A DNA stretch of 64,000 bases from a virus. Of the stretch, positions 1 to 64,000 are shown one piece after another. The translations under genes were made by a program, and so were the position numbers. Position 1 is the stretch's first letter. Each line of letters begins with the position of its first letter. The notes beneath the pieces were generated by a model that saw only the letters and a program-made list of their open reading frames with translations, was not told where the DNA came from and did no database searches. The stretch is taken from the IMG/VR virus record IMGVR_UViG_3300021579_000007, positions 1 to 64,000 of that record. One strand, written 5' to 3'.

Positions 1-1
1 C

Positions 2-214
2 CCGCCGCATCTGCGGGAGGAGGCGCAGCACTTCATGCGAAAGAGCCCTGTACTCACCGTCTGGTGGATTCTGGCCGAGACCTACCCGGAAGAGTTTTGG
101 GTCCAGCAACGGCTCGCCTGTGCCGTAATGGAGCGCTCGCTGAGGAAGCAGATCGAGCAGATCGAACGGGCACTCAGGCAGCCAGCAACGGCGATCGAGG
201 GGCGGGAATGCTGA
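2..214 (+). CDS. C-terminal part of an unrecognised early protein (5' end outside window)
   Basis: Reading frame 2 is open from the first bases to a TGA at 212-214 and gives 70 residues. The sequence looks protein-like: a Trp-rich stretch (VWWILAETYPEEFW) and then an amphipathic Lys/Glu/Arg helix. The downstream methyltransferase ATG at 208 overlaps this stop, as in a translationally coupled operon. No family recognised. The start lies upstream of the window. Confidence 0.65.
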   Translation, partial: PPHLREEAQHFMRKSPVLTVWWILAETYPEEFWVQQRLACAVMERSLRKQIEQIERALRQPATAIEGREC

Positions 215-741
215 TGCTAGATCTCTTTAGCGGCCTGGGAGGTGCAAGCCGCGCTATGAAAGAGCGCGGTTGGGAGGTGGTGATGATAGATAATGATCCT
301 GCTCGAAAGCCAGACATTTTGGCTGATATTCGTGACTGGCAATGGAGCGGAACACGCCCTGATCTCCTCTGGGCAAGCCCACCCTGCACAGATTTCTCGC
401 GTGAGGATCAGCCCTGGACCCATCGAGGAATAAAGCCGGATCTCTCATGCTGCCTTGCGACGATGCGCCTTATTGCCAGCATCAAGCCACGTTGGTGGAT
501 ACTTGAAAATGTGCGTGGAGCCGTCCCCTATCTTGGCAGACGCTACTTGCGAATCGGGTCACGCTATTTGTGGGGCAGATTCCCGCTCTTCCTCACAAAC
601 CATTGTTACGGCAAAACGAATATCCCGAGCGGAAAAAATCAAGCAGCTCTTCGTGCGCTCATCCCCTATGGAATTTCCCTGGCTCTAGCACAGGCAATTG
701 AGGGCGTTTGTGAACCCACAGCGCCGGAGGAGCGGCAGTGA
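208..741 (+). CDS. Small C5-cytosine DNA methyltransferase
   Basis: This 177-residue protein carries C5-cytosine methyltransferase signatures. DLFSGLGG near the N-terminus is the SAM-binding motif I, SPPCTDFS is motif IV with the catalytic Cys, and ENV is motif VI. It is much shorter than bacterial Dcm-type enzymes (over 300 residues) and has no visible large target-recognition domain, as in compact phage versions. I place the start at ATG 208 (or 214, same frame) because a purine-rich GAGGGGCGGG lies just upstream and the previous gene's TGA overlaps; the frame is open further upstream but that part does not look like the family. Probable role: modification of phage DNA against host restriction. 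Confidence 0.85.
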   Translation: MLMLDLFSGLGGASRAMKERGWEVVMIDNDPARKPDILADIRDWQWSGTRPDLLWASPPCTDFSREDQPWTHRGIKPDLSCCLATMRLIASIKPRWWILENVRGAVPYLGRRYLRIGSRYLWGRFPLFLTNHCYGKTNIPSGKNQAALRALIPYGISLALAQAIEGVCEPTAPEERQ

Positions 742-805
742 CCACAGATCATTTTCAAATCACTACACCAACCAAAGAAGCACAGATGAACAGGGAGGAG
801 GCCCT

Positions 806-1153
806 ATGACACTCAGAAAATTCTTTCGCTGGCTCTCGGAACCGCGCGTCCATAAGACACACGCCCCCGCCTGGTTCCCCGCGCACATCGCATGGGTCTG
901 TGAGGACTGCGGCATGATCGCCAATGGCCTCAGCGTGGCGAATGGCTGTCTGGCCTGCGGATCACACCGCGTGCTGTCAGTGCGGAAACTGGTGGAGATC
1001 ATCGTCAGGCCGATCCGCACCCGCATTGCCGAGCACCGAGAAGAAAGCCGGACGACCACTCGTCCGCCGGTGGAGAACACGGCCATGTTTCTCACGGCGC
1101 CCGGGCTGGAGAATTGGTCACTCACAGCGAGAAAGAAGAAGCCGGCCACATAA
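806..1153 (+). CDS. Small zinc-ribbon protein, function unknown
   Basis: A 115-residue protein starting at ATG 806 behind GGGAGGAGG. Two CxxC pairs (CEDCG and CLACG) about 20 residues apart in the middle suggest a zinc ribbon. The C-terminal half is basic (Arg/Lys-rich), compatible with nucleic-acid binding. Third gene of the + strand early run. No specific family recognised. Confidence 0.6.
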   Translation: MTLRKFFRWLSEPRVHKTHAPAWFPAHIAWVCEDCGMIANGLSVANGCLACGSHRVLSVRKLVEIIVRPIRTRIAEHREESRTTTRPPVENTAMFLTAPGLENWSLTARKKKPAT

Positions 1154-1320
1154 ACGGTCCACTTCCCGTGCGTCCGCAGGCTTCTCCCTTCCTCCTGCGA
1201 TGTGAGACAACCCCGCACGGGAATGCCCTGGGGGCCGGCGTTCCTCCTCAACCGACCCCCGGGGAGAAAGGAGCTGTGCCTATGGAATGAGAAGAGGAGA
1301 AGTCAGGTGACTCGCTAGAC

Positions 1321-1354
1321 AAAAAAAGGGCTTGACGCGGCAAACGCCAAGCCC
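1321..1354 (-). terminator. Rho-independent terminator reading on the minus strand
   Basis: On the minus strand GGGCTTG (from 1354) pairs with CAAGCCC (to 1328), with a partly paired inner region, and is followed by seven T residues (A-run at 1321-1327). Genes on both sides are on the + strand, so it would stop antisense transcription entering the early operon from the right. Confidence 0.6.
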
Positions 1355-1376
1355 AATCCGTAAACCCAAACCAGCA

Positions 1377-1402
1377 GCCTCTTTGTAGCAAGAGGCAAGG
1401 AG
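1377..1402 (+). promoter_or_regulatory. Hairpin abutting the recT ribosome binding site
   Basis: A perfect 7-bp stem (GCCTCTT 1377-1383 and AAGAGGC 1390-1396, 6-nt loop) ends one base before the Shine-Dalgarno AAGGAG (1397-1402) of the recombinase gene. A stem in this position could present or hide the ribosome binding site or bind a protein. Confidence 0.45.
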
Positions 1403-1410
1403 AAAAGCAA

Positions 1411-2745
1411 ATGGCAGAGGAACGCTGTGCGTATTCTTTTACTGACCGCACACAAAATACCATCAAATGTGCAGTGCATGGCGAGCGAGAGGTGCTGAAG
1501 CCGAGCACACGCAAGCAGATCCTTGCGGAGCTCGTCAGGGCAGGAAAATGGAATGGTCAGGCATTGCCTGAGATTGATGCAGCGAAAGCAGAAGAGTCTG
1601 CGCCCGAGCACAGGACAGAACAGCTTCCCGCCGTCACAGACCGTCCGACAATCCAGACGGACCTCGTTGAATACCAGACGCCGGAAGGTCAGCAGGTCAG
1701 CATCTCCGTGCTGATGTTTCGCCAGATGATTTGCCCACAAGCCAATGACAATCAAGCGCGCTACATGCTCGGTTGGTGCGCTCACAATCGGATAGATCCA
1801 TTTGGCAATGAAGCGTACTTTTCGATCGCCAAAGAACGAGAGAAAGACCGGGCGGGGAATGAGACCGGCAATTGGCTAGAGAAACCCTTAATCCAGGTCA
1901 GCAAGGATTGCTGGCTTCGGCGCATGGAGCGGCACCCACGCTTCTCACATTATGATTCCGGGCTCACGATTGAAATCAGCGCCAAACGGCTACAATCAGC
2001 CATTCTGGGCGGCATGGGCGATGACTATTTGATCGCCCCGGAACTGAAGGCACTGCTGTTGCAGGCCATGCTCGATGGTAAGCTCGCAATTCCTGGCGGT
2101 CTCGAAGGGCGCCTCGTCGTGCGCAAGCGTGGGCAATACTTAGGCCCAGACGAGAATCTTGAAGGAGCCTGGACAAAAATTTGGCGCACGGATCGGCCGG
2201 AACCCATGCTCTTTGAACTCAATTATGAAGGCTGGGCCAAGGACAATGTGTTCTGGAAGAACATGGGACCTTTTATGATATGGAAAAGTGGGCTCAAGAA
2301 CGGCACCAGGCAAGCCTTCCCCGAACTCTCCGGCCTCATCGCTCTGCCCGAGGCGCGCGACGGGCTCGATCCCGCGGCCATCGCCGATGCCGAATTTACA
2401 CAGCGGTGCACAGTCGAGCAGTTGCGGGCACTCCATGCGGCTGGCGCAAAAGTGCCCGCGCCCATTGGTCCTCTCCGCCATGCGCACCTGCACGATCTTG
2501 CGACGATCAACTACGATGGGCGCGGACTCGCGGAGCTGACCATTTTCGAGATGAGCCAGCTCATCGAGTTGATCGAGAAGGCAGCAGAGGACGATCAAGC
2601 CACGCTGGAGGCAATCGCCAGCGACCTGAAAACAGCAGACACGGACTTTAGCGAGGTGGACAATGGGAGCCTTGAGACAACTGATGGAGCAACATGCGGA
2701 TCTGACATCAGCATCACAGACGGAGAATATCGACCCGTCGCCTGA
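1411..2745 (+). CDS. RecT/Bet-family single-strand annealing protein
   Basis: A 444-residue protein with the pattern of the phage Bet/RecT recombinase family. It has a cysteine and N-rich helix, then DPFGNEAYF, then IQVSKDCWLRRMERHPRF (residues about 150-180), a GAW.KI.RTDR segment, and FWKNMGPFMIWKSG...FPEL near residue 290-310. These match the conserved core of Bet-like annealing proteins. The protein is expected to coat resected ends and anneal homologous strands during phage recombination. The N-terminal 90 residues and the acidic C-terminal 130 residues are additions. ATG 1411 follows AAGGAG at good spacing. No obvious exonuclease partner sits next to it; the VRR-NUC protein at 4976 could serve. 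Confidence 0.85.
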   Translation: MAEERCAYSFTDRTQNTIKCAVHGEREVLKPSTRKQILAELVRAGKWNGQALPEIDAAKAEESAPEHRTEQLPAVTDRPTIQTDLVEYQTPEGQQVSISVLMFRQMICPQANDNQARYMLGWCAHNRIDPFGNEAYFSIAKEREKDRAGNETGNWLEKPLIQVSKDCWLRRMERHPRFSHYDSGLTIEISAKRLQSAILGGMGDDYLIAPELKALLLQAMLDGKLAIPGGLEGRLVVRKRGQYLGPDENLEGAWTKIWRTDRPEPMLFELNYEGWAKDNVFWKNMGPFMIWKSGLKNGTRQAFPELSGLIALPEARDGLDPAAIADAEFTQRCTVEQLRALHAAGAKVPAPIGPLRHAHLHDLATINYDGRGLAELTIFEMSQLIELIEKAAEDDQATLEAIASDLKTADTDFSEVDNGSLETTDGATCGSDISITDGEYRPVA

Positions 2746-3166
2746 AGACGAGGGCGAGGATGAGAGACAGGAATTCACTGAGACTCTCGAAGCCGCCCGG
2801 TTTGCCATTTTCCAAAACCTCGGGCGGCTGAAACCATCCTTCTGTGAGGATCCGGCCTATCTCAGGCAGAATACGGAAATTGTACGCCTGCTCACAGAGG
2901 GTCTGGAACTGTGCATGATCGCTGAGCAGGATGCCGTTGCGGCCACTCCGCGCGCCCTGGTGCGCCAGGCCTATTGGCTCGATGTCCGATACGGCGGTGG
3001 CTGGGAGGCGATCGCCAAGGAGTCACCCGCAGCGGCGCGGGCGTTGCAGATTATGAATCTCAACGGCCTTTTGAAGGGTCTGGTGCAGGAGTTGCGAGAA
3101 GAAGGGCAGCCGCGGCGCCCACCGCCGAAGATCGCCCCTCACAGAAAGAGCGATGAAGTCGCATAA
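2663..3166 (+). CDS. Unrecognised early protein overlapping recT
   Basis: A 167-residue acidic/helical protein in a frame overlapping the recT 3' end by 83 nt. ATG 2663 follows GAGGTG; an internal ATG at 2684 is also possible. The middle is well-folded looking (ARFAIFQNLGRLKPSF, then YWLDVRYGGGWEAIAKE) and the tail is Pro/Arg-rich. No family recognised. Its position between the annealing protein and the next gene suggests a recombination or replication accessory role. Confidence 0.6.
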   Translation: MGALRQLMEQHADLTSASQTENIDPSPEDEGEDERQEFTETLEAARFAIFQNLGRLKPSFCEDPAYLRQNTEIVRLLTEGLELCMIAEQDAVAATPRALVRQAYWLDVRYGGGWEAIAKESPAAARALQIMNLNGLLKGLVQELREEGQPRRPPPKIAPHRKSDEVA

Positions 3167-3189
3167 TCCTACGAAAGGAAAGACAGAAT

Positions 3190-3540
3190 ATGGACACAGT
3201 AAAACTCAACACATTGGCTGGTGGTGCTCTCTTAGAACGCTTCGACGACGCCTGGCAGGAAGTGCTCGATAACATTCAGGACATCGACACGGAGGCAAAA
3301 GACAGGCGCGAGATTACCATCAAAGTCTCCATCTCCCCCGACAGCGCGCGAGACACAGGGTCTGTGAAAATTGCCGTGACGAAAAAACTAGCGGGTCCGC
3401 GCCTCGTAGAAACGGTTATCTTCCTCGGCTTCGACAACGCCGGAAGGGCGACCGCAGCGGAGCAGGAGAGAACCCTCAACCTCTTCAGTCAGACGGTGCA
3501 GAAACAAGAGCCCACACTCCAGGAGATGAAACGTGCTTAA
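3190..3540 (+). CDS. Conserved-looking small early protein, possible replication-terminator-like phage protein
   Basis: 116 residues, ATG 3190 behind GAAAGGAAAG. An N-terminal helix (LLERFDDAWQEVLDNIQD) is followed by a beta-rich region (REITIKVSISPD, GSVKIAVTKKL) and a charged C-terminal helix. The architecture resembles small phage proteins annotated as replication-terminator-like, but I base that on overall layout only. It overlaps the next gene by 8 nt, so the two are probably coexpressed. Confidence 0.6.
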   Translation: MDTVKLNTLAGGALLERFDDAWQEVLDNIQDIDTEAKDRREITIKVSISPDSARDTGSVKIAVTKKLAGPRLVETVIFLGFDNAGRATAAEQERTLNLFSQTVQKQEPTLQEMKRA

Positions 3541-4246
3541 AGAACTGGTTGATGCCATACAGGATGGAACGAAAGCGGAGATCAAAACTGTTAACGGGAT
3601 AGAGTATGTGACCAGGGAGGTTTTTATTCCTCCCCCCGAGCCTTCGCTGGCTACTCTCAACGTTCACACGTTGACCGGCTTTCTTGACTACCTCAAGACG
3701 CGCACATCGGAATTAGAGAATAAGGAACCATTCATTCACGTCGAATCTCCTACGATGGTCTCTCTCCTTGACATTCCCCTCATGCGCCATAGAAAACGAG
3801 ATTATTTCTGTACCGCTACCGCTATTACCTCTTCCGGCTTCAAGTTCGGCCAGTGGCAGGATGTAGAAAACTTTATCATTGCCATGCAGAGTCATTTTGT
3901 GAGGACAGACGAGGTCAGCCTGATTCTACAACTGGTCGGCAATTTGCGTGATGAAGTGATTCGCACCAGTGAGGACGATGGCATCACGCAAATCGCGGCT
4001 ATACGAAAAGGCGTCGCGCGTGTTGCCTCTGCGGAGGTGCCGAATCCCGTCAGTCTCCGACCCTACCGCACATTTACCGAGATTGAGCAGCCTGCGTCCT
4101 CTTACGTGCTCCGTCTCAAGAGCGGGGACGCGACACCCTCCGTGGCGCTCTTTGAGATCGCGGACAATCGCTGGCAACTAGAGGCGATCACCTCTCTCCG
4201 CTCCTATTTGGCGGACAAGGTCGGTGATGTGAAGATTATTGCGTGA
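3533..4246 (+). CDS. DUF2303 (YfdQ-like) phage protein
   Basis: A 237-residue protein starting at GTG 3533, with CAGGAGATG just upstream. The C-terminal third carries SLRPYRTFTEIEQPASSYVLRL, then PSVALFEIAD..WQLEAITSLRSYL. This is the pattern I know from the YfdQ/DUF2303 family found beside phage recombination genes. Function of the family is unknown. It is coupled by overlap to the preceding 116-residue gene. Confidence 0.65.
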   Translation: MLKELVDAIQDGTKAEIKTVNGIEYVTREVFIPPPEPSLATLNVHTLTGFLDYLKTRTSELENKEPFIHVESPTMVSLLDIPLMRHRKRDYFCTATAITSSGFKFGQWQDVENFIIAMQSHFVRTDEVSLILQLVGNLRDEVIRTSEDDGITQIAAIRKGVARVASAEVPNPVSLRPYRTFTEIEQPASSYVLRLKSGDATPSVALFEIADNRWQLEAITSLRSYLADKVGDVKIIA

Positions 4247-4255
4247 GGTGAGCCA

Positions 4256-4579
4256 ATGATTCCCCAAGACCACAATCTCCGTATCGCCGTCGTCCCCGAC
4301 TGCGTCGTCCCCGTGCAGTTCGACGTTCCGCGCACGCTGACCCCAGAGCGGCGGCTTGCCCTGGCGGTACTTGAAGATGCTATCGCCTGCCTGGAGGGCA
4401 CGCCCTCCTCTGGCTATGGCACCATCCGCCGTGCGGGGGTCAGAACGCGCCTACAGACCGAGGCGGCAGACTGGTTTGCCTCGCGTGACGCCAACTATCC
4501 CTTCTCCTTTGTCAACGTCTGCGCAGCGCTGGGATTAGAGCCAGACTGGGTGCGCAGAGGGCTGAGGGTGAGAAGATGA
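4256..4579 (+). CDS. Small early protein, unknown function
   Basis: 107 residues with a PERRLALAVLEDAIACLEG helix and a C-terminal DANYPFSFVNVCAALGLEP segment ending in RRGLRVRR, a layout seen in small phage early proteins. ATG 4256 follows GAGGTGAGCC. Its TGA overlaps the start of the next gene (4-nt ATGA). Confidence 0.65.
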   Translation: MIPQDHNLRIAVVPDCVVPVQFDVPRTLTPERRLALAVLEDAIACLEGTPSSGYGTIRRAGVRTRLQTEAADWFASRDANYPFSFVNVCAALGLEPDWVRRGLRVRR

Positions 4580-4893
4580 GTGGAAAGATCACCCTCAAGC
4601 AGGAGCTAGCGGACTCGCTCCAGGAGCGTGCGCGGCTGGAGGCGGAGAACGCCCATATGCGTACGGCGATCTTTGAAGCAGAGGAACTCCTTGAGGACCA
4701 AGCCGGACGGCCAGAAGGGGAGCGACTCAGCAAGGGAATTACGGCGATCTTAGAAGAGAACCGGAAGTTGAGAGAGGCGCTAGATCGCTACGCAAATAGG
4801 GCGAATTGGGCCAGCCCCTCTGGGATTCTCTACACCTCCTGGTGTGGTGGTGGCAACGGGTTTGCTTACGCTGAGGCGGCGATCACACCATGA
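4576..4893 (+). CDS. Coiled-coil small protein
   Basis: 105 residues, coupled to the upstream gene by an ATGA overlap. The first 75 residues are a charged coiled coil (QELADSLQERARLEAENAH), and the last 30 are Gly/aromatic-rich. Unknown function. Confidence 0.6.
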   Translation: MSGKITLKQELADSLQERARLEAENAHMRTAIFEAEELLEDQAGRPEGERLSKGITAILEENRKLREALDRYANRANWASPSGILYTSWCGGGNGFAYAEAAITP

Positions 4894-4979
4894 TCCGCCT
4901 TCCCGCACCTCTTTCGTGCCTTCACGAAGATGGTCAGCAAATGATGGCGGATGAATGGGAGTATATGGTGCGCCCATGA
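4890..4979 (+). CDS. 29-residue micro-ORF coupled on both sides
   Basis: ATG 4890 overlaps the upstream stop (ATGA) and its own TGA (4977-4979) overlaps the ATG of the nuclease gene at 4976. Being linked on both sides by 4-nt overlaps is the main evidence that it is translated. It ends MMADEWEYMVRP and has no recognisable domain. Confidence 0.45.
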   Translation: MIRLPAPLSCLHEDGQQMMADEWEYMVRP

Positions 4980-5347
4980 TCCGCCTCACCACCACTGAAG
5001 AGCAGGAGCACCGCGCTTTTATCGAGTACGTCCGCCTTATGGAATGGAAATATCCAGACCTGAAGATGCTTTTTCACGTTCCCAACGGCGGCAAGCGGCC
5101 AAAGGGCGAGGCGGGGAAGATGCAGGCGCTCGGGCAGAAGGCCGGCGTGTTAGATTTTCTCCTCTTGGCGCCCCGCGGCCATTGTCACGGATTTGCGCTT
5201 GAGCTGAAAGTGCCCGGCGGCCGCACGTCGATCGAGCAGCTCAACTGGATTGCCGAACTCCAAGAGCGCGGCTATTGCGCCGAGATTCGTGTTGGATGGG
5301 AGAAGGCATGGGCTGCGACTGAGAGGTATTTGAGGATGGGGAAATGA
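4976..5347 (+). CDS. VRR-NUC domain nuclease
   Basis: 123 residues with the VRR-NUC pattern: HVPNGGKRPKGEAGKMQALG, then GVLDFLLL with the metal-binding Asp, then ALELKVPGGRTSIEQLNWI with the catalytic E.K pair and conserved Gln, and a C-terminal helix ending ERYL. VRR-NUC proteins are PD-(D/E)xK nucleases, often structure-specific, in phage recombination and replication modules. I choose ATG 4976 because of the ATGA overlap with the upstream micro-ORF; ATG 4955 is an in-frame alternative. Confidence 0.85.
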   Translation: MIRLTTTEEQEHRAFIEYVRLMEWKYPDLKMLFHVPNGGKRPKGEAGKMQALGQKAGVLDFLLLAPRGHCHGFALELKVPGGRTSIEQLNWIAELQERGYCAEIRVGWEKAWAATERYLRMGK

Positions 5348-5529
5348 ACATGACCACCTGGGAATACAAAGTCATCGAGGGCATGCCCTATCAGTTGGAG
5401 ACCTTCGTTGACCGGCTGAATCTCTTTGGACAGGAAGGTTGGGAGTTGGTCAGCGTCACTACGGAAGGCGAGCGTCCCATAAAGTTCAAAGCTTTTTTCA
5501 AGAGACCGAAGGCGGAGGTCCGATCCTGA
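5344..5529 (+). CDS. DUF4177 small protein
   Basis: 61 residues with the DUF4177 signature: WEYKVIEG near the start, then LNLFGQEGWELVSVT and KAFFKR. The family is small and of unknown function. It overlaps the nuclease gene's stop by 4 nt and follows GGATGGGGAA. Confidence 0.8.
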   Translation: MNMTTWEYKVIEGMPYQLETFVDRLNLFGQEGWELVSVTTEGERPIKFKAFFKRPKAEVRS

Positions 5530-5592
5530 AGAATGCTCCCGGATACTCTTTCGGTCCTGATTATCCGTTCAACAGGTGAAAGGATTTGGAAG

Positions 5593-6543
5593 ATGCCCAG
5601 GATTAGGCGATACTATCCTGCTAGTCATACCCTTAACCGCGATCCTGAGTTCATCACTTTACGGAGACGCTACGCCGATTGGATGGGCTATGTCTGGCAC
5701 GAGATGCTTGCCTGGGGAGACCATACAGAGGGTGAATTAAAGGGAGATATAGCGGAGATTGCCCTGACATTGGCGGCAGTTTCCCTGCAGATCTACCCGA
5801 GAAGGGCGGCACATGTCATCGAGAAGGCGTTTACTTATATGCAAGAATGCGAATGGATTAGGATAGAAAGTAGACGCATTGTCATACTTAACCACGCGAA
5901 ATTTCACAACTCTAAGGAAGAAGAAAAAACCCCAGATAGGAATTCTAAAAATCCCCTCCTAACAACCGAACAACCAACCAACCTTTCTAATAAGACAAAT
6001 ACTTCTTATGAAGAAGTATTTTCGGAGAGCCAGAAAACTTCTGCCTCTCCGAACGGCTCCGCTACCCCGAGTGAACCAACCACACAAGGCGCGGAAAAAG
6101 AGCGGACCCCGAGCGAAGCAACCGCACAAGGTCCACCGGCTACGATCCCGAGCGAAGCAACCGCACAAGATCGTAGTTCGAAGGCTCCCCGAGCGAAGCA
6201 ACCGCACAAGGAGCATGACTGGCCGCCAGACGGACTATTTGTCAAATCGTTCTTAGACCGGCAGCAGTATCTTGCGCCTTTTTTTACGCAAGTAGACCTG
6301 CTTTGTCTCAACGATTCGGTCTGGTGGGAAAATTTGAGCACGGCAGTAAACGGCTTGAGCGAAGAACTCCTTGACCAGGAATTCGCCCTAATGGCTAACT
6401 GGCTGCGCGATAATGCAAGACGCCACCCCACGCCCAATGGGCTCCGCCGTTTCGTCGGAGATTGGCTCAAAAGAACGTATGAATACGAAAGGAAAAAACC
6501 GTGGCTTTCCGAAAAAAGAGCAGCGCGGATAGTCAGGAGATAA
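5593..6543 (+). CDS. Putative replication initiator carrying the origin in its gene
   Basis: 316 residues from ATG 5593 (AAAGGATTTGG upstream). Residues 1-110 form a compact helical/winged-helix-like domain (SLQIYPRRAAHVIEKAFTYM, then WIRIESRRIVILNHAKFH), typical of the N-terminus of phage replication proteins of the DnaD/O type. Residues 115-205 are a low-complexity Ser/Thr/Pro/Gln linker. The C-terminal 110 residues are helical and basic (ending KKPWLSEKRAARIVRR) and may bind a helicase or loader. Four DNA repeats fall within the linker-coding part. An upstream in-frame ATG (5533) lacks a better ribosome site. Confidence 0.6.
   Translation: MPRIRRYYPASHTLNRDPEFITLRRRYADWMGYVWHEMLAWGDHTEGELKGDIAEIALTLAAVSLQIYPRRAAHVIEKAFTYMQECEWIRIESRRIVILNHAKFHNSKEEEKTPDRNSKNPLLTTEQPTNLSNKTNTSYEEVFSESQKTSASPNGSATPSEPTTQGAEKERTPSEATAQGPPATIPSEATAQDRSSKAPRAKQPHKEHDWPPDGLFVKSFLDRQQYLAPFFTQVDLLCLNDSVWWENLSTAVNGLSEELLDQEFALMANWLRDNARRHPTPNGLRRFVGDWLKRTYEYERKKPWLSEKRAARIVRR
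5998..6211 (+). other. Likely phage replication origin (four iterons plus AT-rich palindrome)
   Basis: Four copies of a 25-bp repeat with core GAGCGAAGCAACCGCACAAG start at 6065 (diverged), 6107, 6146 and 6187, spaced 42, 39 and 41 bp (about four helical turns). Copy 3 is flanked by an exact 8-bp inverted repeat (CTACGATC 6140-6147, GATCGTAG 6169-6176). Upstream lies A/T-rich DNA with a palindrome having 10-bp arms (5998-6007 and 6011-6020). Copies 1-3 are read as PSE(P/A)T(T/A)Q but copy 4 is read in another frame as RAKQPHK, so the DNA rather than the peptide is conserved. The layout matches the lambda O-gene origin. Confidence 0.7.
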
Positions 6544-6863
6544 CTCGCTGCGACGATTGTTTCGACCGCAAAAACCAGCTCCGCCGGCACCTGCACTTTC
6601 TGAAGTTTGCCGATGAGGGGGCGCTCGGCGGACACTTACGCGGGCAATACGGCGAGGCGGCTGAATTCGATGGTACGATCGGCGTCATCCTTGCCTGGGT
6701 GCGGTCGATTCAGGCCAATTATAGCGACTTCGTAGACAATGACGGCGCACGATTGCCAGCCTGGAAAGCCTGGGTCATGACGTATCATGCGGCGGCACGC
6801 GAAGATCAGACGCTGCAGGCACCACGCACCGAGCAGGGACGGCTCTTTGCTGCGAAAGTCTGA
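6501..6863 (+). CDS. Unknown early protein, possibly ended early by an in-frame TGA
   Basis: 120 residues starting at GTG 6501 behind AAAGGA, inside the 3' end of the initiator gene (43-nt overlap). A CDDC motif lies near residue 17, then RRHLHFLKFADEG and a helical domain with several tryptophans. The same frame stays open and protein-like for 53 further codons after the TGA at 6861-6863. Confidence 0.55.
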   Translation: MAFRKKSSADSQEITRCDDCFDRKNQLRRHLHFLKFADEGALGGHLRGQYGEAAEFDGTIGVILAWVRSIQANYSDFVDNDGARLPAWKAWVMTYHAAAREDQTLQAPRTEQGRLFAAKV

Positions 6864-7025
6864 GACCGTCTTGCCGCCGCTTATCCTCGAGATATTTCCC
6901 CTTCTGTGCGCGACGAGTTTCTTGCGGCGCTGAACGTGGGAGAGATCAAATGGTCACAGTCTGTGATGCCAATGATGGAGCAGGTAGGGAACGTTATTCC
7001 CTTACGAGCAAGAGGGGAAAGTTGA
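6861..7025 (+). pseudogene. In-frame C-terminal extension beyond TGA (nonsense or readthrough)
   Basis: After the TGA at 6861-6863 the same frame continues with DRLAAAYPRDISPSVRDEF and a helical segment to a TGA at 7023-7025. Its composition looks like a real protein C-terminus. The upstream gene may therefore carry a nonsense mutation, be read through, or this may be a separate short gene starting at an internal GTG. Nearby genes show no other internal TGA, so a recoded genetic code is unlikely. Confidence 0.35.
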
Positions 7026-7201
7026 AAAATCAGCCCGCAATTACTTTTGAGGGAAAAACCTTGCACGCTGGGCCACCGCGCGTGGCAGTGGAAACCGCAC
7101 CGCACCCGCCGTGCCTGCCCGGCGGCACCTGCACTTTTTGTGAGGAGGACACGGCGCCGTGCCGGTGGGATGAAAAGAGACAGGAGGAAAGGGACGCATG
7201 A
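6950..7201 (+). CDS. Small Cys-rich protein, start uncertain
   Basis: 83 residues if ATG 6950 (GGAGAG upstream) is used. The C-terminal half (GGTCTFCEEDTAPCRWDEK) is the convincing part, with three Cys that could bind metal. The first 30 residues overlap the readthrough frame and look less protein-like, so a TTG start near 7066 behind GAGGGAAAAA is an alternative. It overlaps the next start by 4 nt. Confidence 0.45.
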   Translation: MVTVCDANDGAGRERYSLTSKRGKLKNQPAITFEGKTLHAGPPRVAVETAPHPPCLPGGTCTFCEEDTAPCRWDEKRQEERDA

Positions 7202-7440
7202 AATCTGGCGACATCATCCGCACCCCCTATGAGCCGAGCGGCCTCGTAAAAGTGGTCGCCATTGCGCCTGTGTGTTGGCCCTATGGCGTGACGGTCTTGG
7301 TCCGGTATCTGCACGATCACGCCGGCTATACGCAGGGGAGCCTCGGGCGCTATCGCTTGGCGGACCTGGAAGAGCGGCAGCAGAAAGATAAACAACGCGA
7401 AGATGAAAGCGAGGATACAGGGAACTCACACCAACAGTGA
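7198..7440 (+). CDS. Small early protein, unknown function
   Basis: 80 residues, ATG 7198 behind GGAGGAAAGGGACGC and coupled to the upstream gene by overlap. The first 55 residues look like a small beta-barrel (MKSGDIIRTPYEPSGLVKVV, then VTVLVRYLHDH) and the tail is charged and disordered. No family recognised. Confidence 0.6.
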   Translation: MKSGDIIRTPYEPSGLVKVVAIAPVCWPYGVTVLVRYLHDHAGYTQGSLGRYRLADLEERQQKDKQREDESEDTGNSHQQ

Positions 7441-7493
7441 CACGGCTGACCGTCGCCCCGCTCTTTGCAAACATGTAACGAAAGGAGACCCCT

Positions 7494-7760
7494 ATGGAAT
7501 CAGTGAGAACGGTCGAACACCATGAATCTTTTCTGATCCGCCACGCATGGGTCCACAACGGCGAACTGCTGGTGCAAACCGCAGATGACAGTGAGGTGCT
7601 CGTCTGTATCGCCAAGTTTGCCACGGCAGAAGAAGTCAAGCCGAAGCGCAAAGCGGGCAGACCGAGAACCGGAAAGAACGGGCTGGGGAAAGAGGTGCTG
7701 ACTGATAACGACAGATCACCGACAACTCCGCAACGTACTGGGCTCATTGCCGCTCAGTGA
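7494..7760 (+). CDS. Small protein with AT-hook-like motif
   Basis: 88 residues; ATG 7494 has a strong AAAGGAG site. An N-terminal beta region (ESFLIRHAWVHNGELLVQT) precedes KRKAGRPRTGK, an AT-hook-like GRP core flanked by basic residues that suggests minor-groove DNA binding. Unknown role. Confidence 0.6.
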   Translation: MESVRTVEHHESFLIRHAWVHNGELLVQTADDSEVLVCIAKFATAEEVKPKRKAGRPRTGKNGLGKEVLTDNDRSPTTPQRTGLIAAQ

Positions 7761-7776
7761 GGGGGCAGGAGACCGC

Positions 7777-8001
7777 ATGACTTTTGGTGATATTCTGCCA
7801 TTTCTCGGCTTTCGTACCTTCCCCGTAGACCCGAATGGAGACCCGATTGTTGACGGGAGTAAGTGGCGAGAAAGCGGTTACGAATCTCCTACACTGATAT
7901 TTCAGTGGGGTAGAGTACTAATCCCTATTTGCACAACGAGAGTGTATAGGCGAGATGAGCAAAAAGATGGCGAAACCGACGAAAAAGAAGATGTGAAATA
8001 A
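7777..8001 (+). CDS. Small hypothetical protein
   Basis: 74 residues from ATG 7777, behind GGGGGCAGGAGA. It begins MTFGDILPFLGFRTFP and ends in a charged Asp/Glu/Lys tail. An upstream in-frame start at 7747 lacks a ribosome site. No family recognised. Confidence 0.55.
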   Translation: MTFGDILPFLGFRTFPVDPNGDPIVDGSKWRESGYESPTLIFQWGRVLIPICTTRVYRRDEQKDGETDEKEDVK

Positions 8002-8005
8002 GGTG

Positions 8006-8071
8006 ATGAGCTACCGCCGGCGGCGGAAGCAGAGACGACGCAAGATGAAAGAATTTAGGGGGCGAAGATGA
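8006..8071 (+). CDS. 21-residue arginine-rich micro-ORF
   Basis: ATG 8006 follows TAAGG directly after the upstream stop, and its TGA overlaps the next ATG (8068) as ATGA. The peptide (MSYRRRRKQRRRKMKEFRGR plus one Arg) is about half arginine, resembling an arginine-rich RNA-binding motif. Position and coupling support translation; the function is a guess. Confidence 0.4.
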   Translation: MSYRRRRKQRRRKMKEFRGRR

Positions 8072-8481
8072 CAAGGCCACGAGAGTCTAACGGTAGGCAC
8101 GTGAGAAGTGCCACGACCATTGCCAAATATCTCCATGCCGAAGGGTTTACGGATTATGTCGCCAATGGCGTTGAGAGCTACTGGAGATATCAAGCCGGGC
8201 TGAATATCAGGCGACTGCGCCAATTGGAGGAGCTCGAAAAAGAACTTTCTCGCGTGATGCAAGTGCTTCCGATCGGGGATCGGCTTATCATCGGTCGCTT
8301 TATTGGCATTCACAAGAAAATGAGCTTTGATACTGGGCTCACCATTGGCCTGCAGGCGTTTGCGCAGAGATGCGACACGGTGCTGAGGGAAGAAAAGAAA
8401 GAGACGGGAAAACCAATGGGGAGCGCAGAAGAGCCCCCGCCGAAAGCGCCCGAGTCATACAGCCAGGCGGGCGAGGCGTAA
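8068..8481 (+). CDS. Helical early protein, unknown function
   Basis: 137 residues, ATG 8068 behind GGGGGCGAAG. An N-terminal segment resembling a helix-turn-helix or SAM-like fold (TTIAKYLHAEGFTDYVANGV) precedes a coiled coil (LRQLEELEKELSRVMQVL). The C-terminal 30 residues are Pro/Lys/Glu-rich. No family recognised. Confidence 0.6.
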   Translation: MTRPRESNGRHVRSATTIAKYLHAEGFTDYVANGVESYWRYQAGLNIRRLRQLEELEKELSRVMQVLPIGDRLIIGRFIGIHKKMSFDTGLTIGLQAFAQRCDTVLREEKKETGKPMGSAEEPPPKAPESYSQAGEA

Positions 8482-8597
8482 CGATCGCCCGCTCGTGAAG
8501 GGCAGAGGTAGTCCAAGAATTTGAGGGCCGTAAAACCGATCCTGGGAAGAATTCTACCGGCCAAATTTACGAAAGGTGCTCACGAATGTGTGAATAG

Positions 8598-8629
8598 CTC
8601 GCCGACCTGGATGGCCGGGGGTCGGCGAG
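8598..8629 (+). promoter_or_regulatory. Strong stem-loop before the RAMP-like gene
   Basis: A perfect 10-bp stem (CTCGCCGACC 8598-8607, GGTCGGCGAG 8620-8629, 12-nt loop) ends 17 nt before ATG 8647, just 5' of AAGGAGAC. There is no T-run, so it is not a normal terminator; a regulatory or processing hairpin is more likely. Confidence 0.5.
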
Positions 8630-8646
8630 AAATGAAAGAAGGAGAC

Positions 8647-9453
8647 ATGACCAAAAATAAACCGTCCGTTGGTATCTGGCAGCGCTACACCGTGCGGTGG
8701 GACTTTTCCACGCCCATCTTTGGCTCGTTGCCAGTGGCGAAAGAAACGCTTGCACCCTTTGTCGAGCGTGCGCTCAAAGAAGGCAAAATCAGACCTGTGA
8801 CGATCACACAGACAGACGCTGGCGTGGTCGAAGTGCGCCGGGAGGGTATCTCCCTGGATGTGCTGCGGCAGGAAAAAATCGACGAACTGCTAGAGCAACT
8901 CCCGACGGAAGAGGAGATGATCGAAGAGCGCAGCCTGCAATTCTGGCGGCATGACGGCCTGCTCTGTTTTCCTGGTGGCAATATCCGGGCACACCTCAAA
9001 GAGTGCGCCCGGACGCTCTCCTCGCTCGTGCTCCCGAAGCCGGCCAAGGGCAGCGGCAATCGCTCCCTGTCCATTCGCGGGGTCAACGGGCTCTATGTGA
9101 CCGAGGAGTGGGTGCCGATTACGCGCGCCGGCCAGCCCGTAACGCAGCCGGACGATGCGGTAGAATTCTTTGTCCACACGACCAACCCGCGCACCGGCGC
9201 GCCGATGAACGCCATCAAAAAGGTCGAGTCACTGGCGGCCGGGACCCAACTTGCGTTTACCCTGCAAGTGCTGGGCGGGATCGTGAGTGAGGAAGAGCTG
9301 GATATGATCCTGCAATATGGCGCCTTGCACGGCTTCGGCCAGGAACGCTCGCGCGGCTATGGGCGCTATGTCTACACCGTCGAGCAGCAGGTCAAGCTCA
9401 CGACGAAGACGCGGACCCGGCCCAACGGTGCCGCGGCAGAGGCGTCTGCGTAA
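8647..9453 (+). CDS. Stand-alone RAMP-like (Cas7/Cmr-type fold) phage protein
   Basis: 268 residues from ATG 8647 behind AAGGAG. Two features resemble RAMP-superfamily RRM-like proteins: LLCFPGGNIRAHLKECART (compare the xPGxSLxGxLR element of Cas7-type proteins) and a C-terminal Gly-rich loop, GFGQERSRGYGRYVY. The middle (VEFFVHTTNPRTGAPMNAIK) and the AFTLQVLGG...EELDMILQYGA segment fit similar proteins encoded singly by phages. It sits in the early region, over 40 kb from the type IV operon, with no other cas-like gene beside it. The fold assignment is inference; the function is unknown. Confidence 0.6.
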   Translation: MTKNKPSVGIWQRYTVRWDFSTPIFGSLPVAKETLAPFVERALKEGKIRPVTITQTDAGVVEVRREGISLDVLRQEKIDELLEQLPTEEEMIEERSLQFWRHDGLLCFPGGNIRAHLKECARTLSSLVLPKPAKGSGNRSLSIRGVNGLYVTEEWVPITRAGQPVTQPDDAVEFFVHTTNPRTGAPMNAIKKVESLAAGTQLAFTLQVLGGIVSEEELDMILQYGALHGFGQERSRGYGRYVYTVEQQVKLTTKTRTRPNGAAAEASA

Positions 9454-9490
9454 AGACGACGAGGTGTGACTTGACATGCAATGAGATGCC

Positions 9491-9663
9491 GTGACGGCGA
9501 GTGTTGTCGTGTTGTGCTCTGCTTTGTTGTGACGGCGAGGTGTGACGTGCGGTGCCGTGTCCTGGGGTGCTGTGACGGCGAGTATTGTCGTGTTGTGTTC
9601 TGCTTTGTCGTGACGGCGAGGTGTGACGTGCGGTGCCGTGTCCTGGGGTGCTGTGACGGCGAG
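9491..9663 (+). repeat. G/T-rich tandem repeat (81-bp unit) in a 387-bp gene-free stretch
   Basis: The 11-mer GTGACGGCGAG recurs at 9491, 9529, 9572, 9610 and 9653 (alternating 38 and 43 bp), giving an 81-bp higher-order unit repeated twice almost exactly. The whole gene-free stretch 9454-9840 is extremely G/T-rich on the + strand, and degenerate copies continue to about 9780. No convincing gene is seen here. It separates the early genes from the last + strand gene of this block. Confidence 0.8.
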
Positions 9664-9840
9664 GAGTGCCCTGGCTTGAACTGAGGTGCCGGCGAGGAGT
9701 GGTTTGTTTTGCTATGAGGTGTAGTGTTTTGACGTGACGCCGAGTAGTGCGGTGGTTTGATGTGATGTGTCGTGCCGTCGCGATCTTTCCTTTCAACGTG
9801 GGCGGGACCGCTCCCGCCCTTACTTACAAGGAGTGTGTAT

Positions 9841-10161
9841 ATGGCAGAAGAGAAAAAGTTTACGCTGGTCACCGAGCAGGGTGTCGCGGAGTTCCGTGAC
9901 CATCTCGCCCAGGGTGCCATCAACGGGAGCCTCACCTCCAAGCAGCTCGACGCCAGCAATACGCTCATCAAGGGCGTCTATGCGGGCGAGACCGTGCGGC
10001 TCAAGTATCTCAATTTTCTCTTTGATTTTTTCAAGAAATCGGGATCCGACCAGGAGGAAGTCCAACGCCGCGTGATTGGCGCTATGCCAAAGTTTTTCAG
10101 CCGGACCCCGGAGATGTTCGCTTTGCCCGTGCCGTCGAAAGAAACCAAATCTGCTGCCTAA
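9841..10161 (+). CDS. Unknown small protein at the end of the early block
   Basis: 106 residues, ATG 9841 behind AAGGAGTGTGTAT. A helical protein (GVAEFRDHLAQGAINGSLTS, then VRLKYLNFLFDFF) with a Pro/Ser-rich tail. It converges with the minus-strand late genes (10294). No family recognised. I saw no strong terminator in 10162-10293, only weak short stems such as GGAAC/GTTCC at 10232-10245. Confidence 0.6.
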   Translation: MAEEKKFTLVTEQGVAEFRDHLAQGAINGSLTSKQLDASNTLIKGVYAGETVRLKYLNFLFDFFKKSGSDQEEVQRRVIGAMPKFFSRTPEMFALPVPSKETKSAA

Positions 10162-10293
10162 CTAAAGGGGGCACTCCGTATCACGCGGGGGCGCCTCCCC
10201 TCACCGATCCCCTCTGGGCCGACGCGGAGCAGGAACCAAAGTTCCCGGCAGTCCTATCTTTTACGGCGAGGACCCCTTCGTTTTCTTGTCGCC

Positions 10294-10701
10294 CTAACTA
10301 AACGGCGCGTTCTTCGCCTGCGAGAGCTTGACTGTCACCTCCCGCACCATCTGGCGCGGGACCAACCCCGAGTCCAGCCACTCAAAGACAAAGACGGCCC
10401 GGTGAGAAACGACCGCACCGTCAGCAATAGGGGCATCGCTAATGCGCACGTCTGCCTCTTGCAGTTTCCATGCGAGCGCACCACCTGCGCTGATGGTCAC
10501 ATTGTTGGCGTTCAGGATATTCTGGTTATTGCGGCCGTTGATGATGGCGCCGGTATGCACCGAGTAGTAGGTGAGCCGGGCACCGCTGAGTGAAGCACTG
10601 CTCACGGGGGCGCCATTCTCGTCCTGCAAGGAAGCTGTGTAGGTAGCGGTTTCCCCTTCGGTCAGTTCGATGAGATAGGGGGTTGGGGCGGCCACGCTCA
10701 A
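10294..10701 (-). CDS. Putative beta-sandwich structural protein
   Basis: 135 residues with a beta-rich Ig-like/BppU-like look (ELTEGETATYTASLQDENGA, then AVFVFEWLDSG). Such domains occur in phage baseplate and tail accessory proteins. It is the last gene of the minus-strand late transcript and overlaps the upstream gene by 4 nt. Function inferred from composition only. Confidence 0.5.
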   Translation of the reverse strand: MSVAAPTPYLIELTEGETATYTASLQDENGAPVSSASLSGARLTYYSVHTGAIINGRNNQNILNANNVTISAGGALAWKLQEADVRISDAPIADGAVVSHRAVFVFEWLDSGLVPRQMVREVTVKLSQAKNAPFS

Positions 10702-10922
10702 TTCCCCTTCGTGTGTATTGGCTGCAGCGACGGAACGATGATGCGCGGCTGATCCGTTTCTTGGCGCTTCTGAATGGTCATCTGCAGTTGCGCATTGATG
10801 ATCGAGGCCTTGAGCATCTCAATTGCCAAGAGCAAATCCTTGATCGGGAATCCTTCCGTGAGCGACCAACTTGGCGTTTGCGTTTGCGGATCATACTCGA
10901 TCACCACATGTGGATTGGCCAT
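10698..10922 (-). CDS. Small hypothetical protein
   Basis: 74 residues (MANPHVVIEYDPQTQTPSW, then a helix LLLAIEMLKASIINAQLQM). ATG 10922 follows GGAGGACTCT. Coupled to the downstream gene by overlap; unknown function. Confidence 0.55.
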   Translation of the reverse strand: MANPHVVIEYDPQTQTPSWSLTEGFPIKDLLLAIEMLKASIINAQLQMTIQKRQETDQPRIIVPSLQPIHTKGN

Positions 10923-10943
10923 AGAGTCCTCCGAGCTGTGAGT

Positions 10944-13028
10944 CTACTTGACAATGCCCTCATTGACTAGATGCGCGAGGTTCGCGCCCTCATTGGCGAG
11001 CGTGGGTTTCACGGTTTGCTCGTTGACCAGCCGGAGCACGTTGGGTCCGGTACTGATCGGCTGACTGAGCATCATCAGCAGCATGTTGGGCGGGTCACTC
11101 TGTGCGGTTCTCGCACTCCTCTGCGGCAAAGGAAAATCGAGGGGGCGGAAAGGTGCGACAGGCGGAATTGCAGTCAGGGACCCGGTCAGGAGATTCGGCG
11201 CTGCCCACTCTGGTCGCACTGCCCGCTTGATTGGAGTCGGCCAGTCATCCTGTGCAAATGGTACCGGCACGGCTGGCGCTGCAGCCAGGGTGGTATCGAG
11301 GAGGTTTTGCGGATCGTCAACTCGCTGTGATCTCTTTGCTGAAAGGGGCGGCCAGTCTGTTTGCCGGAATGGCGCGGGTACCGGGGCCAATGTCGAGAGT
11401 AAGAGATTCGGCGCGATTTCAGACTGTGGGGCCCGTCCTGTCGATCGAGGTGAGGAAAAATCAACAGGAAGAAACGGCGGCGCTAACCCCGGCGTTAAGA
11501 GGAGGTTCGGGGCGAGGTCTGCCGATTGCACGCCCCTGCTTCGCGCCGGTATCGGCCAGTCATCCTGATTGAATGGGGCAACTACCGGGGCGAGCGTCGT
11601 CAACAGCAAATTGGGAATGCTCTCCGCCTGCACTGCTGGCCGTCTGGGTGGGAGCGGCCAATCCTGCCCGCTCAAGGGCGCAGCGGTGGGTAGAGCCGGT
11701 GCCAAGGTCGTTGAGAGTAGATTAGGCAGGTCTGCCGAGAAAGGCTGCGCTCTCCCCCGTAGCGGCGGAAAATCGAGCAATCGGAAAGGAAGGACCGCAG
11801 GAGCCGGGGTCAGAGTCGTCAGCAGCAGATTTGGTACGGCCTCATCCCGCAACGCTCTGCATTTGGCTACAGCCGGCCAATCATCCTGATGAAAGGGGTG
11901 GGCTATGACCACCGGGGCCAACATTGTCCCGAGGAGATTCGGAGGGACATCCGCTTGTGGACCTGCTCGCCTGACAGAGAGAGGCCAGTCATTCTGGCCA
12001 AACGGCGGCGCTAATCCCGGCGTCAAGAGAAGGTTCAGCGGATCGTCAGCTCGCTGCGCTTTCTTTGCGACAGGCTGCGGCCAGTCATTCTGGTTGAACG
12101 GTTGGGCTATGACCGCCGGGGCCAGAGTCGTCAGCAGCAAGTTCTGCGGATCTGCGTGAACAGGCCGTGCCAGCGCTCGTGAGAGCGGAAAATCGACCGG
12201 CGTAAACGGGACCGCGATGACCGCTGGCGTGAGGGTCGTCCCGAGCAGATTCGGGAGTATGTCCGCCTGGGGCAGTGCGCGCCGAGCGGGAATCGGCCAG
12301 TCAATCGGGACAACCGGTGCTGACGGGAGTGCCAGTGTCGAGGCGAGCAGGTTCGGCGGATCCGTTTGGATTGGTCGGCCAACCGCTCGCACTGGCGGAA
12401 AATCGACAGAGAGAAACGGCGGGGCAAGCCCTGGAGTGAGGAGGAGATTCTGGACACCCTCCGCCTGCGGTATCGCTCGTCTTCCCGGACTCGGCCAGTC
12501 CGTCTGGCTGAACGGCACTGGCGCACGCGTGAAAATGACCAGGTTCGGTGCGCCCTCATCCTGCTGTGCTTTCTTCGCGACAGGTGCCGGCCAGTCGTCC
12601 TGATTGAATGGGGGCGTCAGTCCTGGCGTTATGAGCAGGTTCGGCGGGCCGTCTTGCGATGGTGTCTGCCGTGGTGCCGGACTCGGCCAATCCTGCTGAC
12701 GAAACGGCACCGGCGCCAGCGTCGTGGTGAGGAGATTGGCCTGTGCATCGTATCGGTAGCTGACCGTCCGGCTTGGCAGCGGCCAATCATCCTGGCTGAA
12801 TGGCGGCATCGGCGCCGGCGCCAGCGTCGTGAGCAGAAGATTGGGCGGCGGCGCTTCCTGTTTCGGCGCGGCCGGCCGAGCGGGAGTCGGCCAGTCGGTT
12901 TGGTGGAATGGGGCAGGAGTTGGCGCTCCCGCCAGGACGGTGAGCAGGAGGTTGGCGACAACTTCGACGACCGGCACCCACGGGGGAGGCTTCGGCGTGA
13001 TGATCGGTGGTCGAAAGATGGTCGCCAT
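10944..13028 (-). CDS. Large proline-rich repeat protein (about 19 NLLLTTLAP...DWP units)
   Basis: 694 residues built almost entirely of 27-36-residue units of the form PNLLLTTLAPAP-PF-Q-DWP-P-RRA-Q. I count 19 NLL-type starts, most followed by DWP or DFP. Units alternate between LLTTLAP and LLTPGLAPPF types, as if amplified and shuffled by recombination. The C-terminus leaves the repeat (LRLVNEQTVKPTLANEG). No signal peptide. Unknown role; it could be an extended fibre or a surface decoration of the virion. Confidence 0.75.
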   Translation of the reverse strand: MATIFRPPIITPKPPPWVPVVEVVANLLLTVLAGAPTPAPFHQTDWPTPARPAAPKQEAPPPNLLLTTLAPAPMPPFSQDDWPLPSRTVSYRYDAQANLLTTTLAPVPFRQQDWPSPAPRQTPSQDGPPNLLITPGLTPPFNQDDWPAPVAKKAQQDEGAPNLVIFTRAPVPFSQTDWPSPGRRAIPQAEGVQNLLLTPGLAPPFLSVDFPPVRAVGRPIQTDPPNLLASTLALPSAPVVPIDWPIPARRALPQADILPNLLGTTLTPAVIAVPFTPVDFPLSRALARPVHADPQNLLLTTLAPAVIAQPFNQNDWPQPVAKKAQRADDPLNLLLTPGLAPPFGQNDWPLSVRRAGPQADVPPNLLGTMLAPVVIAHPFHQDDWPAVAKCRALRDEAVPNLLLTTLTPAPAVLPFRLLDFPPLRGRAQPFSADLPNLLSTTLAPALPTAAPLSGQDWPLPPRRPAVQAESIPNLLLTTLAPVVAPFNQDDWPIPARSRGVQSADLAPNLLLTPGLAPPFLPVDFSSPRSTGRAPQSEIAPNLLLSTLAPVPAPFRQTDWPPLSAKRSQRVDDPQNLLDTTLAAAPAVPVPFAQDDWPTPIKRAVRPEWAAPNLLTGSLTAIPPVAPFRPLDFPLPQRSARTAQSDPPNMLLMMLSQPISTGPNVLRLVNEQTVKPTLANEGANLAHLVNEGIVK

Positions 13029-13031
13029 TTT

Positions 13032-13814
13032 TTAGAGGCTCGCTATGATCCGTCTTGCGTAACGTTCTCGCATCTTCATCAGGTTCTTGTCATGATGACG
13101 CAGATAGGATTGCCGCTTCTGCTCAAGTTGTGAGGCGCGTTGTTCGGGTGTCATCGTGGCGCGCCTCTGCTTACGCAGTTCGTTCGTTCTGGCACGATGG
13201 GCAATATCATAGGCGCGTTTCTCTTCTTTATGAGCCGCCATGTATTCCTGTTGCTGTACAAGCCTTCTCTCTCTGGTGCGCTCAGCATAGCGAGCGGCCC
13301 GCAGCCGCCGCGCCTCCCGTTGTTCCGGTGTCTCCGCCTCATAGATCGCCGAGACGCGCAACGCATTGCAGGCGCGGCAGATACGATCGTTCTTGCTATT
13401 CCGGTAGGTGTTTTCCTCCGTGTATTCATGCCCCCGTGGACAATGTGTGATGAGGGCGGCACGGGCAGAGTGAATTGCTTTATGCCGCAGGAGTTGTTCT
13501 AGAGTATATTTCGACCCTGCCCGCGATCTTGCTAACGGGCAGACATTAAATACTGGGTTAAGATTGTCTATATATTCTTGCTCCTTCGCGAGCAATTCAG
13601 ACGGTTCACACTCCTCGATTATCCAAAAACGAAAAGTCGCCTCATCATATTTCGTCCAAGCGTTTTGCAGATATGGCGAGTGATGTTTTCCGCTTCTTAG
13701 CAATAAACGATGCTTAGACCATCGGGAATGAACACTCTTACTGCTCCCAATGTAATAGTTCTGACAATCTATCTGCTCAATCACGTAAATCCCACATTTT
13801 ACCTTCGACGCCAT
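13032..13814 (-). CDS. Free-standing GIY-YIG homing endonuclease
   Basis: 260 residues. The N-terminal GIY-YIG domain shows CGIYVIEQI then NYYIGSS, with a conserved Arg in SVHSRWSKHR and a metal-binding Glu in EQEYIDNLNPVFN. A zinc-finger-like CPRGHEYTEENTY...CRACNALR at about residues 125-155 resembles HNH-linked DNA-binding modules. The C-terminal 100 residues are an Arg/Glu-rich helix. It sits between late structural genes, with a palindrome-rich 150-bp stretch immediately upstream. Probable selfish gene. Confidence 0.85.
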   Translation of the reverse strand: MASKVKCGIYVIEQIDCQNYYIGSSKSVHSRWSKHRLLLRSGKHHSPYLQNAWTKYDEATFRFWIIEECEPSELLAKEQEYIDNLNPVFNVCPLARSRAGSKYTLEQLLRHKAIHSARAALITHCPRGHEYTEENTYRNSKNDRICRACNALRVSAIYEAETPEQREARRLRAARYAERTRERRLVQQQEYMAAHKEEKRAYDIAHRARTNELRKQRRATMTPEQRASQLEQKRQSYLRHHDKNLMKMRERYARRIIASL

Positions 13815-13855
13815 AGCGTACCTCCTATAACGTCATGGTATCATAAGATATCACA

Positions 13856-13964
13856 AAACCCTAGCATCTGTAGACTCTTAAGGGCTAGGGTTTGTTGTGG
13901 TGCGATGAGCTAAACATCCTTGATTTTACTGAGTAAATCAAGGATTATATCACATTATGTGATA
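13856..13964. repeat. Cluster of three perfect palindromes upstream of the GIY-YIG gene
   Basis: AAACCCTAGC (13856-13865) pairs with GCTAGGGTTT (13884-13893); ATCCTTGATTT (13916-13926) with AAATCAAGGAT (13935-13945); TATCACAT (13948-13955) with ATGTGATA (13957-13964). They fill the 150-bp gene-free gap 13815-13965. The first two could act as terminators, but T-runs are short, so an operator or insertion-boundary role is possible. Confidence 0.7.
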
Positions 13965-13965
13965 A

Positions 13966-14472
13966 TCACAAAATCTCGTAGACAAGATGGGCTCCCATCA
14001 GCCCTACATTTCCACCTGTAAAGGCGGAGAGTGAAGACTCACTGACGGACGTGCCGACACCAAGGATGCCCCATTCTCCCCCTTGTGGTGCCAGCCATTT
14101 GCAGATGCCACCGAAGGCATTAAAGCTCAGATTGAGCTTGGCCCCTGTGGCTGCCGTGATACGGGAGGGACCAGTGAGGGCAGCAACAAAGGTGAGGGCA
14201 TTGGCACTTAGTGCAGAGGCGAATGAGTTCAGCGGGCCATCAGAATTGGGGGTCGCCAGCGCGGTTGGGGTCGCGCCGAGCACGACATCGCGGGCAAAGA
14301 CCATGATGTTGACCGCCGATGCAGTGGCCTGCCCGCCCTCAAAAATTTCCGACACGAGGCATCCGGCCGCAGCGCCGCTGGCGCCAATAGCCATATAGGT
14401 ACCGTTCGCCAGGGTAGTGTTATCCGCCGCCGCGGTCGGGGTCCATGTCGCTGCCTGAAAAACTCTTTTCAT
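13966..14472 (-). CDS. Putative virion-associated protein
   Basis: 168 residues, rich in Ala/Gly/Ser/Thr with a beta-structured look (GTYMAIGASGAAAGCLVSEI, then GGEWGILGVGTSVSES). ATG 14472 follows AAGGAGTATCACG. Composition fits phage structural proteins. No family recognised. Confidence 0.55.
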   Translation of the reverse strand: MKRVFQAATWTPTAAADNTTLANGTYMAIGASGAAAGCLVSEIFEGGQATASAVNIMVFARDVVLGATPTALATPNSDGPLNSFASALSANALTFVAALTGPSRITAATGAKLNLSFNAFGGICKWLAPQGGEWGILGVGTSVSESSLSAFTGGNVGLMGAHLVYEIL

Positions 14473-14519
14473 CGTGATACTCCTTATGGATTAGGGTGGA
14501 TGTGTGGTGACGATACAGA

Positions 14520-14891
14520 TTAGGATTTGACTAGACTGAGCAATCCTTGCGGACTGCCGAGATCACCTCCTTTTGCTGCGAGAGTGAACGTCAGATCGGC
14601 AAGTTTCTCGAAGGGCAGATGACTGTAATCAGACGTGCTTGCCATCGCAGCACAAAAGTCGCAAATGTAATGGTCGCACTTTTGGCAGTACGCTCGCTCC
14701 CGGGTGCGCAGCGGATTGAGAATAACGGCACACCGGCAATGCGAGCAGGAGAGCGTTGCTGCCTCCAGTAGTTTTCCCTCACCGCACTGTTTTGGATCGA
14801 GGTTGGCTAAGTGGGCAATTTCAGCAGGAATCCCCGGACTCGCCCTGTGATCGATCATGAGATAGCCGTCATATTTGCGTAGAGAAGCCAT
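14520..14891 (-). CDS. Small Cys-rich zinc-binding protein
   Basis: 123 residues from ATG 14891 (AGGAGGATCT upstream). A multi-cysteine module (CSHCRCAVILNPLR, then YCQKCDHYICDFC) at residues about 50-80 probably binds two zinc ions. The N-terminus resembles a short phage motif (YDGYLMIDHRASPGIP). Role unknown; located among late accessory genes. Confidence 0.65.
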   Translation of the reverse strand: MASLRKYDGYLMIDHRASPGIPAEIAHLANLDPKQCGEGKLLEAATLSCSHCRCAVILNPLRTRERAYCQKCDHYICDFCAAMASTSDYSHLPFEKLADLTFTLAAKGGDLGSPQGLLSLVKS

Positions 14892-14899
14892 AGATCCTC

Positions 14900-15478
14900 C
14901 TATAAAAGCGCTTGGGCAAAAAGTGTGTCTGCTAAATCCCCCCCCTGCCAATTAATCAAAGTCACGGTTTGCCCGGCCGTCGAGTATCCGATACCGGGGT
15001 ATCCGCTTGCAATTGATGAATCGATTACATTAGAACCAATCTGTGTGGCATTGCGAAAGAGTTTGATCGTCGTCCCCGCTATCTGGATTTTGATGATATC
15101 ATTTACTGCAAATCCTGCCGCGGTCCCGGTCGCTAAACTCGTGAATACCCCAGCGATACTCTTTCCCAGTTCCCATGTCCCGTTCAGTGCGAACGCCCAT
15201 CGATAATAGGTGCGCGCTCCGCTCGCGACACGAACCATCAGTGCCGGACCTGACCCGCCAGTTGCGCCAAACTCATCTACCAGGATAATCTGCGAGTACT
15301 GATCTGCCGGAAAAGTGATCGCAGAATAGAATTCTCCGCTGTCGCCGCTGCTAAAGGAGGTGGGCTCGGCATGATTGGAGACGATCTGCATAGCCGTTTC
15401 CCCAGTAATAATTGTCCAGTTCGCCCCGAGATTAGCGGCATTGGCTCTGGTGAAACTATCTGTGACGAGAGCAGTCAT
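14900..15478 (-). CDS. Jelly-roll (concanavalin-like) domain protein, paralogue of the next gene
   Basis: 192 residues forming one beta-sandwich domain that begins DSFTRANAANLGANW and includes PADQYSQIILVDEFG and ALMVRVASGARTYYRW. The same landmarks recur in the C-terminal half of the 312-residue product encoded just upstream (DNFNRANNADLGVNW, NDQYSQATIIML). Such domains bind carbohydrates or serve as fibre modules. No signal peptide, unlike its paralogue. Confidence 0.65.
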   Translation of the reverse strand: MTALVTDSFTRANAANLGANWTIITGETAMQIVSNHAEPTSFSSGDSGEFYSAITFPADQYSQIILVDEFGATGGSGPALMVRVASGARTYYRWAFALNGTWELGKSIAGVFTSLATGTAAGFAVNDIIKIQIAGTTIKLFRNATQIGSNVIDSSIASGYPGIGYSTAGQTVTLINWQGGDLADTLFAQALL

Positions 15479-15505
15479 ATTTTTTATTTCCCTTTGAGCT
15501 TCAGT

Positions 15506-16444
15506 TCAGTTTGCACCCCCCTCCCAGTTATCGAGTGCAGCAGATAAAAGAGTTGATGACAGGGTGATGCCGGGTGAGCCGCTGGTGATTCCTCCGTCAC
15601 TCGCCGTTAAAACCGTGACGCCATTTTTCTGGAGGGTGAGCAGAGGCCCGTGGACTCCCAAGCGGATCACGTCGCCAACGTCCCAGGTCACCGTTCCCTG
15701 CGCGAGCTGCTGGTAGGTGTCGTTCACAAAGCGGGCGATCTCCGTGTTGTTGCTCGCAGCTTTGCTGCCGACCCCACGATAGAGGGTATTGGCCGACGCG
15801 GCTGCGCGTACGACGACCCCCACCCCACTCCCATCTCCGGTCTGACCACCACTCAACATGATAATCGTGGCTTGTGAGTATTGGTCATTCGGCCAAGCAG
15901 CGGATGTGTTGTGCTCGGTGCAGTCTCCATTGGAGACCTGCACCGGCTGCGCGGCATTGGAGACGATCTTCCAGGATCGGACATTTGGCGTCCAGTTTAC
16001 TCCCAAATCCGCATTGTTTGCTCGATTGAAGTTGTCAGTGACGACGAGCGGCGCAGGCGTCGTGTCAAGGGTGTAGCCACACGTCAGTGCGGAGGCGGCG
16101 CCCACAGGAGGAGGTGGCGGAGGGGGAGGAGGTGCGACCGGCGTCCCAGTCCCGATGTTGCTGAAGCCTGAAACGCCCACCAAATTATAGGCGCGCACCT
16201 CATAACTGGCGCTCTGCCCAGAGGTCAATCCCAGATTGTCAATAAAGCTGAGCGTGGGGTAGGGGACAGAGCCGATCATCCCGAATGTCGCCTCGGTCTG
16301 GAGTTTGCGGTGAATCTCGAATCCCTGCGGCGCGTTGGAATTGTCTGGCAGGATGCTCCCTGCCGTCCAACTCAGGGTCAGTTGCTGGGCGTGAGCGACC
16401 GCAGCCCAGAGACACAGTAAGAGGACGAGCACGAGGCGACGCAT
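15506..16444 (-). CDS. Secreted FN3-like plus jelly-roll protein
   Basis: 312 residues with a clear signal peptide (MRRLVLVLLLCLWAAVAHAQ). An FN3-like domain (LTLSWTAGS...GFEIHRKL, then SASYEVRAYNLVGVSG) is followed by a polyproline linker of nine Pro near residue 112 and the jelly-roll domain shared with the next gene. It should be exported to the periplasm or surface. Possible adhesion, superinfection exclusion or host-modification factor. Confidence 0.7.
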   Translation of the reverse strand: MRRLVLVLLLCLWAAVAHAQQLTLSWTAGSILPDNSNAPQGFEIHRKLQTEATFGMIGSVPYPTLSFIDNLGLTSGQSASYEVRAYNLVGVSGFSNIGTGTPVAPPPPPPPPPVGAASALTCGYTLDTTPAPLVVTDNFNRANNADLGVNWTPNVRSWKIVSNAAQPVQVSNGDCTEHNTSAAWPNDQYSQATIIMLSGGQTGDGSGVGVVVRAAASANTLYRGVGSKAASNNTEIARFVNDTYQQLAQGTVTWDVGDVIRLGVHGPLLTLQKNGVTVLTASDGGITSGSPGITLSSTLLSAALDNWEGGAN

Positions 16445-16453
16445 AGTAGTCTC

Positions 16454-16810
16454 CTACGGAACGGTGACCGAGCAACTGAGTCCCGTTGCCCCACCAGCAG
16501 CAAATACGGCTGAGCAACATTCGTTACTAATTGGACCGTCACCCCCGGCAGCCGAGGCAGTCACGGTGTAACAAAATGTGTTGCCTAGCGCGAGTCCGGC
16601 ATCATTGTAGGACACTGCCGGCGCATTGACGGTGGCAATCGCATTGACGTAGGCAGCGGCGCCGATTTTCCGATTGATCTTATAGACGGTCGCATTCGCG
16701 CCAGCGGTCCACGTGAGATGCACGGTTGCCGTGGTCGCCTGCGCAAACACGGAGGGCGTCACCATCATCGAGAGCAGTAGGGCACAGCATCCAGCAAGCA
16801 AAAGTTTCAT
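16454..16810 (-). CDS. Secreted FN3-like small protein
   Basis: 118 residues with a signal peptide (MKLLLAGCCALLLSMMVTPS, cleavage likely after FAQA) and one FN3-like domain (VHLTWTAGANATVYKINRK, then CYTVTASAAGGDG). It carries four Cys near the C-terminus that may form disulfides. Adjacent to and probably related to the secreted FN3-like protein encoded next. Confidence 0.65.
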   Translation of the reverse strand: MKLLLAGCCALLLSMMVTPSVFAQATTATVHLTWTAGANATVYKINRKIGAAAYVNAIATVNAPAVSYNDAGLALGNTFCYTVTASAAGGDGPISNECCSAVFAAGGATGLSCSVTVP

Positions 16811-16835
16811 ACAACCTCCATCCTGTGGTTAAGGG

Positions 16836-17132
16836 TTACTCGACAAGCCAGAATTGACCATCTGGTTCGATGCGTGGCAGCGGCGCACTGAGTCGCCATT
16901 CCCATTTTCTGACAAAGTCCCACTTCTTCAGTGAGAAGACAGCGATGCGCTTGCGACCTGCCTGCCACTGCTGGTAATAGGCATTCCGAGAGGCCCGGTG
17001 TTTTGCCAGCCGCTCAGGGTCGGCCTTCAATCGCTCTCGGTAGCGCCGTTTTTTCGCGTTCAGCCTCGGCAGGTTGCGCCGCCAATAGCGCCGCTCCGCT
17101 TCTTTTTGGGCGAAGGTGCGTTTACGTGTCAC
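16836..17132 (-). CDS. Highly basic helical small protein
   Basis: 98 residues dominated by Arg/Lys and aromatic residues (ERRYWRRNLPRLNAKKRRYR), with a more globular C-terminus ending EPDGQFWLVE. The style resembles basic helices in homing-endonuclease tails or nucleic-acid-binding proteins. It overlaps the upstream gene by 11 nt. Unknown function. Confidence 0.6.
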   Translation of the reverse strand: MTRKRTFAQKEAERRYWRRNLPRLNAKKRRYRERLKADPERLAKHRASRNAYYQQWQAGRKRIAVFSLKKWDFVRKWEWRLSAPLPRIEPDGQFWLVE

Positions 17133-17421
17133 GCTCCGATCCTTTCCGCAGGGCGTGCATTTCTCCCTCCAGCTTTTTGATCACTGCCGTCATTTCTTCT
17201 CGCAGCCGCGTGATCATCTCCGCGTGCTCATCCTTGACCGCCCGGGCGATGATCGTGCGGTGCTCGGTGAGGTCCTTCAGGTCCGCTAAGCGGTGCTTGT
17301 CCTGCCGCTTCGCCCACTCGTCGAAGCGGTTCAGCTTGCGACTGTACCGCTGCATTTGCGACCAGACCCCGCACCCGAGACTGAGCACTGCGACTGCCAG
17401 TACAGCAATGAGCCAGCCCAT
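17122..17421 (-). CDS. Single-pass membrane coiled-coil protein (lysis candidate)
   Basis: 99 residues from ATG 17421. The N-terminal membrane segment WLIAVLAVAVLSLGCGVW is followed by a long charged coiled coil (KLNRFDEWAKRQDKHRLADL). This type-II topology fits an inner-membrane spanin or a holin-associated protein. An upstream GTG (17475) would extend it by 18 residues but sits against the T-run of a terminator. Confidence 0.6.
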   Translation of the reverse strand: MGWLIAVLAVAVLSLGCGVWSQMQRYSRKLNRFDEWAKRQDKHRLADLKDLTEHRTIIARAVKDEHAEMITRLREEMTAVIKKLEGEMHALRKGSERDT

Positions 17422-17424
17422 GTT

Positions 17425-17436
17425 GTTATCGATAAC
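17425..17436. promoter_or_regulatory. 12-bp perfect palindrome between terminator and gene
   Basis: GTTATCGATAAC is fully self-complementary and lies 4 bp before the ATG of the membrane coiled-coil gene. It could be an operator; no further evidence. Confidence 0.25.
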
Positions 17437-17474
17437 CTGCCACACGTCACGTCCTTGTCTCGTTGCGCGGACCA

Positions 17475-17510
17475 CAAAAAAGGCCCCGGGGGCTGTGAGC
17501 CCGCGGAGCC
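17475..17510 (-). terminator. Rho-independent terminator (minus strand)
   Basis: On the minus strand GGCTCCGCGGGC (from 17510) pairs with GCCCCCGGGGCC (to 17482) across a 5-nt loop, with one mismatch and one wobble, followed by six T residues (A-run 17476-17481). It ends the transcript coming from the lysis genes and isolates the block at 17.4-10.3 kb. The 300-bp gap 17422-17721 otherwise holds the palindrome at 17425 and the repeated element at 17627. Confidence 0.75.
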
Positions 17511-17626
17511 TCTAGAGGGTGTCCACGCACGAGTCTGTTTCGGTCAATCTACATTATAAGGTCCCCTTTGGCAAAGCCGCATGCCACATCTTTCCCGCTC
17601 TTCATGCACATGATATAGTTACTCAT

Positions 17627-17650
17627 GCGGCTAGAGAACGACTAGCTATC
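17627..17650. repeat. 24-bp repeated element, copy 1
   Basis: This 24-mer begins GCGGCTAGAGAACGACTAGC and matches 24947-24970 at 22 of 24 positions. It contains CTAG-N7-CTAG. Both copies lie upstream of minus-strand genes (about 30 bp for copy 2), so a phage-specific late or middle promoter element, or a mobile-gene target scar, is possible. Confidence 0.55.
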
Positions 17651-17721
17651 GCTCCCGAACCGTCTGTACCTCGCAGACCTGCCGCGCACTTTTCACTGAG
17701 GACACCATGAGGAGGTGTGTC

Positions 17722-18357
17722 ATGCCGAAAGCCTATATCTTTTCTCCCGGGCAAACTTTTAATCGCTGGACCGTCTTGTCTCAGGTTCCATCTAGAAATG
17801 GCCAAACCTGGGGTTTGTTTCAGTGTCAATGTGGAACGATACAAGAAAGGGCAGCTAAGGATATCTGTAATAATAGGTGCAAGAGCTGTGGGTGTTTGCA
17901 GCGAGAAATCACTGTAGCCCGCAACATCCAGAGAACAACACATGGAGACTCGGTCAATTGTACTACCTCGCCTGAGTACAATATTTGGCGTGGGATAAAG
18001 TTGAGAACCCTGAATCCAAATGACCAGGCCTTTCCACGTTACGGGGGCAGAGGAATCACTATCTGCGACCGCTGGAAAGATTCTTTTGAGAACTTTCTTG
18101 CTGACGTAGGCCGCCGGCCGGGACCGGAATATTCGATCGACCGCTACCCGGATAATGACGGTAATTATGAGCCGGGGAATGTCCGCTGGGCAACCCGGGA
18201 AGAACAGGCAAACAATAGACGAAGTAGCCGCTTTCTTACCCATAAGGGACTGACCTTGACGGTTGTACAATGGGCGAGATTTCTCCATATCAATCATACA
18301 ACGCTTCACGAGAGACTTGCGAGCGGCTGGTCTATTGAGAGAGCCCTGACACGGTAA
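17722..18357 (+). CDS. HNH/AP2-like homing endonuclease (opposite to surrounding genes)
   Basis: 211 residues from ATG 17722 behind AGGAGG. The N-terminal CQC...CKSCGCLQRE zinc module is followed by EYNIWRGIKLRTLNPND, RYGGRGITICDRW, FENFLADVGRRP, SIDRYPDNDGNYEPGNVRWA and a C-terminal helix-turn-helix-like VVQWARFLHINHTTLHERL. These are the landmarks of a very common phage HNH/AP2-like homing endonuclease family. It is oriented against the late operon, as expected for an inserted selfish gene. A related gene lies at 19948. Confidence 0.85.
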   Translation: MPKAYIFSPGQTFNRWTVLSQVPSRNGQTWGLFQCQCGTIQERAAKDICNNRCKSCGCLQREITVARNIQRTTHGDSVNCTTSPEYNIWRGIKLRTLNPNDQAFPRYGGRGITICDRWKDSFENFLADVGRRPGPEYSIDRYPDNDGNYEPGNVRWATREEQANNRRSSRFLTHKGLTLTVVQWARFLHINHTTLHERLASGWSIERALTR

Positions 18358-18364
18358 CAGCTCC

Positions 18365-18697
18365 CTAAGCTGCCGGGGGTAGAGGCACAGGCGGCTGCAT
18401 TGCTGCCACCTTCGCTTTTACCGTTGGCAAGAGGAATTGCAATAGTGAGTCCACGCCGGCCTCGCCTGCCTCTATACCCAGAGTCTTTGCGTAGGCTATG
18501 ACCTCATCAAATGCAGCGGTATATTTCTGTATACCCGTCAGGCTCGTATTCTGCAGGTTTGTCATGATTGTCATAGCAAAGTCCAAGAGCCGTGGGTCAT
18601 CGACGCGGCGTACCTTGAGGTCTTTGAGGAAGTAGGCGAGGATCTCGCGGAATGTCGCGCTGGTGAAAAAAGCGATAATAAGGGCAATAACGTCCAT
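18365..18697 (-). CDS. Membrane-anchored small protein, unknown
   Basis: 110 residues from ATG 18697 (GGAGATTAAAC upstream). The N-terminal hydrophobic stretch VIALIIAFFTSATF may insert in the membrane, and the rest is helical, ending in a Pro-rich tail. In the lysis cluster; holin-like or holin-regulator role is possible. Confidence 0.55.
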   Translation of the reverse strand: MDVIALIIAFFTSATFREILAYFLKDLKVRRVDDPRLLDFAMTIMTNLQNTSLTGIQKYTAAFDEVIAYAKTLGIEAGEAGVDSLLQFLLPTVKAKVAAMQPPVPLPPAA

Positions 18698-18713
18698 GTT
18701 TAATCTCCTGGTA

Positions 18714-18941
18714 TTAATCTTTGCCTTCAGGCGGAAGTGCAAAATGAGTGAGCTTCAGTATCAGCGCGGGGATGCTGATCGGCTGGTCAGTGAGGAAGCG
18801 CAGCACGAAATTGGCGACGGCCAGAATCGTGGCGAGCAGCTCCGGCGGGATGAGATTCGCGCCAGAAGTCCACTGCGCCAGCAGGGTGACAAGACCCGCG
18901 AAGTTCACCCAGAGCGTCTTTGATTGATACCAAACTTTCAT
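18714..18941 (-). CDS. Small membrane protein, holin-like
   Basis: 75 residues (KVWYQSKTLWVNFAGLVTLL, then ATILAVANFVLRFLTDQPIS). Two predicted membrane helices separated by a short loop, with a charged C-terminus, fit a small holin or holin-like protein. ATG 18941 follows AGGAGAAGAAAA. Next to the lytic transglycosylase gene. Confidence 0.55.
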   Translation of the reverse strand: MKVWYQSKTLWVNFAGLVTLLAQWTSGANLIPPELLATILAVANFVLRFLTDQPISIPALILKLTHFALPPEGKD

Positions 18942-18951
18942 TTTTCTTCTC

Positions 18952-19410
18952 CTAGTCTTTCACGGCATCGTCTCCATTCAGTAATTTGAGCGAAAGGACT
19001 CTCGCCTCGATGACTCTGACCCGTTCCAGGAGTCGCGCCATGTTCAGCAAGATCTGCTCCAGTTTCGCATTCTGAGTGGCGAATTGTCCGCCCTCTTTGT
19101 TGATCTCCTGTACCGCATAGGCAATTGTCGTCATCGCATAGACCTGCTGTTCCTGTGCATGGATGAAGTTTCCCAGTCCGTGGCGTGGCACATAGCGGAG
19201 GATCAAAAAGATTACTGTGCCCAAAATGATGAATCCGACCCCCCAGGTTTTTCTCATGTCTTCCGCCCAGGGCGGCAGTTCCAGGGTAAAAAAACGAAAG
19301 GCCATCAGATAGGGCATCACCACCGAGAGTACTTCCGCCAGACCACTGAAGAAAGTCTGCTTTGGTGGGCCGACGGAGTGTTCTGCTCCGGGTGTCAGTG
19401 TGTCTGCCAT
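18952..19410 (-). CDS. Two-helix membrane protein, holin candidate
   Basis: 152 residues from ATG 19410, which overlaps the transglycosylase stop (TAATG). Hydrophobic helices at about residues 25-45 (LSVVMPYLMAFRFFTLEL) and 58-72 (GFIILGTVIFLILRYV) precede a cytoplasmic helical tail. Translational coupling to the lysozyme-like gene supports a lysis role. Confidence 0.6.
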   Translation of the reverse strand: MADTLTPGAEHSVGPPKQTFFSGLAEVLSVVMPYLMAFRFFTLELPPWAEDMRKTWGVGFIILGTVIFLILRYVPRHGLGNFIHAQEQQVYAMTTIAYAVQEINKEGGQFATQNAKLEQILLNMARLLERVRVIEARVLSLKLLNGDDAVKD

Positions 19411-19853
19411 TAGGCGCGGTACTCCTGCCAGAATTTCATGATCGCTGTCACATATTGTTGCGTTTCCGTTGGGGTGAAAGTCAACCAATGTACTGCATCG
19501 CGGATGTGCGCCATGAGCCACTGTAAGTGCCCTGTCCCCCAATCATACGCAACGAGCGTCTTCGCCGTGTCATCCCACTGTTTGTGCAGATCCGCCATGT
19601 AGGCGGCCTGCACATGAATCGCATCCTCTGGCTTGAAAGGGCTGGCATTCTGAAGGCCAAGCTTCACCGCGTATTCATGGAACGTCGCAGGCGCGAACTG
19701 GGCGAGCCCTTGGCACCCACTCCGAAGATTCACCGCCAGCGGGTTAAAGTTGCTTTCTACTCGCACCTGCGCCTTCAAAAATGTCCATGAGACTCCGTAC
19801 TGCTGGCCATAGAGTTTAAATAAAGTGTCGAAAGCATCAGATTCAGTAGACAT
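19410..19853 (-). CDS. Lytic transglycosylase (SLT-type endolysin)
   Basis: 147 residues with the SLT/goose-lysozyme pattern. The catalytic Glu lies in QVRVESNFNPLAVN, followed by GCQGLAQFAPATFHEYA and AAYMADLHKQW..TLVAYDWGTG. The enzyme cleaves peptidoglycan. No signal peptide, so it relies on the adjacent holin candidates or acts as a virion-borne lysin. The gene keeps its own start despite the inserted endonuclease gene just upstream. Confidence 0.8.
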   Translation of the reverse strand: MSTESDAFDTLFKLYGQQYGVSWTFLKAQVRVESNFNPLAVNLRSGCQGLAQFAPATFHEYAVKLGLQNASPFKPEDAIHVQAAYMADLHKQWDDTAKTLVAYDWGTGHLQWLMAHIRDAVHWLTFTPTETQQYVTAIMKFWQEYRA

Positions 19854-19947
19854 TGGCCCCTCTTATAGCTATGCTAGGAAGAACGAGCCGCCTCGATGTT
19901 AAGAGCACCGAGGCGAACTCTAACCATAGCGAAAAGGAGCTTTCGAG

Positions 19948-20613
19948 ATGGCTATTCAATCTCTTACCCCACCATTTGAAGTCGGGCAAGTTTTTACGCG
20001 CCTTACAGTTCTGACCCCAGGAATACCAATGTCTCTCTGTCAATGCAATTGTGGAAACACTCTTTTTGTTCGCAATTGGCATCTGAAGTCTGGTAATACG
20101 CGAAGTTGCGGGTGTTTGAATAAAGAGCGAGTATGGCAAAGTAATATAACGCATGGTCAGAGTAGGGGAGGAGGATACACAAAAGAATATGGGGTCTGGG
20201 TAAATATGAAGGCTCGTATCCTTCCTTCTTATGCGCATCCAGAACGCTATTACGATCGTGGGATAAAGGTCTGTGAAGGGTTGCAAACCTTTGAGAATTT
20301 TTTTGCCCTGCTCCACGAGAAACCAAGTCAAAAACATTCGCTTGATCGCAAAGATAACAATGGTCATTATTCGTGTGGGCGTTGTCCAGAGTGTTTGACA
20401 AGACAATGGCCGATGAATGTAAGGTGGGCAACCTCGGCACAACAACAAGACAACAGAAGCGTCACTATCTGGATTACCTATCAAGAAGAAACACGAACGC
20501 CTCGGCAATGGGCAAGTCATCTTGGCGTCAACTTCATGCTGATCTATCGTCGGCTTCGTGATGGGTGGTCTATCGAACGCGCCCTGACGACTCCGGTACG
20601 ACATTATCCCTGA
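19948..20613 (+). CDS. HNH/AP2-like homing endonuclease, second copy
   Basis: 221 residues, ATG 19948 behind AAAAGGAG. Same family as the gene at 17722: CQCNCGNTLFVR..SCGCLNKE, EYGVWVNMKARI, DRGIKVCEGLQTFENFFALL, HSLDRKDNNGHY, WPMNVRWATSAQQ and a C-terminal RQWASHLGVNFMLIYRRL. An extra CGRCPEC pair suggests another zinc site. Opposite in direction to the lysis operon. Confidence 0.85.
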   Translation: MAIQSLTPPFEVGQVFTRLTVLTPGIPMSLCQCNCGNTLFVRNWHLKSGNTRSCGCLNKERVWQSNITHGQSRGGGYTKEYGVWVNMKARILPSYAHPERYYDRGIKVCEGLQTFENFFALLHEKPSQKHSLDRKDNNGHYSCGRCPECLTRQWPMNVRWATSAQQQDNRSVTIWITYQEETRTPRQWASHLGVNFMLIYRRLRDGWSIERALTTPVRHYP

Positions 20614-20623
20614 TCTCACTTAT

Positions 20624-20824
20624 TTACCCCTTCCGCCCCACCGGCACCTCACCGCGCTGCCTCCCCGTCCAAAAGGTCTTACTGTGGCAGGCATCACAGG
20701 AAATAGAGCTATGCCGCAAGACCTTGCCGTTGTAGACCTCGTTGCGGTTCTCCCACGCAACCCACTGCGTGTTTCCACAGAACGTAAACTCACATCGTAC
20801 TTCTGCCTGGAGTTCATCGACCAC
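20624..20824 (-). CDS. Small zinc-ribbon-like protein
   Basis: 66 residues from GTG 20824, overlapping the upstream gene's end. Two Cys pairs (CEFTFC and CDACH) suggest a zinc ribbon, ending in a Gly/Arg-rich tail. A start in another frame at 20817 gives a less protein-like product. Unknown function. Confidence 0.5.
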   Translation of the reverse strand: MVDELQAEVRCEFTFCGNTQWVAWENRNEVYNGKVLRHSSISCDACHSKTFWTGRQRGEVPVGRKG

Positions 20825-20984
20825 TTGCCTCTCCTACATTCTTTCGACGCTCTTCCTCAACCACTGCCTCCACCGCCACAAGAAACTGCCCTTCAAACAC
20901 TGCCCGAGGCGCTCCGCAGTACTGTGCGAAGTTTTGCAGAAAGCTCTGGACTTCAGGAACCGCAAGGATTTCTTCTCGCGTCAT
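20814..20984 (-). CDS. 56-residue hypothetical protein
   Basis: ATG 20984 overlaps the upstream stop as ATGA. The peptide (MTREEILAVPEVQSFLQNF, then a helix with VAVEAVVEEERRK) is helical and acidic. Coupling at both ends supports translation. Confidence 0.5.
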   Translation of the reverse strand: MTREEILAVPEVQSFLQNFAQYCGAPRAVFEGQFLVAVEAVVEEERRKNVGEASGR

Positions 20985-21286
20985 TTGTCAAAACCAGTAT
21001 CGGTCTCCGTGAGCGGCGGGATCTCATGGCATTTGAGGGCGTACTGAATATCCGTCTGCCCTCCCTCACGTTTTGTGACTGTCACGATGATATGGTCCGT
21101 GGCCCACGGCTCCTTGTCCGCCTCGTTAAGCGTTGCTTTCAGAAAAGCTCTCGTGACGGAAGTGGGAAGGTACTGCCGCTTCCAGGTCTTGCCCCCGTCC
21201 AGGGAAAATTGGACTTTGTAGCTCTCGGCGTGCGCGGCAAAGACAAGGAGGAGGCTGAGCAAGAGAGTAAACGTCATGCCCTTCAT
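20981..21286 (-). CDS. Exported small protein
   Basis: 101 residues with a signal peptide (MTFTLLLSLLLVFAAHAES) and a short beta-rich domain (YKVQFSLDGGKTWKRQYLP, then HIIVTVTKREGG). Periplasmic location expected. In the lysis/accessory block with 4-nt overlaps on both sides. Confidence 0.6.
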   Translation of the reverse strand: MKGMTFTLLLSLLLVFAAHAESYKVQFSLDGGKTWKRQYLPTSVTRAFLKATLNEADKEPWATDHIIVTVTKREGGQTDIQYALKCHEIPPLTETDTGFDK

Positions 21287-21477
21287 GGTATTGTCCTGCG
21301 GTCCAAGATCCGCTGCGCTTCAGCGACTGTCACCTCTTTTTCACACACGGCGCACGTAATCTTCGGAGGATCTATGGTTACATCGGCAAGCAAGCTCAGA
21401 TGGCGGCAGACTTCCGTCCGTGCCTTTGTCAGAAGTAACTGCTGGCCATCCTCTCCTGTCACGGGATAGAGTTTCAC
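21283..21477 (-). CDS. Small protein with CxxC
   Basis: 64 residues (MKLYPVTGEDGQQLLLTKAR, then CAVCEKEVTVAEAQ). One CAVC pair and an earlier Cys could bind zinc. Overlaps neighbours by 4 nt. Unknown function. Confidence 0.5.
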   Translation of the reverse strand: MKLYPVTGEDGQQLLLTKARTEVCRHLSLLADVTIDPPKITCAVCEKEVTVAEAQRILDRRTIP

Positions 21478-21698
21478 TGCGTGCCCTCATTGACATCCTG
21501 ATCGTTCACTCTGTCGGCAAAGTCCGCAGGATTTCTCGCGAGAAGCTCCACACTCTCTGCCCAGATGCGGCACTGAATGTAAAGGCCGCCGGACAGGCGG
21601 TCTCTGCCTGTGGAGGCTCTGTCAGACTGCCAATGACTGCGGTTGTTGGCAGCAAGGGCCGTCGAAGCAGGAACCATTCTAGAAGTCATGTTCATCAT
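21474..21698 (-). CDS. Hypothetical protein, start uncertain
   Basis: Up to 74 residues; the likely start is one of three clustered Met codons. The C-terminal half (LSGGLYIQCRIWAESVELLA) looks protein-like. Linked to the downstream gene by overlap. Confidence 0.4.
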   Translation of the reverse strand: MMNMTSRMVPASTALAANNRSHWQSDRASTGRDRLSGGLYIQCRIWAESVELLARNPADFADRVNDQDVNEGTQ

Positions 21699-21714
21699 GT
21701 TTCTTGGGAGGATG

Positions 21715-21999
21715 TCAAGGCATCAATACCTCGGGGAGAGAAGGCAGGCTAATGAGACTCGCCTCTCCCTTCTTCCGCGAATCGAGAATAGTTACTGGCC
21801 AGGTCGGCGGATATATACAGGTCCTAGGCGGCTTCAGGCTATTGCAGTTCACAATCAACAATGCCTCCGCCTCGATCACATCGTTGATCGCCTGCCGGTG
21901 CTCATTCTCCAGGCGAGGCCGCTCCCTTATCGCCGCTAGCATGGTGCAGCCGGAGAGGAGACAGCAAAGGAGTAGTGTGATGCTAGTGTGCATTATCAC
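21715..21999 (-). CDS. Small lipoprotein, outer-membrane spanin candidate
   Basis: 94 residues with an N-terminal hydrophobic run and lipobox LLSGC at about residue 18, then a charged helix (RERPRLENEHRQAINDVIEA) and a C-terminal Pro-containing segment. Size, lipobox and position fit an Rz1-like outer-membrane spanin, though family similarity is not visible. It overlaps the possible inner-membrane partner gene by 17 nt. Confidence 0.55.
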   Translation of the reverse strand: MIMHTSITLLLCCLLSGCTMLAAIRERPRLENEHRQAINDVIEAEALLIVNCNSLKPPRTCIYPPTWPVTILDSRKKGEASLISLPSLPEVLMP

Positions 22000-22276
22000 A
22001 GCACTCTTGCGCCTCTCTCAGGGCCGCAGGAATCGGCCTGCGCTCAAAAGAAAGAGATTCTCGGTTATAGTCTGCATACTGCGCGACTCGCTCATATACC
22101 TGAGCACAGCCTTGCAGTTCCATGTGAGCACAGCCAGTGAGCAGAGCACTGAAGACAGCGACGAGTGCCAGCATGATGAGAATACCGACGGTACAGGCAA
22201 AAATGTCTATATTCCTCACTTGTCCCCCCAGATTTATAAGTTCCGTAAGGGCGCGTATTTTTTCCGTGAGGGTCAT
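21983..22276 (-). CDS. Membrane protein with lipobox-like site, spanin partner candidate
   Basis: 97 residues: a charged N-terminus, a membrane helix (VGILIMLALVAVFSALLTGC) at about residues 29-48 ending in a lipobox-like LLTGC, and a helical soluble C-terminus. With the overlapping lipoprotein gene it forms a plausible two-component spanin set. The internal lipobox is odd and may mean that translation starts later. Confidence 0.5.
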   Translation of the reverse strand: MTLTEKIRALTELINLGGQVRNIDIFACTVGILIMLALVAVFSALLTGCAHMELQGCAQVYERVAQYADYNRESLSFERRPIPAALREAQECCDNAH

Positions 22277-22473
22277 TGCGTATTCCCGCCGGCGCGCTCC
22301 AGCTCAGCGATGCGTGCGCGCAGCCGCGTGTTTTCCTCTACGAGCGTCTGATTCCTCCGGTAAAGCGAGAGCGCCCACTCTCTTGCTTCGGTGATGCCTG
22401 CCAGAAACTTTTGCACTCCCTCGATGCTCAGGGTGCTCATGGCTTCAATGCCGCGTGCCTGTTCTTCAGTCAT
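22273..22473 (-). CDS. Coiled-coil small protein
   Basis: 66 residues from ATG 22473. A helix (FLAGITEAREWALSLYRRNQ) runs into a leucine-zipper-like coiled coil (TLVEENTRLRARIAELERA). Four-nt overlap with the next gene. Unknown, possibly a lysis accessory. Confidence 0.5.
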   Translation of the reverse strand: MTEEQARGIEAMSTLSIEGVQKFLAGITEAREWALSLYRRNQTLVEENTRLRARIAELERAGGNTQ

Positions 22474-22486
22474 TGGCGTAGTGCTC

Positions 22487-22726
22487 CTATACTTTCGCGA
22501 TCCCCGCTCGCAAGAAACAGAGCGAGAGGCCCTCAAGCAATTCTTTTGTGTCCACCTGTGAAGGATCGGCGGCGAGAAACGCGGCGGTCAGCGCGTGCAA
22601 GATCATCATCCCTCCCACCATGTAGGTTTTCTTGCCGGAGGCGGAGTCCTTCAGTGTGCGAATCCAATCCAGAATCATGGGCACCCCCTTATACTTGAGA
22701 ATGAGCCCGGTAAAAAAATCGTTCAC
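22487..22726 (-). CDS. Small membrane protein
   Basis: 79 residues from GTG 22726 (AGTGA context). A hydrophobic segment (TYMVGGMMILHALTAAFLAA) suggests one membrane helix. First gene after the terminator at 22839. Possible holin-like protein or unknown. Confidence 0.5.
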   Translation of the reverse strand: MNDFFTGLILKYKGVPMILDWIRTLKDSASGKKTYMVGGMMILHALTAAFLAADPSQVDTKELLEGLSLCFLRAGIAKV

Positions 22727-22838
22727 TGCTCCGGCTCCAGATCCGCGCCTTGTTCATGCACTGCACGCGAGAAGATCGCTGGTAGTGGGGAGAGGAGTAT
22801 TCCGGGTTTCTCATGTTGTCTCTCGCTTTTCAGAGCAC

Positions 22839-22878
22839 AAAAAAAGCCGCGGAGGAGCGGGGAATTCTCCTGCGCGGC
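22839..22878 (-). terminator. Rho-independent terminator (minus strand)
   Basis: On the minus strand GCCGCGCAGGAG (from 22878) pairs with CTCCTCCGCGGC (to 22846) with one mismatch, followed by seven T residues (A-run 22839-22845). It separates the beta-propeller gene from the lysis block. The rest of 22727-22971 contains no clear gene; a short frame ending at 22727 lacks a normal start. Confidence 0.75.
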
Positions 22879-22971
22879 CAATATGGGTACGCGAACACGA
22901 AAGTTGCTTGACGCTGTTTTTCTTATGCTACGCTTTCTTTTGCACTCTGTCTAAGGGTCATTTCCCGAGCC

Positions 22972-23877
22972 TCACCACCATACCGGCAACGCCACAGGAG
23001 CCACATCGGGTAACACCACCGCGCTCACTCCCGTGGTCTTGCCGTCAACCGACTCGCCCACATAGAGCATATGGGGATCAGGACTGAACGCCGGGGTGAT
23101 CGCCCAGCCCGGCTCCGGTTGTCTGACGAGGTCTTCCTGACCCACACCCCAGATCAGACCGTCCGCGCTCGTCAGGTAATCAATCGCGCTCGCGTCCGGG
23201 TCGGTATCCGTACCCTCAAATGTCTCCGCGACCATTTCATAGAGGCCGAGGTCCGCATTCCACCGCACCTCCATGTTGTAGTAGAAAAACGGCGTGAAGA
23301 CGGACACCGGAGGTCCACAGGTCACCCCGTCCGGGCCGCAATCGCGGCGGGTCTGCTCGCCAAAGTCGGTCCCATTTGTGAAGAGCCACACATGCCCGTC
23401 AGGCCCCCTCGTCGCACCAGGAAGCCACGCCCCGTCTACGAGAATGACTGGCTTCGTCCATGTGCGTGCGCGGTCGGTTGAGAGGCTCACGCACACCTTG
23501 TTGTTCTCAAGCACAAAGCCGTTGAGTCCAGCGCCCACGCAGGTCGTGTAGCCGAGCCACACACCGTCCTGACGAATGACAAGATTCATGTCGTTGATGA
23601 GATTCATGCCAGTACTGACCGGATTGAGAGCGACCCACATATTCCAGCCGAAGATAGGGAAGAATGGGTCCTGCACGTCCGCGCAGTAAATCGTGTCGTG
23701 CAGATCCCCTTCTTCACCAAAGCCTCCCCAGCACAGGACGCCATCTTGAAATGAGGGGCTATAGAGAGCGTGTCCTGGAACGATGAGATGATGCTGGAGA
23801 TTTGGTGCTGCTCCCCACACGGGCAGCGCCAGCAGCAGCGCGACGCCGGCTAAAATATCACTCAGAGTCAGTTTCAT
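22972..23877 (-). CDS. Secreted beta-propeller protein, glycosidase-like
   Basis: 301 residues with a signal peptide (LSDILAGVALLLALPVWGAA) from ATG 23877, coupled by ATGA to the upstream gene. The body repeats propeller-like blades with D..G.W/L..T and S.D.ARTWTKP, VWLFTNG, LGLYEMVAE and YLTSADGLIW. The pattern recalls five-bladed glycoside hydrolases (GH32/43/68 style) or sialidase-type Asp boxes. Catalytic residues cannot be assigned. Exported to the periplasm or outside; unusual for a phage late gene. Confidence 0.6.
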   Translation of the reverse strand: MKLTLSDILAGVALLLALPVWGAAPNLQHHLIVPGHALYSPSFQDGVLCWGGFGEEGDLHDTIYCADVQDPFFPIFGWNMWVALNPVSTGMNLINDMNLVIRQDGVWLGYTTCVGAGLNGFVLENNKVCVSLSTDRARTWTKPVILVDGAWLPGATRGPDGHVWLFTNGTDFGEQTRRDCGPDGVTCGPPVSVFTPFFYYNMEVRWNADLGLYEMVAETFEGTDTDPDASAIDYLTSADGLIWGVGQEDLVRQPEPGWAITPAFSPDPHMLYVGESVDGKTTGVSAVVLPDVAPVALPVWW

Positions 23878-24089
23878 TGAATAATCCTCCGATGAATTGC
23901 CCATGAAGCACCCGTACATATGTTATTCAGCCGCATCTGCGCTCCGCATTTGCAACAGAAAACGCGCGCGCCGACAGCATGTGATGGCTCAGTTTTGCAG
24001 TAGCAGTGCTGACATGGCGGCAGACACGGACAGTACGCCACAAGAGGTCCCCATACTCGTTGACATCTCGGGCACATCCAACCTTCCAC
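23874..24089 (-). CDS. Double zinc-ribbon small protein
   Basis: 71 residues with many Cys: CPRCQRVWG at the start, CPCLPPCQHCYC in the middle and CCKCGAQM near the end. This is compatible with two zinc ribbons. It overlaps the downstream gene by ATGA. A + strand gene starts close to its 5' end. Unknown function. Confidence 0.6.
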   Translation of the reverse strand: MEGWMCPRCQRVWGPLVAYCPCLPPCQHCYCKTEPSHAVGARVFCCKCGAQMRLNNICTGASWAIHRRIIQ

Positions 24090-24147
24090 AGTGCGTCTCC
24101 TGTCCCTTGTTCAAAGGATTTTTTTCTGTTACAAAAGAGCGGTGCAT

Positions 24148-24468
24148 GTGACGGTCGAGATCAAAGATTTCCCCCTGCTCATGGCGGAAATTCACTCATT
24201 GAAGGAGGCACTCGTGGCTGCTATCGACGATTTCAATACTGCTATCCAAGCGTTTACAACTGAACTCGCCAGCGATCTGCAAAAGCTGAGCGATGCCACG
24301 ACAGCCGAACTCGCGCGTGTCACGGCGGCGCTCGGGACGAGTACCGATCCTGCGGTCATGACCGCGACTGCCTCTCTGCAAGCGGCCACGACCACCATGA
24401 AGACTGGCATACAGAGCGCCGTGGACGCGCTGAACTCGGAATTGCCCGCGCCGCCGCCAACTCCCTAA
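24148..24468 (+). CDS. Coiled-coil small protein on the opposite strand of the late block
   Basis: About 106 residues; the start is uncertain (GTG 24148, GTG 24142 or ATG 24181). The heptad-like helix (LKEALVAAIDDFNTAIQAFT, then ATASLQAATTTMKTGIQ) and PAPPPTP tail look like a genuine small protein. It is one of few + strand genes within 54-10 kb and converges with the gene at 24478. Confidence 0.55.
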   Translation: MTVEIKDFPLLMAEIHSLKEALVAAIDDFNTAIQAFTTELASDLQKLSDATTAELARVTAALGTSTDPAVMTATASLQAATTTMKTGIQSAVDALNSELPAPPPTP

Positions 24469-24477
24469 ATTCTCTTT

Positions 24478-24921
24478 TCATGGCTCCTTGCGGGGACTTT
24501 GATCAGCCCCCGCAGTTTCCTTCACTGGCGCCACCGCCTGAAGATTCCGCCGCACCCGCCGTATCTGCTCCAGGGGGTGTTCCTCCTCAGTTTCTATCTC
24601 CGTCCCATCATCCTGAAGATGCGTGACAATCCGCGTGATCTTGAAGCCGTGCTCAGGGTGGGGCCGAATCCGCATGGTGTGATGATCGCGCAGAAAGACA
24701 TGCCAGTGCCCCGGTTCAGTGATGACGGTGGTGAGGTCGATCACGACATGGTCAGGATGGGACTTCACGCCGTCCGCGACGATTTCCCCGGTCCTTACAT
24801 CTTCATCCCGATAGAGCGGTGGGAGGATGTTGGCGAACTCTAGCTCGGGCGTGACGTGGTTGAAGGCCCAAATTATCTGGCCGCTCGGGTCCACCACGGC
24901 GGTTTTCATGGGGAGTCGCAT
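24478..24921 (-). CDS. Unknown protein downstream of the tail tip gene
   Basis: 147 residues; ATG 24921 (or an internal Met 5 codons later) behind AGGAGGATACGAC. A beta-rich domain (VVDPSGQIIWAFNHVTPE, then VIDLTTVITEPGHWHVFLRD) is followed by an acidic/basic tail. No family recognised. The repeated 24-bp element lies just upstream. Confidence 0.55.
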   Translation of the reverse strand: MRLPMKTAVVDPSGQIIWAFNHVTPELEFANILPPLYRDEDVRTGEIVADGVKSHPDHVVIDLTTVITEPGHWHVFLRDHHTMRIRPHPEHGFKITRIVTHLQDDGTEIETEEEHPLEQIRRVRRNLQAVAPVKETAGADQSPRKEP

Positions 24922-24946
24922 TGTCGTATCCTCCTACATTACATGA

Positions 24947-24970
24947 GCGGCTAGGGAATGACTAGCTATC
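24947..24970. repeat. 24-bp repeated element, copy 2
   Basis: Begins GCGGCTAGGGAATGACTAGC; 22 of 24 bases match 17627-17650. It sits in the 100-bp gap before the gene at 24478-24921, about 26 bp upstream of its ATG, a promoter-like position. Confidence 0.55.
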
Positions 24971-25021
24971 AGTGCCGAAGCCTCCAACAAAGATAAAACA
25001 GAATGTGATTATTTAATAGTG

Positions 25022-28000
25022 TCACAGAACGTGCTGAAAAAGAGATAAGGTTAAGTGAATTCCGATAGTTAGGGTCCAAAACCATAACGAAAGATCGCCC
25101 GCGTTGCGAATGACGGACGGATCAGCGTTGAACTGCCACGCACTGACAAGATTCGTGCGCTGCTCCCATGGGCCGACGAGCGTTGCCGCATGAGCAGCCG
25201 GTGTATCTGCTACGTCAATTGAAAGCCCGGGGGTCACTGAAAGCGCGGGGGAGACGGTAAACGTGAGAATGCGTCGCGTATAGGGATTCAAGTTCCCGCC
25301 GGTAATGAGCGTTGAATTCATATTTTGACGGTCAACGGTCGTCGTCTGCGGGATCGTCACGCTGACTGACGTGGCAAACGAGCTGACCTGCCCGCAGGAA
25401 TTTTTTGCCCGCACCGAGTAGAAATAGGCGGTGCTGTAGACGCCAGACGAATCGACGTATTTGCTCGACACCCCCGCGGCATCCCCGACCTTCGCCACCT
25501 GGTCTATTTTCGTCGTGTTGTCGGTGAAGGAGTTGGACGTGCTGCGGTGAATCTCAATTGCCGCCAGATCAATGTTAGTCGGATTCGTCCAGGTCAGGAT
25601 GGTCTGCCCTGGCTTCGTCATGCCGGCAAGGCTGGTAGGGGCAGACGGTGCGCCCGGGGTGGCCCCGGTGGTGACCGGCCCGAGCACGGCGTTGATGCCC
25701 TCTTGAAAACTAGCGTTGTTGAGACCGGCAAAGGCATAGACGCGATAGTAGAAGGCCGTGCCGGTCGGCAGGCCATCAAACAGGGCTGCGAGAGTCCCTC
25801 CGGGCAGTGTCGGGATTGACTGGGTTTTGAATGGCACGCCAGACGCGTCCGTGATCTTAAAGACCAGCGCCGTCACGTTCGCGGTACTTGGCGCCGTCGC
25901 CGTCACCGGCACTGTGACCGTCACGACGCCAGCGGCGGAGATGGTATAGGTGTTCGTGCCGGTAGAGAATGCGGTGGGAATGTCAGGCAGGGTCTGAGTG
26001 TAGTCCGTCAGGATCAAGGCCGTATTCGGCGCTTGGTTCGCACCCGCAGTGTAGGAATACGCAGCGGCATTCCAGCCACGCAAGCCGAATTGCAGGGTCT
26101 CGCCCTCGACGCGTATCAGGGAGAGCAGTCGTCGGTCTTGGACAAACTTCCAGTTGGGCGCGGTGAATTTTACGCGCTGCCCGAGCCGCAGGAACCGTAC
26201 CGAGCGGTGGGCGGTCACTGTGATCAGGCGCCGGCCGTAGTAGGCGGTATAGAGGCGGAACTGGCATTCACCGTCCGCTGTGCGGAAGTCGCGGATATAG
26301 TCATTGGTCTCAATGACTTCCGTCCCAACGTCGGTTGCAGACAAGACGGTTGTTGAGCGGGACGGACCGAGTACGTATTTGAGATTCCCGGTAAATCCAG
26401 GATCCGGCGCGCAACTGAGCGTCAGCGTCTTGACCCGTTGCGCCAGCGCGGTAATGATCTCGCCCTCATACGAGGCATTTTGCCAGGCTGTTGATCCGTA
26501 GTCGCCGTCGCCCAGCTCGACCGCCACCCCGTTCTCGTCCTTGGGATCGGCCCAGGTCACGGCGGCCTCAGTGGACCAGGTCGCGCCGGCAAGCAGGGCA
26601 TACCAGGTTGAGGTCACGAGATCAAAGGCGCTGGTCTGGCCCACCTCGTTCATCTGCATATAAAAGACCAGCCCCGTTTCTAAGCGTTCCAGCTCGCGGT
26701 CTTTCCAGTCGATGATGTTGGTCAGCGACCGCGCGACGTTCCAGATCCGCACCTCATCCAGCAAGCCATTGGTGTAGGTGATGCCAGTGCCCGCATTGTC
26801 CCGTGATCGGCCCAGTTCAAAGGGTGCGACGGTATCGCTCATGCTCGCGCCGCCCTTGGCCGCCGTTGCCACTTGCACGCCGTTCTTATACAGAAAGCAA
26901 TTCGCGCCATCAGCAACCAGGGCGAAGTGATTCCAGTTCGTGTCGTAGGTCGTGTTGACCTGATACACGACGGTCGCGCCGTTGCTGTTCCAGGCGCGGA
27001 ACTCCAGCGTGCCGCCCACACTCGTCCAGATGGCATATTCCTCAGCCGTGGCGGCCGTGCGCTTGCGCAGAATACCCATTGCCGTGGTCGTGTCGTTGGC
27101 CTTGAGCCAGAACTCGATGGTAAAAATGTTTCCTGTGAAACTCAGGTCCGCGCGATCGCCGACGGCGATATACTGACTGCTGGCCGCTGTCAGAGACAGG
27201 GCAGAGTTGACATGATCGACGAACATGCGATACGCGCCCCCGGAAAATCGCTCATAATACGCACCGTGCAACGCCAGTTCGTTGAGCACATCACGCAATG
27301 GGCGCAGTGAGGAGAGGCCGCCGTCTATGCGGTAGCCGGTCGGGTTGACCAAGCTCAGGTAGTGCGCGGCAGCCAGGGCAAAGTTCTGCGTATCCGCCGT
27401 TTTCCCGCCGCCATACGAGGCATCTGTCAACATGAATTTTGCTGCTAAGGCCGGGTTACGGCTAAACTCGCGCGACACCAGATCCGCTTGAATAGCGGGC
27501 ACTCGACCGCCTGGCGAGCGCGGTGCGGTGAGGAACTGTGCCAGCAGGAAGCTGCCCCAGGCGACCGGGCTCCATTGGTCGCGCGGGACCACCCCGGCGT
27601 CGCGGTAGAGTTCGTTGATCACGTTTGGCACTAACTGTGTCGCAGTCGGCCCGGCAACCCACGTGTGGCCCGTCAGCGTTGCATCATTGCCGTTGGGACT
27701 GTTGTCAGCGGCAACCGATCCGGTATTCTCGTTCATCGGCCAGTAGCCCATCAGGCCGGTCTCATAGCCCGTCTTGAGGGCGTTAAAATGAAAGAGTATT
27801 TCCTGGTCGTCCAGCACGCGATTCCAGATCCGCGCCTCGCTCAGCGACCCGGTGAACGCGCCGCCGGTTAGTAATGCCGCGCCAGAGCTGAAGGTGCCGC
27901 CACCGGTGGTAAACGTGCCAGTGTAGGCCGTGGTCGTCAGTAAGAGTCCATCGCCATAGACCTTGAGCGTGAGGGTGGCCACGTTAATTGAGAAGGCCGC

Positions 28001-29353
28001 ATGGTGCCAGACGTTGTCCGTCCACACACCGGAGGCACTTGAGGTGGTCGCGCCGACTGAGGTTTGTATTGCGGCCTGCAGGCCACCTGCGGTCGTATTG
28101 AGGCGCAGTGTCCAGCCGTGCCCTCCGGTCCAGGTCCTGCCCATCAGCACCGGGTTGCCTGTCGCACTCGACACTTTGAACCAAATCTCCGCTGTCAGGG
28201 TCGTGAAGTTGTAGCGGTCTGGATTCGCATAGGTCGCCGCGCCGGCACCGCTGAAGGAGGGACCGGAGTTGATGATGGCCGGGAGCCGGATCGCGCCGAA
28301 GTCCCAGATCGCGATCTTGTTGATCGTCGCTGTGTTGGTTGCTGGGAGTTTAAGAAAAGGTGTTCCCACGTTGTAGGTCGGCGTGACATTCTCGTTGAAG
28401 ATCGAGACCCTGACGTTGCCGTTGCGGTCCACGATGGCGGCATTGGCGATATAAGCAACGTAGGTGCCTGCCGCATTATTTTCGCAGCCGACCAGAAAGG
28501 TGGTGATCGTTTTGCCGATGAGCGCCGCCGGCAAGGGAATGTCCCGCCTATACCACCGGGCATTTGCAGAGGCGCTCAGGTCCGTGGCCGGGTGGCTCGA
28601 GAGGCCGTTCTGGTCTACCGCCGCGGTCGCGTGCAGGAGAGTGGTCCCATCCCAGAGACTCAGGCCGACGAGGACCCCGGCGGCCGCAAGAAAAATGTCA
28701 TAGACGAGTCGATCACCGTTCTGTGTCAAGGTATCTGGCACGCTGGTATCATCAGCATAAAAATACTTGTCCGCATCCGCTGAAGCAGCAATCACAAAGG
28801 TGCAGGTCAGCACGGTCGCGTGACAGAGCGCCAGGTCCACCTTTGACATGATGCCGAATGGAACTCGTACCATCGCCTTCGTGTCACGCAAAGCACTGTG
28901 GTCACTGGATGGGAACGCATCACTAATGGCGACGCCAGGCACCAGCGAAGTAAACCCGTCCGTGTCTTGCGTGCTGATGCGCAGTTGCGCCGAGGTGCGG
29001 CCGATGCCGCCAGGCGTATCAATCACCGTGCCGTCCAGGTCGAGCACGGTCTTGATAGGGGACTGCTCCAGGTCGGTCACCTCCACATGCGCCTGCTTGC
29101 CGAGAATCTCGCCCAGCGTGAGCAGATATGAGGGCGTGTTCAGGGTCGGCGTCACGAGAATGTTCGTCACTTCCAGTGTCGCCTCTCGCGCTCCCTGCAC
29201 GCCGGCGCCGAGGTCAGGCAGGGCTTTCTCAATCACGACTGACTTGACCAGCATGCCCTCGTAGGTGGGAATGGCGTCATCTTCGGCATCGGTCCACAAG
29301 ACCGTACCGGAATCAAGCGTGAGGCTGGCGCGGGTGCGCAGGGCTTTGGTCAT
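25022..29353 (-). CDS. Tail tip / central fibre protein with LamG and FN3 domains
   Basis: 1443 residues. An N-terminal tail-assembly part comes first. Two LamG/concanavalin-like domains follow: one at about 390-520 (AEIWFKVSS, WHHAAFSINV, EARIWNRVL) and one at about 730-880 (IEFWLKAN, WNHFALVADG, DEVRIWNVAR). A middle region fits tail-hub proteins and FN3-like repeats lie towards the C-terminus (FYYRVYAFAGLN, ILTWTNPTN). LamG domains often bind sugars, so this is a candidate receptor-binding protein. It overlaps the upstream gene by 4 nt. Confidence 0.75.
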   Translation of the reverse strand: MTKALRTRASLTLDSGTVLWTDAEDDAIPTYEGMLVKSVVIEKALPDLGAGVQGAREATLEVTNILVTPTLNTPSYLLTLGEILGKQAHVEVTDLEQSPIKTVLDLDGTVIDTPGGIGRTSAQLRISTQDTDGFTSLVPGVAISDAFPSSDHSALRDTKAMVRVPFGIMSKVDLALCHATVLTCTFVIAASADADKYFYADDTSVPDTLTQNGDRLVYDIFLAAAGVLVGLSLWDGTTLLHATAAVDQNGLSSHPATDLSASANARWYRRDIPLPAALIGKTITTFLVGCENNAAGTYVAYIANAAIVDRNGNVRVSIFNENVTPTYNVGTPFLKLPATNTATINKIAIWDFGAIRLPAIINSGPSFSGAGAATYANPDRYNFTTLTAEIWFKVSSATGNPVLMGRTWTGGHGWTLRLNTTAGGLQAAIQTSVGATTSSASGVWTDNVWHHAAFSINVATLTLKVYGDGLLLTTTAYTGTFTTGGGTFSSGAALLTGGAFTGSLSEARIWNRVLDDQEILFHFNALKTGYETGLMGYWPMNENTGSVAADNSPNGNDATLTGHTWVAGPTATQLVPNVINELYRDAGVVPRDQWSPVAWGSFLLAQFLTAPRSPGGRVPAIQADLVSREFSRNPALAAKFMLTDASYGGGKTADTQNFALAAAHYLSLVNPTGYRIDGGLSSLRPLRDVLNELALHGAYYERFSGGAYRMFVDHVNSALSLTAASSQYIAVGDRADLSFTGNIFTIEFWLKANDTTTAMGILRKRTAATAEEYAIWTSVGGTLEFRAWNSNGATVVYQVNTTYDTNWNHFALVADGANCFLYKNGVQVATAAKGGASMSDTVAPFELGRSRDNAGTGITYTNGLLDEVRIWNVARSLTNIIDWKDRELERLETGLVFYMQMNEVGQTSAFDLVTSTWYALLAGATWSTEAAVTWADPKDENGVAVELGDGDYGSTAWQNASYEGEIITALAQRVKTLTLSCAPDPGFTGNLKYVLGPSRSTTVLSATDVGTEVIETNDYIRDFRTADGECQFRLYTAYYGRRLITVTAHRSVRFLRLGQRVKFTAPNWKFVQDRRLLSLIRVEGETLQFGLRGWNAAAYSYTAGANQAPNTALILTDYTQTLPDIPTAFSTGTNTYTISAAGVVTVTVPVTATAPSTANVTALVFKITDASGVPFKTQSIPTLPGGTLAALFDGLPTGTAFYYRVYAFAGLNNASFQEGINAVLGPVTTGATPGAPSAPTSLAGMTKPGQTILTWTNPTNIDLAAIEIHRSTSNSFTDNTTKIDQVAKVGDAAGVSSKYVDSSGVYSTAYFYSVRAKNSCGQVSSFATSVSVTIPQTTTVDRQNMNSTLITGGNLNPYTRRILTFTVSPALSVTPGLSIDVADTPAAHAATLVGPWEQRTNLVSAWQFNADPSVIRNAGDLSLWFWTLTIGIHLTLSLFQHVL

Positions 29354-30123
29354 GACTTGGCGATGTAGCCGATATGCTCACGCAGGGTGAGACTGGGGTG
29401 ATAATTAGGGCCATCCCAAGACGTGGTCGGTTCCACCACGGACTTCATCAAGTAAATCTCCGAGTCGTTCCCGTTATTGAAAAAGAAGTGAAAGGGCGTG
29501 GAGTGACCGAAGAGCGTGATATTGCGCCACTCATCGAGTTGCGCAGGAGGGAGCACCTGATTCTCGATCGGGATCTCGAGATAGAACGGCCCGGCCTCGG
29601 CATCACTCAGGCCATTGCTGAGCATCGCCTGCCGCTGCTTGATCTGCATGCCGGTCCAGGGATTGGCGGTCATTGTGGTCACAGCGGAGAGGATGCCAAC
29701 ATAGGCGATCTGAAAGCCGGGCGAACCATCCAGCACGGACTGCACGATCACGCGCAATCTGAGGTACTGTTTTGTCGCCACTTTCGCTATGCGTAACTTC
29801 GTGCGATTCGTCCACTTGTCGGTGAGCAGGGTATGGGTCGTGTCGTCGGCGTTGTAGCTCACATCGGTCGGCGTGGCCACGGTGCCGGTCGCAACGTGCA
29901 ACGTCGTAAAGTTTGCGTCGTAGATTTCTACCTCGACGATGCTCAGGGCGGAGCCAAGATCGAAGACAATGTCCTGCTGGACGGCCAGACTCGTGGACAT
30001 CCACGGACGCAGCGGGAAGTTTTTGTCCAGCATGCGCGTGGCCGGATAGCCCGCAACTGCCGACGTGACCGAGCTAATGACCGCGGTTCTGAAGCTGTTG
30101 GAGTATTGGACATTCCCGGCCAT
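29350..30123 (-). CDS. Distal tail-like protein with discoidin-type N-terminus
   Basis: 257 residues. The first 150 resemble a discoidin/F5_F8-like sandwich (PLRPWMSTSLAVQQDIVFDL, then VEVEIYDANFTTLH), and the last 80 fit a tail-associated domain (FHFFFNNGNDSEIYLMKSVV). Position between tape measure and tail tip is where distal tail proteins lie. Starts 1 nt before the tape measure stop region. Confidence 0.6.
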   Translation of the reverse strand: MAGNVQYSNSFRTAVISSVTSAVAGYPATRMLDKNFPLRPWMSTSLAVQQDIVFDLGSALSIVEVEIYDANFTTLHVATGTVATPTDVSYNADDTTHTLLTDKWTNRTKLRIAKVATKQYLRLRVIVQSVLDGSPGFQIAYVGILSAVTTMTANPWTGMQIKQRQAMLSNGLSDAEAGPFYLEIPIENQVLPPAQLDEWRNITLFGHSTPFHFFFNNGNDSEIYLMKSVVEPTTSWDGPNYHPSLTLREHIGYIAKS

Positions 30124-30124
30124 C

Positions 30125-33100
30125 TTATTTCCTCAGCGTCAACTCTTGCCGGACCACTTTGCCACCACGCCCGCCCCAGGCTTTCAGGAAAAAGTCATCA
30201 GCATGCTGGTCGAGTTCCTTGCGCACCTGTCTGCCCACCGCATCCGCGAGGTCCTGTGGATCGTCACTGCCCCCATCGACGCGGACGGAAATCTGCGGGC
30301 TATACTGGATCACTGGTGGTGCGGTGCTCACGGCGGGTGCCGTTACCGCCTGCAGCTTCGACACCGGCGCGATGGCGACCAATTCCCCCGCATGCGCGAG
30401 AAAAAGCTGATCCTGTGTGAGTGTACCCAAGAAGCCGCTGGCCGCTGAGGTCATGCCGCCCAGTGGATGATGAGGGTTAGGGACTGTCTCTGGGGGCGTG
30501 CGTGAGACTGGATGCGTCATCGCATCAAGTTGTTTTTGGAGGATCGCAATCTGGGCTACTGCCAGGGCATCCTCTTGCGCGGCCAGGGCGCGCAACGCTG
30601 TCACCGTTGCCGTGCGCAAGTCGGCGATGGCCGCCGCCGTGGTGTCTACCTGGTGAGAGGCCACGACCTGCAATCCCTGCAACTCCTTCACCACGTCATC
30701 GCGCAAATTGGCGAATCGCTGGTCACTGGTTGAGAGGAAGGTAGATGCGGTTTGCACCTGATTCTGTAAATTCGTCGCCAGGCTCTGCACCAACGCCGGC
30801 TGATCTGCCGGAGCCGCAGTCTTGATCTGCGCGCGCAACTGAGCGGCTTGGATCTGGAGAAACGCAAGTTGCTCGGTCCCACTACTCCCAGGTCCCTTGG
30901 CGACAATGCTGGTAATGGCGTCCTGGATGGTCCTGGTCGTCGTTTGCCAGTCTTTTTGTATCTGCTGCAGCGATGCCACCTCCGCCGTGTAGCGGTCCAC
31001 TGTAGTAGTGCGGAGCTGATTCGTGAGCGTCTGGGCTTTGGCCAGGTCCTCAAGTGAGAGTTTTGTCCCCGCGTTGAACTGATCGAGCAGCGGTTGCAAC
31101 TGATTTTTGATCGCATCATATTTGACCTTGGCCACGGCCTCAGCCGATAAGGCACCGATCTGCCCGAGCTGCTCGGCGAGCGTCGTGCCGATCGCAATAC
31201 GCGCCTGCGCCAGCGCATCAATCTGCTTGGCGAGGTCTTGCACGGATGTTGCCGCCGTCTTTGCGGCAAACCCCATGGACTTCAAAGAATCGACAAGATG
31301 AGAGTCAGCAGTGGGATCCGCTAACGCACGTTCGATAAAATTATGCGGTGCCGTACCGACGGGCCCACCAGTGGCAAAGTGCGCGACCTCCATGCCGGCG
31401 TTGATTTGCGCGAGTAAAGCGAGGTGCTTCTGCGCATCTTTCGCGTTGACGACAAACTCACCAGGGGCGAGCATGGCCGGCACCGTGTCACCCGTGCCCG
31501 AACCGCCAACGAGGCCACCACCCGCATGTCCAGTCGCGGCCGGAGCCGCAGGGATGTGGATGGTGGCGCTCGCGATCGCTGCATTTTGCAGGGCGGTTGC
31601 CAGCGCCTGGGCCTGCGAGGCGGAGGAGGTGATGTTCGCCAACGCCTTCTCCATCGCGCCCCGTATCCCGTCTGCCTCGCTCCCGGCATCCTTGAGCGTT
31701 GGCGGCAAGAGCCCGGATTTTGCCAGGGCATCGGCCAGTGACTTTGCGACCGCATTGCCGGCGTCCCCTGCCAATCCCAGCGAATCTTTCATTTTCGCTA
31801 GCTCAGGAAGAGAGAGCCCAGCCGCCTTCGCCGCAGCGCCGAGCGCGTCAGTGAGATTCCCTCCAGATGCACCGGCAGCGAGCATCGCATCCTTCACTTT
31901 CGCAATTTCTTCTGCACTTCCTCCTGCTGCCTTCAGTGCTGCTTGCAAAGCATCCACCATCGCACCAGTATTATCCGCTGCTGCTTTCGCCGCGTCTGCC
32001 GTTTGACTCGTCTGGTCGGTCACCGCCTTTTGCTTATCTGCGAGCGGACCGAGCAGGTCATTGAGAGGGTTATTAATAAATCCTTGCTGATGTGCACCTG
32101 TACCATCATCCCCGAGAAGAGGACCCAGTGCCTTGCGTAACTCGTCACCCGTGACGCCGATGGCGGCCGCCAACTTCTCGATCTCCGGCTTAGCCGCCGC
32201 GAACGCCCCGGCGATGCCCTTGGTGAAAGTGGAGAGGTCGATCTTGCCCGCGATGTAGGAGTTTTCGAGATCCGTTATTTTCGCGAGCGCCGGACCAAGC
32301 GCACTACTTGTGAGGGCGGCGTTGGTGAATCCGGTAATGACGGCATTTGTGATCGAGGTCGCGATGGAATTTTCTAGGCCCTTGGTGAAGGATGCGCCAA
32401 TGTCGGTCGCGCTTGCGCCGTTCTTGATCCCGTCTGAGATGGCCGTGGATGCGGCGGAGCGAATGTCAGCCGCGAAGGCTCCGCCCTTCAGGTCTGCCGC
32501 CGCCGTGGCATCCTTCGCCGCCGCTGCTAGGTCTGCACTGGCATTTGCGGCATCCTTCAGGCCAGCCGCGAAGTCCTTCGCGAACAGTCCCGCCGAGTGC
32601 AACGCACCATCCACCTTCGTGATCTGGTCGGCGGTCAGTCCGGCTGAGGCAAGGGCGTCGTCAAAGGCTTTCTTGACGGCATCCGCGTCTTGCGTTGCGA
32701 TGCCACTGAGATTTTCTGGAAGCTTGAGGTTCGCGAAAGCACTGCGCACGTCAACAATCTGACTGGCAGTGAGGCCGACCCCCTTGAGGATACTTTCGAC
32801 CGCGTCACCCGTACTCGTTGCGGCGGTGGTTGTTTTGTTGAAAGCGTCAGGCAACGCTCCCGCCGCTCCCAACACACTTTTCACGTTGTCATAAACCACG
32901 CCGACGCGCGTACCCAGCAGGTCTATCGTTGCGGAGTCCAGCGGTTTGGTCAGGTCGATGCCCTTGAACACGTCTCCTATCCCCTCGGCAATGGTCTTCG
33001 CTATCAGCTCGTCCCGAATCACCTGTTGCAGGTTCGTCTTGAAATTGATCTCAACCTGGGCCGTCGTGAGGTTCCCTGAGATGCCTTCTGTGATCGCCTT

Positions 33101-36100
33101 AGTGAGCGAGTCCTGGATGTTCTTGGCCGCCGTGCTCACGTCCAGAATCTTAGCTTTGAATACCTCAAGGTCGAAAATCCCGTCCTTGGTGAAGGAGTCC
33201 ATTGCGATCTTGGCAATGTCGATGCCGGCGGGGAGGTCGGTGGTAAAGAGGCCGACCGCGCCCATAATGGCGTCTTTGTAGAAGTCCGCGCCGATTTTCC
33301 CGGCCTGAAATACGCTGGTCAGCTTGTCGGTCAGGGCCTGGAACGTGATGTTTCCCTTGCTGATGGTCTCCGCGATGGCAGCGGGGATTTTATCAATGCC
33401 GAGGTTCGCAATGAGCATGTTGCCAAAGGTCGTCCCGGTCTGCTCGACAGACTTGCCGAGCTTCATCGCTTGGTCCGCCGTGATAAAGGTTCCGAGCGCC
33501 TGCAACTGCTTGGCGATCTCCGGCCCGGCCTTAGTCGTGAGTACGTCCTTGCTCGCCGCCAGGAAGTCGCCGCCGAACATCTTTGCCGCCAGCGCTTTGG
33601 TGTCCTCGAAGAAGTAATTGCCGCTGTCGATCTCGGCGGCAAAGGAGACTTTCCAGCTCGTGAGTGTGTCCTTGACTGAGGCGCGGATCTGCGTGCCTTG
33701 CGTCGGCGTGTGAGCAAAAAACACGTCGAAGAGTGCGCCGAGGCCAGCCCCAAGAGGACCGAGAAAGCCACCGATAGTTGCGCCTTGTCCCCCTCCCAAG
33801 ATTTTTGCGAATATCTGCCCGAGTCCGATGCTCACTCCGATGATAGGGAGTGCCTGCCCGAAGGATTGCACGAAGCTGCCCGCCGCATTAAATCCAGCAT
33901 TGCTAAAGAGATTTCCAAGACTGCCGAACAGCCCTCCGCCTCCGCTGCTCGCCGGTTGGCCGAGGCTCGTAAATATCGAACCGGCCCCTGTCCCATTAAA
34001 GATGCCCTGAAAACCACTGACAAAATTTGTTGCGGAAATTGCGCCGCCCTGCCCAAATAAAAAGCCTATCAATCCCCCGCCGTTGTCAAACACCAGCTTG
34101 GAGATATTGCCGATCAGCGGCACGTCGAGGTTCTGCTGCTTCCCAGCAATCAACTGCGAGAAGAATTTGACCCCAAGCCCCTGGCCGACACTCGACAGGA
34201 TATTCCCGATAGACTGCGTCCCCTGCAAGATGCCGGTGGTGACCTGCTCCAGCATCGCGCCAATGCTGTTCTGCGAGATGAAGGCAGTTTTCGCGAGTTC
34301 GTTTTGCAGGGTCTGGAAGGCGGTGCGGCCTTGGATGCCAATGGTCTGAAGATGGGTAACGGTGTCGCCGAATTCAGTGTTGAGTGTGTTGACGGTTTCT
34401 GCTTGTTTACTATATTGCGCTGTCGCTGCCGCCAGGGCGGTAACAGTATTTTGCGCCTGGACACCACCCTGCGCACTGTTAATGTCTTGAATGGCTGCCA
34501 GTTGCTGGCGTAGGGCATCGACATGTGCCGCGTCCGCTGCGAGGTCTACTTGTGCTTGGGTCAGCTTTATTTGAATCGCTTGCTGGTCAGCAACGATCAA
34601 TTGACGCTGCACCTCCAGTTCCCGTTGCGTGATGGCAAAGATTTCTTGCGCACTCGCGCCAGATGCCACCGCCAGTTCTTTCTCTGCCGTCAATCGCTGC
34701 TGGTCAGCCTGGAGCACCGTTTTCTGATTCGCGATCGCGTTCAGATCGGACTGTTGTTGCAAATCACCCGCACTTTTGGCTGCGTCCGCCCGTACCTGCG
34801 CCTGCTTGATGAATTGATCGGTCAGGGCGATAGCGGCTTGTTGGGCCTGTAGCGTGCCGGCGGCTACCTGATTCTGCGCTGCCGTCACCGCCGTTCCTGC
34901 CTGCGCTACATTCGCCGTCGCTTCCTGGATCTTGAGATTTGTGGCAGTGAGATCCTTCTGGTCTTGCGCCGCCCGGGCTGCACCCTCGTCTCCACCCAGT
35001 CGTTGCGCTTCCCCTAATCGCGTGGTGATCTCGACCTGTTGTTGCAAGAGCCCGTTGAGATCCGCCTGGGCTTTTGCCTGATTCGCTTGGGCTGCGCTCA
35101 CGCCGGCTGCGGCGAGTTGTTGCTGTGTGCTCAGCAATTTGTCTTGCGCCGCCTGCTGCGCCGCCAACGGCGCATTGGCCTGCTGGAGCAAGGTCAGGTT
35201 TGCCTGCTGAAGCGCGACCTGCCCTTGCAGGAGCGTCTTGCGCCCTTCCGCGGTGGCGGCCTCCACCGCAAACTCTGCTTGTGTGGCTTTGATCGACTGC
35301 TCAGACCGGAGTTGCGCCGCCGCGCTTTTGTCCTGTTCATTCTTGAGCACGACCAGGGTCGTGGCGTCACTGGCCCGGCGATCTATCTCGCTCGTGTCCT
35401 TGACGTTGCTGGCTTTCGCCAGCGCTAAGGCTTGCTGGCGCTGCGCCTCAATTTGCTGGAGTTGGGCTTGAAAGGAGGCCTGTATCCCCTCGGAACTGCC
35501 GGTGACCTTGCCCAGCGCCACGGCCAGTTCGACATATGCTTTCGCGGCCTCCGTGGCAAGTTTCTCCCCGGCCGCTACGGCCTTGTTTGACTCGTCTTGT
35601 GAGAGACTCAGCCTTTTCTGGCTACCTTCGAGTGAGACATAGGCCCCACCGAGCGCTTCAAAGGCGACGGTTCCCAGGTTGACGGAGTCGGGTAACTGAT
35701 GCCATTGGGTTGTCAGCGCAGTGAGTTGCGCCCCGGTTTTCCCTGCGACCCCATTCCATTCATCCAACGCTTGCTGACCTTTTTGCAAGGCCAGGTCCAG
35801 CGTGTCCGTCTGCCCAACCACTGCCTCAAACGGTGCCATCAGCGCTAACGCTGCTCCTTCCGTCGCATGCAGTGCCGCGGTCAAAATCGTCAGTACATCA
35901 CTTGCCTCGCTGATCGCCGCAGACAATGCGAGAGTACCGAGCTTGGCCGCAGCGAAACCGACACCCTTACTGGTGATCCCTCCCGGCTGTGCAGTAGAGG
36001 TGGCTTGCGTGACGACCTGAATGGCGACGACCGTACTTTTCGCCGCCAGTTTGACGAGCCAGTCCCATAAGTCCGCCGCAAATGCCCCTGCCTGTCTTAA

Positions 36101-36997
36101 GGTTTGGGTATCGACATTGACCGGCACGGACTCGCCCGCTGCCCGCAACTTATCCAGCTCATCGCGGGCGCCGATCAATACCTCTTTCATCGCGCTAAAC
36201 ACGCCGGCGAAGTTCGCCGCCAGCGTCAAGTTGCTAAAGGTGCTGACCGTGGTAGTCAGCCCGACCCAGGTCAGGGCAGCCCCTTCTGCGAGCTGGTTAT
36301 AGACCGCCAGATGCGCGTTGAGTTCCTGGATGAGCGTCCCCTGCGCCTTGTATTGCCGCGCTTGCTCGACCGTGATGCCGATCGTCTGTAAGACAATCTG
36401 TCCCTGCGCGCGCAAGAGCGTGAAAATTTCACGCGACTGGTTCTCGACCAATGCGTCATTCAAGCCCAGCAGCTTACTGATATTCAGAATGCCTTGCGCG
36501 GCCTGCAATCGATCGTTATCGGTGGCGACCTGGCCGCGACCGAAGGCCAGCACGTTGCGGAACACATCAAGCAACTCTTGCTGTGTCCCTAAGGTGGACG
36601 CGGACATTTGGGCAATTTTCTCCTGGAGTGCCCCAGCCTCTTTGAGATTGGCCGTCCAGGCTGCTGAGGTCGAGACTTGTTTGCCCGAGGCATCGACCAG
36701 TTGCGTGGTCCCTTGCAGCAGGGCTGCGATGCCCAGCCGGGACCGCTCCAGCGTGGCGCTGTAACTGATGCCTTGCTTGACCAGTCCCTCAGCATCACTG
36801 ATGAGACCGCGAAAGAGACCGGCGAGCGTGATGCCGGCGGCAATTTGCGCGATCCGCTGCAAAGAACTCGCGACGGCATCGACGGCGCGCGTTACCTGCC
36901 CGGCCTGCGGGGGAATGCTGCCCAGGGCCTGGTTGACCTGCTGCGCGCCGGCCGTCGCCCCGGTCGCGTTGATCGAGATGTTCAGCGTGGTGGCCAC
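30125..36997 (-). CDS. Tape measure protein
   Basis: 2290 residues starting at GTG 36997, which overlaps the chaperone's TAG. The first few hundred residues contain ISINATGATAGAQQVNQALG and helical repeats, and a very long Gln/Ala coiled coil spans about residues 480-900. Gly-rich hydrophobic segments typical of tape measures occur near residues 1040-1100 (GGGQGATIGGFLGPLGAGL), and a GSGTGDTVPAMLAPGEFVVN motif lies near 1830. It sets tail length; by the usual 0.15 nm per residue this predicts a tail of roughly 340 nm. Confidence 0.9.
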   Translation of the reverse strand: MATTLNISINATGATAGAQQVNQALGSIPPQAGQVTRAVDAVASSLQRIAQIAAGITLAGLFRGLISDAEGLVKQGISYSATLERSRLGIAALLQGTTQLVDASGKQVSTSAAWTANLKEAGALQEKIAQMSASTLGTQQELLDVFRNVLAFGRGQVATDNDRLQAAQGILNISKLLGLNDALVENQSREIFTLLRAQGQIVLQTIGITVEQARQYKAQGTLIQELNAHLAVYNQLAEGAALTWVGLTTTVSTFSNLTLAANFAGVFSAMKEVLIGARDELDKLRAAGESVPVNVDTQTLRQAGAFAADLWDWLVKLAAKSTVVAIQVVTQATSTAQPGGITSKGVGFAAAKLGTLALSAAISEASDVLTILTAALHATEGAALALMAPFEAVVGQTDTLDLALQKGQQALDEWNGVAGKTGAQLTALTTQWHQLPDSVNLGTVAFEALGGAYVSLEGSQKRLSLSQDESNKAVAAGEKLATEAAKAYVELAVALGKVTGSSEGIQASFQAQLQQIEAQRQQALALAKASNVKDTSEIDRRASDATTLVVLKNEQDKSAAAQLRSEQSIKATQAEFAVEAATAEGRKTLLQGQVALQQANLTLLQQANAPLAAQQAAQDKLLSTQQQLAAAGVSAAQANQAKAQADLNGLLQQQVEITTRLGEAQRLGGDEGAARAAQDQKDLTATNLKIQEATANVAQAGTAVTAAQNQVAAGTLQAQQAAIALTDQFIKQAQVRADAAKSAGDLQQQSDLNAIANQKTVLQADQQRLTAEKELAVASGASAQEIFAITQRELEVQRQLIVADQQAIQIKLTQAQVDLAADAAHVDALRQQLAAIQDINSAQGGVQAQNTVTALAAATAQYSKQAETVNTLNTEFGDTVTHLQTIGIQGRTAFQTLQNELAKTAFISQNSIGAMLEQVTTGILQGTQSIGNILSSVGQGLGVKFFSQLIAGKQQNLDVPLIGNISKLVFDNGGGLIGFLFGQGGAISATNFVSGFQGIFNGTGAGSIFTSLGQPASSGGGGLFGSLGNLFSNAGFNAAGSFVQSFGQALPIIGVSIGLGQIFAKILGGGQGATIGGFLGPLGAGLGALFDVFFAHTPTQGTQIRASVKDTLTSWKVSFAAEIDSGNYFFEDTKALAAKMFGGDFLAASKDVLTTKAGPEIAKQLQALGTFITADQAMKLGKSVEQTGTTFGNMLIANLGIDKIPAAIAETISKGNITFQALTDKLTSVFQAGKIGADFYKDAIMGAVGLFTTDLPAGIDIAKIAMDSFTKDGIFDLEVFKAKILDVSTAAKNIQDSLTKAITEGISGNLTTAQVEINFKTNLQQVIRDELIAKTIAEGIGDVFKGIDLTKPLDSATIDLLGTRVGVVYDNVKSVLGAAGALPDAFNKTTTAATSTGDAVESILKGVGLTASQIVDVRSAFANLKLPENLSGIATQDADAVKKAFDDALASAGLTADQITKVDGALHSAGLFAKDFAAGLKDAANASADLAAAAKDATAAADLKGGAFAADIRSAASTAISDGIKNGASATDIGASFTKGLENSIATSITNAVITGFTNAALTSSALGPALAKITDLENSYIAGKIDLSTFTKGIAGAFAAAKPEIEKLAAAIGVTGDELRKALGPLLGDDGTGAHQQGFINNPLNDLLGPLADKQKAVTDQTSQTADAAKAAADNTGAMVDALQAALKAAGGSAEEIAKVKDAMLAAGASGGNLTDALGAAAKAAGLSLPELAKMKDSLGLAGDAGNAVAKSLADALAKSGLLPPTLKDAGSEADGIRGAMEKALANITSSASQAQALATALQNAAIASATIHIPAAPAATGHAGGGLVGGSGTGDTVPAMLAPGEFVVNAKDAQKHLALLAQINAGMEVAHFATGGPVGTAPHNFIERALADPTADSHLVDSLKSMGFAAKTAATSVQDLAKQIDALAQARIAIGTTLAEQLGQIGALSAEAVAKVKYDAIKNQLQPLLDQFNAGTKLSLEDLAKAQTLTNQLRTTTVDRYTAEVASLQQIQKDWQTTTRTIQDAITSIVAKGPGSSGTEQLAFLQIQAAQLRAQIKTAAPADQPALVQSLATNLQNQVQTASTFLSTSDQRFANLRDDVVKELQGLQVVASHQVDTTAAAIADLRTATVTALRALAAQEDALAVAQIAILQKQLDAMTHPVSRTPPETVPNPHHPLGGMTSAASGFLGTLTQDQLFLAHAGELVAIAPVSKLQAVTAPAVSTAPPVIQYSPQISVRVDGGSDDPQDLADAVGRQVRKELDQHADDFFLKAWGGRGGKVVRQELTLRK

Positions 36998-37781
36998 TAT
37001 TTCTTCTTCTCGCTCTGCGCGCGGCAGTGCTCCCGGAAGGCGTTATCGAGATCGCGAATGAGCGCCACCATATCGGCCCGCCATTCCCCCCTGACCTCGT
37101 GCTCATCGAGATAGGCCAGGATCTCGGTGAGTGGGATCGCGCCCACCTCCATCCCCATTGGCCGTGATGGCGAGAGGAACGCGAATGCATTCCACACCGG
37201 CAGCAGGTGCGGCGCTAACTCAGGGTCCAGCACTTCAGCCGGAATTTCCTTGAGCACGGGTTTGCCCGTAAATGGGTCGCGCTCCTGCGCCAGCGCCGCA
37301 AACCACTCGGCATTAGCCGGCGTGCGGTCACTCGTCGTGCCGTGCTTCAGGAACCAGCCGAGGTACTGGACAAATTTTCGTGCTCGACCTCGTCCTGCTC
37401 GCGCTTGTAGTTCGCCGCCTGCAACGAGTGAAATTCCACATCGTTGCGGAAATCGGTCGATTCCTTCAGCGCGGCATACGCTGCCGTTTCGCTGTAAGGA
37501 ACCGCCGTCGGCGGGTCGTCGTCCGTCGTCACCCCCTGCCAATCGAGCAGGATATATTTTGCCAATGCCCGCAGTGCGATGGGGTCGCGAATCGAGGCGG
37601 GGATATAGCCATCGCGAAACTGACGGAAGAAAGGCCGCAGTTCTTTCTCTAGCCACTCTTTGTGACGCGGGTTGCCATCGCGGGCGATCTTGAGTTTGAC
37701 GCCGGGCACGCGGTACGAATAATCGATCCATACGCCCTCCTGCTCGGCGAGACTATCGGTTTTGCCTAGATTCATGGTCAT
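36997..37781 (-). CDS. Tail assembly chaperone, long form by -1 ribosomal frameshift
   Basis: The short chaperone frame ends at 37347, but a second frame continues to 36997. Both share the heptamer A AAT TTG (37377 to 37371), a canonical XXXYYYZ slip site in the zero frame. Shifting back by one base joins the two into about 261 residues, continuing FVQYLGWFLKHGTTSDRTPA and ending SEKKK. This is the lambda G/GT arrangement directly before the tape measure gene. The frame of the extension alone has no good ribosome site. Confidence 0.75.
37347..37781 (-). CDS. Tail assembly chaperone, short form
   Basis: 144 residues from ATG 37781 (or ATG 37775), both behind AGGAGG. Landmarks: SYRVPGVKLKIARDGNPRH, then IALRALAKYILLDWQGVT and YKREQDEVEHEN. 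It acts with the frameshifted form to load onto the tape measure during tail assembly. Confidence 0.75.
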   Translation of the reverse strand: MTMNLGKTDSLAEQEGVWIDYSYRVPGVKLKIARDGNPRHKEWLEKELRPFFRQFRDGYIPASIRDPIALRALAKYILLDWQGVTTDDDPPTAVPYSETAAYAALKESTDFRNDVEFHSLQAANYKREQDEVEHENLSSTSAGS

Positions 37782-37816
37782 GGGCCTCCTGTGGACCACG
37801 GACACTGGTTGTGGGA

Positions 37817-38998
37817 TTAGAGAATGTCAATCTGCATCGTGAAATTCTGCGTCGGTTCGCGCACCGCCGTAAACGGCAGCGAGATGAGCAGGTCGTTGTT
37901 AATCGTCACCTGCTGCTTGTTGCCATCGGAAAAATAGAGCTTCGGCAATGTAAAGATGTACGTTTTCGGCGTCACGCTGGTGACGCGCAGCGAGAGCCCG
38001 CTGACGACGTGGCTGAAGAACTTGTTGCGCAGCGTGATCGAGTCGAAATAGGCGACGAGCGTGCCGGTGATACCCAGCGAGCCGTACCCAATGCCAACGC
38101 CAGACTTATTGGCAATGGCTGGCTGGTTGCGCAGATTGCCGGTCACCGTCAGCGCCACACTCTTGAGGGCCGTCGTCAGCACCGCCGGTACAGTGGAGGG
38201 AGGGACGATTGTGCCTTCATAGATCGTGCCCACATTGGCAGTGGCGTTCATGACAGAGCCGGTTTGCGCCGGCGTGACGGTCGTGCCCAGCGGCGAGGCA
38301 CCGGAGACGCTTCCCCCCTTGCCCATCAGCGCGAAAGTGCCGGTGAGTATGGCCTGCGTGGCGAAACTGAGATCCATCTGGCTGACACGCATCCCGTTGA
38401 AGAAGTTGTAGATGTTGAGGTCGAGGTCTTGTTCCTCAAAGACATAGGAGACGGGTGTCGTGCCGTTGCGGGCAAATTTGCCACTGATGCTGCGTCCAGC
38501 GGTAGAGACTTCGTCCACCAAGGTGGCGGTCGGAAAGACCGTCATAATGGTGGCGGTGAGCGCCGTAATCAAAAAGATTCCGTTGTTCGCAGCAGCGGTG
38601 AACCCGGTGGTCTTGACCCACTGACCGACGACAAATCCGTCTGTGAGGAACGATCCCGTCGCCCGCACGATGGTGCTTGAAGCGGCAATCGCTTGCAGGT
38701 TGGCGGCCGTCATGGTCGTGACGGTGAACGTCGTGCCCAGGATGGCCGCCATGAACGGATCATACTCCGTCTCGCTCAGCTCGAAAGGCAGCGAGCCGAC
38801 GGCGCTCCCGCCAATCTCCACCAGATCGGGCACTTGACGGTCAGAGCGCACTTCGGCGCTGGCCGCTGTTGTCATGACGTGGTTGAAATCCGCGCCGGTG
38901 GTGCGAATCTCTGTGTAGGTGCCGGCGACGGGCGTCTCACCCCATGTGACCTCGGGCTTGTACACCCACCTCACGCGGTTGCTGTCAGCATTGGCCAT
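37817..38998 (-). CDS. Major tail (tube) protein
   Basis: 393 residues. The start RWVYKPEVTWGETPVAGTYT is typical of phage tail tube proteins, followed by SAEVRSDRQVPDLVEIGGS and a long beta-rich body. A probable Ig-like insertion lies at about residues 100-170. Its position before the chaperone/tape-measure genes fits. ATG 38998 follows GAGGAGATCGACA. Confidence 0.8.
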   Translation of the reverse strand: MANADSNRVRWVYKPEVTWGETPVAGTYTEIRTTGADFNHVMTTAASAEVRSDRQVPDLVEIGGSAVGSLPFELSETEYDPFMAAILGTTFTVTTMTAANLQAIAASSTIVRATGSFLTDGFVVGQWVKTTGFTAAANNGIFLITALTATIMTVFPTATLVDEVSTAGRSISGKFARNGTTPVSYVFEEQDLDLNIYNFFNGMRVSQMDLSFATQAILTGTFALMGKGGSVSGASPLGTTVTPAQTGSVMNATANVGTIYEGTIVPPSTVPAVLTTALKSVALTVTGNLRNQPAIANKSGVGIGYGSLGITGTLVAYFDSITLRNKFFSHVVSGLSLRVTSVTPKTYIFTLPKLYFSDGNKQQVTINNDLLISLPFTAVREPTQNFTMQIDIL

Positions 38999-39067
38999 TG
39001 TCGATCTCCTCTACCTCTGGCCCACGCTGGAGCACGATGAGAAAGTAAAATAGGACTGGGACTCTGC

Positions 39068-39247
39068 TTACACCTCGATCACCCGTTTACAGCGGTGACA
39101 CACAAATCGTCCGGCGATCTTTCCCTCTGCATTCGGTTGCGCCAGCATCCGGTTGCAGACACACCGCGCCGGTTCTCCGGGAGCCACCTTGACCTTGAGC
39201 GGTAGCTCTGTGAGCGTCCGCAGCACGTCTGGGCGTTGCGGTTCCAC
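39068..39247 (-). CDS. Com-like small zinc-binding protein
   Basis: 59 residues from GTG 39247. The Cys layout CVCNRMLAQPN...GRFVCHRCKRVIEV (two Cys pairs with a Gly/hydrophobic spacer) resembles the Mu Com family of small zinc proteins, which in Mu regulates mom translation. It lies between tail terminator and tail tube genes. Assignment is by Cys spacing only. Confidence 0.5.
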   Translation of the reverse strand: MEPQRPDVLRTLTELPLKVKVAPGEPARCVCNRMLAQPNAEGKIAGRFVCHRCKRVIEV

Positions 39248-39250
39248 GGG

Positions 39251-39679
39251 CTAATACACCTTCTCCCGGATATAGGGCACGACCACGTTCATCTGAAACC
39301 AGCCATCGCGCGCTGGGACTGTCTCCGCATAGGGAGTGCGGCAGGTAATCTGACCCTGGGTGCCGGCTGTGAATTGCGCGCCGTGACCATCAGACGTGCG
39401 AAACACGGCCGCGATCTGATCGGCCAGGGTGTGCGCGCGCACTTCTCCCGTCTCCTCCGGGACAAACACTTGCACCATGACCACACCTGCAAAGCGGTGC
39501 AGCGGGCGGGTATTGATCGAGGCTTGTTGCCCGGCACCGGAGCGGAGAAAGAAGGCCACCCAGGGAACCGCGACCGGCTGCACCCACGGGGCGTTCTCCC
39601 AGCGCACCGGCGTGGTCGTGCCCCACGCGGTCTGAAAGCGTGAGATGAAGGCGGTGCGTTCGTCGAGAAAGTCACCCAT
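39251..39679 (-). CDS. Tail terminator / tail completion-like protein
   Basis: 142 residues with FISRFQTAWGTTTPVRWENA, VPWVAFFLRSGAGQ and VVMVQVFVPEETG..AHTLADQI, the pattern of small alpha/beta tail-terminator proteins (DUF4128-like). ATG 39679 overlaps the previous gene's stop by one base. Confidence 0.65.
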   Translation of the reverse strand: MGDFLDERTAFISRFQTAWGTTTPVRWENAPWVQPVAVPWVAFFLRSGAGQQASINTRPLHRFAGVVMVQVFVPEETGEVRAHTLADQIAAVFRTSDGHGAQFTAGTQGQITCRTPYAETVPARDGWFQMNVVVPYIREKVY

Positions 39680-40131
39680 CAGATCACGCTCGTTCCCTGA
39701 ATGTCCGCCTCAACTTCGGCCACGGTCATCTCGACGTAGCCCGCTGGTGCTTGCGTGCTGTGACCATCGTTTAAGGGCTGGATATAGGGCAAATTATTCG
39801 AGATCCACACGGTGCGGTATGGATTCCCGCCTGGTGCGGTGAGCACATCGAGTTCCGGCGTTGCGACACTCACCGCCGCGTTGGCGGCGCTGCTCGACTC
39901 GTGATAGGCGGGGTAATCACCGGGGGGCAGACTTGTCTCTGACGAGGTATCAAGAGAGACAATCCAACTGCCGCGCGCGCGACCTGTCTTCACAGGAGTG
40001 CGTGCGACGATCTTCCCTAAGAGATCGAGGGTCGTTTTTTTGACCACCGTGCCAAGCTCCACGCCGATCTGCTTGGCAAATGCCTCCAGATCGGCGGTGA
40101 ACTGAATGAGGTGTTGCTCGTTCTCTGCCAT
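39679..40131 (-). CDS. HK97 gp10-like neck/tail completion protein
   Basis: 150 residues: LEAFAKQIGVELGTVVKKTT, then ARTPVKTGRARGSWIVS, the RTPVxTGxxRxS motif of gp10-like head-tail joining proteins. NPYRTVWISNNLPYIQPLND follows near the C-terminus. Acts at the neck or tail end during assembly. Confidence 0.8.
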   Translation of the reverse strand: MAENEQHLIQFTADLEAFAKQIGVELGTVVKKTTLDLLGKIVARTPVKTGRARGSWIVSLDTSSETSLPPGDYPAYHESSSAANAAVSVATPELDVLTAPGGNPYRTVWISNNLPYIQPLNDGHSTQAPAGYVEMTVAEVEADIQGTSVI

Positions 40132-40132
40132 G

Positions 40133-40813
40133 TCAGTTCATCAGCAGCACACTGAATTTGTAGGTAGCCGCCGCGACCGCCAGGCCGCCGTAGGTAATGA
40201 CCAGGGAGGTCTTATCGACCGTCCACGTTGGGGCGCGTTGCGTGCCAGTGCCACCGTTCATGACGACGAGGGCGATAGGATCAAGATTCCAGAAGCCACG
40301 CTTAAACATTATGGTGATGATCGTACTCGTGTCTTGCCCGGTCCCTGTCGAGGTCACGGTAAACCCCATCTGCATGCAGGTACCGGTAATCGCGGAGACG
40401 GCAGCCGTCGTACCCCAGCCAGCCGAGAGCACAAAGTCCCCAGCCACCATGTCAGGATCAATCCCGAACCATTCGAGATAGGCATGGCCTTCACGGAGAA
40501 AACTGGAGAATGTCACCTGGGCAGGCAGGCAGTTTTCAAAGAGGCACCGGATGGGCGCCGCTTCGATCTGGTTGATATCCAGCGTCTGGGTGGGGGTAAA
40601 GACGAGACTGCCACGACCGACAAACCGCAACGCCTGTGTGGCGGTCATCACGACGGCATCGACCTCTGCCGTGCTCACATCCAGTGGCGAAGAAATGACA
40701 AAGGTCATGCTCTGTCCCGTAGACGTCAGCGCCTCTTTCAGAGAGGCAAAACTATTGGCATCCACCTCGCCGGGAAACAGGTTCTGCAGAAAGATCGGGT
40801 TTGGTGTCGTCAT
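40133..40813 (-). CDS. Unknown virion assembly protein
   Basis: 226 residues from ATG 40813 (ATGA overlap with the upstream gene). Beta-rich with long hydrophobic strands (AVVMTATQALRFVGRGSLVF, then SFLREGHAYLEWFGIDPDM). Located among head-tail joining genes; a head-completion or minor tail role is likely. No family recognised. Confidence 0.6.
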   Translation of the reverse strand: MTTPNPIFLQNLFPGEVDANSFASLKEALTSTGQSMTFVISSPLDVSTAEVDAVVMTATQALRFVGRGSLVFTPTQTLDINQIEAAPIRCLFENCLPAQVTFSSFLREGHAYLEWFGIDPDMVAGDFVLSAGWGTTAAVSAITGTCMQMGFTVTSTGTGQDTSTIITIMFKRGFWNLDPIALVVMNGGTGTQRAPTWTVDKTSLVITYGGLAVAAATYKFSVLLMN

Positions 40814-41172
40814 GCTTGCCTCACGTGCAAAAGAAAGATTGCCCCGGCAGGGTCGAGTCTGAGATTGATAATCCGCCACACTTCGCCGTTGCTGCGCGTG
40901 AACGTCCCCTCAATCACGAAGACGCTCGGGTCGAGACCGAGCCCAGCCACGATCACCTGCTTGTCCTTCGACAGCACAGTGACGTTATCAATCTGGTCCA
41001 CACGAAAATCAGTGAAGAGGACATTTTCCAGTGACAGCGCACCGGGTGCCTCCATCGTGGTCTCTGTGAGCGGATCATACGTGCCACCACTGCCCTGGTA
41101 GGTCACGTCCTCCCGTGCATCGCCGAAGGTCGCCAGCGCGCGAGACAGGAGGGTTTGTACCTGACTGCGCAT
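40810..41172 (-). CDS. Head-tail joining protein
   Basis: 120 residues from ATG 41172, two bases after the upstream TAG. It resembles small head-tail connectors (LLSRALATFGDAREDVTYQG, then VIVAGLGLDPSVFVIEGTFT). An upstream start would overlap the previous gene heavily. Function inferred from size and position. Confidence 0.6.
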   Translation of the reverse strand: MRSQVQTLLSRALATFGDAREDVTYQGSGGTYDPLTETTMEAPGALSLENVLFTDFRVDQIDNVTVLSKDKQVIVAGLGLDPSVFVIEGTFTRSNGEVWRIINLRLDPAGAIFLLHVRQA

Positions 41173-41173
41173 G

Positions 41174-41695
41174 CTACATCCGCTCCAGTCGCGCACTGCT
41201 AATGCTGCCCGGCTGATTGACCTGCCCATAGGGACCAACCAGGATCTGGACGCTCACTGGCAGGACACGCGGCAGATTGGCCCGTTCGACGGTGGCACTC
41301 ATCCCGGGCACGGAAACGGACGTGAACCCGACCGGCGCACTATCCGCGAAGCGGTCGGATGCCAGCAGGTTGCGAGCGAATTCCGCCGTTGCCTGGACCA
41401 GCCAGACTGGCAAACTATCTGAGGCTTCATAAAAGAGGCGGTCTCGTTTCCATACCCACACCCGCGGCCAGCGCAGCGCCTGCGTCGTCGTGATCGGCCA
41501 GCCCATCCAGTTCACCATCTCATCAAGCAGCCGGGTCGCCTGCACCAGCGCGATGGTCTTGTCGTTCGTGCTCGCGTTCAGCCAGGCATCGGCGTAGAGC
41601 ACGCTCTGGTTGTAGGTGTCACCCTCCGCCACCGTGCAATAGCTGTTGGCGTCTATACGGGCTGAGCCGTCTTCGCGGATGAGGACCAGAGGCAT
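41174..41695 (-). CDS. Head-tail connector, DnaT-like phage family
   Basis: 173 residues with SYCTVAEGDTYNQSVLYADAW, then ALVQATRLLDEMVNWMGWP, RWPRVWVWKRD and a helical LVQATAEFARNLLA. This is the pattern of phage proteins annotated as DnaT-like, which act as gp6-type connectors. ATG 41695 follows directly on the previous gene's stop. Confidence 0.75.
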   Translation of the reverse strand: MPLVLIREDGSARIDANSYCTVAEGDTYNQSVLYADAWLNASTNDKTIALVQATRLLDEMVNWMGWPITTTQALRWPRVWVWKRDRLFYEASDSLPVWLVQATAEFARNLLASDRFADSAPVGFTSVSVPGMSATVERANLPRVLPVSVQILVGPYGQVNQPGSISSARLERM

Positions 41696-41902
41696 TTACT
41701 TTCGCTTTCGTGCGGCGCGCTTTCTGCCGGCGGTCGCCAACTTCTGAAACCGCGCTGCTCCTAGCTTTTTCCTACCCAAAAATGCCGCCAACGCACCCGG
41801 GTTGCTCACCTTCCGTTTGCCCTTCCGTGCCGCGAACTTCCTGGTGAGCGCCGCAAACCGTTTCCCGCTTCCAAGCGACGGCTTTTTTCTCTTGACGGTC
41901 AT
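41696..41902 (-). CDS. Very basic small protein
   Basis: 68 residues, about one third Lys/Arg (RFAALTRKFAARKGKRKVSN, then RFQKLATAGRKRAARKRK), with FAALTRKFAARKGK resembling the smaller upstream neighbour. Located just after the capsid genes. Could neutralise or condense packaged DNA, or be a capsid accessory. Confidence 0.6.
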   Translation of the reverse strand: MTVKRKKPSLGSGKRFAALTRKFAARKGKRKVSNPGALAAFLGRKKLGAARFQKLATAGRKRAARKRK

Positions 41903-41903
41903 G

Positions 41904-41999
41904 TTACTTTTTCTTTTGGCTGGCCTTTTTCCGGCCAGCTTTCTTCCTGACCATCGCGGCGAATCGCTTGCGGTTGGCCAGTTGTTTTGCGCTTGCCAT
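41904..41999 (-). CDS. 31-residue very basic micro-protein
   Basis: ATG 41999 overlaps the upstream TAA (TAATG). The peptide begins MASAKQLANRKRFAAMVRKK and has more than 40% Lys/Arg. The shared (K/R)RFAA(M/L).RK core suggests it is a short relative of the 68-residue basic protein that follows at once. Confidence 0.55.
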   Translation of the reverse strand: MASAKQLANRKRFAAMVRKKAGRKKASQKKK

Positions 42000-42316
42000 T
42001 AGTGCCTCCGTCCCCGTGGATGTGGCGTGGCTAGTACCCTTTCATCGACCCGGACATTCTTTGACCCGAGGGCATGAGGACTTTCGGCTTGCCCGTCGCC
42101 ACCGGCGGGGGGCTCACCTTTGCTTTGCGGGCCGCGTTCTTCATCGCCGGTTCCGGTGCTGGGCTCATTGCTTTGCCGCTCTTCATGGTTTTCCTCCTGC
42201 TCACCCTCATCCATGCGCTGATGCAGCGCCGGATCGAAGTCGAGCGCGTTGATGTTGGCAAGGGCGCGGCTGGGACTATAGCGCAGCCGCACCGTCATCG
42301 TAGCAAGTTCGGCCAT
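41999..42316 (-). CDS. Acidic low-complexity protein after the capsid gene
   Basis: 105 residues; an ordered N-terminus (MAELATMTVRLRYSPSRALA) then a long Glu/Gly/Pro/Ser-rich region. ATG 42316 is 10 bp after the capsid stop. Possibly a capsid decoration or assembly accessory; the composition is unusual. Confidence 0.5.
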   Translation of the reverse strand: MAELATMTVRLRYSPSRALANINALDFDPALHQRMDEGEQEENHEERQSNEPSTGTGDEERGPQSKGEPPAGGDGQAESPHALGSKNVRVDERVLATPHPRGRRH

Positions 42317-42325
42317 GGCGAACTC

Positions 42326-43462
42326 TTATGAATTCATCCGCACGGCGAGGTTTGAGTTGAGGGTCTTCACTCCCCACAGCGCATCCAAACCGACATAGAC
42401 TTTCGCATTGGTGCCGTCGTACCACATGCGCGAGCGGATACTGAGATTTGTCACTGGATCACTGACCGCGGCGATCTTCGCTCCGAGCTGATTGCCGAGA
42501 TCGGACAGTGGTGCCATCGCCAAGGCGAATGCGCCACGGTGAAAAGCCAGATTTTCTGCCTTGCCGTTGGCTTGCCGCAACGTCACGTTGTCGTTGGCCA
42601 GATGGGCAATATCAAGCGCCGGCGTGATGGCCACGGTAATCAGATTGGAGGCCGCCGTGGCGTCAGCCGTAGCCGCAAACCGCTGGGTCGAGCCGGCAAT
42701 GACAAAGGTGTCACCCTTGGCAATGGTCCCGGCCAGCACGGCGTCAGTGTCCTTGAGGACAACAGTGGTGTCGCCCTTCGCAGCATTGGCGTTCAATTGT
42801 AGTTGCGTAATCGCGGTGATCGCGGTCGTGGCGTGGGTGCGCACGTTCTGGTTGGAGAACGTTTCCATGCCAAACTTGGTGCCGAGCGTGCCACGCTGCT
42901 GCGTGCTCACGCCCACATCACCGGCGCCCTGCCACTGGCTAAATGCCGTCTGCTGCAGATAGACGTTGGTCTGCGCGCCGTTCAACATGAAATGGAGGTC
43001 AGTCTGCGGCACGAAATGATCGAACAAGGCTTGCCATGTGTTGGTGAAGTCCTTAATCGGCGTGGTGCCGTCATTGTCCACAAACCAGGGAACATCTTTG
43101 TAGAGAAGGACCAGAGTCTGGTCGATCGCATCTGCCACAGCATAGGCTGCTGGCACGATGTGTTCTTGGATGATGATCTCTTTGGTGTGGGCCAGCTCTT
43201 TGTCGGTCAGGGAGAAGACCACGCCTTGCCATTGGTTGAGCGTGATCGAGACGGTATCCGGGGCAAGGTCGGTATTGGCGGCAGGCATCGCTGCGGCGGT
43301 GAACGTCATCGGTCGGCGGATCTGAATGACCGAGCCTTTGTCCTGTGGGGTCTCATCATATCCCCGATGTACACGGCCCGCCATGCCGAGCGCCTTCTCC
43401 AGCCAGATCAGCGCTTCCTGTGCGTAGAAAATTGGATCATAGACGCCAAGCGTGTTGGCCAT
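42326..43462 (-). CDS. Major capsid protein (P22 coat-like HK97 fold)
   Basis: 378 residues with GVYDPIFYAQEALIWLEKAL, HRGYDETPQDKGSVIQIRRP and SLTDKELAHTKEIIIQEHIV, typical of P22 gp5-type coat proteins. A beta-rich insertion at about residues 220-300 (TQLQLNANAAKGDTTVVLKD) is followed by the C-terminal SIRSRMWYDGTNAKVYVGLD core. Preceded by the scaffold gene, as expected. ATG 43462 follows GAGGACGAATC. Confidence 0.85.
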   Translation of the reverse strand: MANTLGVYDPIFYAQEALIWLEKALGMAGRVHRGYDETPQDKGSVIQIRRPMTFTAAAMPAANTDLAPDTVSITLNQWQGVVFSLTDKELAHTKEIIIQEHIVPAAYAVADAIDQTLVLLYKDVPWFVDNDGTTPIKDFTNTWQALFDHFVPQTDLHFMLNGAQTNVYLQQTAFSQWQGAGDVGVSTQQRGTLGTKFGMETFSNQNVRTHATTAITAITQLQLNANAAKGDTTVVLKDTDAVLAGTIAKGDTFVIAGSTQRFAATADATAASNLITVAITPALDIAHLANDNVTLRQANGKAENLAFHRGAFALAMAPLSDLGNQLGAKIAAVSDPVTNLSIRSRMWYDGTNAKVYVGLDALWGVKTLNSNLAVRMNS

Positions 43463-43561
43463 GATTCGTCCTCACTATGGGTGTGGTCAAATCCACCTGC
43501 CTCACAGGAGGACGGAGTGAACGGGAATGCGCGCAGCCTCACTGCACGCGGGAAAAGAAAA

Positions 43562-44362
43562 CTACTCTTGCGCAATCTGGAACGAAGCACCGACTTTTTC
43601 GGCCTGCGCTTTCGCGGCCCGGTATTTTGCCGGATCTTTGGCCTCTTCCCGGCTCAGCACAAAGGCCCCGCCATTCAGGCGGGGCCCACTGCCGTTCGCA
43701 CCGCCGCCGGAGCTGGGCTCCAGCATCGTCGGCCGACTTTTGACAATCTCTCCGAGATATTCCTGCATGGTGGCCGGCTGCCCGTCCTTGCCATACTTGA
43801 TCTCGCCGTTGACTTTCCACACCGGATTACCGTGCTCGTCCAGGGTCCAATCTTTTTCAGCGCGTAACTGCAGGAGATCGACAAACTCGGATTTAATCTT
43901 GAGGTCTCCGGCATTGCGGACGAGTTCGGTATTGATGAGGGTGCGAGAGAGTTGACTTTCTAGTACGCCGTTGCGCTGCTTCTCACCGTCGAGTGATTTT
44001 TGTACGGCGGTGAGTTGGTTTTCGTGGTCGCGCTTCATCGCCTCGGTGCGCTTGGCGAACAACTCCTCAAATTTCCCCTCATCCATGAGGCTTTTGTTTT
44101 CCAGCTCTTCGAGTTTCTTCATCGCCTCACGGGCTTTCTCGGGGTCGAGGTCTTTGTAGAGGTCCGCCCGTGCACGCTGCTCGTCTTTGATTTTCTTGTT
44201 CTCTTCCTGCTGTTTGCGCAGGGCCGATTTGAGTCCGCTCACGTCCTCGATGCCCTCAGCATCGAGAAACCACTCCTCGCCCTCTTGGCGGTAATCTTCG
44301 CGCTTGGCTTCCGGGAGCGCGTCATATTCGTTTTTCGTCAGTTTGGCTTTGAGCTTTGGCAT
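43562..44362 (-). CDS. Capsid scaffold protein
   Basis: 266 residues, strongly charged and coiled coil (LRKQQEENKKIKDEQRARAD, then KLEELENKSLMDEGKFEELF), with a compact C-terminal third. Located immediately upstream of the major capsid gene. It should template procapsid assembly and leave before or during packaging. ATG 44362 follows GGAGACAAGGCGGA. Confidence 0.8.
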   Translation of the reverse strand: MPKLKAKLTKNEYDALPEAKREDYRQEGEEWFLDAEGIEDVSGLKSALRKQQEENKKIKDEQRARADLYKDLDPEKAREAMKKLEELENKSLMDEGKFEELFAKRTEAMKRDHENQLTAVQKSLDGEKQRNGVLESQLSRTLINTELVRNAGDLKIKSEFVDLLQLRAEKDWTLDEHGNPVWKVNGEIKYGKDGQPATMQEYLGEIVKSRPTMLEPSSGGGANGSGPRLNGGAFVLSREEAKDPAKYRAAKAQAEKVGASFQIAQE

Positions 44363-44404
44363 TCCGCCTTGTCTCCTGTGCGCAGCGCTCGGCTGAGCAT
44401 AAAT

Positions 44405-44443
44405 AAAAAAAGCCCCGGCCGGGGGTGAACCCGAGCGGGGCTT
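44405..44443 (-). terminator. Rho-independent terminator before the scaffold gene
   Basis: Minus-strand stem AAGCCCCG (from 44443) with CGGGGCTT (to 44410), further inner C/G pairing, and a TTTTTTTATTT tail. It lies 43 bp upstream of the scaffold ATG, so scaffold and capsid probably have their own promoter or depend on antitermination. Confidence 0.75.
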
Positions 44444-44513
44444 AGAAAGGTATCCGCGAACGATTTTTTACTGAGCCGTTATTGTATGGCTTCGAATCGC
44501 GAGATGTCAAGCG

Positions 44514-44807
44514 CTAATTGTCGAGGGAAGGCCGCTTGGCCTCCGTTGTCTTTTTGTATCCGGTAAAAATGGGCGGATCGTATACCTTCAGCGCGACACC
44601 CTGCGGAGCAAAATCTAGCGTGACGCTCCCAGTCCCGCGCCTCCAAATCCCCTCCTGCTTTTCGATCAAGACGGCAATCATGGCCACCACAACCGGGTGC
44701 AGTTGGATCAGTTTGCCGTCGATGGTGAGAGTCAATGGAAAGTCACCTTCTTCCGCATAGTGGCGCAAGATATACGCAAGAAACGGGAAGAGTCCTCGCT
44801 TCCGCAC
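44514..44807 (-). CDS. Hypothetical protein
   Basis: 97 residues (FPFLAYILRHYAEEGDFPLT, then LHPVVVAMIAVLIEKQEGIW). A small alpha/beta domain with a C-terminal beta segment. Upstream of the terminator at 44405. No family recognised. Confidence 0.55.
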   Translation of the reverse strand: MRKRGLFPFLAYILRHYAEEGDFPLTLTIDGKLIQLHPVVVAMIAVLIEKQEGIWRRGTGSVTLDFAPQGVALKVYDPPIFTGYKKTTEAKRPSLDN

Positions 44808-44824
44808 ATTGTGAGCTTCAGTTA

Positions 44825-44968
44825 CTATACGTCAACTGCTCCCAGAATCCAGCTCACGGTAAAATCTTCTGTAAAATCTACGCTTTGCAATGGGATTTCC
44901 ACATAGAATCCCCGCTCATTTTCGGGAAATGTTTCAATATCTTCCAGGAGAAGTTGACGGTCAATCAT
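44825..44968 (-). CDS. 47-residue hypothetical protein
   Basis: ATG 44968 overlaps the upstream stop (ATGA) and follows AAAGGAAAGAGG. The peptide starts MIDRQLLLEDIETFPENERG and ends FTVSWILGAVDV. Coupling and a good ribosome site support it. Confidence 0.55.
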   Translation of the reverse strand: MIDRQLLLEDIETFPENERGFYVEIPLQSVDFTEDFTVSWILGAVDV

Positions 44969-45414
44969 GCCTCTTTCCTTTGCGCGTTGAGCCAGAGGAA
45001 GGTACGGCAGACACGCAGCGGAAAAGTATTGCCGTCAATCAACTGAGAGCACAGTCCACGCTCTGCGTCGTGCCACCAGAGCGTGATGGTATGGCGCTCG
45101 ACGCTCGATTGCGGGGCGATCTCCCATACCTTTTCCATAAGATCGTCGGCCCAGACCCTGTTTATGGAGAACTGTGGACACCCGCCGACTATCCCATTCA
45201 TTGAGCCGAGAGTCTTTGTTGAGTAACAATTCTCATGCTGACACCGCTTGATAAAGGCAGGTCCACCAGCACTGCCGAAGTTCGTTGGCTCCCAGGCATC
45301 GCACGGAATCAGCCCAATGGATGAGGCAATCCAGAGGTCAAGACACGGCCCCGCTTCATGCTCCATCAACTCAGTACTGCAGGTCGGGCAGTGAGGGTCA
45401 GGCGTGGTGTTCAA
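44965..45414 (-). CDS. Cys-rich hypothetical protein
   Basis: 149 residues with CPTCSTELMEHEAGPCLDLW near the N-terminus, CQHENCY in the middle and further single Cys. A zinc-binding N-terminal module is likely. Overlaps both neighbours by 4 nt. Unknown function. Confidence 0.55.
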   Translation of the reverse strand: MNTTPDPHCPTCSTELMEHEAGPCLDLWIASSIGLIPCDAWEPTNFGSAGGPAFIKRCQHENCYSTKTLGSMNGIVGGCPQFSINRVWADDLMEKVWEIAPQSSVERHTITLWWHDAERGLCSQLIDGNTFPLRVCRTFLWLNAQRKEA

Positions 45415-45746
45415 TTCCTTTCCAAAACGGTGATGTTGCGTGTCCCGCTTACTTTTATTCGTCGCTCCACTTTTGCGACGAACGCGGCGAACTCCACCTT
45501 TTCCTCATCAGTCAACACAATCATGATCTGCACATCCTCATTATTGACGGTAATTGCTCTTCCGCTCAATTCGATCATCCCGCGGATAAGGCCTTTCTGC
45601 GGATTCCGAAGGCTATGCGGCATAACCTGATTGTGAAACGCGATTCTCTCAAAAGCGATATCCGTAAGCCGTATTTTATGAAGGTCAGGCAAAGGACGAT
45701 GGACGAAGGGCATGTGTTTGTGTTTATTTTCGTTCATGGAGTACAC
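45411..45746 (-). CDS. Hypothetical protein
   Basis: 111 residues at most (an internal Met at residue 12 is possible). The C-terminal half contains a strand-rich AITVNNEDVQIMIVLTDEEK and ends TVLERN. No family recognised. Confidence 0.5.
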   Translation of the reverse strand: MYSMNENKHKHMPFVHRPLPDLHKIRLTDIAFERIAFHNQVMPHSLRNPQKGLIRGMIELSGRAITVNNEDVQIMIVLTDEEKVEFAAFVAKVERRIKVSGTRNITVLERN

Positions 45747-45786
45747 TCATCCCGTCATGGAATGCTTAGCACGGGGATGATTCTTT

Positions 45787-46053
45787 TTATCGAGAAAATC
45801 CGTGCTCATCCCACGGCTCTTTTCTATGTATACCCTTCGAGAATTCTTCAGTCACATCGCAATCCCGTATGTCTGGCACTGCCCTTCTTTTTATGTCGTA
45901 GCGGACCCATGCCCTGACCCATCGGCCTTTGCCTCTCAATCTGCCAAAACAATAAGAGGCCAGGGCGCCGGATTCATACACAATCCAGACCCGCTGGTTG
46001 TAGTTAAAATGGCGCGTGCCAAAAGGCATCTTGAACGTCTTCTCAAGAACCAT
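45787..46053 (-). CDS. Hypothetical basic protein
   Basis: 88 residues from ATG 46053. The region FGTRHFNYNQRVWIVYESGA then LRGKGRWVRAWVRYDIKRR looks like a small beta-barrel with Arg-rich strands. The long upstream extension of this frame antisense to the neighbour is rejected as non-protein-like. Confidence 0.5.
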   Translation of the reverse strand: MVLEKTFKMPFGTRHFNYNQRVWIVYESGALASYCFGRLRGKGRWVRAWVRYDIKRRAVPDIRDCDVTEEFSKGIHRKEPWDEHGFSR

Positions 46054-46067
46054 AAGACAGCAACCTT

Positions 46068-46292
46068 TTACGGGATGCTCAGCACCAGCGCATCGGTCTT
46101 CGCCCAGGTCAGCACTGCGTTCGCGCGCAGAGAGATTGAGGCATTCTGGATATTCCCGGCAGGATTGACCTGCGCATAGGCCTCGTACACATAGCAATCC
46201 TCGTAATCCGCCCAGACGCCGTTGCCGTCGTAGACGCTTTTTTGTACGGTCGCCTCGTTCAAGGCCCCACAATCAAAGTTCGTTGCTGCCAT
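46068..46292 (-). CDS. Small hypothetical virion-region protein
   Basis: 74 residues from ATG 46292 (AAGGAG upstream). VWADYEDCYVYEAYAQVNPA then ISLRANAVLTWAKTDALVLS has a beta-rich look. Resembles the 67-residue protein at 46723 in style. Unknown function. Confidence 0.5.
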   Translation of the reverse strand: MAATNFDCGALNEATVQKSVYDGNGVWADYEDCYVYEAYAQVNPAGNIQNASISLRANAVLTWAKTDALVLSIP

Positions 46293-46421
46293 CATGATCT
46301 CCTTCGAGCCCGCATAGCGGTCGTGGGCATGACTGGAATCCTTCCAGCAGGTTAGAATTTTTCACAGAGGATTTGCAGAAGGCTTTTATTGTCGCTCATG
46401 ATTTTACCCACGCCCCAGCGG

Positions 46422-46718
46422 TCATGGCCTATACCGACTGCCGGCAAGTTCCAGTCCTGCTATTGGATTGCTGCCGTCATGATCGTCTCGAATCTGCAGG
46501 AACGGACCCAGAGCGCACAAGGCCGTTGCGATTTCTACATTATACTCTGGGTCTGCTGTGCCTAGTATTTCATCGGAAATCTTTTGTAAGATTGCCTCAA
46601 AGCGAGAGCAATCCGCCGTCCACTCGTCGTTCTCTTTGCACAAGGCGATCCAGTTCCCCTTCCCGAGTTCGTATGCCTTTTGTGTTTCGGGATTGACGGC
46701 ATAGAAGATTGTGCCCAT
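46422..46718 (-). CDS. Hypothetical protein
   Basis: 98 residues (MGTIFYAVNPETQKAYELGK, then ALCALGPFLQIRDDHDGSNP). ATG 46718 lies 4 bp downstream of the previous gene. Acidic, mixed alpha/beta. Unknown function; the 129 bp between it and the next gene hold nothing clear. Confidence 0.5.
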   Translation of the reverse strand: MGTIFYAVNPETQKAYELGKGNWIALCKENDEWTADCSRFEAILQKISDEILGTADPEYNVEIATALCALGPFLQIRDDHDGSNPIAGLELAGSRYRP

Positions 46719-46722
46719 TCTT

Positions 46723-46926
46723 TTACCCGATCGCCAACGTTCCTGTATCGTTCACCGTCCAGCCGAAGGGCGCCAGGGAGGTGAGATTGATCTGCCCCTG
46801 TTCCACACTGCCGGCGGCCGTCACCGCAAGCGTGGCATAATACAGGGTTGCATCCACAAAGGCCGAGCCGTTCCAGTGTTGGCCGGTCATTTGGTCGAGC
46901 GCGGTTACGGTCACATTAAGAGTCAT
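46723..46926 (-). CDS. Small beta-rich hypothetical protein
   Basis: 67 residues (VTALDQMTGQHWNGSAFVDA, then GWTVNDTGTLAIG). Short beta-sandwich-like composition, next to the MuF head gene. ATG 46926 follows GGAGATCCCC. Confidence 0.5.
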   Translation of the reverse strand: MTLNVTVTALDQMTGQHWNGSAFVDATLYYATLAVTAAGSVEQGQINLTSLAPFGWTVNDTGTLAIG

Positions 46927-46937
46927 GGGGATCTCCT

Positions 46938-49169
46938 TTACGCTGCTACTCCGTACTGCTGTTTCAGTTCCCGCACCGTTAGCGGATTGCCGCGCTGGCT
47001 TACCAGGTCAGTCAAGTCCGTCAGTTTCCCTTGCGAGTACAAATCATATCTTCCGCGCCCCAACACTTCAAGTTGAAAATCTTTGCCCTGGGTCTTGAAC
47101 CAGTCTTGATAGCTCAGCGAGGCGCTCACCTGCCCATTCATGGAAGCTTGTTGATTCCTTCTTGCCGTCGCGATCCGCTCCTCACTCCAGCCCCGGTCTC
47201 GCAAGTTCTGCTGAAAGAGCCGGTCCAGCGTCTGGCCGTCTGCTTGCTGAAGTGGGCGGCCACTCAATTCCTGCCATGACTTGGTTACTGGCACGGCCTG
47301 ACTGCGACAGTTTGAGACGACAATGCCAGAGGCCACATACGAGCAATCGCCTTGTACTTCAAGGTCGAACACGCGGCCATTGTATGTCTGCACTTCCAGT
47401 GCTACGATACGATCATGCCCAAAGAAAACCTTTCCCATCGGATGCTCATTCTCACTGAACACATCACAAATGGTCATTCTCTCCGTGCTATCGAACGGAA
47501 ACACAACCTGGCGAACGGAACCCTTTCCAGATACGCGAGGTATAACAACATCCCCACCAGATCCAGAAGAGAACAAGCTCTGGTTGACTGCGCTAATGGG
47601 AATAGGGTATTTCCTGCCGGTCAACAGCATTGGTCTTGGGGACTCACGAAAGAAACTCACCCCGCCCTGGCTGCCCATTCTGCCCGCATGATCGCCCATA
47701 ATCCTATGCACATGCCCGGCGTTATTGAGCGCTCTGACGAGACTAAACGACGGCATGGGGTCTATAAAAGGATGAGCCAACGGCATAGAGGTAGCACCAT
47801 CCCTCAGCATGTCCGACAAAAGATTGCGAAAGCCGTAGCGCCCCAATTGCTCCAGCGCCTCAGCCAGCGCGAGCAAATAATGCAAGCGGCCCTGGTCTTC
47901 GATTGTCGGTGGATCACGCAATATCAAATCGATTGCGCTATCCTCGACTTCGCGAGACCAGACCTCCTGATCGCCTTTGAAATCGACGTTGGGGGCCACA
48001 AGCTGAATCGCTCGCTTCAGCGCGATCTCGCCCTTGTCAATGCAGGGTGGACAATTTTCCGATGCCGCGCCGATAGGGGATTGACCACGAGTTACTACGG
48101 GAAACTTTTCCGTATTGCCGAAAAGGTATTCTCCGACTTTCACTGCCCCAGTGAATTTCCAGCCACGACCAGACACCAATACCGGGTGGTCATCAGATGC
48201 CCTGAGAATCCGACCGGATTCCGTGTGGATAATCCGAATGATCCCATCCTTGAAGTTCTGCGATCTGCACGCAGTAACGGCAGCAAATCGCCCGTGGTGC
48301 GTTAAAACCTGCTCACCGACTTTGACCCGCTCAATCGGCACGTCACCTCGGGCGGTGGTAATCAGTGTTCCGCTACAAATGGCGCGCCAGTGAATTCTTC
48401 CAGGGCCGCCGTCCCACGGCAGACTATGCCCGATCGGCTGCCCATCGAGCGTGTAGAGCTTGCGTGACCGCGGGATGCAGTACTCGATCGTTGTCCGCCC
48501 ATCCAACACCGAGAGCCACATCACAGACTTGACCACATCGCTGTTAGCACGGAAGGTTGCGAGGCGCGTTTCTTGCGCAACGGTCGAAATGGAACTGTGA
48601 ATGAGTGCCTCCGCCTGATAGGTCGGCACCTGCATAATCCCGTCCGTAAATCCGTTCTCGCGCGTGCCACGAACCGCACGGGTCAGGTCTGAGAGCGAAT
48701 CCCCACGCAGCATACCCTGACGGATGATCTCCGAGAATCGCTGACTCAGGGCACCAGCCTGTTTCGCCCACCACTCGGCGCTCGGGGCGTTGTCAATCAT
48801 TACGGTGCTGACCAGCGTGCGCAACTGCTGCGGAGACCACGCGACGGAGGCCACGTCAACGTCGATCGCGGTATTGAGCGCCCGCACTGTCCAGGTGGAT
48901 TCGAGGTCTGCGAGGTCCTGCATGTTCGCCTGCTGGCTGTCGCGGATATCCCGATAGGCAAGGCGGATGGTCTCTCTGGCCTGTGAAAGCAAGGCGGTGA
49001 GTCGATCACGCCGAAAAGTCGTCAGGCCGGAGCGTTCCAGGTCGCGCACGAGGTCACGCTCAAGCTGCGTGAGGATGCGAAGCACTTCGTGCCGCTCGCC
49101 GGCGGTCAAGCGTTCCAGGGTGACCGCGCGCGCTAAGGTACTGTCAAGAAGATCAGAATTGACGGTCAT
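46938..49169 (-). CDS. MuF-type minor head protein interrupted by an intein
   Basis: 743-residue precursor. Residues 1-264 and 621-743 are the exteins (387 residues after splicing). They include RDLERSGLTTFRRDRLTALL, WAKQAGALSQRFSEIIRQGM, VPTYQAEALIHSSISTVAQE, SDVVKSVMWLSVLDGRTTIE and RIHWRAI/CRSQAVPV, the MuF/gpF pattern of minor head morphogenesis proteins. The intein (265-620) sits exactly in the conserved HWxxCR motif, so splicing is needed to rebuild it. The protein lies between portal and scaffold genes. Confidence 0.85.
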   Translation of the reverse strand: MTVNSDLLDSTLARAVTLERLTAGERHEVLRILTQLERDLVRDLERSGLTTFRRDRLTALLSQARETIRLAYRDIRDSQQANMQDLADLESTWTVRALNTAIDVDVASVAWSPQQLRTLVSTVMIDNAPSAEWWAKQAGALSQRFSEIIRQGMLRGDSLSDLTRAVRGTRENGFTDGIMQVPTYQAEALIHSSISTVAQETRLATFRANSDVVKSVMWLSVLDGRTTIEYCIPRSRKLYTLDGQPIGHSLPWDGGPGRIHWRAICSGTLITTARGDVPIERVKVGEQVLTHHGRFAAVTACRSQNFKDGIIRIIHTESGRILRASDDHPVLVSGRGWKFTGAVKVGEYLFGNTEKFPVVTRGQSPIGAASENCPPCIDKGEIALKRAIQLVAPNVDFKGDQEVWSREVEDSAIDLILRDPPTIEDQGRLHYLLALAEALEQLGRYGFRNLLSDMLRDGATSMPLAHPFIDPMPSFSLVRALNNAGHVHRIMGDHAGRMGSQGGVSFFRESPRPMLLTGRKYPIPISAVNQSLFSSGSGGDVVIPRVSGKGSVRQVVFPFDSTERMTICDVFSENEHPMGKVFFGHDRIVALEVQTYNGRVFDLEVQGDCSYVASGIVVSNCRSQAVPVTKSWQELSGRPLQQADGQTLDRLFQQNLRDRGWSEERIATARRNQQASMNGQVSASLSYQDWFKTQGKDFQLEVLGRGRYDLYSQGKLTDLTDLVSQRGNPLTVRELKQQYGVAA
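47310..48377 (-). mobile_element. Intein in the MuF head protein (356 residues) with antisense endonuclease
   Basis: The N-terminal splice block begins Cys1 in CSGTLITTARGDVPIERVKV (Hint fold block A), block B is ASDDHPVLV with its conserved His, and the C-terminal block reads VFDLEVQGDCSYVASGIVV then Ser-Asn followed by Cys+1. No LAGLIDADG or HNH motif is visible in the sense frame between the blocks. The opposite strand of this interior encodes a Vsr-like endonuclease in exactly antisense register. Ser before the terminal Asn replaces the more common His. Confidence 0.85.
47415..48305 (+). CDS. Vsr-like (EDxHD) homing endonuclease encoded antisense inside the intein
   Basis: 296 residues from ATG 47415 (a TTG at 47352 would add 21). 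An N-terminal helix-turn-helix-like region (HSLRAIERKHNLANGTLSRY) precedes a HEN-associated motif (WSWGLTKETHPALAAHSARM...NPMHMPG). The nuclease core shows YQIDCAILDF, then LLIAFEIDVGGHK, then RDLALVNAGWTIFRCR, matching the D..I...(D/E)xDG.xH....RD..L...GW.V.R pattern of Vsr/DUF559-type endonucleases. It is related in pattern to the endonuclease at 60865. No strong ribosome site or promoter was seen. Confidence 0.75.
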   Translation: MPKENLSHRMLILTEHITNGHSLRAIERKHNLANGTLSRYARYNNIPTRSRREQALVDCANGNRVFPAGQQHWSWGLTKETHPALAAHSARMIAHNPMHMPGVIERSDETKRRHGVYKRMSQRHRGSTIPQHVRQKIAKAVAPQLLQRLSQREQIMQAALVFDCRWITQYQIDCAILDFARPDLLIAFEIDVGGHKLNRSLQRDLALVNAGWTIFRCRADRGLTTSYYGKLFRIAEKVFSDFHCPSEFPATTRHQYRVVIRCPENPTGFRVDNPNDPILEVLRSARSNGSKSPVVR

Positions 49170-49417
49170 TGTGGTAGTAACTCTAGGTCTCGCTTTTCCT
49201 TCCGGGCCTTTGTCTTAGCTGCATGCCACTTGGTTGTATCTCGGGCTTCTTCTCTTGTTATCTGGACAGTCTTTCGCGGTCGTCCAGGGGATTTTATTGG
49301 TAAATCGCTTAGTACAAGCGAACCATCAAGCAACCATCTTGCTCGCATATTATTCCTTCCTTCGGTGATCGCGCGGGAGAGGGTGCTCGTGAGGAGGGCA
49401 TCATTCACAGAGTTCAT
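49166..49417 (-). CDS. Small basic protein sharing the head protein N-terminal peptide
   Basis: 83 residues. The start NDALLTSTLSRAITEGRNN resembles the start of the MuF head protein (SDLLDSTLARAVTLERLT). The rest is basic with KSPGRPRKTVQITREEARDT, an AT-hook-like GRPRK and a helix. It overlaps the head gene by 4 nt and the upstream gene by 17 nt. Possibly assembled from a duplicated 5' end joined to a DNA-binding segment. Confidence 0.55.
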   Translation of the reverse strand: MNSVNDALLTSTLSRAITEGRNNMRARWLLDGSLVLSDLPIKSPGRPRKTVQITREEARDTTKWHAAKTKARKEKRDLELLPQ

Positions 49418-49772
49418 AGGCTTGCTGTATCACCATGAGCGCACCCTGTTGGGTGAGCGAGGCCATCTCAATACATCCCAATTCCCTGTACAAGGGCAGT
49501 GCCAGAATGAGCGCGTGAGTTGCCTGCGTCAGGGGAGCATCTGTCGGCTCTTCTGTTACGTGTCCAGAAAAAAAATCCGCAAGGGCATGTGCAACCGATA
49601 CGCCAGTATCACACTCCTCATCCAATTGTGTCTTTGCTAACGCGCAGGCACAAAAGACACAATTGGCGCCGTGGGTTTGCCAGTCAGAGGGCAGAGCCCC
49701 TTGGGTAAGAATTTTACCGGCGCGTGTCAACACCGCTTTCGCATCCAAAACAATATCACTTTCCGAAGACAT
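49401..49772 (-). CDS. Hypothetical helical protein
   Basis: 123 residues, with CVFCACALAKTQLDEECDTG in the middle and long helices (ALILALPLYRELGCIEMASL). Four clustered Cys could bind zinc. No family recognised. Confidence 0.5.
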   Translation of the reverse strand: MSSESDIVLDAKAVLTRAGKILTQGALPSDWQTHGANCVFCACALAKTQLDEECDTGVSVAHALADFFSGHVTEEPTDAPLTQATHALILALPLYRELGCIEMASLTQQGALMVIQQAYELCE

Positions 49773-49783
49773 ACGTCCCCCCG

Positions 49784-49975
49784 TTTACTGCCCCAGCGCA
49801 TCATTCACGCTGACCATGCCGGCTCCCAAGTCCCTGCCCAGCATCCACTACGGCTTCCCTCGAGTCAGCATAAAAACGCTCACACTGGCATTTGAGTTGT
49901 CGCGCACGAGGTCACGCGTTCACGCGTGACGGCACGCGCGAGCGTACTATCGAGCAGATGAGAATTGACATTCAT
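49784..49975 (-). pseudogene. Relic of duplicated head-gene ends
   Basis: A 31-codon frame (49880-49975) starts MNVNSHLLDSTLARAVTRER, closely matching the MuF head protein start (MTVNSDLLDSTLARAVTLER), then stops. Its ATG overlaps the upstream stop (ATGA). Further down, a frame ending SVNDALGQ (stop near 49784) recalls the SVNDALL start of the gene at 49166. The DNA GTCGCGCACGAGGTCACG is shared with the head gene, with an internal deletion between matches. It looks like decayed tandem-duplication debris. Confidence 0.6.
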
Positions 49976-50325
49976 GGTGCTGAGTACACCACAAGTCCAT
50001 TTTCGGTTTTGATTTTCACGAGGCCACAGAGACACATCAACTGCGTAAGATGCAGCCACTGATCACGGGTGCGTTGTGGAAATCCGCCAAGAAGGAAAGA
50101 ATCTCCAGTAGTAGGACAAAATCTCATCTTCGGTTTTCTGAAGGATCTTCTTGTCATTCCGTCGCTTCCCACCGTGCTCTTGAAATCAGAGAAAATACGG
50201 TCAAAATCTCTCTCGGTCAGCTCCCCATGTTTTCTGAGTATGCGAAGAACCACGAGCTGTTCGTGGGCATAGGCAGCGATGCCAACTTTCACTTTTTCCA
50301 CTTCGGCCTCAGTCGTGGTTGGCAT
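49972..50325 (-). CDS. Hypothetical protein
   Basis: 117 residues: EQLVVLRILRKHGELTERDF followed by KPKMRFCPTTGDSFLLGGF and WLHLTQLMCLCGLVKIKTEN, which has a winged-helix-like layout. It may bind DNA. Overlaps the upstream gene by 17 nt. Confidence 0.55.
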   Translation of the reverse strand: MPTTTEAEVEKVKVGIAAYAHEQLVVLRILRKHGELTERDFDRIFSDFKSTVGSDGMTRRSFRKPKMRFCPTTGDSFLLGGFPQRTRDQWLHLTQLMCLCGLVKIKTENGLVVYSAP

Positions 50326-50587
50326 CTCCGCCTCGCATACGAGAGGAAATATTTTCCCACAGCTCTTCTTTTCCCATCCCCAGCCCTTCGTCTATGACAA
50401 AATTTAATACCCTATCAAATGCATCAATAATTTTGTTTCTCTCGCAAATGAGGCGGTCTGCCTCTTCCCTTATCACATACGTCACTACGTCTCCCTCACT
50501 ATCAGCCACATCAACATGCACGCCGTTAGCATACTTCCCAAATATGAAGTAGCGATGAAAGTATATCTCAGCCCTTGTTTGGCTCAT
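50309..50587 (-). CDS. Hypothetical protein
   Basis: 92 residues from ATG 50587 (GAGGAAAATTGCA upstream). VHVDVADSEGDVVTYVIREE then NKIIDAFDRVLNFVIDEGLG gives an alpha/beta look. A longer upstream extension of the frame is rejected because it overlaps the previous gene and is not protein-like. Confidence 0.55.
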   Translation of the reverse strand: MSQTRAEIYFHRYFIFGKYANGVHVDVADSEGDVVTYVIREEADRLICERNKIIDAFDRVLNFVIDEGLGMGKEELWENISSRMRGGDANHD

Positions 50588-50600
50588 TGCAATTTTCCTC

Positions 50601-50777
50601 TTACTGCCCGATGGCAGAATCGTGCTCCCGATGATAGATCGGTCCAAGAATGAAGATGATCGAATACCCTGTGCTCTCAGTACGACCCTGCACGGAGAGA
50701 AAATACCCCAGGTCTTTTTTCCGTTGCTTGCGTGAGATTGCAACGATCTGTTTCTTTCCTGCCTGCTTATAGTGCAT
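50601..50777 (-). CDS. Small basic hypothetical protein
   Basis: 58 residues from ATG 50777, which starts 1 nt after the portal stop. QIVAISRKQRKKDLGYFLSV then STGYSIIFILGPIYHREHDS suggests a short beta-sheet protein. Position after the portal gene is the main support. Confidence 0.45.
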   Translation of the reverse strand: MHYKQAGKKQIVAISRKQRKKDLGYFLSVQGRTESTGYSIIFILGPIYHREHDSAIGQ

Positions 50778-50778
50778 C

Positions 50779-52326
50779 CTATTGTCCGAAGGCATCCACC
50801 CCCGAGATATTCCCCCGCACGCCGACACTTAGCGGCCGGGGCGGCGGCTGCCCCGGCTGGCCCAACGGCTGCTGATCCAGCGGCAATGCCGGGCTCGTTG
50901 GCGTGACCGTCTCGGCATCAATCAGCGCCTTCTCATCCGCAATGGTCCGGTCTTCCGGCATGACGCCACCGCGCTTGATATTATAGAGCAGGGTGTCACG
51001 CGACACCGCCCGCATCATCCAGGAATTTGTCAAGGCAATCAAATCCTGTGGCGAGAGCCGCTGCTCGATAAACTCATCGTTGATCTTCACCTGCACATCA
51101 GTTTCGTCATAGTTCGACCACCAGACCAGCCACTTCAGTGCCTTGGTGAACGCCAGGCTCGATGTGTTGGCGATATTGCTCAGCACCGAGGCCCGGCCTG
51201 ACTGCCGCAAGCGGACCGTCTCTGCCGCTTCGACGCCTTCCTTTGCGTGTTCCAGCAGTTCGGCGCCAAGCCGTGCCATCTGGTTCTCACCACTAGTGAG
51301 GCTATCCTTGATCGCCCCGATACCATGCCCGGAAAACTCCAGGTAGCCGGCCTGGTCGCCAGGATTGAGCAGCCATGCGGTTGTGCCGCCGATCGCGAGC
51401 ACGTGTTGACGGTCTGTCGTCGATACCCAGGGTTGCGGCAAGGAGGTAAAGTGTAAGGCATTTTGATAATCCGCCGCAGTCCGGTAATGCGTGAGGTTCG
51501 TATTGGCCAGGTCAAGCAGCGGCGGGATCTCTGCCGCTGGCGTCAGATCCGTCACCCCATCGAAAAGGAAAGGAATAAAGTCGAGTCGCTGATTGAGGCG
51601 TGTCGGTGCAAACTGACTGCTCAGTACCCATTCCTTGTCGCCTTCGTTGTAGACAAAAATCCGCACGCGGTAGAAGCCGGACTCGTCCAGATCCAACACG
51701 CGATAGATGATGCTCTCCGTCACACCGAAGCCGTCTGCGTCAATCGTTTCCTGGGTCTCTTCCAAGACGACCAGCGTCAGTTTTGTCACCCCGCCCGTTT
51801 TCACCTCGCGCCAGTTGATGATTGATTCCGCGTTGTAGCCGCACAGGTAGCACTGTTGATCGCCATCCTGCGGCATATCGACCAGAATGCCGTAGCGCCC
51901 GGTGATAAGGATTTCCCGCAGAGTCTTTTTAATGAAGGTTTGGAGAGGGACGCCAGAGAGGGTGATATTCTCTTCCCAGCGCTCTTCCTGGGTCTGCTCG
52001 AGGGAGGAACCCGAGAAGGTCTTCGGTGCATCTTCCGTCGCGGGGTCAAACTGTTCCGCCCCGGTCGGTTGCTTGCGCCACTGGATAACCGGCGGCTGGC
52101 GGAAAATGGCGCCATGTAGTCCGTCAATCGTGCGGCCCGTGCCATTATAGTAGTCGGCCCGATCGAGAAAGCGCTTGTAGTCCTCATGGCTTTGTCCGCT
52201 CAGGCGCGGCAGGTACAACGTCGCTCGGAGCTTGATCGTGTCCTCTCCTTCTTCGCAATCGCGGACGCGGCTCCAGAGCGGGAGCATCTGGATATACTGC
52301 TTGTGCTGTGAGGTGACGCCTGGCAT
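50779..52326 (-). CDS. Portal protein (DUF4055 type)
   Basis: 515 residues from ATG 52326 (GGAGGCCCCC upstream). It follows the DUF4055 pattern: WSRVRDCEEGEDTIKLRATL, YLPRLSGQSHEDYKRFLDRA, TIDGLHGAIFRQPP, then TLREILITGRYGILVDMPQD, WREVKTGGVTKLTLVVLEET and NTNLTHYRTAADYQNALHFT. The C-terminus is Pro/Gln-rich. It forms the dodecameric ring at the packaging vertex and lies between terminase and MuF genes. Confidence 0.85.
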   Translation of the reverse strand: MPGVTSQHKQYIQMLPLWSRVRDCEEGEDTIKLRATLYLPRLSGQSHEDYKRFLDRADYYNGTGRTIDGLHGAIFRQPPVIQWRKQPTGAEQFDPATEDAPKTFSGSSLEQTQEERWEENITLSGVPLQTFIKKTLREILITGRYGILVDMPQDGDQQCYLCGYNAESIINWREVKTGGVTKLTLVVLEETQETIDADGFGVTESIIYRVLDLDESGFYRVRIFVYNEGDKEWVLSSQFAPTRLNQRLDFIPFLFDGVTDLTPAAEIPPLLDLANTNLTHYRTAADYQNALHFTSLPQPWVSTTDRQHVLAIGGTTAWLLNPGDQAGYLEFSGHGIGAIKDSLTSGENQMARLGAELLEHAKEGVEAAETVRLRQSGRASVLSNIANTSSLAFTKALKWLVWWSNYDETDVQVKINDEFIEQRLSPQDLIALTNSWMMRAVSRDTLLYNIKRGGVMPEDRTIADEKALIDAETVTPTSPALPLDQQPLGQPGQPPPRPLSVGVRGNISGVDAFGQ

Positions 52327-52378
52327 GGGGGCCTCCGTGATCGAAGGCCCACGCAAGGGGCACTAAAAGGAACATGAA

Positions 52379-53794
52379 TTACACTCCCTGTATCCGGGCT
52401 GTGCCGATCTGCCGACGCGGGGACATAAGTCTGTAGCGTGTCGCATCGTAAATATGATCTTCTGCCCCGGTATCGACATCGTCGGGATTTCGCTCATCAC
52501 GCGGCAACACCGGAACAGTACGGATAAAATGCCGACAAGTCGAGAAGACGAAAAGCCCTGGTGATTCCAGAGGAAACTGAAGCGACGCCATAAGATACTG
52601 TCGCAGGCGTTCAAGTCCGGTTGCCCGGCTTCCGGGAGAATTATCTGCGCACTGCCAGGGCACGCCTACTCGTGCCATATCGTCGGCAATGCAGACCCCG
52701 TTTTCAGCACTGAAGATTTTTGCATCAGCGGCACCCGGCTGCACGCGATACGGCAAGTCTTTCTCTATCTTGACAATGCCGCGGGCAACTTCAGAGGCAA
52801 GCATGCGGACGCCTTCATTTGGTTTCGTGCATCCGTACCACTCGGCAATATGAAAGAGAGTTCCCCGAGGATACACCCGCCCGTTCGGCGCCGTCGTCCC
52901 GTCAGACTCCGCCCACCAGCACACCGAGAACGGCGCGGATGAACCCCAGTCAAAGCTCCGATTGACGAACCACGAAGAAGGGATAGGGAATGGCTCAACA
53001 ACATGAACAGCCGGGTTCCACAGATCGTCTAGCGCGCCCCCCGCGACAATATCCCAGATCCCATAGCGCCAGGCTTTCAGCAGGTCCTCACGCCCACCGG
53101 CCGCAAGAGCGACCCGCTGCCAATAGTTGGGATCATTTTTCATAAGTTGCGGGTTGTCTTCCATTGCTGATGGGACGAAGACACGCGCCACCTCAGCCGT
53201 CGTGCCGTCTGGCAATTCCTGATTATCAATATGCACGCGCCAGGGGGGGGCAGGATCAATATAGCGAGCTTTGCACCAATTATGTCCGGGACCGCCAGGA
53301 TTACCGCTCGCACGGAGAACGCAGGGCACCCCCGCCGCAGATCGCAGACAGGCCCGGAGATAATCAAGCGGTTGCGGGCTCGCCCATTGAGTAATCTCGT
53401 CAAGTAGCAGATCGGTAAAGCTTTGCCCCTGGTACTGCTGAGCGTCCTCGTCTCTCTTCAGATACCGCAGCCGGAGAGAGGCACCATTAGGCCATTGCCA
53501 GCGGTGGCGGGAGGCGAACCACCTGGCCCCCATGCCTGGGTAGATCAGTGAAGCAAGATACTCAATCTCTTCGAGTTCTGGGTATGAACGACGCATCAAA
53601 ACGCCACGCGCATGCTTTTTATAGCGGTCAGCTCGCTTGGCAAAATGCATCAAAAGTCCGACGCTCTTGCCGCCCCCGCGTTGTCCGCCAAAGAAAACAT
53701 CCTCTACCGGGCAGGCTAACAGCGCCCACTGCGGCCCCGGATTCGGTGCCCACACAGTGACGGGATGCTCGTTAGTGAACGGTGCCGTTCCCAT
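52379..53794 (-). CDS. Terminase large subunit
   Basis: 471 residues. The ATPase Walker A is GGQRGGGKS at about residue 37, Walker B is LLLDEIT near residue 130, and SGNPGGPGHNW follows (coupling region). The C-terminal RNase H-like nuclease carries SFDWGSSAPFSVCWW (catalytic Asp) and YRVQPGAADAKIF. It overlaps the small-subunit gene by 23 nt. It pumps DNA into the procapsid through the DUF4055 portal. Confidence 0.9.
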   Translation of the reverse strand: MGTAPFTNEHPVTVWAPNPGPQWALLACPVEDVFFGGQRGGGKSVGLLMHFAKRADRYKKHARGVLMRRSYPELEEIEYLASLIYPGMGARWFASRHRWQWPNGASLRLRYLKRDEDAQQYQGQSFTDLLLDEITQWASPQPLDYLRACLRSAAGVPCVLRASGNPGGPGHNWCKARYIDPAPPWRVHIDNQELPDGTTAEVARVFVPSAMEDNPQLMKNDPNYWQRVALAAGGREDLLKAWRYGIWDIVAGGALDDLWNPAVHVVEPFPIPSSWFVNRSFDWGSSAPFSVCWWAESDGTTAPNGRVYPRGTLFHIAEWYGCTKPNEGVRMLASEVARGIVKIEKDLPYRVQPGAADAKIFSAENGVCIADDMARVGVPWQCADNSPGSRATGLERLRQYLMASLQFPLESPGLFVFSTCRHFIRTVPVLPRDERNPDDVDTGAEDHIYDATRYRLMSPRRQIGTARIQGV

Positions 53795-54272
53795 TTACGC
53801 ACTTATCCAGATCGTCACTGTTTGTGATCGGCGCAAACTTTTCTGTCCAGGCTGCTGCCGTCGGCACGTCATCAGGAAAATAATAAATTGAACGCCCCTT
53901 CTCATCGGTCTCTGTGATCTTGGTCGGCGCATCCGCTCCGATCACCGCCCGTTCCTGCGCCAGGGCCTTGAGCACAAGGTCTATATCACCCTCGGACCAG
54001 CCCCGGCGCTTGACCTCCGCCAACTCAGCCAGGATGCGGGCCTTGTGTTCGGAGGTGGCTTTCAGCATCTCCTCGCGCCAGGCTTTCTCGATGGCCTTGA
54101 TATCGGTATGGATCGTGACGTGCGTCCATGCCACTCCGGTCTTTGGATTGATGAACCCTTGCTTCTCCAGGGATTTCACGATGCCTTGCTCGGTGATGCC
54201 CTGGACGCGCGCGCGCGCAACGATCATGCGCCGCTGTAAGATGATGTCCTTTTGAGAAGAATTTAGCGCCAT
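53772..54272 (-). CDS. Terminase small subunit-like protein
   Basis: 166 residues. The N-terminal helix-turn-helix (RRMIVARARVQGITEQGIVK) and the WTHVTIHTDIKAIEKAWREE helix fit a DNA-binding packaging initiator. A helical middle and an acidic C-terminus follow. First gene of the minus-strand late transcript, directly before the large subunit. Confidence 0.65.
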   Translation of the reverse strand: MALNSSQKDIILQRRMIVARARVQGITEQGIVKSLEKQGFINPKTGVAWTHVTIHTDIKAIEKAWREEMLKATSEHKARILAELAEVKRRGWSEGDIDLVLKALAQERAVIGADAPTKITETDEKGRSIYYFPDDVPTAAAWTEKFAPITNSDDLDKCVNGNGTVH

Positions 54273-54375
54273 GATAGTAAGATTTTATTTCCTATCTCCG
54301 TGATCCGTTGACTTCCCGAATGATGTAAAAAGTAGCCTACCCCAAACCGCGCGAAAAACAAAGCGGATATTTCGC

Positions 54376-54404
54376 TTGCCATTCGTCAAACTTTCCTTCA
54401 GAAT
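54376..54404 (+). promoter_or_regulatory. Promoter with TTG-N8-CAA operator (site 1)
   Basis: -35 TTGCCA (54376-54381), 17-bp spacer, -10 CAGAAT (54399-54404), and +1 predicted at GTG 54411. TTGCCATTCGTCAA (54376-54389) matches 11 of 14 bases of site 2. The palindrome may also act on leftward late transcription from 54.27 kb. Confidence 0.5.
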
Positions 54405-54410
54405 GAGTCC

Positions 54411-54677
54411 GTGCGTGAGTATCAAAAAAGTCACAAGATCACACGGGATCTCAGCGTGCTCCTGACGCTCCCGGACGGCGAATATATCACAGTTAGTGAG
54501 GCGGCCCGGCTCATGCAGATGACGCGGCAAGGCGTGCATCTGGCAATCAACCGGGGCATCCTATCGGCCCGCGTCTTGGGGAAAACCGCCCTTATCACAA
54601 AGGGTGATGCTATTTTTTTCAAGCAACACCCGCCGCTTAAGGGGCGCCCGGCGCGCGCGCTTCGCAACATCGCATAA
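54411..54677 (+). CDS. Helix-turn-helix regulator (excisionase/HTH_17-like)
   Basis: 88 residues from GTG 54411. ITVSEAARLMQMTRQGVHLA...GILSARVLGKTALI is a MerR/excisionase-type HTH with wing, followed by a basic PPLKGRPARAL tail. No Shine-Dalgarno is seen, and the promoter predicts transcription starting at the GTG. Candidate for the repressor or activator acting on the TTGA-N6-TCAA sites. Confidence 0.7.
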   Translation: MREYQKSHKITRDLSVLLTLPDGEYITVSEAARLMQMTRQGVHLAINRGILSARVLGKTALITKGDAIFFKQHPPLKGRPARALRNIA

Positions 54678-54727
54678 AGACTATATTTTTTGAGAGAAAA
54701 TAAATTGTTCTTCCCCTGCTATATTGC

Positions 54728-54756
54728 TTGACAAACGTCAAACTTAAGGCTATATT
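54728..54756 (+). promoter_or_regulatory. Strong promoter with TTGA-N6-TCAA operator (site 2)
   Basis: -35 TTGACA (54728-54733), exactly 17 bp, -10 TATATT (54751-54756). The palindrome TTGACAAACGTCAA (54728-54741) overlaps the -35. +1 falls at the A of ATG 54763, so the mRNA should be leaderless. Confidence 0.75.
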
Positions 54757-54762
54757 ATCACC

Positions 54763-55164
54763 ATGAGCGCACGAACACAGAAGAACCAGGGGCAGCATTG
54801 GATCAGCGACCACAAGCGTCTTTCGATCTATCTCAGGGACGGGCTGGCCTGCTGCTACTGTGGGGCGACGATCGAAGACGGCGCACGCCTGACCCTCGAT
54901 CATCTCACCCCCCATAGTCTGGGCGGCAGCAATCACGAAGGCAATCTCGTGACGGCATGCCTGAAGTGCAATAGTTCACGCGGCGCCCGTGACTACAAGA
55001 AGTTCGCGAAGGCGACGGCCACCTATCTGAATCATGGGATCACGGCCAGCCAGATCCTGACCCACATCCGCCAGACAGTCACCCGCCCCCTGGACGTAGC
55101 AGCGGCAAAAGAGATCATTGGCCGCCGCGGGGGGTTCACCGCGGCGCTGCAGAATGCCCGCTAA
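54763..55164 (+). CDS. HNH endonuclease
   Basis: 133 residues with the HNH core CCYCGATIEDGARLTLDHLT, then PHSLGGSNHEGNLVTACLKC and NSSRGARDYK: two CxxC-type pairs and the catalytic His of LDH. The N-terminus is basic and the C-terminus helical. Probably a phage nuclease or selfish enzyme. No ribosome site, consistent with leaderless expression from the promoter just upstream. Confidence 0.85.
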   Translation: MSARTQKNQGQHWISDHKRLSIYLRDGLACCYCGATIEDGARLTLDHLTPHSLGGSNHEGNLVTACLKCNSSRGARDYKKFAKATATYLNHGITASQILTHIRQTVTRPLDVAAAKEIIGRRGGFTAALQNAR

Positions 55165-55178
55165 GAAGGAGAAGGACC

Positions 55179-55487
55179 ATGCTCGCACCCACCACACTGA
55201 CCCGTATCGCCACCGCAAGCCAAGACCGCGTCCTCCGAGCTATCCAGGCACTAGAGGACGGCTCTCTGACCTGTCAATTGACCTCCGCCCATAACGACAA
55301 GATCACCGCTATCATCAGCAGCGCAGGCAAGCCCTACACCGTATTGCTCGCGCCGCACCATACGGAGTGCTCCTGCCCGGATTCACACTACCGCGAGGTG
55401 ATCTGCAAGCACCAGATCGCCCTGGCGCTCTGGTGTGAGAAGGCAGGAGCGGGAGAACAGACGCAGGAGTGGCAAGCCGCCGCATAA
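55179..55487 (+). CDS. SWIM zinc-finger protein
   Basis: 102 residues with CSCPDSHYREVICKHQIALA, the CxC-Xn-CxH pattern of SWIM zinc fingers, near residue 64-80. SWIM domains bind DNA or protein partners. ATG 55179 lies behind AAGGAGAAGGACC, the same leader style as the genes at 63333 and 63854. Confidence 0.8.
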   Translation: MLAPTTLTRIATASQDRVLRAIQALEDGSLTCQLTSAHNDKITAIISSAGKPYTVLLAPHHTECSCPDSHYREVICKHQIALALWCEKAGAGEQTQEWQAAA

Positions 55488-55625
55488 AGCAGAGGGCTGG
55501 GGCTGGGGCCCCTGTCATGCGACAAGCCTGGTCCCAAGTCCAGGCAGGATGGGGAAATCATCCGTCAGTATCCCACCCCGCGTGTTTACCGCTCAAATAC
55601 GGGGTAAAGATAAGAAAGGCAAATC

Positions 55626-56042
55626 ATGAAAACGCTCAGTATTCGTCAACCGTGGGCATCACTTATTGCTCACGGATTCAAAGATATCGAGAATCGCACG
55701 TGGCGAACGACCTTTCGCGGCCCATTTTTACTGCATGCCTCTCAAAATTTAGCAAATGACCCGAGAGCAGAAATTCTTGCTGCACGCCACGGCTTATCGC
55801 TGATCGATCTTCCCCGCGGTGGCATTATCGGACGCTGTGAGCTGATTGATTGCGTCGAGTCTTCCAACTCGCTGTGGTTTGAAGGCCCCTATGGATTTGT
55901 GCTCGGGGATGCCACGCCCTTAAAGTTCCTGGCTTTCCGTGGCCGTCTGGGCTTCTTCGAGATCCCCGAGCACATACTCGTCAAGAAGAGAAAATCCGAC
56001 AATGCTCAGAGAATCTTGAATTTCCGCGCCTCCTCAACATAG
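55626..56042 (+). CDS. ASCH-domain protein
   Basis: 138 residues. The start KTLSIRQPWASLIAHGFKDI and ENRTWRTTFRGPFLLHAS, then GGIIGRCELIDCV and ILNFRASS, fit ASCH-domain proteins, which are thought to bind RNA or modified nucleosides. Overlaps the 3' end of the ABC/GNAT gene tail-to-tail by 37 nt. Possible alternative hairpins precede it (55575-55608). Confidence 0.8.
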   Translation: MKTLSIRQPWASLIAHGFKDIENRTWRTTFRGPFLLHASQNLANDPRAEILAARHGLSLIDLPRGGIIGRCELIDCVESSNSLWFEGPYGFVLGDATPLKFLAFRGRLGFFEIPEHILVKKRKSDNAQRILNFRASST

Positions 56043-57094
56043 ATGGGGCCAATATACTCAAATCCTGCGGTGATGCGTAATCGCGCAACGGTGCGATTGA
56101 GCATTTTTGTCGAACGGGAAGACGTGCGGCCGACGGAAGTCGTGCGACTCGGGAGGCGACGCAACAGCCATTTCGCAGATCGCGCTCGATGCTGAATCAT
56201 GGCCGGATTCCCCGTCGTGCTAAAATAGGGCTTCCCTGTCGCTCGATACATCCCGGCTATGAATTCGCTCATGGCATTGCCAATCCCCACGCCTTGAAAA
56301 TCGGGGAGACAGACAGTTCGATGCTCGCGCCAACCGGGACGTATCGCATGCGGAAAAGGAAGCACGGAAGCAAAAGCGGCAAATTCGCCGTTGACGGTCC
56401 CGAGAAAACAGCGCGCCGATGCGTTCAACCCCGCACTTAAATAGTGATGATTTTTGAATATGTTCCAGGCGGTACGAGAGACCGCTGAGATTTCCAGATT
56501 GATCGCTGGGCGTCGCTGAAGATCCCTCCAGAGAAACGTCTGCGTCGCCGGATTATAGATCCAGTCCGGCTGTAACCATTCTTCGATATCAAAATGACAG
56601 GAGACGGCAACAAATTGCTGCTGTCGTTGGCGCAGCGCTTTCGCGACGGCTGCGCTCCCGATCTGCGCAACCGTGCGATCGACAACGGAGGTGAACTCAT
56701 CCAGAACAATCAGTGATCGCCGCTCAGATAAGGCGCGAGCGATCGTCACACGAAATTGTTCCCCGGTCGAGAGACACTGAAACGGTCGCAGCCATGCGGG
56801 GGGACTGCTAAAGCCAACGGAGGATAAAAGCAGCGCAATTTCCTTGATTCCTAAATCCGCCGGGAAATCATCGACAACGCTGTTTTTTGATGACCACGGA
56901 AAACCCGTAATCACGGCATCTGCAAAAAGCTCGCGTGCAATCGTACTTTTCCCACTGCCGCTGGGGCCGACAATGAGACCAATGAGCCAGGGCTTTTCAT
57001 CTAACGGGAGGGCAATCTCCCATGCACTTTGACTCTGGTGGGCAGCGGGAACGTCAAAAAGTCCTTCCAGTTGCAAGACGCGCGATGAGCGCAT
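56006..57094 (-). CDS. ABC-type ATPase fused to GNAT acetyltransferase (COG2401-like)
   Basis: 362 residues from ATG 57094. The ATPase half has Walker A GPSGSGKST (about residue 40), signature CLSTGEQFRVTIARAL and Walker B SLIVLDEFTSVVD. The C-terminal half is GNAT-like (HHYLSAGLNASARCF, then CLPDFQGVGIGNAMSEFIAG with the acetyl-CoA QGxGIG loop). No membrane segments, so not a transporter. Such fusions occur with ParB-like genes in phages and plasmids; substrate unknown. Last gene of the csf operon. Confidence 0.8.
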   Translation of the reverse strand: MRSSRVLQLEGLFDVPAAHQSQSAWEIALPLDEKPWLIGLIVGPSGSGKSTIARELFADAVITGFPWSSKNSVVDDFPADLGIKEIALLLSSVGFSSPPAWLRPFQCLSTGEQFRVTIARALSERRSLIVLDEFTSVVDRTVAQIGSAAVAKALRQRQQQFVAVSCHFDIEEWLQPDWIYNPATQTFLWRDLQRRPAINLEISAVSRTAWNIFKNHHYLSAGLNASARCFLGTVNGEFAAFASVLPFPHAIRPGWREHRTVCLPDFQGVGIGNAMSEFIAGMYRATGKPYFSTTGNPAMIQHRARSAKWLLRRLPSRTTSVGRTSSRSTKMLNRTVARLRITAGFEYIGPIYVEEARKFKIL

Positions 57095-57108
57095 GATAGG
57101 CACCGTTT

Positions 57109-57666
57109 TTATGATATGAGCGCTTTGCACGTCAATCCTTCTCGCCCGCAGCGCTCAAGAAGTTTTCTTTGTTCACTCTCGTCTCGGCATTCAATGAGAA
57201 CATGATACTGCGAGGTGAGCAGATTTGATTGATCCGCTCCTTGAGAGTCAGCAGAAGAATCATTAAAAATCTTACTCAGTTCATCCTCACGCCAGAACTG
57301 CGCCAGGTCAATCTCCTCGCTCAGATCCTTGAGTATGTCCGGGTCCCAGTCGAGGGTCAGAGAGGCTACCCGGTTTGCCGCAATCCCGAGCCGCTTTGCC
57401 CGCGGGTCGTCGGCAGAGGGAATATCTGTGCGCTTGACTATCACAGGCCGGCTTCCGTCACTTTCCACTATGACAGCATCCGCGAAGCCAGCCGCCGCGC
57501 CAACCTCTAGCCGGGCCGAACCATCGAAGGTCTCACCATCTGCCGCCACCGTAATCGCCCCGATCCAGCCGTCTGTCTGGATGCTCTTCTCCAGGGCACC
57601 CAGGCCACGGGCGGTATGTTTGTTGGCGTTGCGCCGCTGGGGGCGAATATCGGAGAGGGATTTCAT
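57109..57666 (-). CDS. ParB/sulfiredoxin-fold domain protein
   Basis: 185 residues from ATG 57666 (AAGGGGGGT upstream). SLSDIRPQRRNANKHTARGL, then DGETFDGSARLEVGAAAGF and RLGIAANRVASLTLDWDPDI are typical of phage ParB-like nuclease/Srx-fold proteins. These can bind nucleotides and act in DNA modification or partition. It sits between csf3 and the ABC/GNAT gene, 14 nt apart from the latter. Confidence 0.8.
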   Translation of the reverse strand: MKSLSDIRPQRRNANKHTARGLGALEKSIQTDGWIGAITVAADGETFDGSARLEVGAAAGFADAVIVESDGSRPVIVKRTDIPSADDPRAKRLGIAANRVASLTLDWDPDILKDLSEEIDLAQFWREDELSKIFNDSSADSQGADQSNLLTSQYHVLIECRDESEQRKLLERCGREGLTCKALIS

Positions 57667-57676
57667 ACCCCCCTTG

Positions 57677-58354
57677 CTACCCGCTTGACGCGGGCGAGAC
57701 AAGTCCTGGCGAGGGCAGACGGCAGGGAAATTGATGCCTGGGATTCCAATAGGAGGGACGCAGTCCATAGAGCGCTCCATTCTCCTGTGGAATCGCCCGC
57801 ATGAGCCGACCTGTATTGCTCCATACGCTCCAGTCTTCAGCAGCTAGCTCAAGCTGCCATTCGTTCACGGCGCCCCAACCCTGAGCAGTTTTCTTCCCAA
57901 GATTCGTCACGGTCCGTAGCAGCCATTCAATCTCCGCCTTCTCACCGACTACATACCAACTCACAGACAACGCCGAGCGGTAGAAGACTGGCAGGTGATA
58001 GGACTTGTAGCGGCCGGAGGCGACCTCGAATCGTGCCTTCTTCCCCTGCCAGTCCACCAGATCAATCAGGCTCATGTCCAGGCGCTTGTTCCAGTAGTCC
58101 GTTCCCTCCACCGTATGCTCCGGCCAGACCGCAAATGAAGCCGCATAGAACCACTGGCGAGAGTGGCTGTTGATTTGCTTGAGCGGGAGGCGGTGATCGA
58201 TCGGGCCACCGCTGGACTGTCCAGGGAGCGTGACAACCTGCTCCCCGAGCTGCTCCCGCATGACCTGATAATAGAGGACCCCGTCAATCGGCAGGAACGG
58301 ATCGGTGATGATACCGCATTGGAGATAGGCGGTGATTTTGAGGGGCTCAAACAT
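57677..58354 (-). CDS. csf3: Csf3, Cas5-like subunit of type IV CRISPR-Cas
   Basis: 225 residues from ATG 58354 (GGAGAAGGCAACAAG upstream), overlapping the methyltransferase gene by 8 nt. The RAMP-like features are PLKITAYLQCGIITDPFLPI at the start, SFAVWPEHTVEGTDYWNKRL in the middle, and LGKKTAQGWGAVNEWQL, the Gly-rich loop typical of Cas5/Csf3. It should cap the 5' end of the guide RNA in the effector. In this operon it is separated from csf2 by three non-cas genes. Confidence 0.8.
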   Translation of the reverse strand: MFEPLKITAYLQCGIITDPFLPIDGVLYYQVMREQLGEQVVTLPGQSSGGPIDHRLPLKQINSHSRQWFYAASFAVWPEHTVEGTDYWNKRLDMSLIDLVDWQGKKARFEVASGRYKSYHLPVFYRSALSVSWYVVGEKAEIEWLLRTVTNLGKKTAQGWGAVNEWQLELAAEDWSVWSNTGRLMRAIPQENGALYGLRPSYWNPRHQFPCRLPSPGLVSPASSG

Positions 58355-58748
58355 CTTGTTGCCTTCTCCATTCGTACAGTGCAATTGCAAGTGCCGCTTC
58401 TACCGTCAGCCCTGAAACTTTTCCCTGTTGTGGAATATGTGCACGATACGCAGGAGCGATACGAGAAACTGGCAACCCTGCCGTTTCTCCTCCTAACAAC
58501 AGATGCTGAATCGGCGCAAACGGAATAGACCACAGCGGTGCCGGATATGAAGTTTCTAGGGCGAGTGTAGTTGGCCACGAAGGCCACGCCTGCATAACAC
58601 AAATCTCTACGCGGTCTGCCGCCTGAAAAAGTGAACCCGAGAGCTGCGGATCACACTCAATGAGAAAGAGTTGCGTCACACCAAATGCCTCACAGGTGCG
58701 GTACGCGCGATTGAGATTCCGCCCAACACGATAAAGCCAGACGTTCAC
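58347..58748 (-). CDS. SpoU/TrmH-family (SPOUT) RNA methyltransferase-like protein
   Basis: 133 residues from GTG 58748, overlapping the phosphatase stop (GTGA). Motifs: NLNRAYRTCEAFGVTQLFLI (motif 1 type), LLLGGETAGLPVSRI (motif 2, SAM knot) and IPQQGKVSGLTVEAALAIAL (motif 3). SPOUT enzymes 2'-O-methylate RNA or modify tRNA. Short compared with about 150-250 residues in TrmH, with no extra RNA-binding domain. Its place inside a CRISPR effector operon is unusual. Confidence 0.8.
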   Translation of the reverse strand: MNVWLYRVGRNLNRAYRTCEAFGVTQLFLIECDPQLSGSLFQAADRVEICVMQAWPSWPTTLALETSYPAPLWSIPFAPIQHLLLGGETAGLPVSRIAPAYRAHIPQQGKVSGLTVEAALAIALYEWRRQQDV

Positions 58749-59176
58749 GGTCGCCAGTCTCCAAAGACACTCACAAAAAGTTCATGATGCCGATCGGGAG
58801 GACCGAAGTCAAAAAATGCCATTTCTGCCCATGCCGCTGCGGGAGACCATCCTAGCATGGAGCGGCGATAGAGTGCCACGACAGCGCCCGTCCGGTGGCT
58901 CCCTTTCCAGCAGTGCAACAGCGTGACTACCGGATTCGCGAGGAGATCAAGCAGAGCGAGGCACTGGCGCGGGGAAATTGGCGCATACTCGGCCAACGGG
59001 AAGAGACAGAGATCTACTCCGCACTGCGCATAGGTGCGTGCGGAGAGCAGCGGTGGACGGTCGCGGAGATCAATGACCCGCCGGATGCTGTGCTGTGCAA
59101 CGCATGCCCGCAATTCTCCCGCCTGATATTTGCCGCTGCGCAAGAGCGCATCCGTTACGATACCGAACTGTCTCAT
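58745..59176 (-). CDS. Dual-specificity/tyrosine phosphatase-like protein
   Basis: 143 residues from ATG 59176 (ATGA overlap with cysH). The active-site loop LLHCWKGSHRTGAVVALYR has the HCxxGxxR(S/T) signature with Cys and Arg intact. The general-acid Asp is less clear; IDLRDRPP lies upstream. Such enzymes remove phosphate from proteins, nucleotides or RNA 5' ends. Substrate unknown. Confidence 0.75.
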   Translation of the reverse strand: MRQFGIVTDALLRSGKYQAGELRACVAQHSIRRVIDLRDRPPLLSARTYAQCGVDLCLFPLAEYAPISPRQCLALLDLLANPVVTLLHCWKGSHRTGAVVALYRRSMLGWSPAAAWAEMAFFDFGPPDRHHELFVSVFGDWRP

Positions 59177-59916
59177 GTCCGCGCCCGCAATTCGGGGAAT
59201 CGCTCGCAGAGCCGATTGAATGCGGTGATCGAAGTCTGCTTCACCTGGATCACGCCACCGAGTTCCGCGCATTCTCGCGTGATACGAGCGGTGGTCCGTG
59301 TCTGCAGTCCATGCTCGTAATAGTCGGAGAGAAGAGGAATCTCATACGTGCCGATGTAGGCCGCAAGATCCTCCAGCCGCCAATTCGCCAAGGGGCAGCA
59401 CCGATATTTTCTGTCCGCGTAGCGAAAAATCGTCGGGTGCGGTTGCTCATCCTGCTTGAGAGAAAGTGTCATGCGCCGCTTCACGCTCTCCTCTTTTGCC
59501 AGTCCCCAATACCAGCCATCCCAGTCTGCGCGATTGCACATCCGCTCCAGGTCGCCCTTTCCGGCATGGCGGCTGGTTGTCCAGTCTTTCGCTGATCCAT
59601 CAAACACGTGATCGGTCTGGACAATGTGCAGATTGATCGGCCAACGACTCATAAATTGTTCGATCACGTCCGCGTAGTTGTGAATGATCCAGGATTCACC
59701 AGACGCCAGAAAATACATCGGCATCTGCGGATCACGCTGGTAGAGCATGTGCGCCAGGACAATGCTCTGCTTCCCGAAAGAGAGCGAGAGGTAGGAGTGT
59801 GGGGCACACGCGCGCATCAGGGCAATCCCCTCAAGCGCAAAGGCAAGTTTACGCCGATATGTGGAGAGCTTTGCGTAGAGACGCCCCTGCGCGAGTTGCT
59901 GCTCAAAAAGTGTCAA
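59173..59916 (-). CDS. CysH-like PP-loop protein of type IV-B CRISPR loci
   Basis: 247 residues. The PP-loop is SLSFGKQSIVLAHML (SxGKxS), followed by MYFLASGESWIIHNYADVIE, GLAKEESVKRR and RCCPLANWRLEDLAAYIGTY. It resembles PAPS reductases, but the C-terminal redox Cys motif (ECGxH) is not present. CysH-like proteins are the hallmark partner of type IV-B CRISPR systems. Coupled by ATGA overlap to both csf2 and the phosphatase gene. Confidence 0.85.
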   Translation of the reverse strand: MTLFEQQLAQGRLYAKLSTYRRKLAFALEGIALMRACAPHSYLSLSFGKQSIVLAHMLYQRDPQMPMYFLASGESWIIHNYADVIEQFMSRWPINLHIVQTDHVFDGSAKDWTTSRHAGKGDLERMCNRADWDGWYWGLAKEESVKRRMTLSLKQDEQPHPTIFRYADRKYRCCPLANWRLEDLAAYIGTYEIPLLSDYYEHGLQTRTTARITRECAELGGVIQVKQTSITAFNRLCERFPELRART

Positions 59917-60884
59917 GGCATTTCCCCCAAGAGCGCACGAATCTCCGCCCCATGCTCCTGCAAATGCTGCTGGTACGCCTGCCCGAGCGGAATGCTGATC
60001 TCCTGGCTCTCCGCCTGCACGCGCGAATCAATGGAGAGCCACTTATCAAAGTTGACCGCAATCTCGCCCAGCCCGACTGCCGACTTCCCACCGATATACG
60101 GCATGCGGGAGAACTGCGCGAGGCCGCAGAGAAACGCCTCGAACTCAATATCTGTTACATCGTCCAGAGTAATGCGCCAGTAGAAAGATGTGCCTGCGGC
60201 AAAGGTCTCGACATAGTACATCATCTGTTGGTGGTGCTCTTTGGCCGGCGTGTCGGCGGCAGGATCGGGAATCAGCGCGTCTTCAGTCGGGCCTGCGAGT
60301 TCTGGCCGTTCAGAGGCAGCGAGCAAAGGCCGCAAGTGCTCGTTTTTGGCGTCGTCCTTGCGCGTGTACATCTCCTCTTGCAGATACTCCCAGATGGAAG
60401 GGGCTTTCTCGTTGCGGTAGAAAGTCGGAAGGAGGTGATTCGTCTCCTGGCAAATCGGGATGAGCTTGCCGCATTTGAACTTGCCGGGAAGTATCTGAGA
60501 TTGGAGCGCGCCACCAAATACGCCGACAAGCGGAATAAGTTTTCTCAACTCTCTTGCTCGTTCGATGTTGACGCTTTTCCCTCCGTCCGACGTCAGGGCT
60601 CCCCCCGAGAAGAGAAAATGAAAAGCGGGAAGAGTTAATCCTTGAACCCGTCCTCCTTCTTCATCAACTCCATATCCAAGATGTTTACACATATGGAGCA
60701 TTGCCCTATCTCTCAAAAGTCCGCGTAAGCTATTTCCTGAAATCACGGGGACCTCTTCACATCTCCCATTAGGTTGGATAAACTTTTCCCTTCTCAATTT
60801 GGTAGATATGCCAAAGCTCTGCCCCCCATTGTGAGAGATAGACTGTAAGGCTTGAACTTTTCCTTCAAAAAGAAACGTCCGCAT
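59913..60884 (-). CDS. csf2: Csf2, Cas7-like backbone of type IV CRISPR-Cas
   Basis: 323 residues from ATG 60884 behind AAGGGAGGCGAA. RAMP features: VPVISGNSLRGLLRDRAMLH (xxGxSLxGxLR), LPAFHFLFSGGAL, LIPLVGVFGGALQSQILPGK, and MPYIGGKSAVGLGEIAVNF near the C-terminus. These fit Csf2/Cas7, which polymerises along the guide RNA. It overlaps the inserted endonuclease gene by 20 nt and cysH by 4 nt. Confidence 0.85.
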   Translation of the reverse strand: MRTFLFEGKVQALQSISHNGGQSFGISTKLRREKFIQPNGRCEEVPVISGNSLRGLLRDRAMLHMCKHLGYGVDEEGGRVQGLTLPAFHFLFSGGALTSDGGKSVNIERARELRKLIPLVGVFGGALQSQILPGKFKCGKLIPICQETNHLLPTFYRNEKAPSIWEYLQEEMYTRKDDAKNEHLRPLLAASERPELAGPTEDALIPDPAADTPAKEHHQQMMYYVETFAAGTSFYWRITLDDVTDIEFEAFLCGLAQFSRMPYIGGKSAVGLGEIAVNFDKWLSIDSRVQAESQEISIPLGQAYQQHLQEHGAEIRALLGEMP

Positions 60885-61677
60885 TTCGCCTCCCTTCAAT
60901 TGCCTTTTGTATTGCATCAACGCAAGCAGTTACGTTTTCTTTTATTTGTGACTCCCAGAACCGCAAAACTTCATAGCCAGCGGCGGTTAACGCTTTATCC
61001 TGGCGGTCGTCTTTTTTTACCATGTGGGGTAGCCTGTGCCAATAATCGCCATCCGCTTGAACAACAAGATGAAGGTGAGGAAAAAGAATGTCTGGCTGGC
61101 AAATCCCCAAGAGAGAAACATGAGTCAGGTACATGAACCCTCTCGCAGTTAGCTCTTTTTGGAGAGCTACCTCAATGGAAGTATTTTTATTAGGTATATT
61201 CTTTTGAGAAAGCCTGAGTTGTCGTAGTATGTTTTTTGCTTCAGGGATGCGCTCGTAATATTTCTTTCGAGAATCCGACATTTTTAAGCGTGATTCAGGG
61301 CGTGCCTTCTTTCCACGATGGCCGTTGCCGATTTTTTGTTTAACTTCTTCTGTTCGTGGATGGCCTAAAAGCTTATGCCGAAGAGCGGATATCCTTTTCT
61401 CCTGATCTATAAGCAAAGCCCCCTTACGCCCCGCTTGCCTGGTCGCTTCTTGTTGTTCTAGAGAAAGGGTTTGCCACCAGAAAGAAGAAGCCCGAGCGAG
61501 GGCTTGACGATGTTCTTGTGATTTTGGTTTTCCCTTCAATATCAGTGAATGTTTTTTTCTCGCTTCCGCTAGCCGTAAGTGATGGCCTTTTATGAAGCGA
61601 CGTGGTTTGCCATGAACAGTGAAAGCGGGTATTACCGCCCCACATCCACACCCGCATTTAACAGCATTTACAATCAA
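60865..61677 (-). CDS. Vsr-like homing endonuclease inside the CRISPR operon
   Basis: 270 residues, probably starting at TTG 61677, which overlaps the cas11 TGA. N-terminal CGCGCGAVIPAFTVHGKPRR...FIKGHH and repeated NUMOD3-like basic motifs (GHPRTEEVKQKIGNGHRGKK) are followed by the nuclease core: TSIEVALQKELTARGF, CQPDILFPHLHLVVQADGDY then WHR, and DRQDKALTAAGYEVLRFWES. This is the Vsr/EDxHD type. Same strand as the operon and fully embedded. Confidence 0.8.
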   Translation of the reverse strand: MIVNAVKCGCGCGAVIPAFTVHGKPRRFIKGHHLRLAEARKKHSLILKGKPKSQEHRQALARASSFWWQTLSLEQQEATRQAGRKGALLIDQEKRISALRHKLLGHPRTEEVKQKIGNGHRGKKARPESRLKMSDSRKKYYERIPEAKNILRQLRLSQKNIPNKNTSIEVALQKELTARGFMYLTHVSLLGICQPDILFPHLHLVVQADGDYWHRLPHMVKKDDRQDKALTAAGYEVLRFWESQIKENVTACVDAIQKAIEGRRNADVSF

Positions 61678-62042
61678 AGGAGAGCCTCCTCTTTCTTCTC
61701 TGGCTCTTTTCGCTGCCGGGCCTTCTCTTTGCGCTCCTCGTTGGCCACGCGCACCAGCAGCACTAAAAGTGTGGTCTCGTCACGGAGCATCTTCAGGATG
61801 GCTTTCTCCTCGCCACACTGCATCACCGCCGCAACCTTCTCGGTATCGTCGGCGAAAATCGCGATGCCGAGCCGCTGCGTGATCTTGGCCAGGAAGGTAC
61901 TCAACTTGGCCGTGTAGGCGGCGGAGCGGAGGTTGTCCTCAAATTGTTGCCAGATCCCGTAGACATAACGCTTTTTATAGTCCGGCGAGATTCCTCGCCA
62001 GAGCGGCGTCAACAGGTCAGTCGCCAATTGTTCGTGCGTCAT
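61674..62042 (-). CDS. cas11: Cas11-like small subunit of type IV CRISPR-Cas
   Basis: 122 residues from ATG 62042 (AAGGAGGAATGTG upstream), overlapping csf1 by 26 nt. All-helical (THEQLATDLLTPLWRGIS, YGIWQQFEDNLRSAAYTAKL, RVANEERKEKARQRKE) with a charged C-terminus. Size, helicity and position directly after csf1 fit the type IV small subunit; sequence motifs alone would not identify it. Confidence 0.7.
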   Translation of the reverse strand: MTHEQLATDLLTPLWRGISPDYKKRYVYGIWQQFEDNLRSAAYTAKLSTFLAKITQRLGIAIFADDTEKVAAVMQCGEEKAILKMLRDETTLLVLLVRVANEERKEKARQRKEPEKKEEALL

Positions 62043-62685
62043 CACATTCCTCCTTCTGCGCTAAGAAAATCGCGAGTTGCAGCGGGAGGCCGCCACGGTG
62101 CTCCTTGAGGAACGGTTCATACTCCCGCCAGAGCGGCAGGATCTTCATCAGCGTCTTTTGCGAGTACCGCCCGGTCTCGATCTCGCTCTTGCTCGCGCCG
62201 GCATTGTAGAGCGTCTCAATCGGCGGCAGCAGTTCTGCCAGCAACTCAGGGCAGGGCATCATCCGCTGTTCCTCGAATTGCCAGAAGCCCGACTGCGCGC
62301 GGAAAATAATATGCTTTTGTCCGCTTTCAGCAATCACTGCGAGCTGTGGCTCCTGGAGCAGAATTTCCCGCATCTGCCGCTTATTGCCCTTACTCAGCGG
62401 TTTCCACTCATCGTTGATAACAAAGTGGGAATAGTTGCGCATCCTTTGTGGCTTCTCCTTGCCGACGCGCTGGCGGAGCGGCTCCGAGGCTTCGGCAAAA
62501 CAGAACTGACAGGCCTGGCAGAGAATGGAGCCGGGAAAGAGCTTGTCGAAATCCATAAACGTGTCACGGACCCACGACGCGAAGACGAGGCCGGTGCCGT
62601 CCTGGCCACAGGTGCGACAAGAACCAGGGGTCTCACCGGACAGAGCGGGTTGACCAGCGGCGGACCAAAGAAGGGAAGTGCTCAT
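62017..62685 (-). CDS. csf1: Csf1, large-subunit-like zinc protein of type IV CRISPR-Cas
   Basis: 222 residues from ATG 62685. An N-terminal zinc ribbon (CRTCGQDGTGLVFASWVRDT ... LFPGSILCQACQFCF) spans about residues 23-60, as in Csf1. KEKPQRMRNYSHFVINDEWK, KRQMREILLQEPQLAVIAES and a helical C-terminal half (SQKTLMKILPLWREYEPFL) follow. First gene of the operon. The promoter and operator at 62696-62724 lie just upstream. Confidence 0.8.
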   Translation of the reverse strand: MSTSLLWSAAGQPALSGETPGSCRTCGQDGTGLVFASWVRDTFMDFDKLFPGSILCQACQFCFAEASEPLRQRVGKEKPQRMRNYSHFVINDEWKPLSKGNKRQMREILLQEPQLAVIAESGQKHIIFRAQSGFWQFEEQRMMPCPELLAELLPPIETLYNAGASKSEIETGRYSQKTLMKILPLWREYEPFLKEHRGGLPLQLAIFLAQKEECDDARTIGD

Positions 62686-62695
62686 GCTCCGCTCT

Positions 62696-62724
62696 GACGT
62701 ATCGTATCTATTGATAATAGTCAA
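62696..62724 (-). promoter_or_regulatory. csf operon promoter with TTGA-N6-TCAA operator (site 3)
   Basis: On the minus strand TTGACT (62724-62719), 17 bp, then TACGTC (62701-62696, a weak -10), placing +1 about 4 nt before the csf1 ATG. The palindrome TTGATAATAGTCAA (62711-62724) overlaps the -35 and lies between csf1 and the divergent HTH gene. Confidence 0.5.
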
Positions 62725-62745
62725 CTCACCTGCTAGGAGAACCCC

Positions 62746-62937
62746 ATGCAGGAAAAACTCACCCTCTCGCAGGCCGCCACCCGCTGCAAAGTCTCCCGGC
62801 AGCGCATCCACCAATGGCTACAGCATCACAATCTGTTACAAGCCTGTGAGCACATTCCCGGACCGACCGGCCAGACCGTTTTGCTGCTTATCCCTGCGGA
62901 ATTACTCAAGAATTTCCCGACACAAATAAATGTGTAA
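62746..62937 (+). CDS. Small helix-turn-helix DNA-binding protein
   Basis: 63 residues, ATG 62746 behind AGGAGAACCCC. KLTLSQAATRCKVSRQRIHQ...WLQHHNLLQACEHIPG is a MerR/excisionase-type HTH. It is divergent from csf1 and flanked by operator sites at 62711 and 62944, the arrangement expected of an autoregulated repressor of the CRISPR operon. Confidence 0.75.
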   Translation: MQEKLTLSQAATRCKVSRQRIHQWLQHHNLLQACEHIPGPTGQTVLLLIPAELLKNFPTQINV

Positions 62938-62943
62938 TATCTA

Positions 62944-62972
62944 TTGACAATTATCAACAAGGTGCATATTCT
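62944..62972 (+). promoter_or_regulatory. Promoter with TTGA-N6-TCAA operator (site 4)
   Basis: -35 TTGACA (62944-62949), 17 bp, -10 TATTCT (62967-62972). TTGACAATTATCAA (62944-62957) overlaps the -35. The bases just before it (TATCTA) also precede site 3. Drives the + strand genes from 63002. Confidence 0.7.
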
Positions 62973-63001
62973 GACAGTATCGCGGAGAAAGGAGCACCGA
63001 G

Positions 63002-63298
63002 ATGGCAACCGTAAAAATAAAAAAGGGAGCGTTTGAAATTTCGACTCAACCCAATAAAAGTTGGGGACTTCCCTACCCCTCCTCTCGTAGCGGCCAGAAG
63101 GGCGAAGTCATAGGCCGAGAGGGCGACCGCCTCCGTGTTAAATTCGCGGATGGCGAAATCGCCGTATTTGATGAGCTCAGCATCCTCGAGGAAGCACAGC
63201 TCTGCCGCCGGTGCGGGTATCCGGTGGGGGAGGGGGAACATGGGCAGGGAAAGTGCCCTGCCGGAGCCTATGGGGCAAACATAGGGGACGAGCCGTAG
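63002..63298 (+). CDS. Small zinc-binding protein
   Basis: 98 residues; ATG 63002 behind AAAGGAGCACCGAG. A beta-barrel-like N-terminus (GQKGEVIGREGDRLRVKFAD) and a C-terminal CRRCGYPVGEGEHGQGKC zinc motif. Unknown function; first gene behind promoter site 4. Confidence 0.6.
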   Translation: MATVKIKKGAFEISTQPNKSWGLPYPSSRSGQKGEVIGREGDRLRVKFADGEIAVFDELSILEEAQLCRRCGYPVGEGEHGQGKCPAGAYGANIGDEP

Positions 63299-63332
63299 GC
63301 CGCGCGGCCGAATCACCAGAAGGAGAAGAACG

Positions 63333-63536
63333 ATGGCGCGCGGACAAGAGGGTAACCACGACTTCGTCAAAAACCACTCGGCGGATTGCTTGAGTAAATT
63401 TGACACGGATTATTTCGCATTTGACTCAGAGCACTGCGTTGCCTGTCGCGTCGAGGTGGAGAGGAGGAGAAGGGAAAATGCGGGAGAGCTGACGACCGAG
63501 GATCAGCAAAAGTTGCATGATATTTTCAAACTCTAA
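63333..63536 (+). CDS. Small Cys-containing protein
   Basis: 67 residues, ATG 63333 behind AGAAGGAGAAGAACG. Central SADCLSKFDTDYFAFDSEHC then VACRVEVERRRRE. Possible single zinc site. The leader resembles that of the gene at 63854. Confidence 0.55.
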   Translation: MARGQEGNHDFVKNHSADCLSKFDTDYFAFDSEHCVACRVEVERRRRENAGELTTEDQQKLHDIFKL

Positions 63537-63601
63537 CGACCCCCCCGCGGCCGGTCGCAGCCGGTCGCGCTGAGGAGACTCAGAAGAAAGGAGCACCGAC
63601 G

Positions 63602-63805
63602 ATGAAGACGCAAGACGTTTACCCTTTTTACCGACCCTACCGCGCCCGACATTTTCGCTTACGAGAGACGGATGAACGCCACACGGGCTATCCGTTTCGT
63701 CGCGATCTCGTCGCCCGTAAATATACGCGAGAGGAGGTAGATGGCTATCTCGCTCTTATTAAGGCTGGTGAGCCGGTCAGCCTCAGTCAGCATTTTAGCC
63801 GCTAG
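63602..63805 (+). CDS. Small basic protein
   Basis: 67 residues, ATG 63602 behind AAAGGAGCACCGACG. Aromatic/Arg-rich start (YPFYRPYRARHFRLRETDER) and a C-terminal helix (YTREEVDGYLALIKAGEPVS). Unknown function. Confidence 0.55.
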   Translation: MKTQDVYPFYRPYRARHFRLRETDERHTGYPFRRDLVARKYTREEVDGYLALIKAGEPVSLSQHFSR

Positions 63806-63853
63806 CCGCCTGAGTCCCCCCCCCCGCGGCCGAATAGCCAGAAGGAGAAGGAC

Positions 63854-64000
63854 ATGGAGATTTTACTTACAAACTCTAACACGAAAGCCCGGGCAGCATT
63901 GCGCAAAGCAGCAAAGCGACTAGCCGTCGATGTGCTTGCGGTCCAGTACCGCATTGAGCGCGGTCTGGGCATTACTCTTACGCCGCTCGCGCAGCTCAAA
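63854..64000 (+). CDS. N-terminal part of an unknown protein (3' end outside window)
   Basis: 49 codons to the window edge. ATG 63854 behind AGAAGGAGAAGGAC. MEILLTNSNTKARAALRKAA then VLAVQYRIERGLGITL is a basic helical start. The frame is still open at base 64000. Confidence 0.55.
   Translation, partial: MEILLTNSNTKARAALRKAAKRLAVDVLAVQYRIERGLGITLTPLAQLK

Follow-up and report, generated by a model that had tools for sequence, protein, structure and literature searches.

In inteins of the PI-SceI and PI-PfuI type, a LAGLIDADG or HNH homing endonuclease is located between blocks B and F of the Hint domain, shares the strand and reading frame of the host gene, and forms part of the precursor. 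These elements home into empty alleles. In the split inteins with a Vsr-like nuclease, the host gene is in two parts and the nuclease gene is located between them, an arrangement that Dassa and colleagues reportedly described in 2009 for a Vsr-like endonuclease gene between the intein halves. A further EDxHD endonuclease, I-Bth0305I, is encoded by a phage group I intron. Antisense homing genes are present in the nuclear group I introns Dsq.L2066 and Dir.S956 of Didymium, and the endonuclease I-DsqI has been shown to be expressed and to cut (PMC9548176). The ShiLan insertion in phage methylases contains a hidden, out-of-frame HNH gene (PMC11855218).

The window analyzed here (a stretch of 64,000 nucleotides from IMG/VR virus record IMGVR_UViG_3300021579_000007) contains a MuF-like head morphogenesis gene with an intein that resembles each of these systems in part (Table 1). 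It shares with the PI-SceI and PI-PfuI type the combination of Hint and homing endonuclease between blocks B and F, and homing into empty alleles is predicted for it, whereas its putative endonuclease is a separate EDxHD protein that is encoded antisense, with a tail overlapping block B. As in the split inteins, an EDxHD/Vsr-like nuclease is coupled to a phage intein; however, the host gene and the intein are continuous, and the nuclease gene is antisense and overlapping. The assignment to the split inteins with a Vsr-like endonuclease was rejected because the MuF ORF is not split. The nuclease is related to I-Bth0305I in catalytic fold and sequence, but the latter is intron-encoded, is not antisense in an intein, and has a different DNA-binding region. 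The Didymium introns are also selfish, self-splicing elements with a homing gene on the opposite strand, but are RNA elements in rDNA that share no protein-coding frame and carry a His-Cys endonuclease (PMC9548176). ShiLan is likewise a phage insertion that is open in the host frame and has a homing nuclease in another frame; in contrast, that frame is shifted and ends within the insertion, the nuclease belongs to the HNH family, a splicing domain was undetected, and antisense coding is unmentioned (PMC11855218). No description of an antisense or opposite-strand endonuclease inside an intein was found in the open-access literature, and within that literature the original prediction of an undescribed class (an unsplit intein with an antisense nuclease) stands. 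The evidence below indicates that the locus is very probably a mobile intein in the conserved HxN/CRS motif of MuF (a slash marks the junction here and below), with Hint in frame and an EDxHD homing endonuclease encoded antisense to it, codon for codon.

Table 1. Features of the MuF locus, with positions counted from the first nucleotide of the window.
Feature	Position	Strand	Evidence
MuF-like head morphogenesis gene (N-extein, intein, C-extein)	46938..49169	-	phrog_241 (E 4e-86), Phage_Mu_F
N-extein, end ...GRIHWR	48384..49169	-	Alignment with L018 MuF and Vibrio empty alleles
Intein, 358 aa, Ala1 (AICSGTLITT) to Ser-Asn (GIVVSN), next Cys+1	47310..48383	-	Pfam, VIA-align
C-extein, start CRSQAVPVTKSW	46941..47309	-	MuF CRS motif directly after the intein in all close relatives
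N-terminal Hint part (intein residues 1-92) with block A and block B, the latter with His66	48108..48383	-	AlphaFold2 pLDDT mostly 55-86
C-terminal Hint part, blocks F and G, VFDLEV...SYVASGIVVSN	47310..47438	-	TIGR01443 intein_Cterm; structure model
Putative antisense EDxHD homing-endonuclease-like ORF, 296 aa and stop	47415..48305	+	Relatives, profiles, fold
Predicted helix-turn-helix (HTH) DNA-binding region, nuclease residues 6-43	47430..47543	+	AlphaFold2 helices 6-18, 23-29, 36-43
EDxHD catalytic core, nuclease residues 148-240	47856..48134	+	Invariant columns; VIA-align
Overlap under double constraint, C-terminal end of the nuclease (QYRVVIR...) opposite intein block B (ASDDHPV)	48108..48302	.	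Codon resampling, relatives

Intein in the MuF Gene

The MuF gene is a single uninterrupted ORF of 743 codons, and its product is 39% identical over the full length to the intein-less MuF of locus L018. Pfam Intein_splicing (5e-7) and Hint_2, as well as the NCBIfam family intein_Cterm (TIGR01443), matched the insertion, and Intein_splicing/Hint_2 matches were obtained for seven of seven relatives, in agreement with the initial reading of a MuF head protein that contains a complete intein. The junctions in the window are ...IHWR/AICSGT...VVSN/CRSQAVPVTKSW. At the empty insertion site, L018 has the sequence ...AHWGCRSTQVPVLKSW (junction HWG/CRS), and the empty alleles of Vibrio phages have HPN/CRST; removal of the window intein would restore an intact MuF of the kind found in these alleles. 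On the basis of the empty alleles and the spacing of block A (G5-T6), the extent first proposed (47310-48377) was corrected to 47310-48383. The intein consequently begins with Ala1, and the residue that had been taken for Cys1 is intein residue 3, which is not conserved (A, V, A, and L in relatives). The window intein has a Hint fold in which blocks A, B, F, and G are conserved: G5, T10, T28-H29, and H66-P67 are conserved in the N-terminal part, and the Hint parts of the model aligned with solved inteins at Z scores of 12-14 (VIA-align).

Class 2 inteins are defined by Ala1, Cys+1, and a residue other than Cys at F:4, with Ser at G:6 in the known members, and those known by 2014 were all KlbA orthologues (PMC4031507). 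The window intein shares with these inteins (Mja KlbA) Ala1, Ser at G:6 (the residue preceding the final Asn), Asp at F:4, the block B His, and Cys+1, and the same residues were found in L003 and L004. It differs from them in that its host protein is a phage MuF and not a KlbA orthologue, and relatives have His-Asn and an Asn at F:4. Its structure model was no nearer to KlbA (Z 12.0, VIA-align) than to other inteins. Class 1 was rejected because it requires Cys or Ser at position 1, and class 3 because it requires Cys at F:4, where the window intein and its relatives with Ala1 or Ser1 have Asp or Asn. The Snoke-type inteins begin with Cys1. Ala1 was also found in L003, L004, L008, L009, L026, and L027, and L015 has Ser1 at the identical site (HFN/SLAEGT); together with that of the window, these inteins form a clade outside the KlbA lineage in which class 2-like splicing may have arisen a second time. 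Ala1 inteins beyond KlbA provide material for the study of the class 2 route.

Antisense Nuclease

The + strand frame opposite the intein interior is open from 47352 to 48305, and the nuclease most likely starts at ATG 47415 because the relatives begin there too. The exact antisense register that had been proposed was confirmed over the same bases: intein and nuclease codons are the same triplets, with nuclease position 3 opposite intein position 1, and the reverse. The proposal of a 296-residue, Vsr-like nuclease in this frame was also borne out. The window protein matched DUF559 weakly (E 0.007), all seven of the first relatives matched this family (best 7e-13), and a profile of nine members matched PDB 3hrl (2e-11) and I-Bth0305I (3r3p; 2e-4). 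Across the profile searches, the E values for 3r3p were 2e-4 to 9e-6. Residues E153, Q169, D178, E189, D191, H195, and R216 of the core are invariant. The AlphaFold2 model of the nuclease, whose confidence is moderate (mean pLDDT 66.5), has an N-terminal HTH; positions homologous to it in the Snoke group matched HTH_7/HTH_58. The core aligned with 3hrl (Z 8.3), I-Bth0305I (3r3p, Z 8.1), and Vsr (1vsr, Z 6.8) in VIA-align. Foldseek by itself was weak (best E 0.43), and the assignment to the EDxHD nucleases is based on the VIA alignment and the sequence profiles. The window nuclease thus has both the catalytic core and the separate DNA-binding region (predicted HTH) of an EDxHD homing endonuclease.

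A Shine-Dalgarno-like motif was present in about half of the 17 loci checked and was not found before the window ATG, and a scan for a sigma-70-like promoter upstream of the window nuclease gave nothing above chance. In E. coli phage Snoke (L031) and Vibrio phage 1.197.A (L033), whose nucleases are 45% identical, the 20 nt preceding the nuclease ATG, including GAGG, are identical; this stretch is the complement of 3527-3546 in L031 and also encodes intein block F.

Distribution and Probable Mobility

A search of IMG/VR and a phage collection with the nuclease as bait yielded 10 loci (the window, L003-L005, L015, L026, L027, and the Vibrio loci L008-L010), all of them antisense and in register. 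The use of MuF plus the N-terminal Hint part as bait recovered phage Snoke, many Salmonella phages, and Vibrio phages 1.197.A and 1.113.A, and the loci fetched in this way likewise had, within the MuF intein, an HTH-EDxHD ORF that was antisense and exactly in register, which argues against an ascertainment bias of the nuclease bait. Relatives of the Snoke nuclease were present in 107 phage records of one collection. Thirteen further loci were fetched from Gordonia, Mycobacterium, Aggregatibacter, Klebsiella, Idiomarinaceae, Acinetobacter, Edwardsiella, a Helicobacter prophage, Salmonella, and Pantoea; the nuclease was opposite the head gene in all 13 and inside an in-register intein in 12. The exception was Acinetobacter phage IME285 (L045), in which a free-standing nuclease (455-1348) is convergent with an intein-less MuF, with an overlap of 7 nt at the MuF end. 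A profile-profile comparison with hhalign showed the two nuclease groups to be homologous (E 3.5e-19). The verified loci numbered 26, several of which were found without the nuclease bait, and a disrupted + strand frame beside an intact intein, the observation that the original prediction had named as refuting it, occurred in none of them. The occurrence of antisense nucleases in Salmonella, E. coli, Vibrio, and Gordonia phages is a spread that the same prediction had missed.

The window has an unbroken MuF ORF, as do those relatives whose contig spans MuF. Within the Guernseyvirinae, the nuclease was found in 70 records (at least 60% identity) and MuF plus Hint in 71 (at least 80% coverage); the two totals agree. 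Short-pattern scans of GTDB genomes, a weak test, detected no nuclease, and no host-genome copies were seen; the short patterns used for IMG/VR and GTDB may overlook disrupted homologues. A plasmid search and one viral scan added nothing useful. In Mycobacterium phage Sejanus (L043), the antisense nuclease is contained in an intein at another position of the head gene (KVWV/CVHPDT...VHN/CTI).

More than 20 Vibrio breoganii phages have MuF DNA that is 85-91% identical to that of Vibrio phage 1.082.O and lack the intein exactly at HPN/CRS. Between Vibrio phages 1.082.O and 1.266.O, the intein is 98.4% identical and the exteins are 88% and 81% identical, and 8 of the 10 differences in the nuclease are at codon position 3. 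Most MuF genes of the E. coli/Salmonella group match only as far as the insertion site. Nuclease and Hint distances were correlated (Mantel r 0.79), with none of 2000 permutations as high, which indicates that the two parts are co-inherited. A real nuclease might instead function in phage competition, defence, or exclusion, with the intein serving as a tolerant site. Phage nucleases can serve in competition, and the free-standing member beside the intein-less MuF of phage IME285 is consistent with such a role. However, the insertion point is the same in divergent MuF proteins, the intein is far more alike than its flanks in two phages, empty alleles are numerous, Hint and nuclease are inherited together, and of the two solved structures most closely related to the nuclease, one is that of a homing endonuclease. 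A function other than homing is therefore improbable, and these observations are better explained by a homing endonuclease.

Selection on the Two Frames

Among six Guernseyvirinae genes, substitutions at MuF codon positions 1/2/3 amounted to 23/14/55 per 100 codon pairs in the N-extein and 12/7/49 in the C-extein. The corresponding values in the intein interior were 22/3/9; the interior varies at MuF position 1, and the free position is therefore position 3 of the nuclease. Both wobble positions were free in the block B overlap (18/8/20), and the pattern returned to 2/2/19 in the C-terminal Hint part outside the nuclease. Amino acid identity of the Guernseyvirinae interior was 0.90 in the antisense frame vs. 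0.76 in the MuF frame. In the window group, interior nuclease identity was 48-64%, compared with the 19-27% forced by the intein protein (codon resampling, z 13-14 for close interior pairs), and interior intein identity was near the level forced by the nuclease protein (z -0.3 to 3.4), all z values being derived from related and hence non-independent sequences. These patterns of substitution indicate that the nuclease frame is under purifying selection. Conservation above the codon-resampling null was seen in relatives for both frames of the block B overlap, and true double constraint is confined to the C-terminal approximately 65 codons of the nuclease over block B. The earlier reading of the DNA as dual-coding is thus supported for the nuclease frame, but a coding function for the entire sense interior is not supported (z about 0 to 3).

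The AlphaFold2 model of the intein is of low confidence (mean pLDDT 41.9) and shows a fold solely in the two terminal parts (residues 1-90 and about 303-358), with pLDDT values of 20-45 in the interior. A sense-frame endonuclease was rejected, as it had neither a Pfam match nor a confident fold. Apart from being free of stop codons, the sense interior resembles an unfolded filler that is under no constraint. It is very unlikely that the sense interior is instead a functional domain, such as a degenerate homing endonuclease or a splicing modulator, and that both frames are equally selected throughout. All 26 loci retain an open sense frame, and in a few pairs the sense identity is slightly above the null (z up to 4), as such a domain would predict; on the other hand, no Pfam domain was recognized in it, its pLDDT is 20-45, its identity is near the level that the nuclease protein by itself would impose, and it varies most freely at MuF position 1.

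Exact-register antisense frames are frequently open in GC-rich genes. Given the codon usage, the probability of an open antisense frame was about 0.01 in the window, which is only modestly unusual, and 0.02-0.14 in the Gordonia and Mycobacterium phages; it was 1e-9 to 1e-15 in the AT-rich Vibrio phages and down to 1e-12 in others. That the + strand ORF is a by-product of intein codon usage and not a gene has a nearly negligible probability, since chance is excluded at the family level by the values in the AT-rich phages, substitutions fall at nuclease position 3 (the flip in periodicity), and the product is recognizable as an EDxHD nuclease by the DUF559, 3hrl, and I-Bth0305I matches.

Proposed Mechanism and Implications

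A mobile intein with an antisense homing endonuclease would function as follows. The late head operon would yield the MuF precursor, from which the Hint parts would excise the intein; in the Ala1 group, Cys+1 would attack the N-terminal junction directly (class 2 route). The nuclease would be produced from antisense transcripts, with expression apart from the late head operon, and would cut the intein-free MuF alleles of co-infecting phages, after which repair would copy the element in. The sense interior would need only to remain stop-free and tolerable to splicing. With regard to origin, a free-standing nuclease gene near MuF, comparable to that of phage IME285, may have joined a small intein in the sole orientation that left the host frame open.

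The loci probably represent an unrecognized and widespread class of mobile inteins in which the endonuclease is always antisense and shares its bases with the intein, and which includes one clade with an Ala1 mechanism that arose outside KlbA. If so, antisense placement would make nuclease expression independent of the late head operon. It would also allow a free-standing nuclease gene to join a small intein with the host frame unbroken, and an intein and a homing nuclease can be joined without a common polypeptide. Surveys of sense-frame endonucleases would score such inteins as having no known endonuclease; the Snoke intein is annotated merely as a large intein of 273 residues. The loci also provide a well-replicated set of natural antisense overlapping genes in which the selection signature is measurable, and homing is directly testable because the phages that host such inteins include E. 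coli phages with intein-free relatives (Snoke and its intein-free relative, the BASEL phage Bas74, which has a 97% identical MuF N-extein).

In the neighborhood of the window MuF, the 5' end of the gene (49097-49173) is repeated upstream at 49903-49979 as a 77-nt copy with 75% identity, and near 49417 there is a third start that resembles that of MuF but has diverged further, as if small ORFs had been inserted together with duplicated gene starts.
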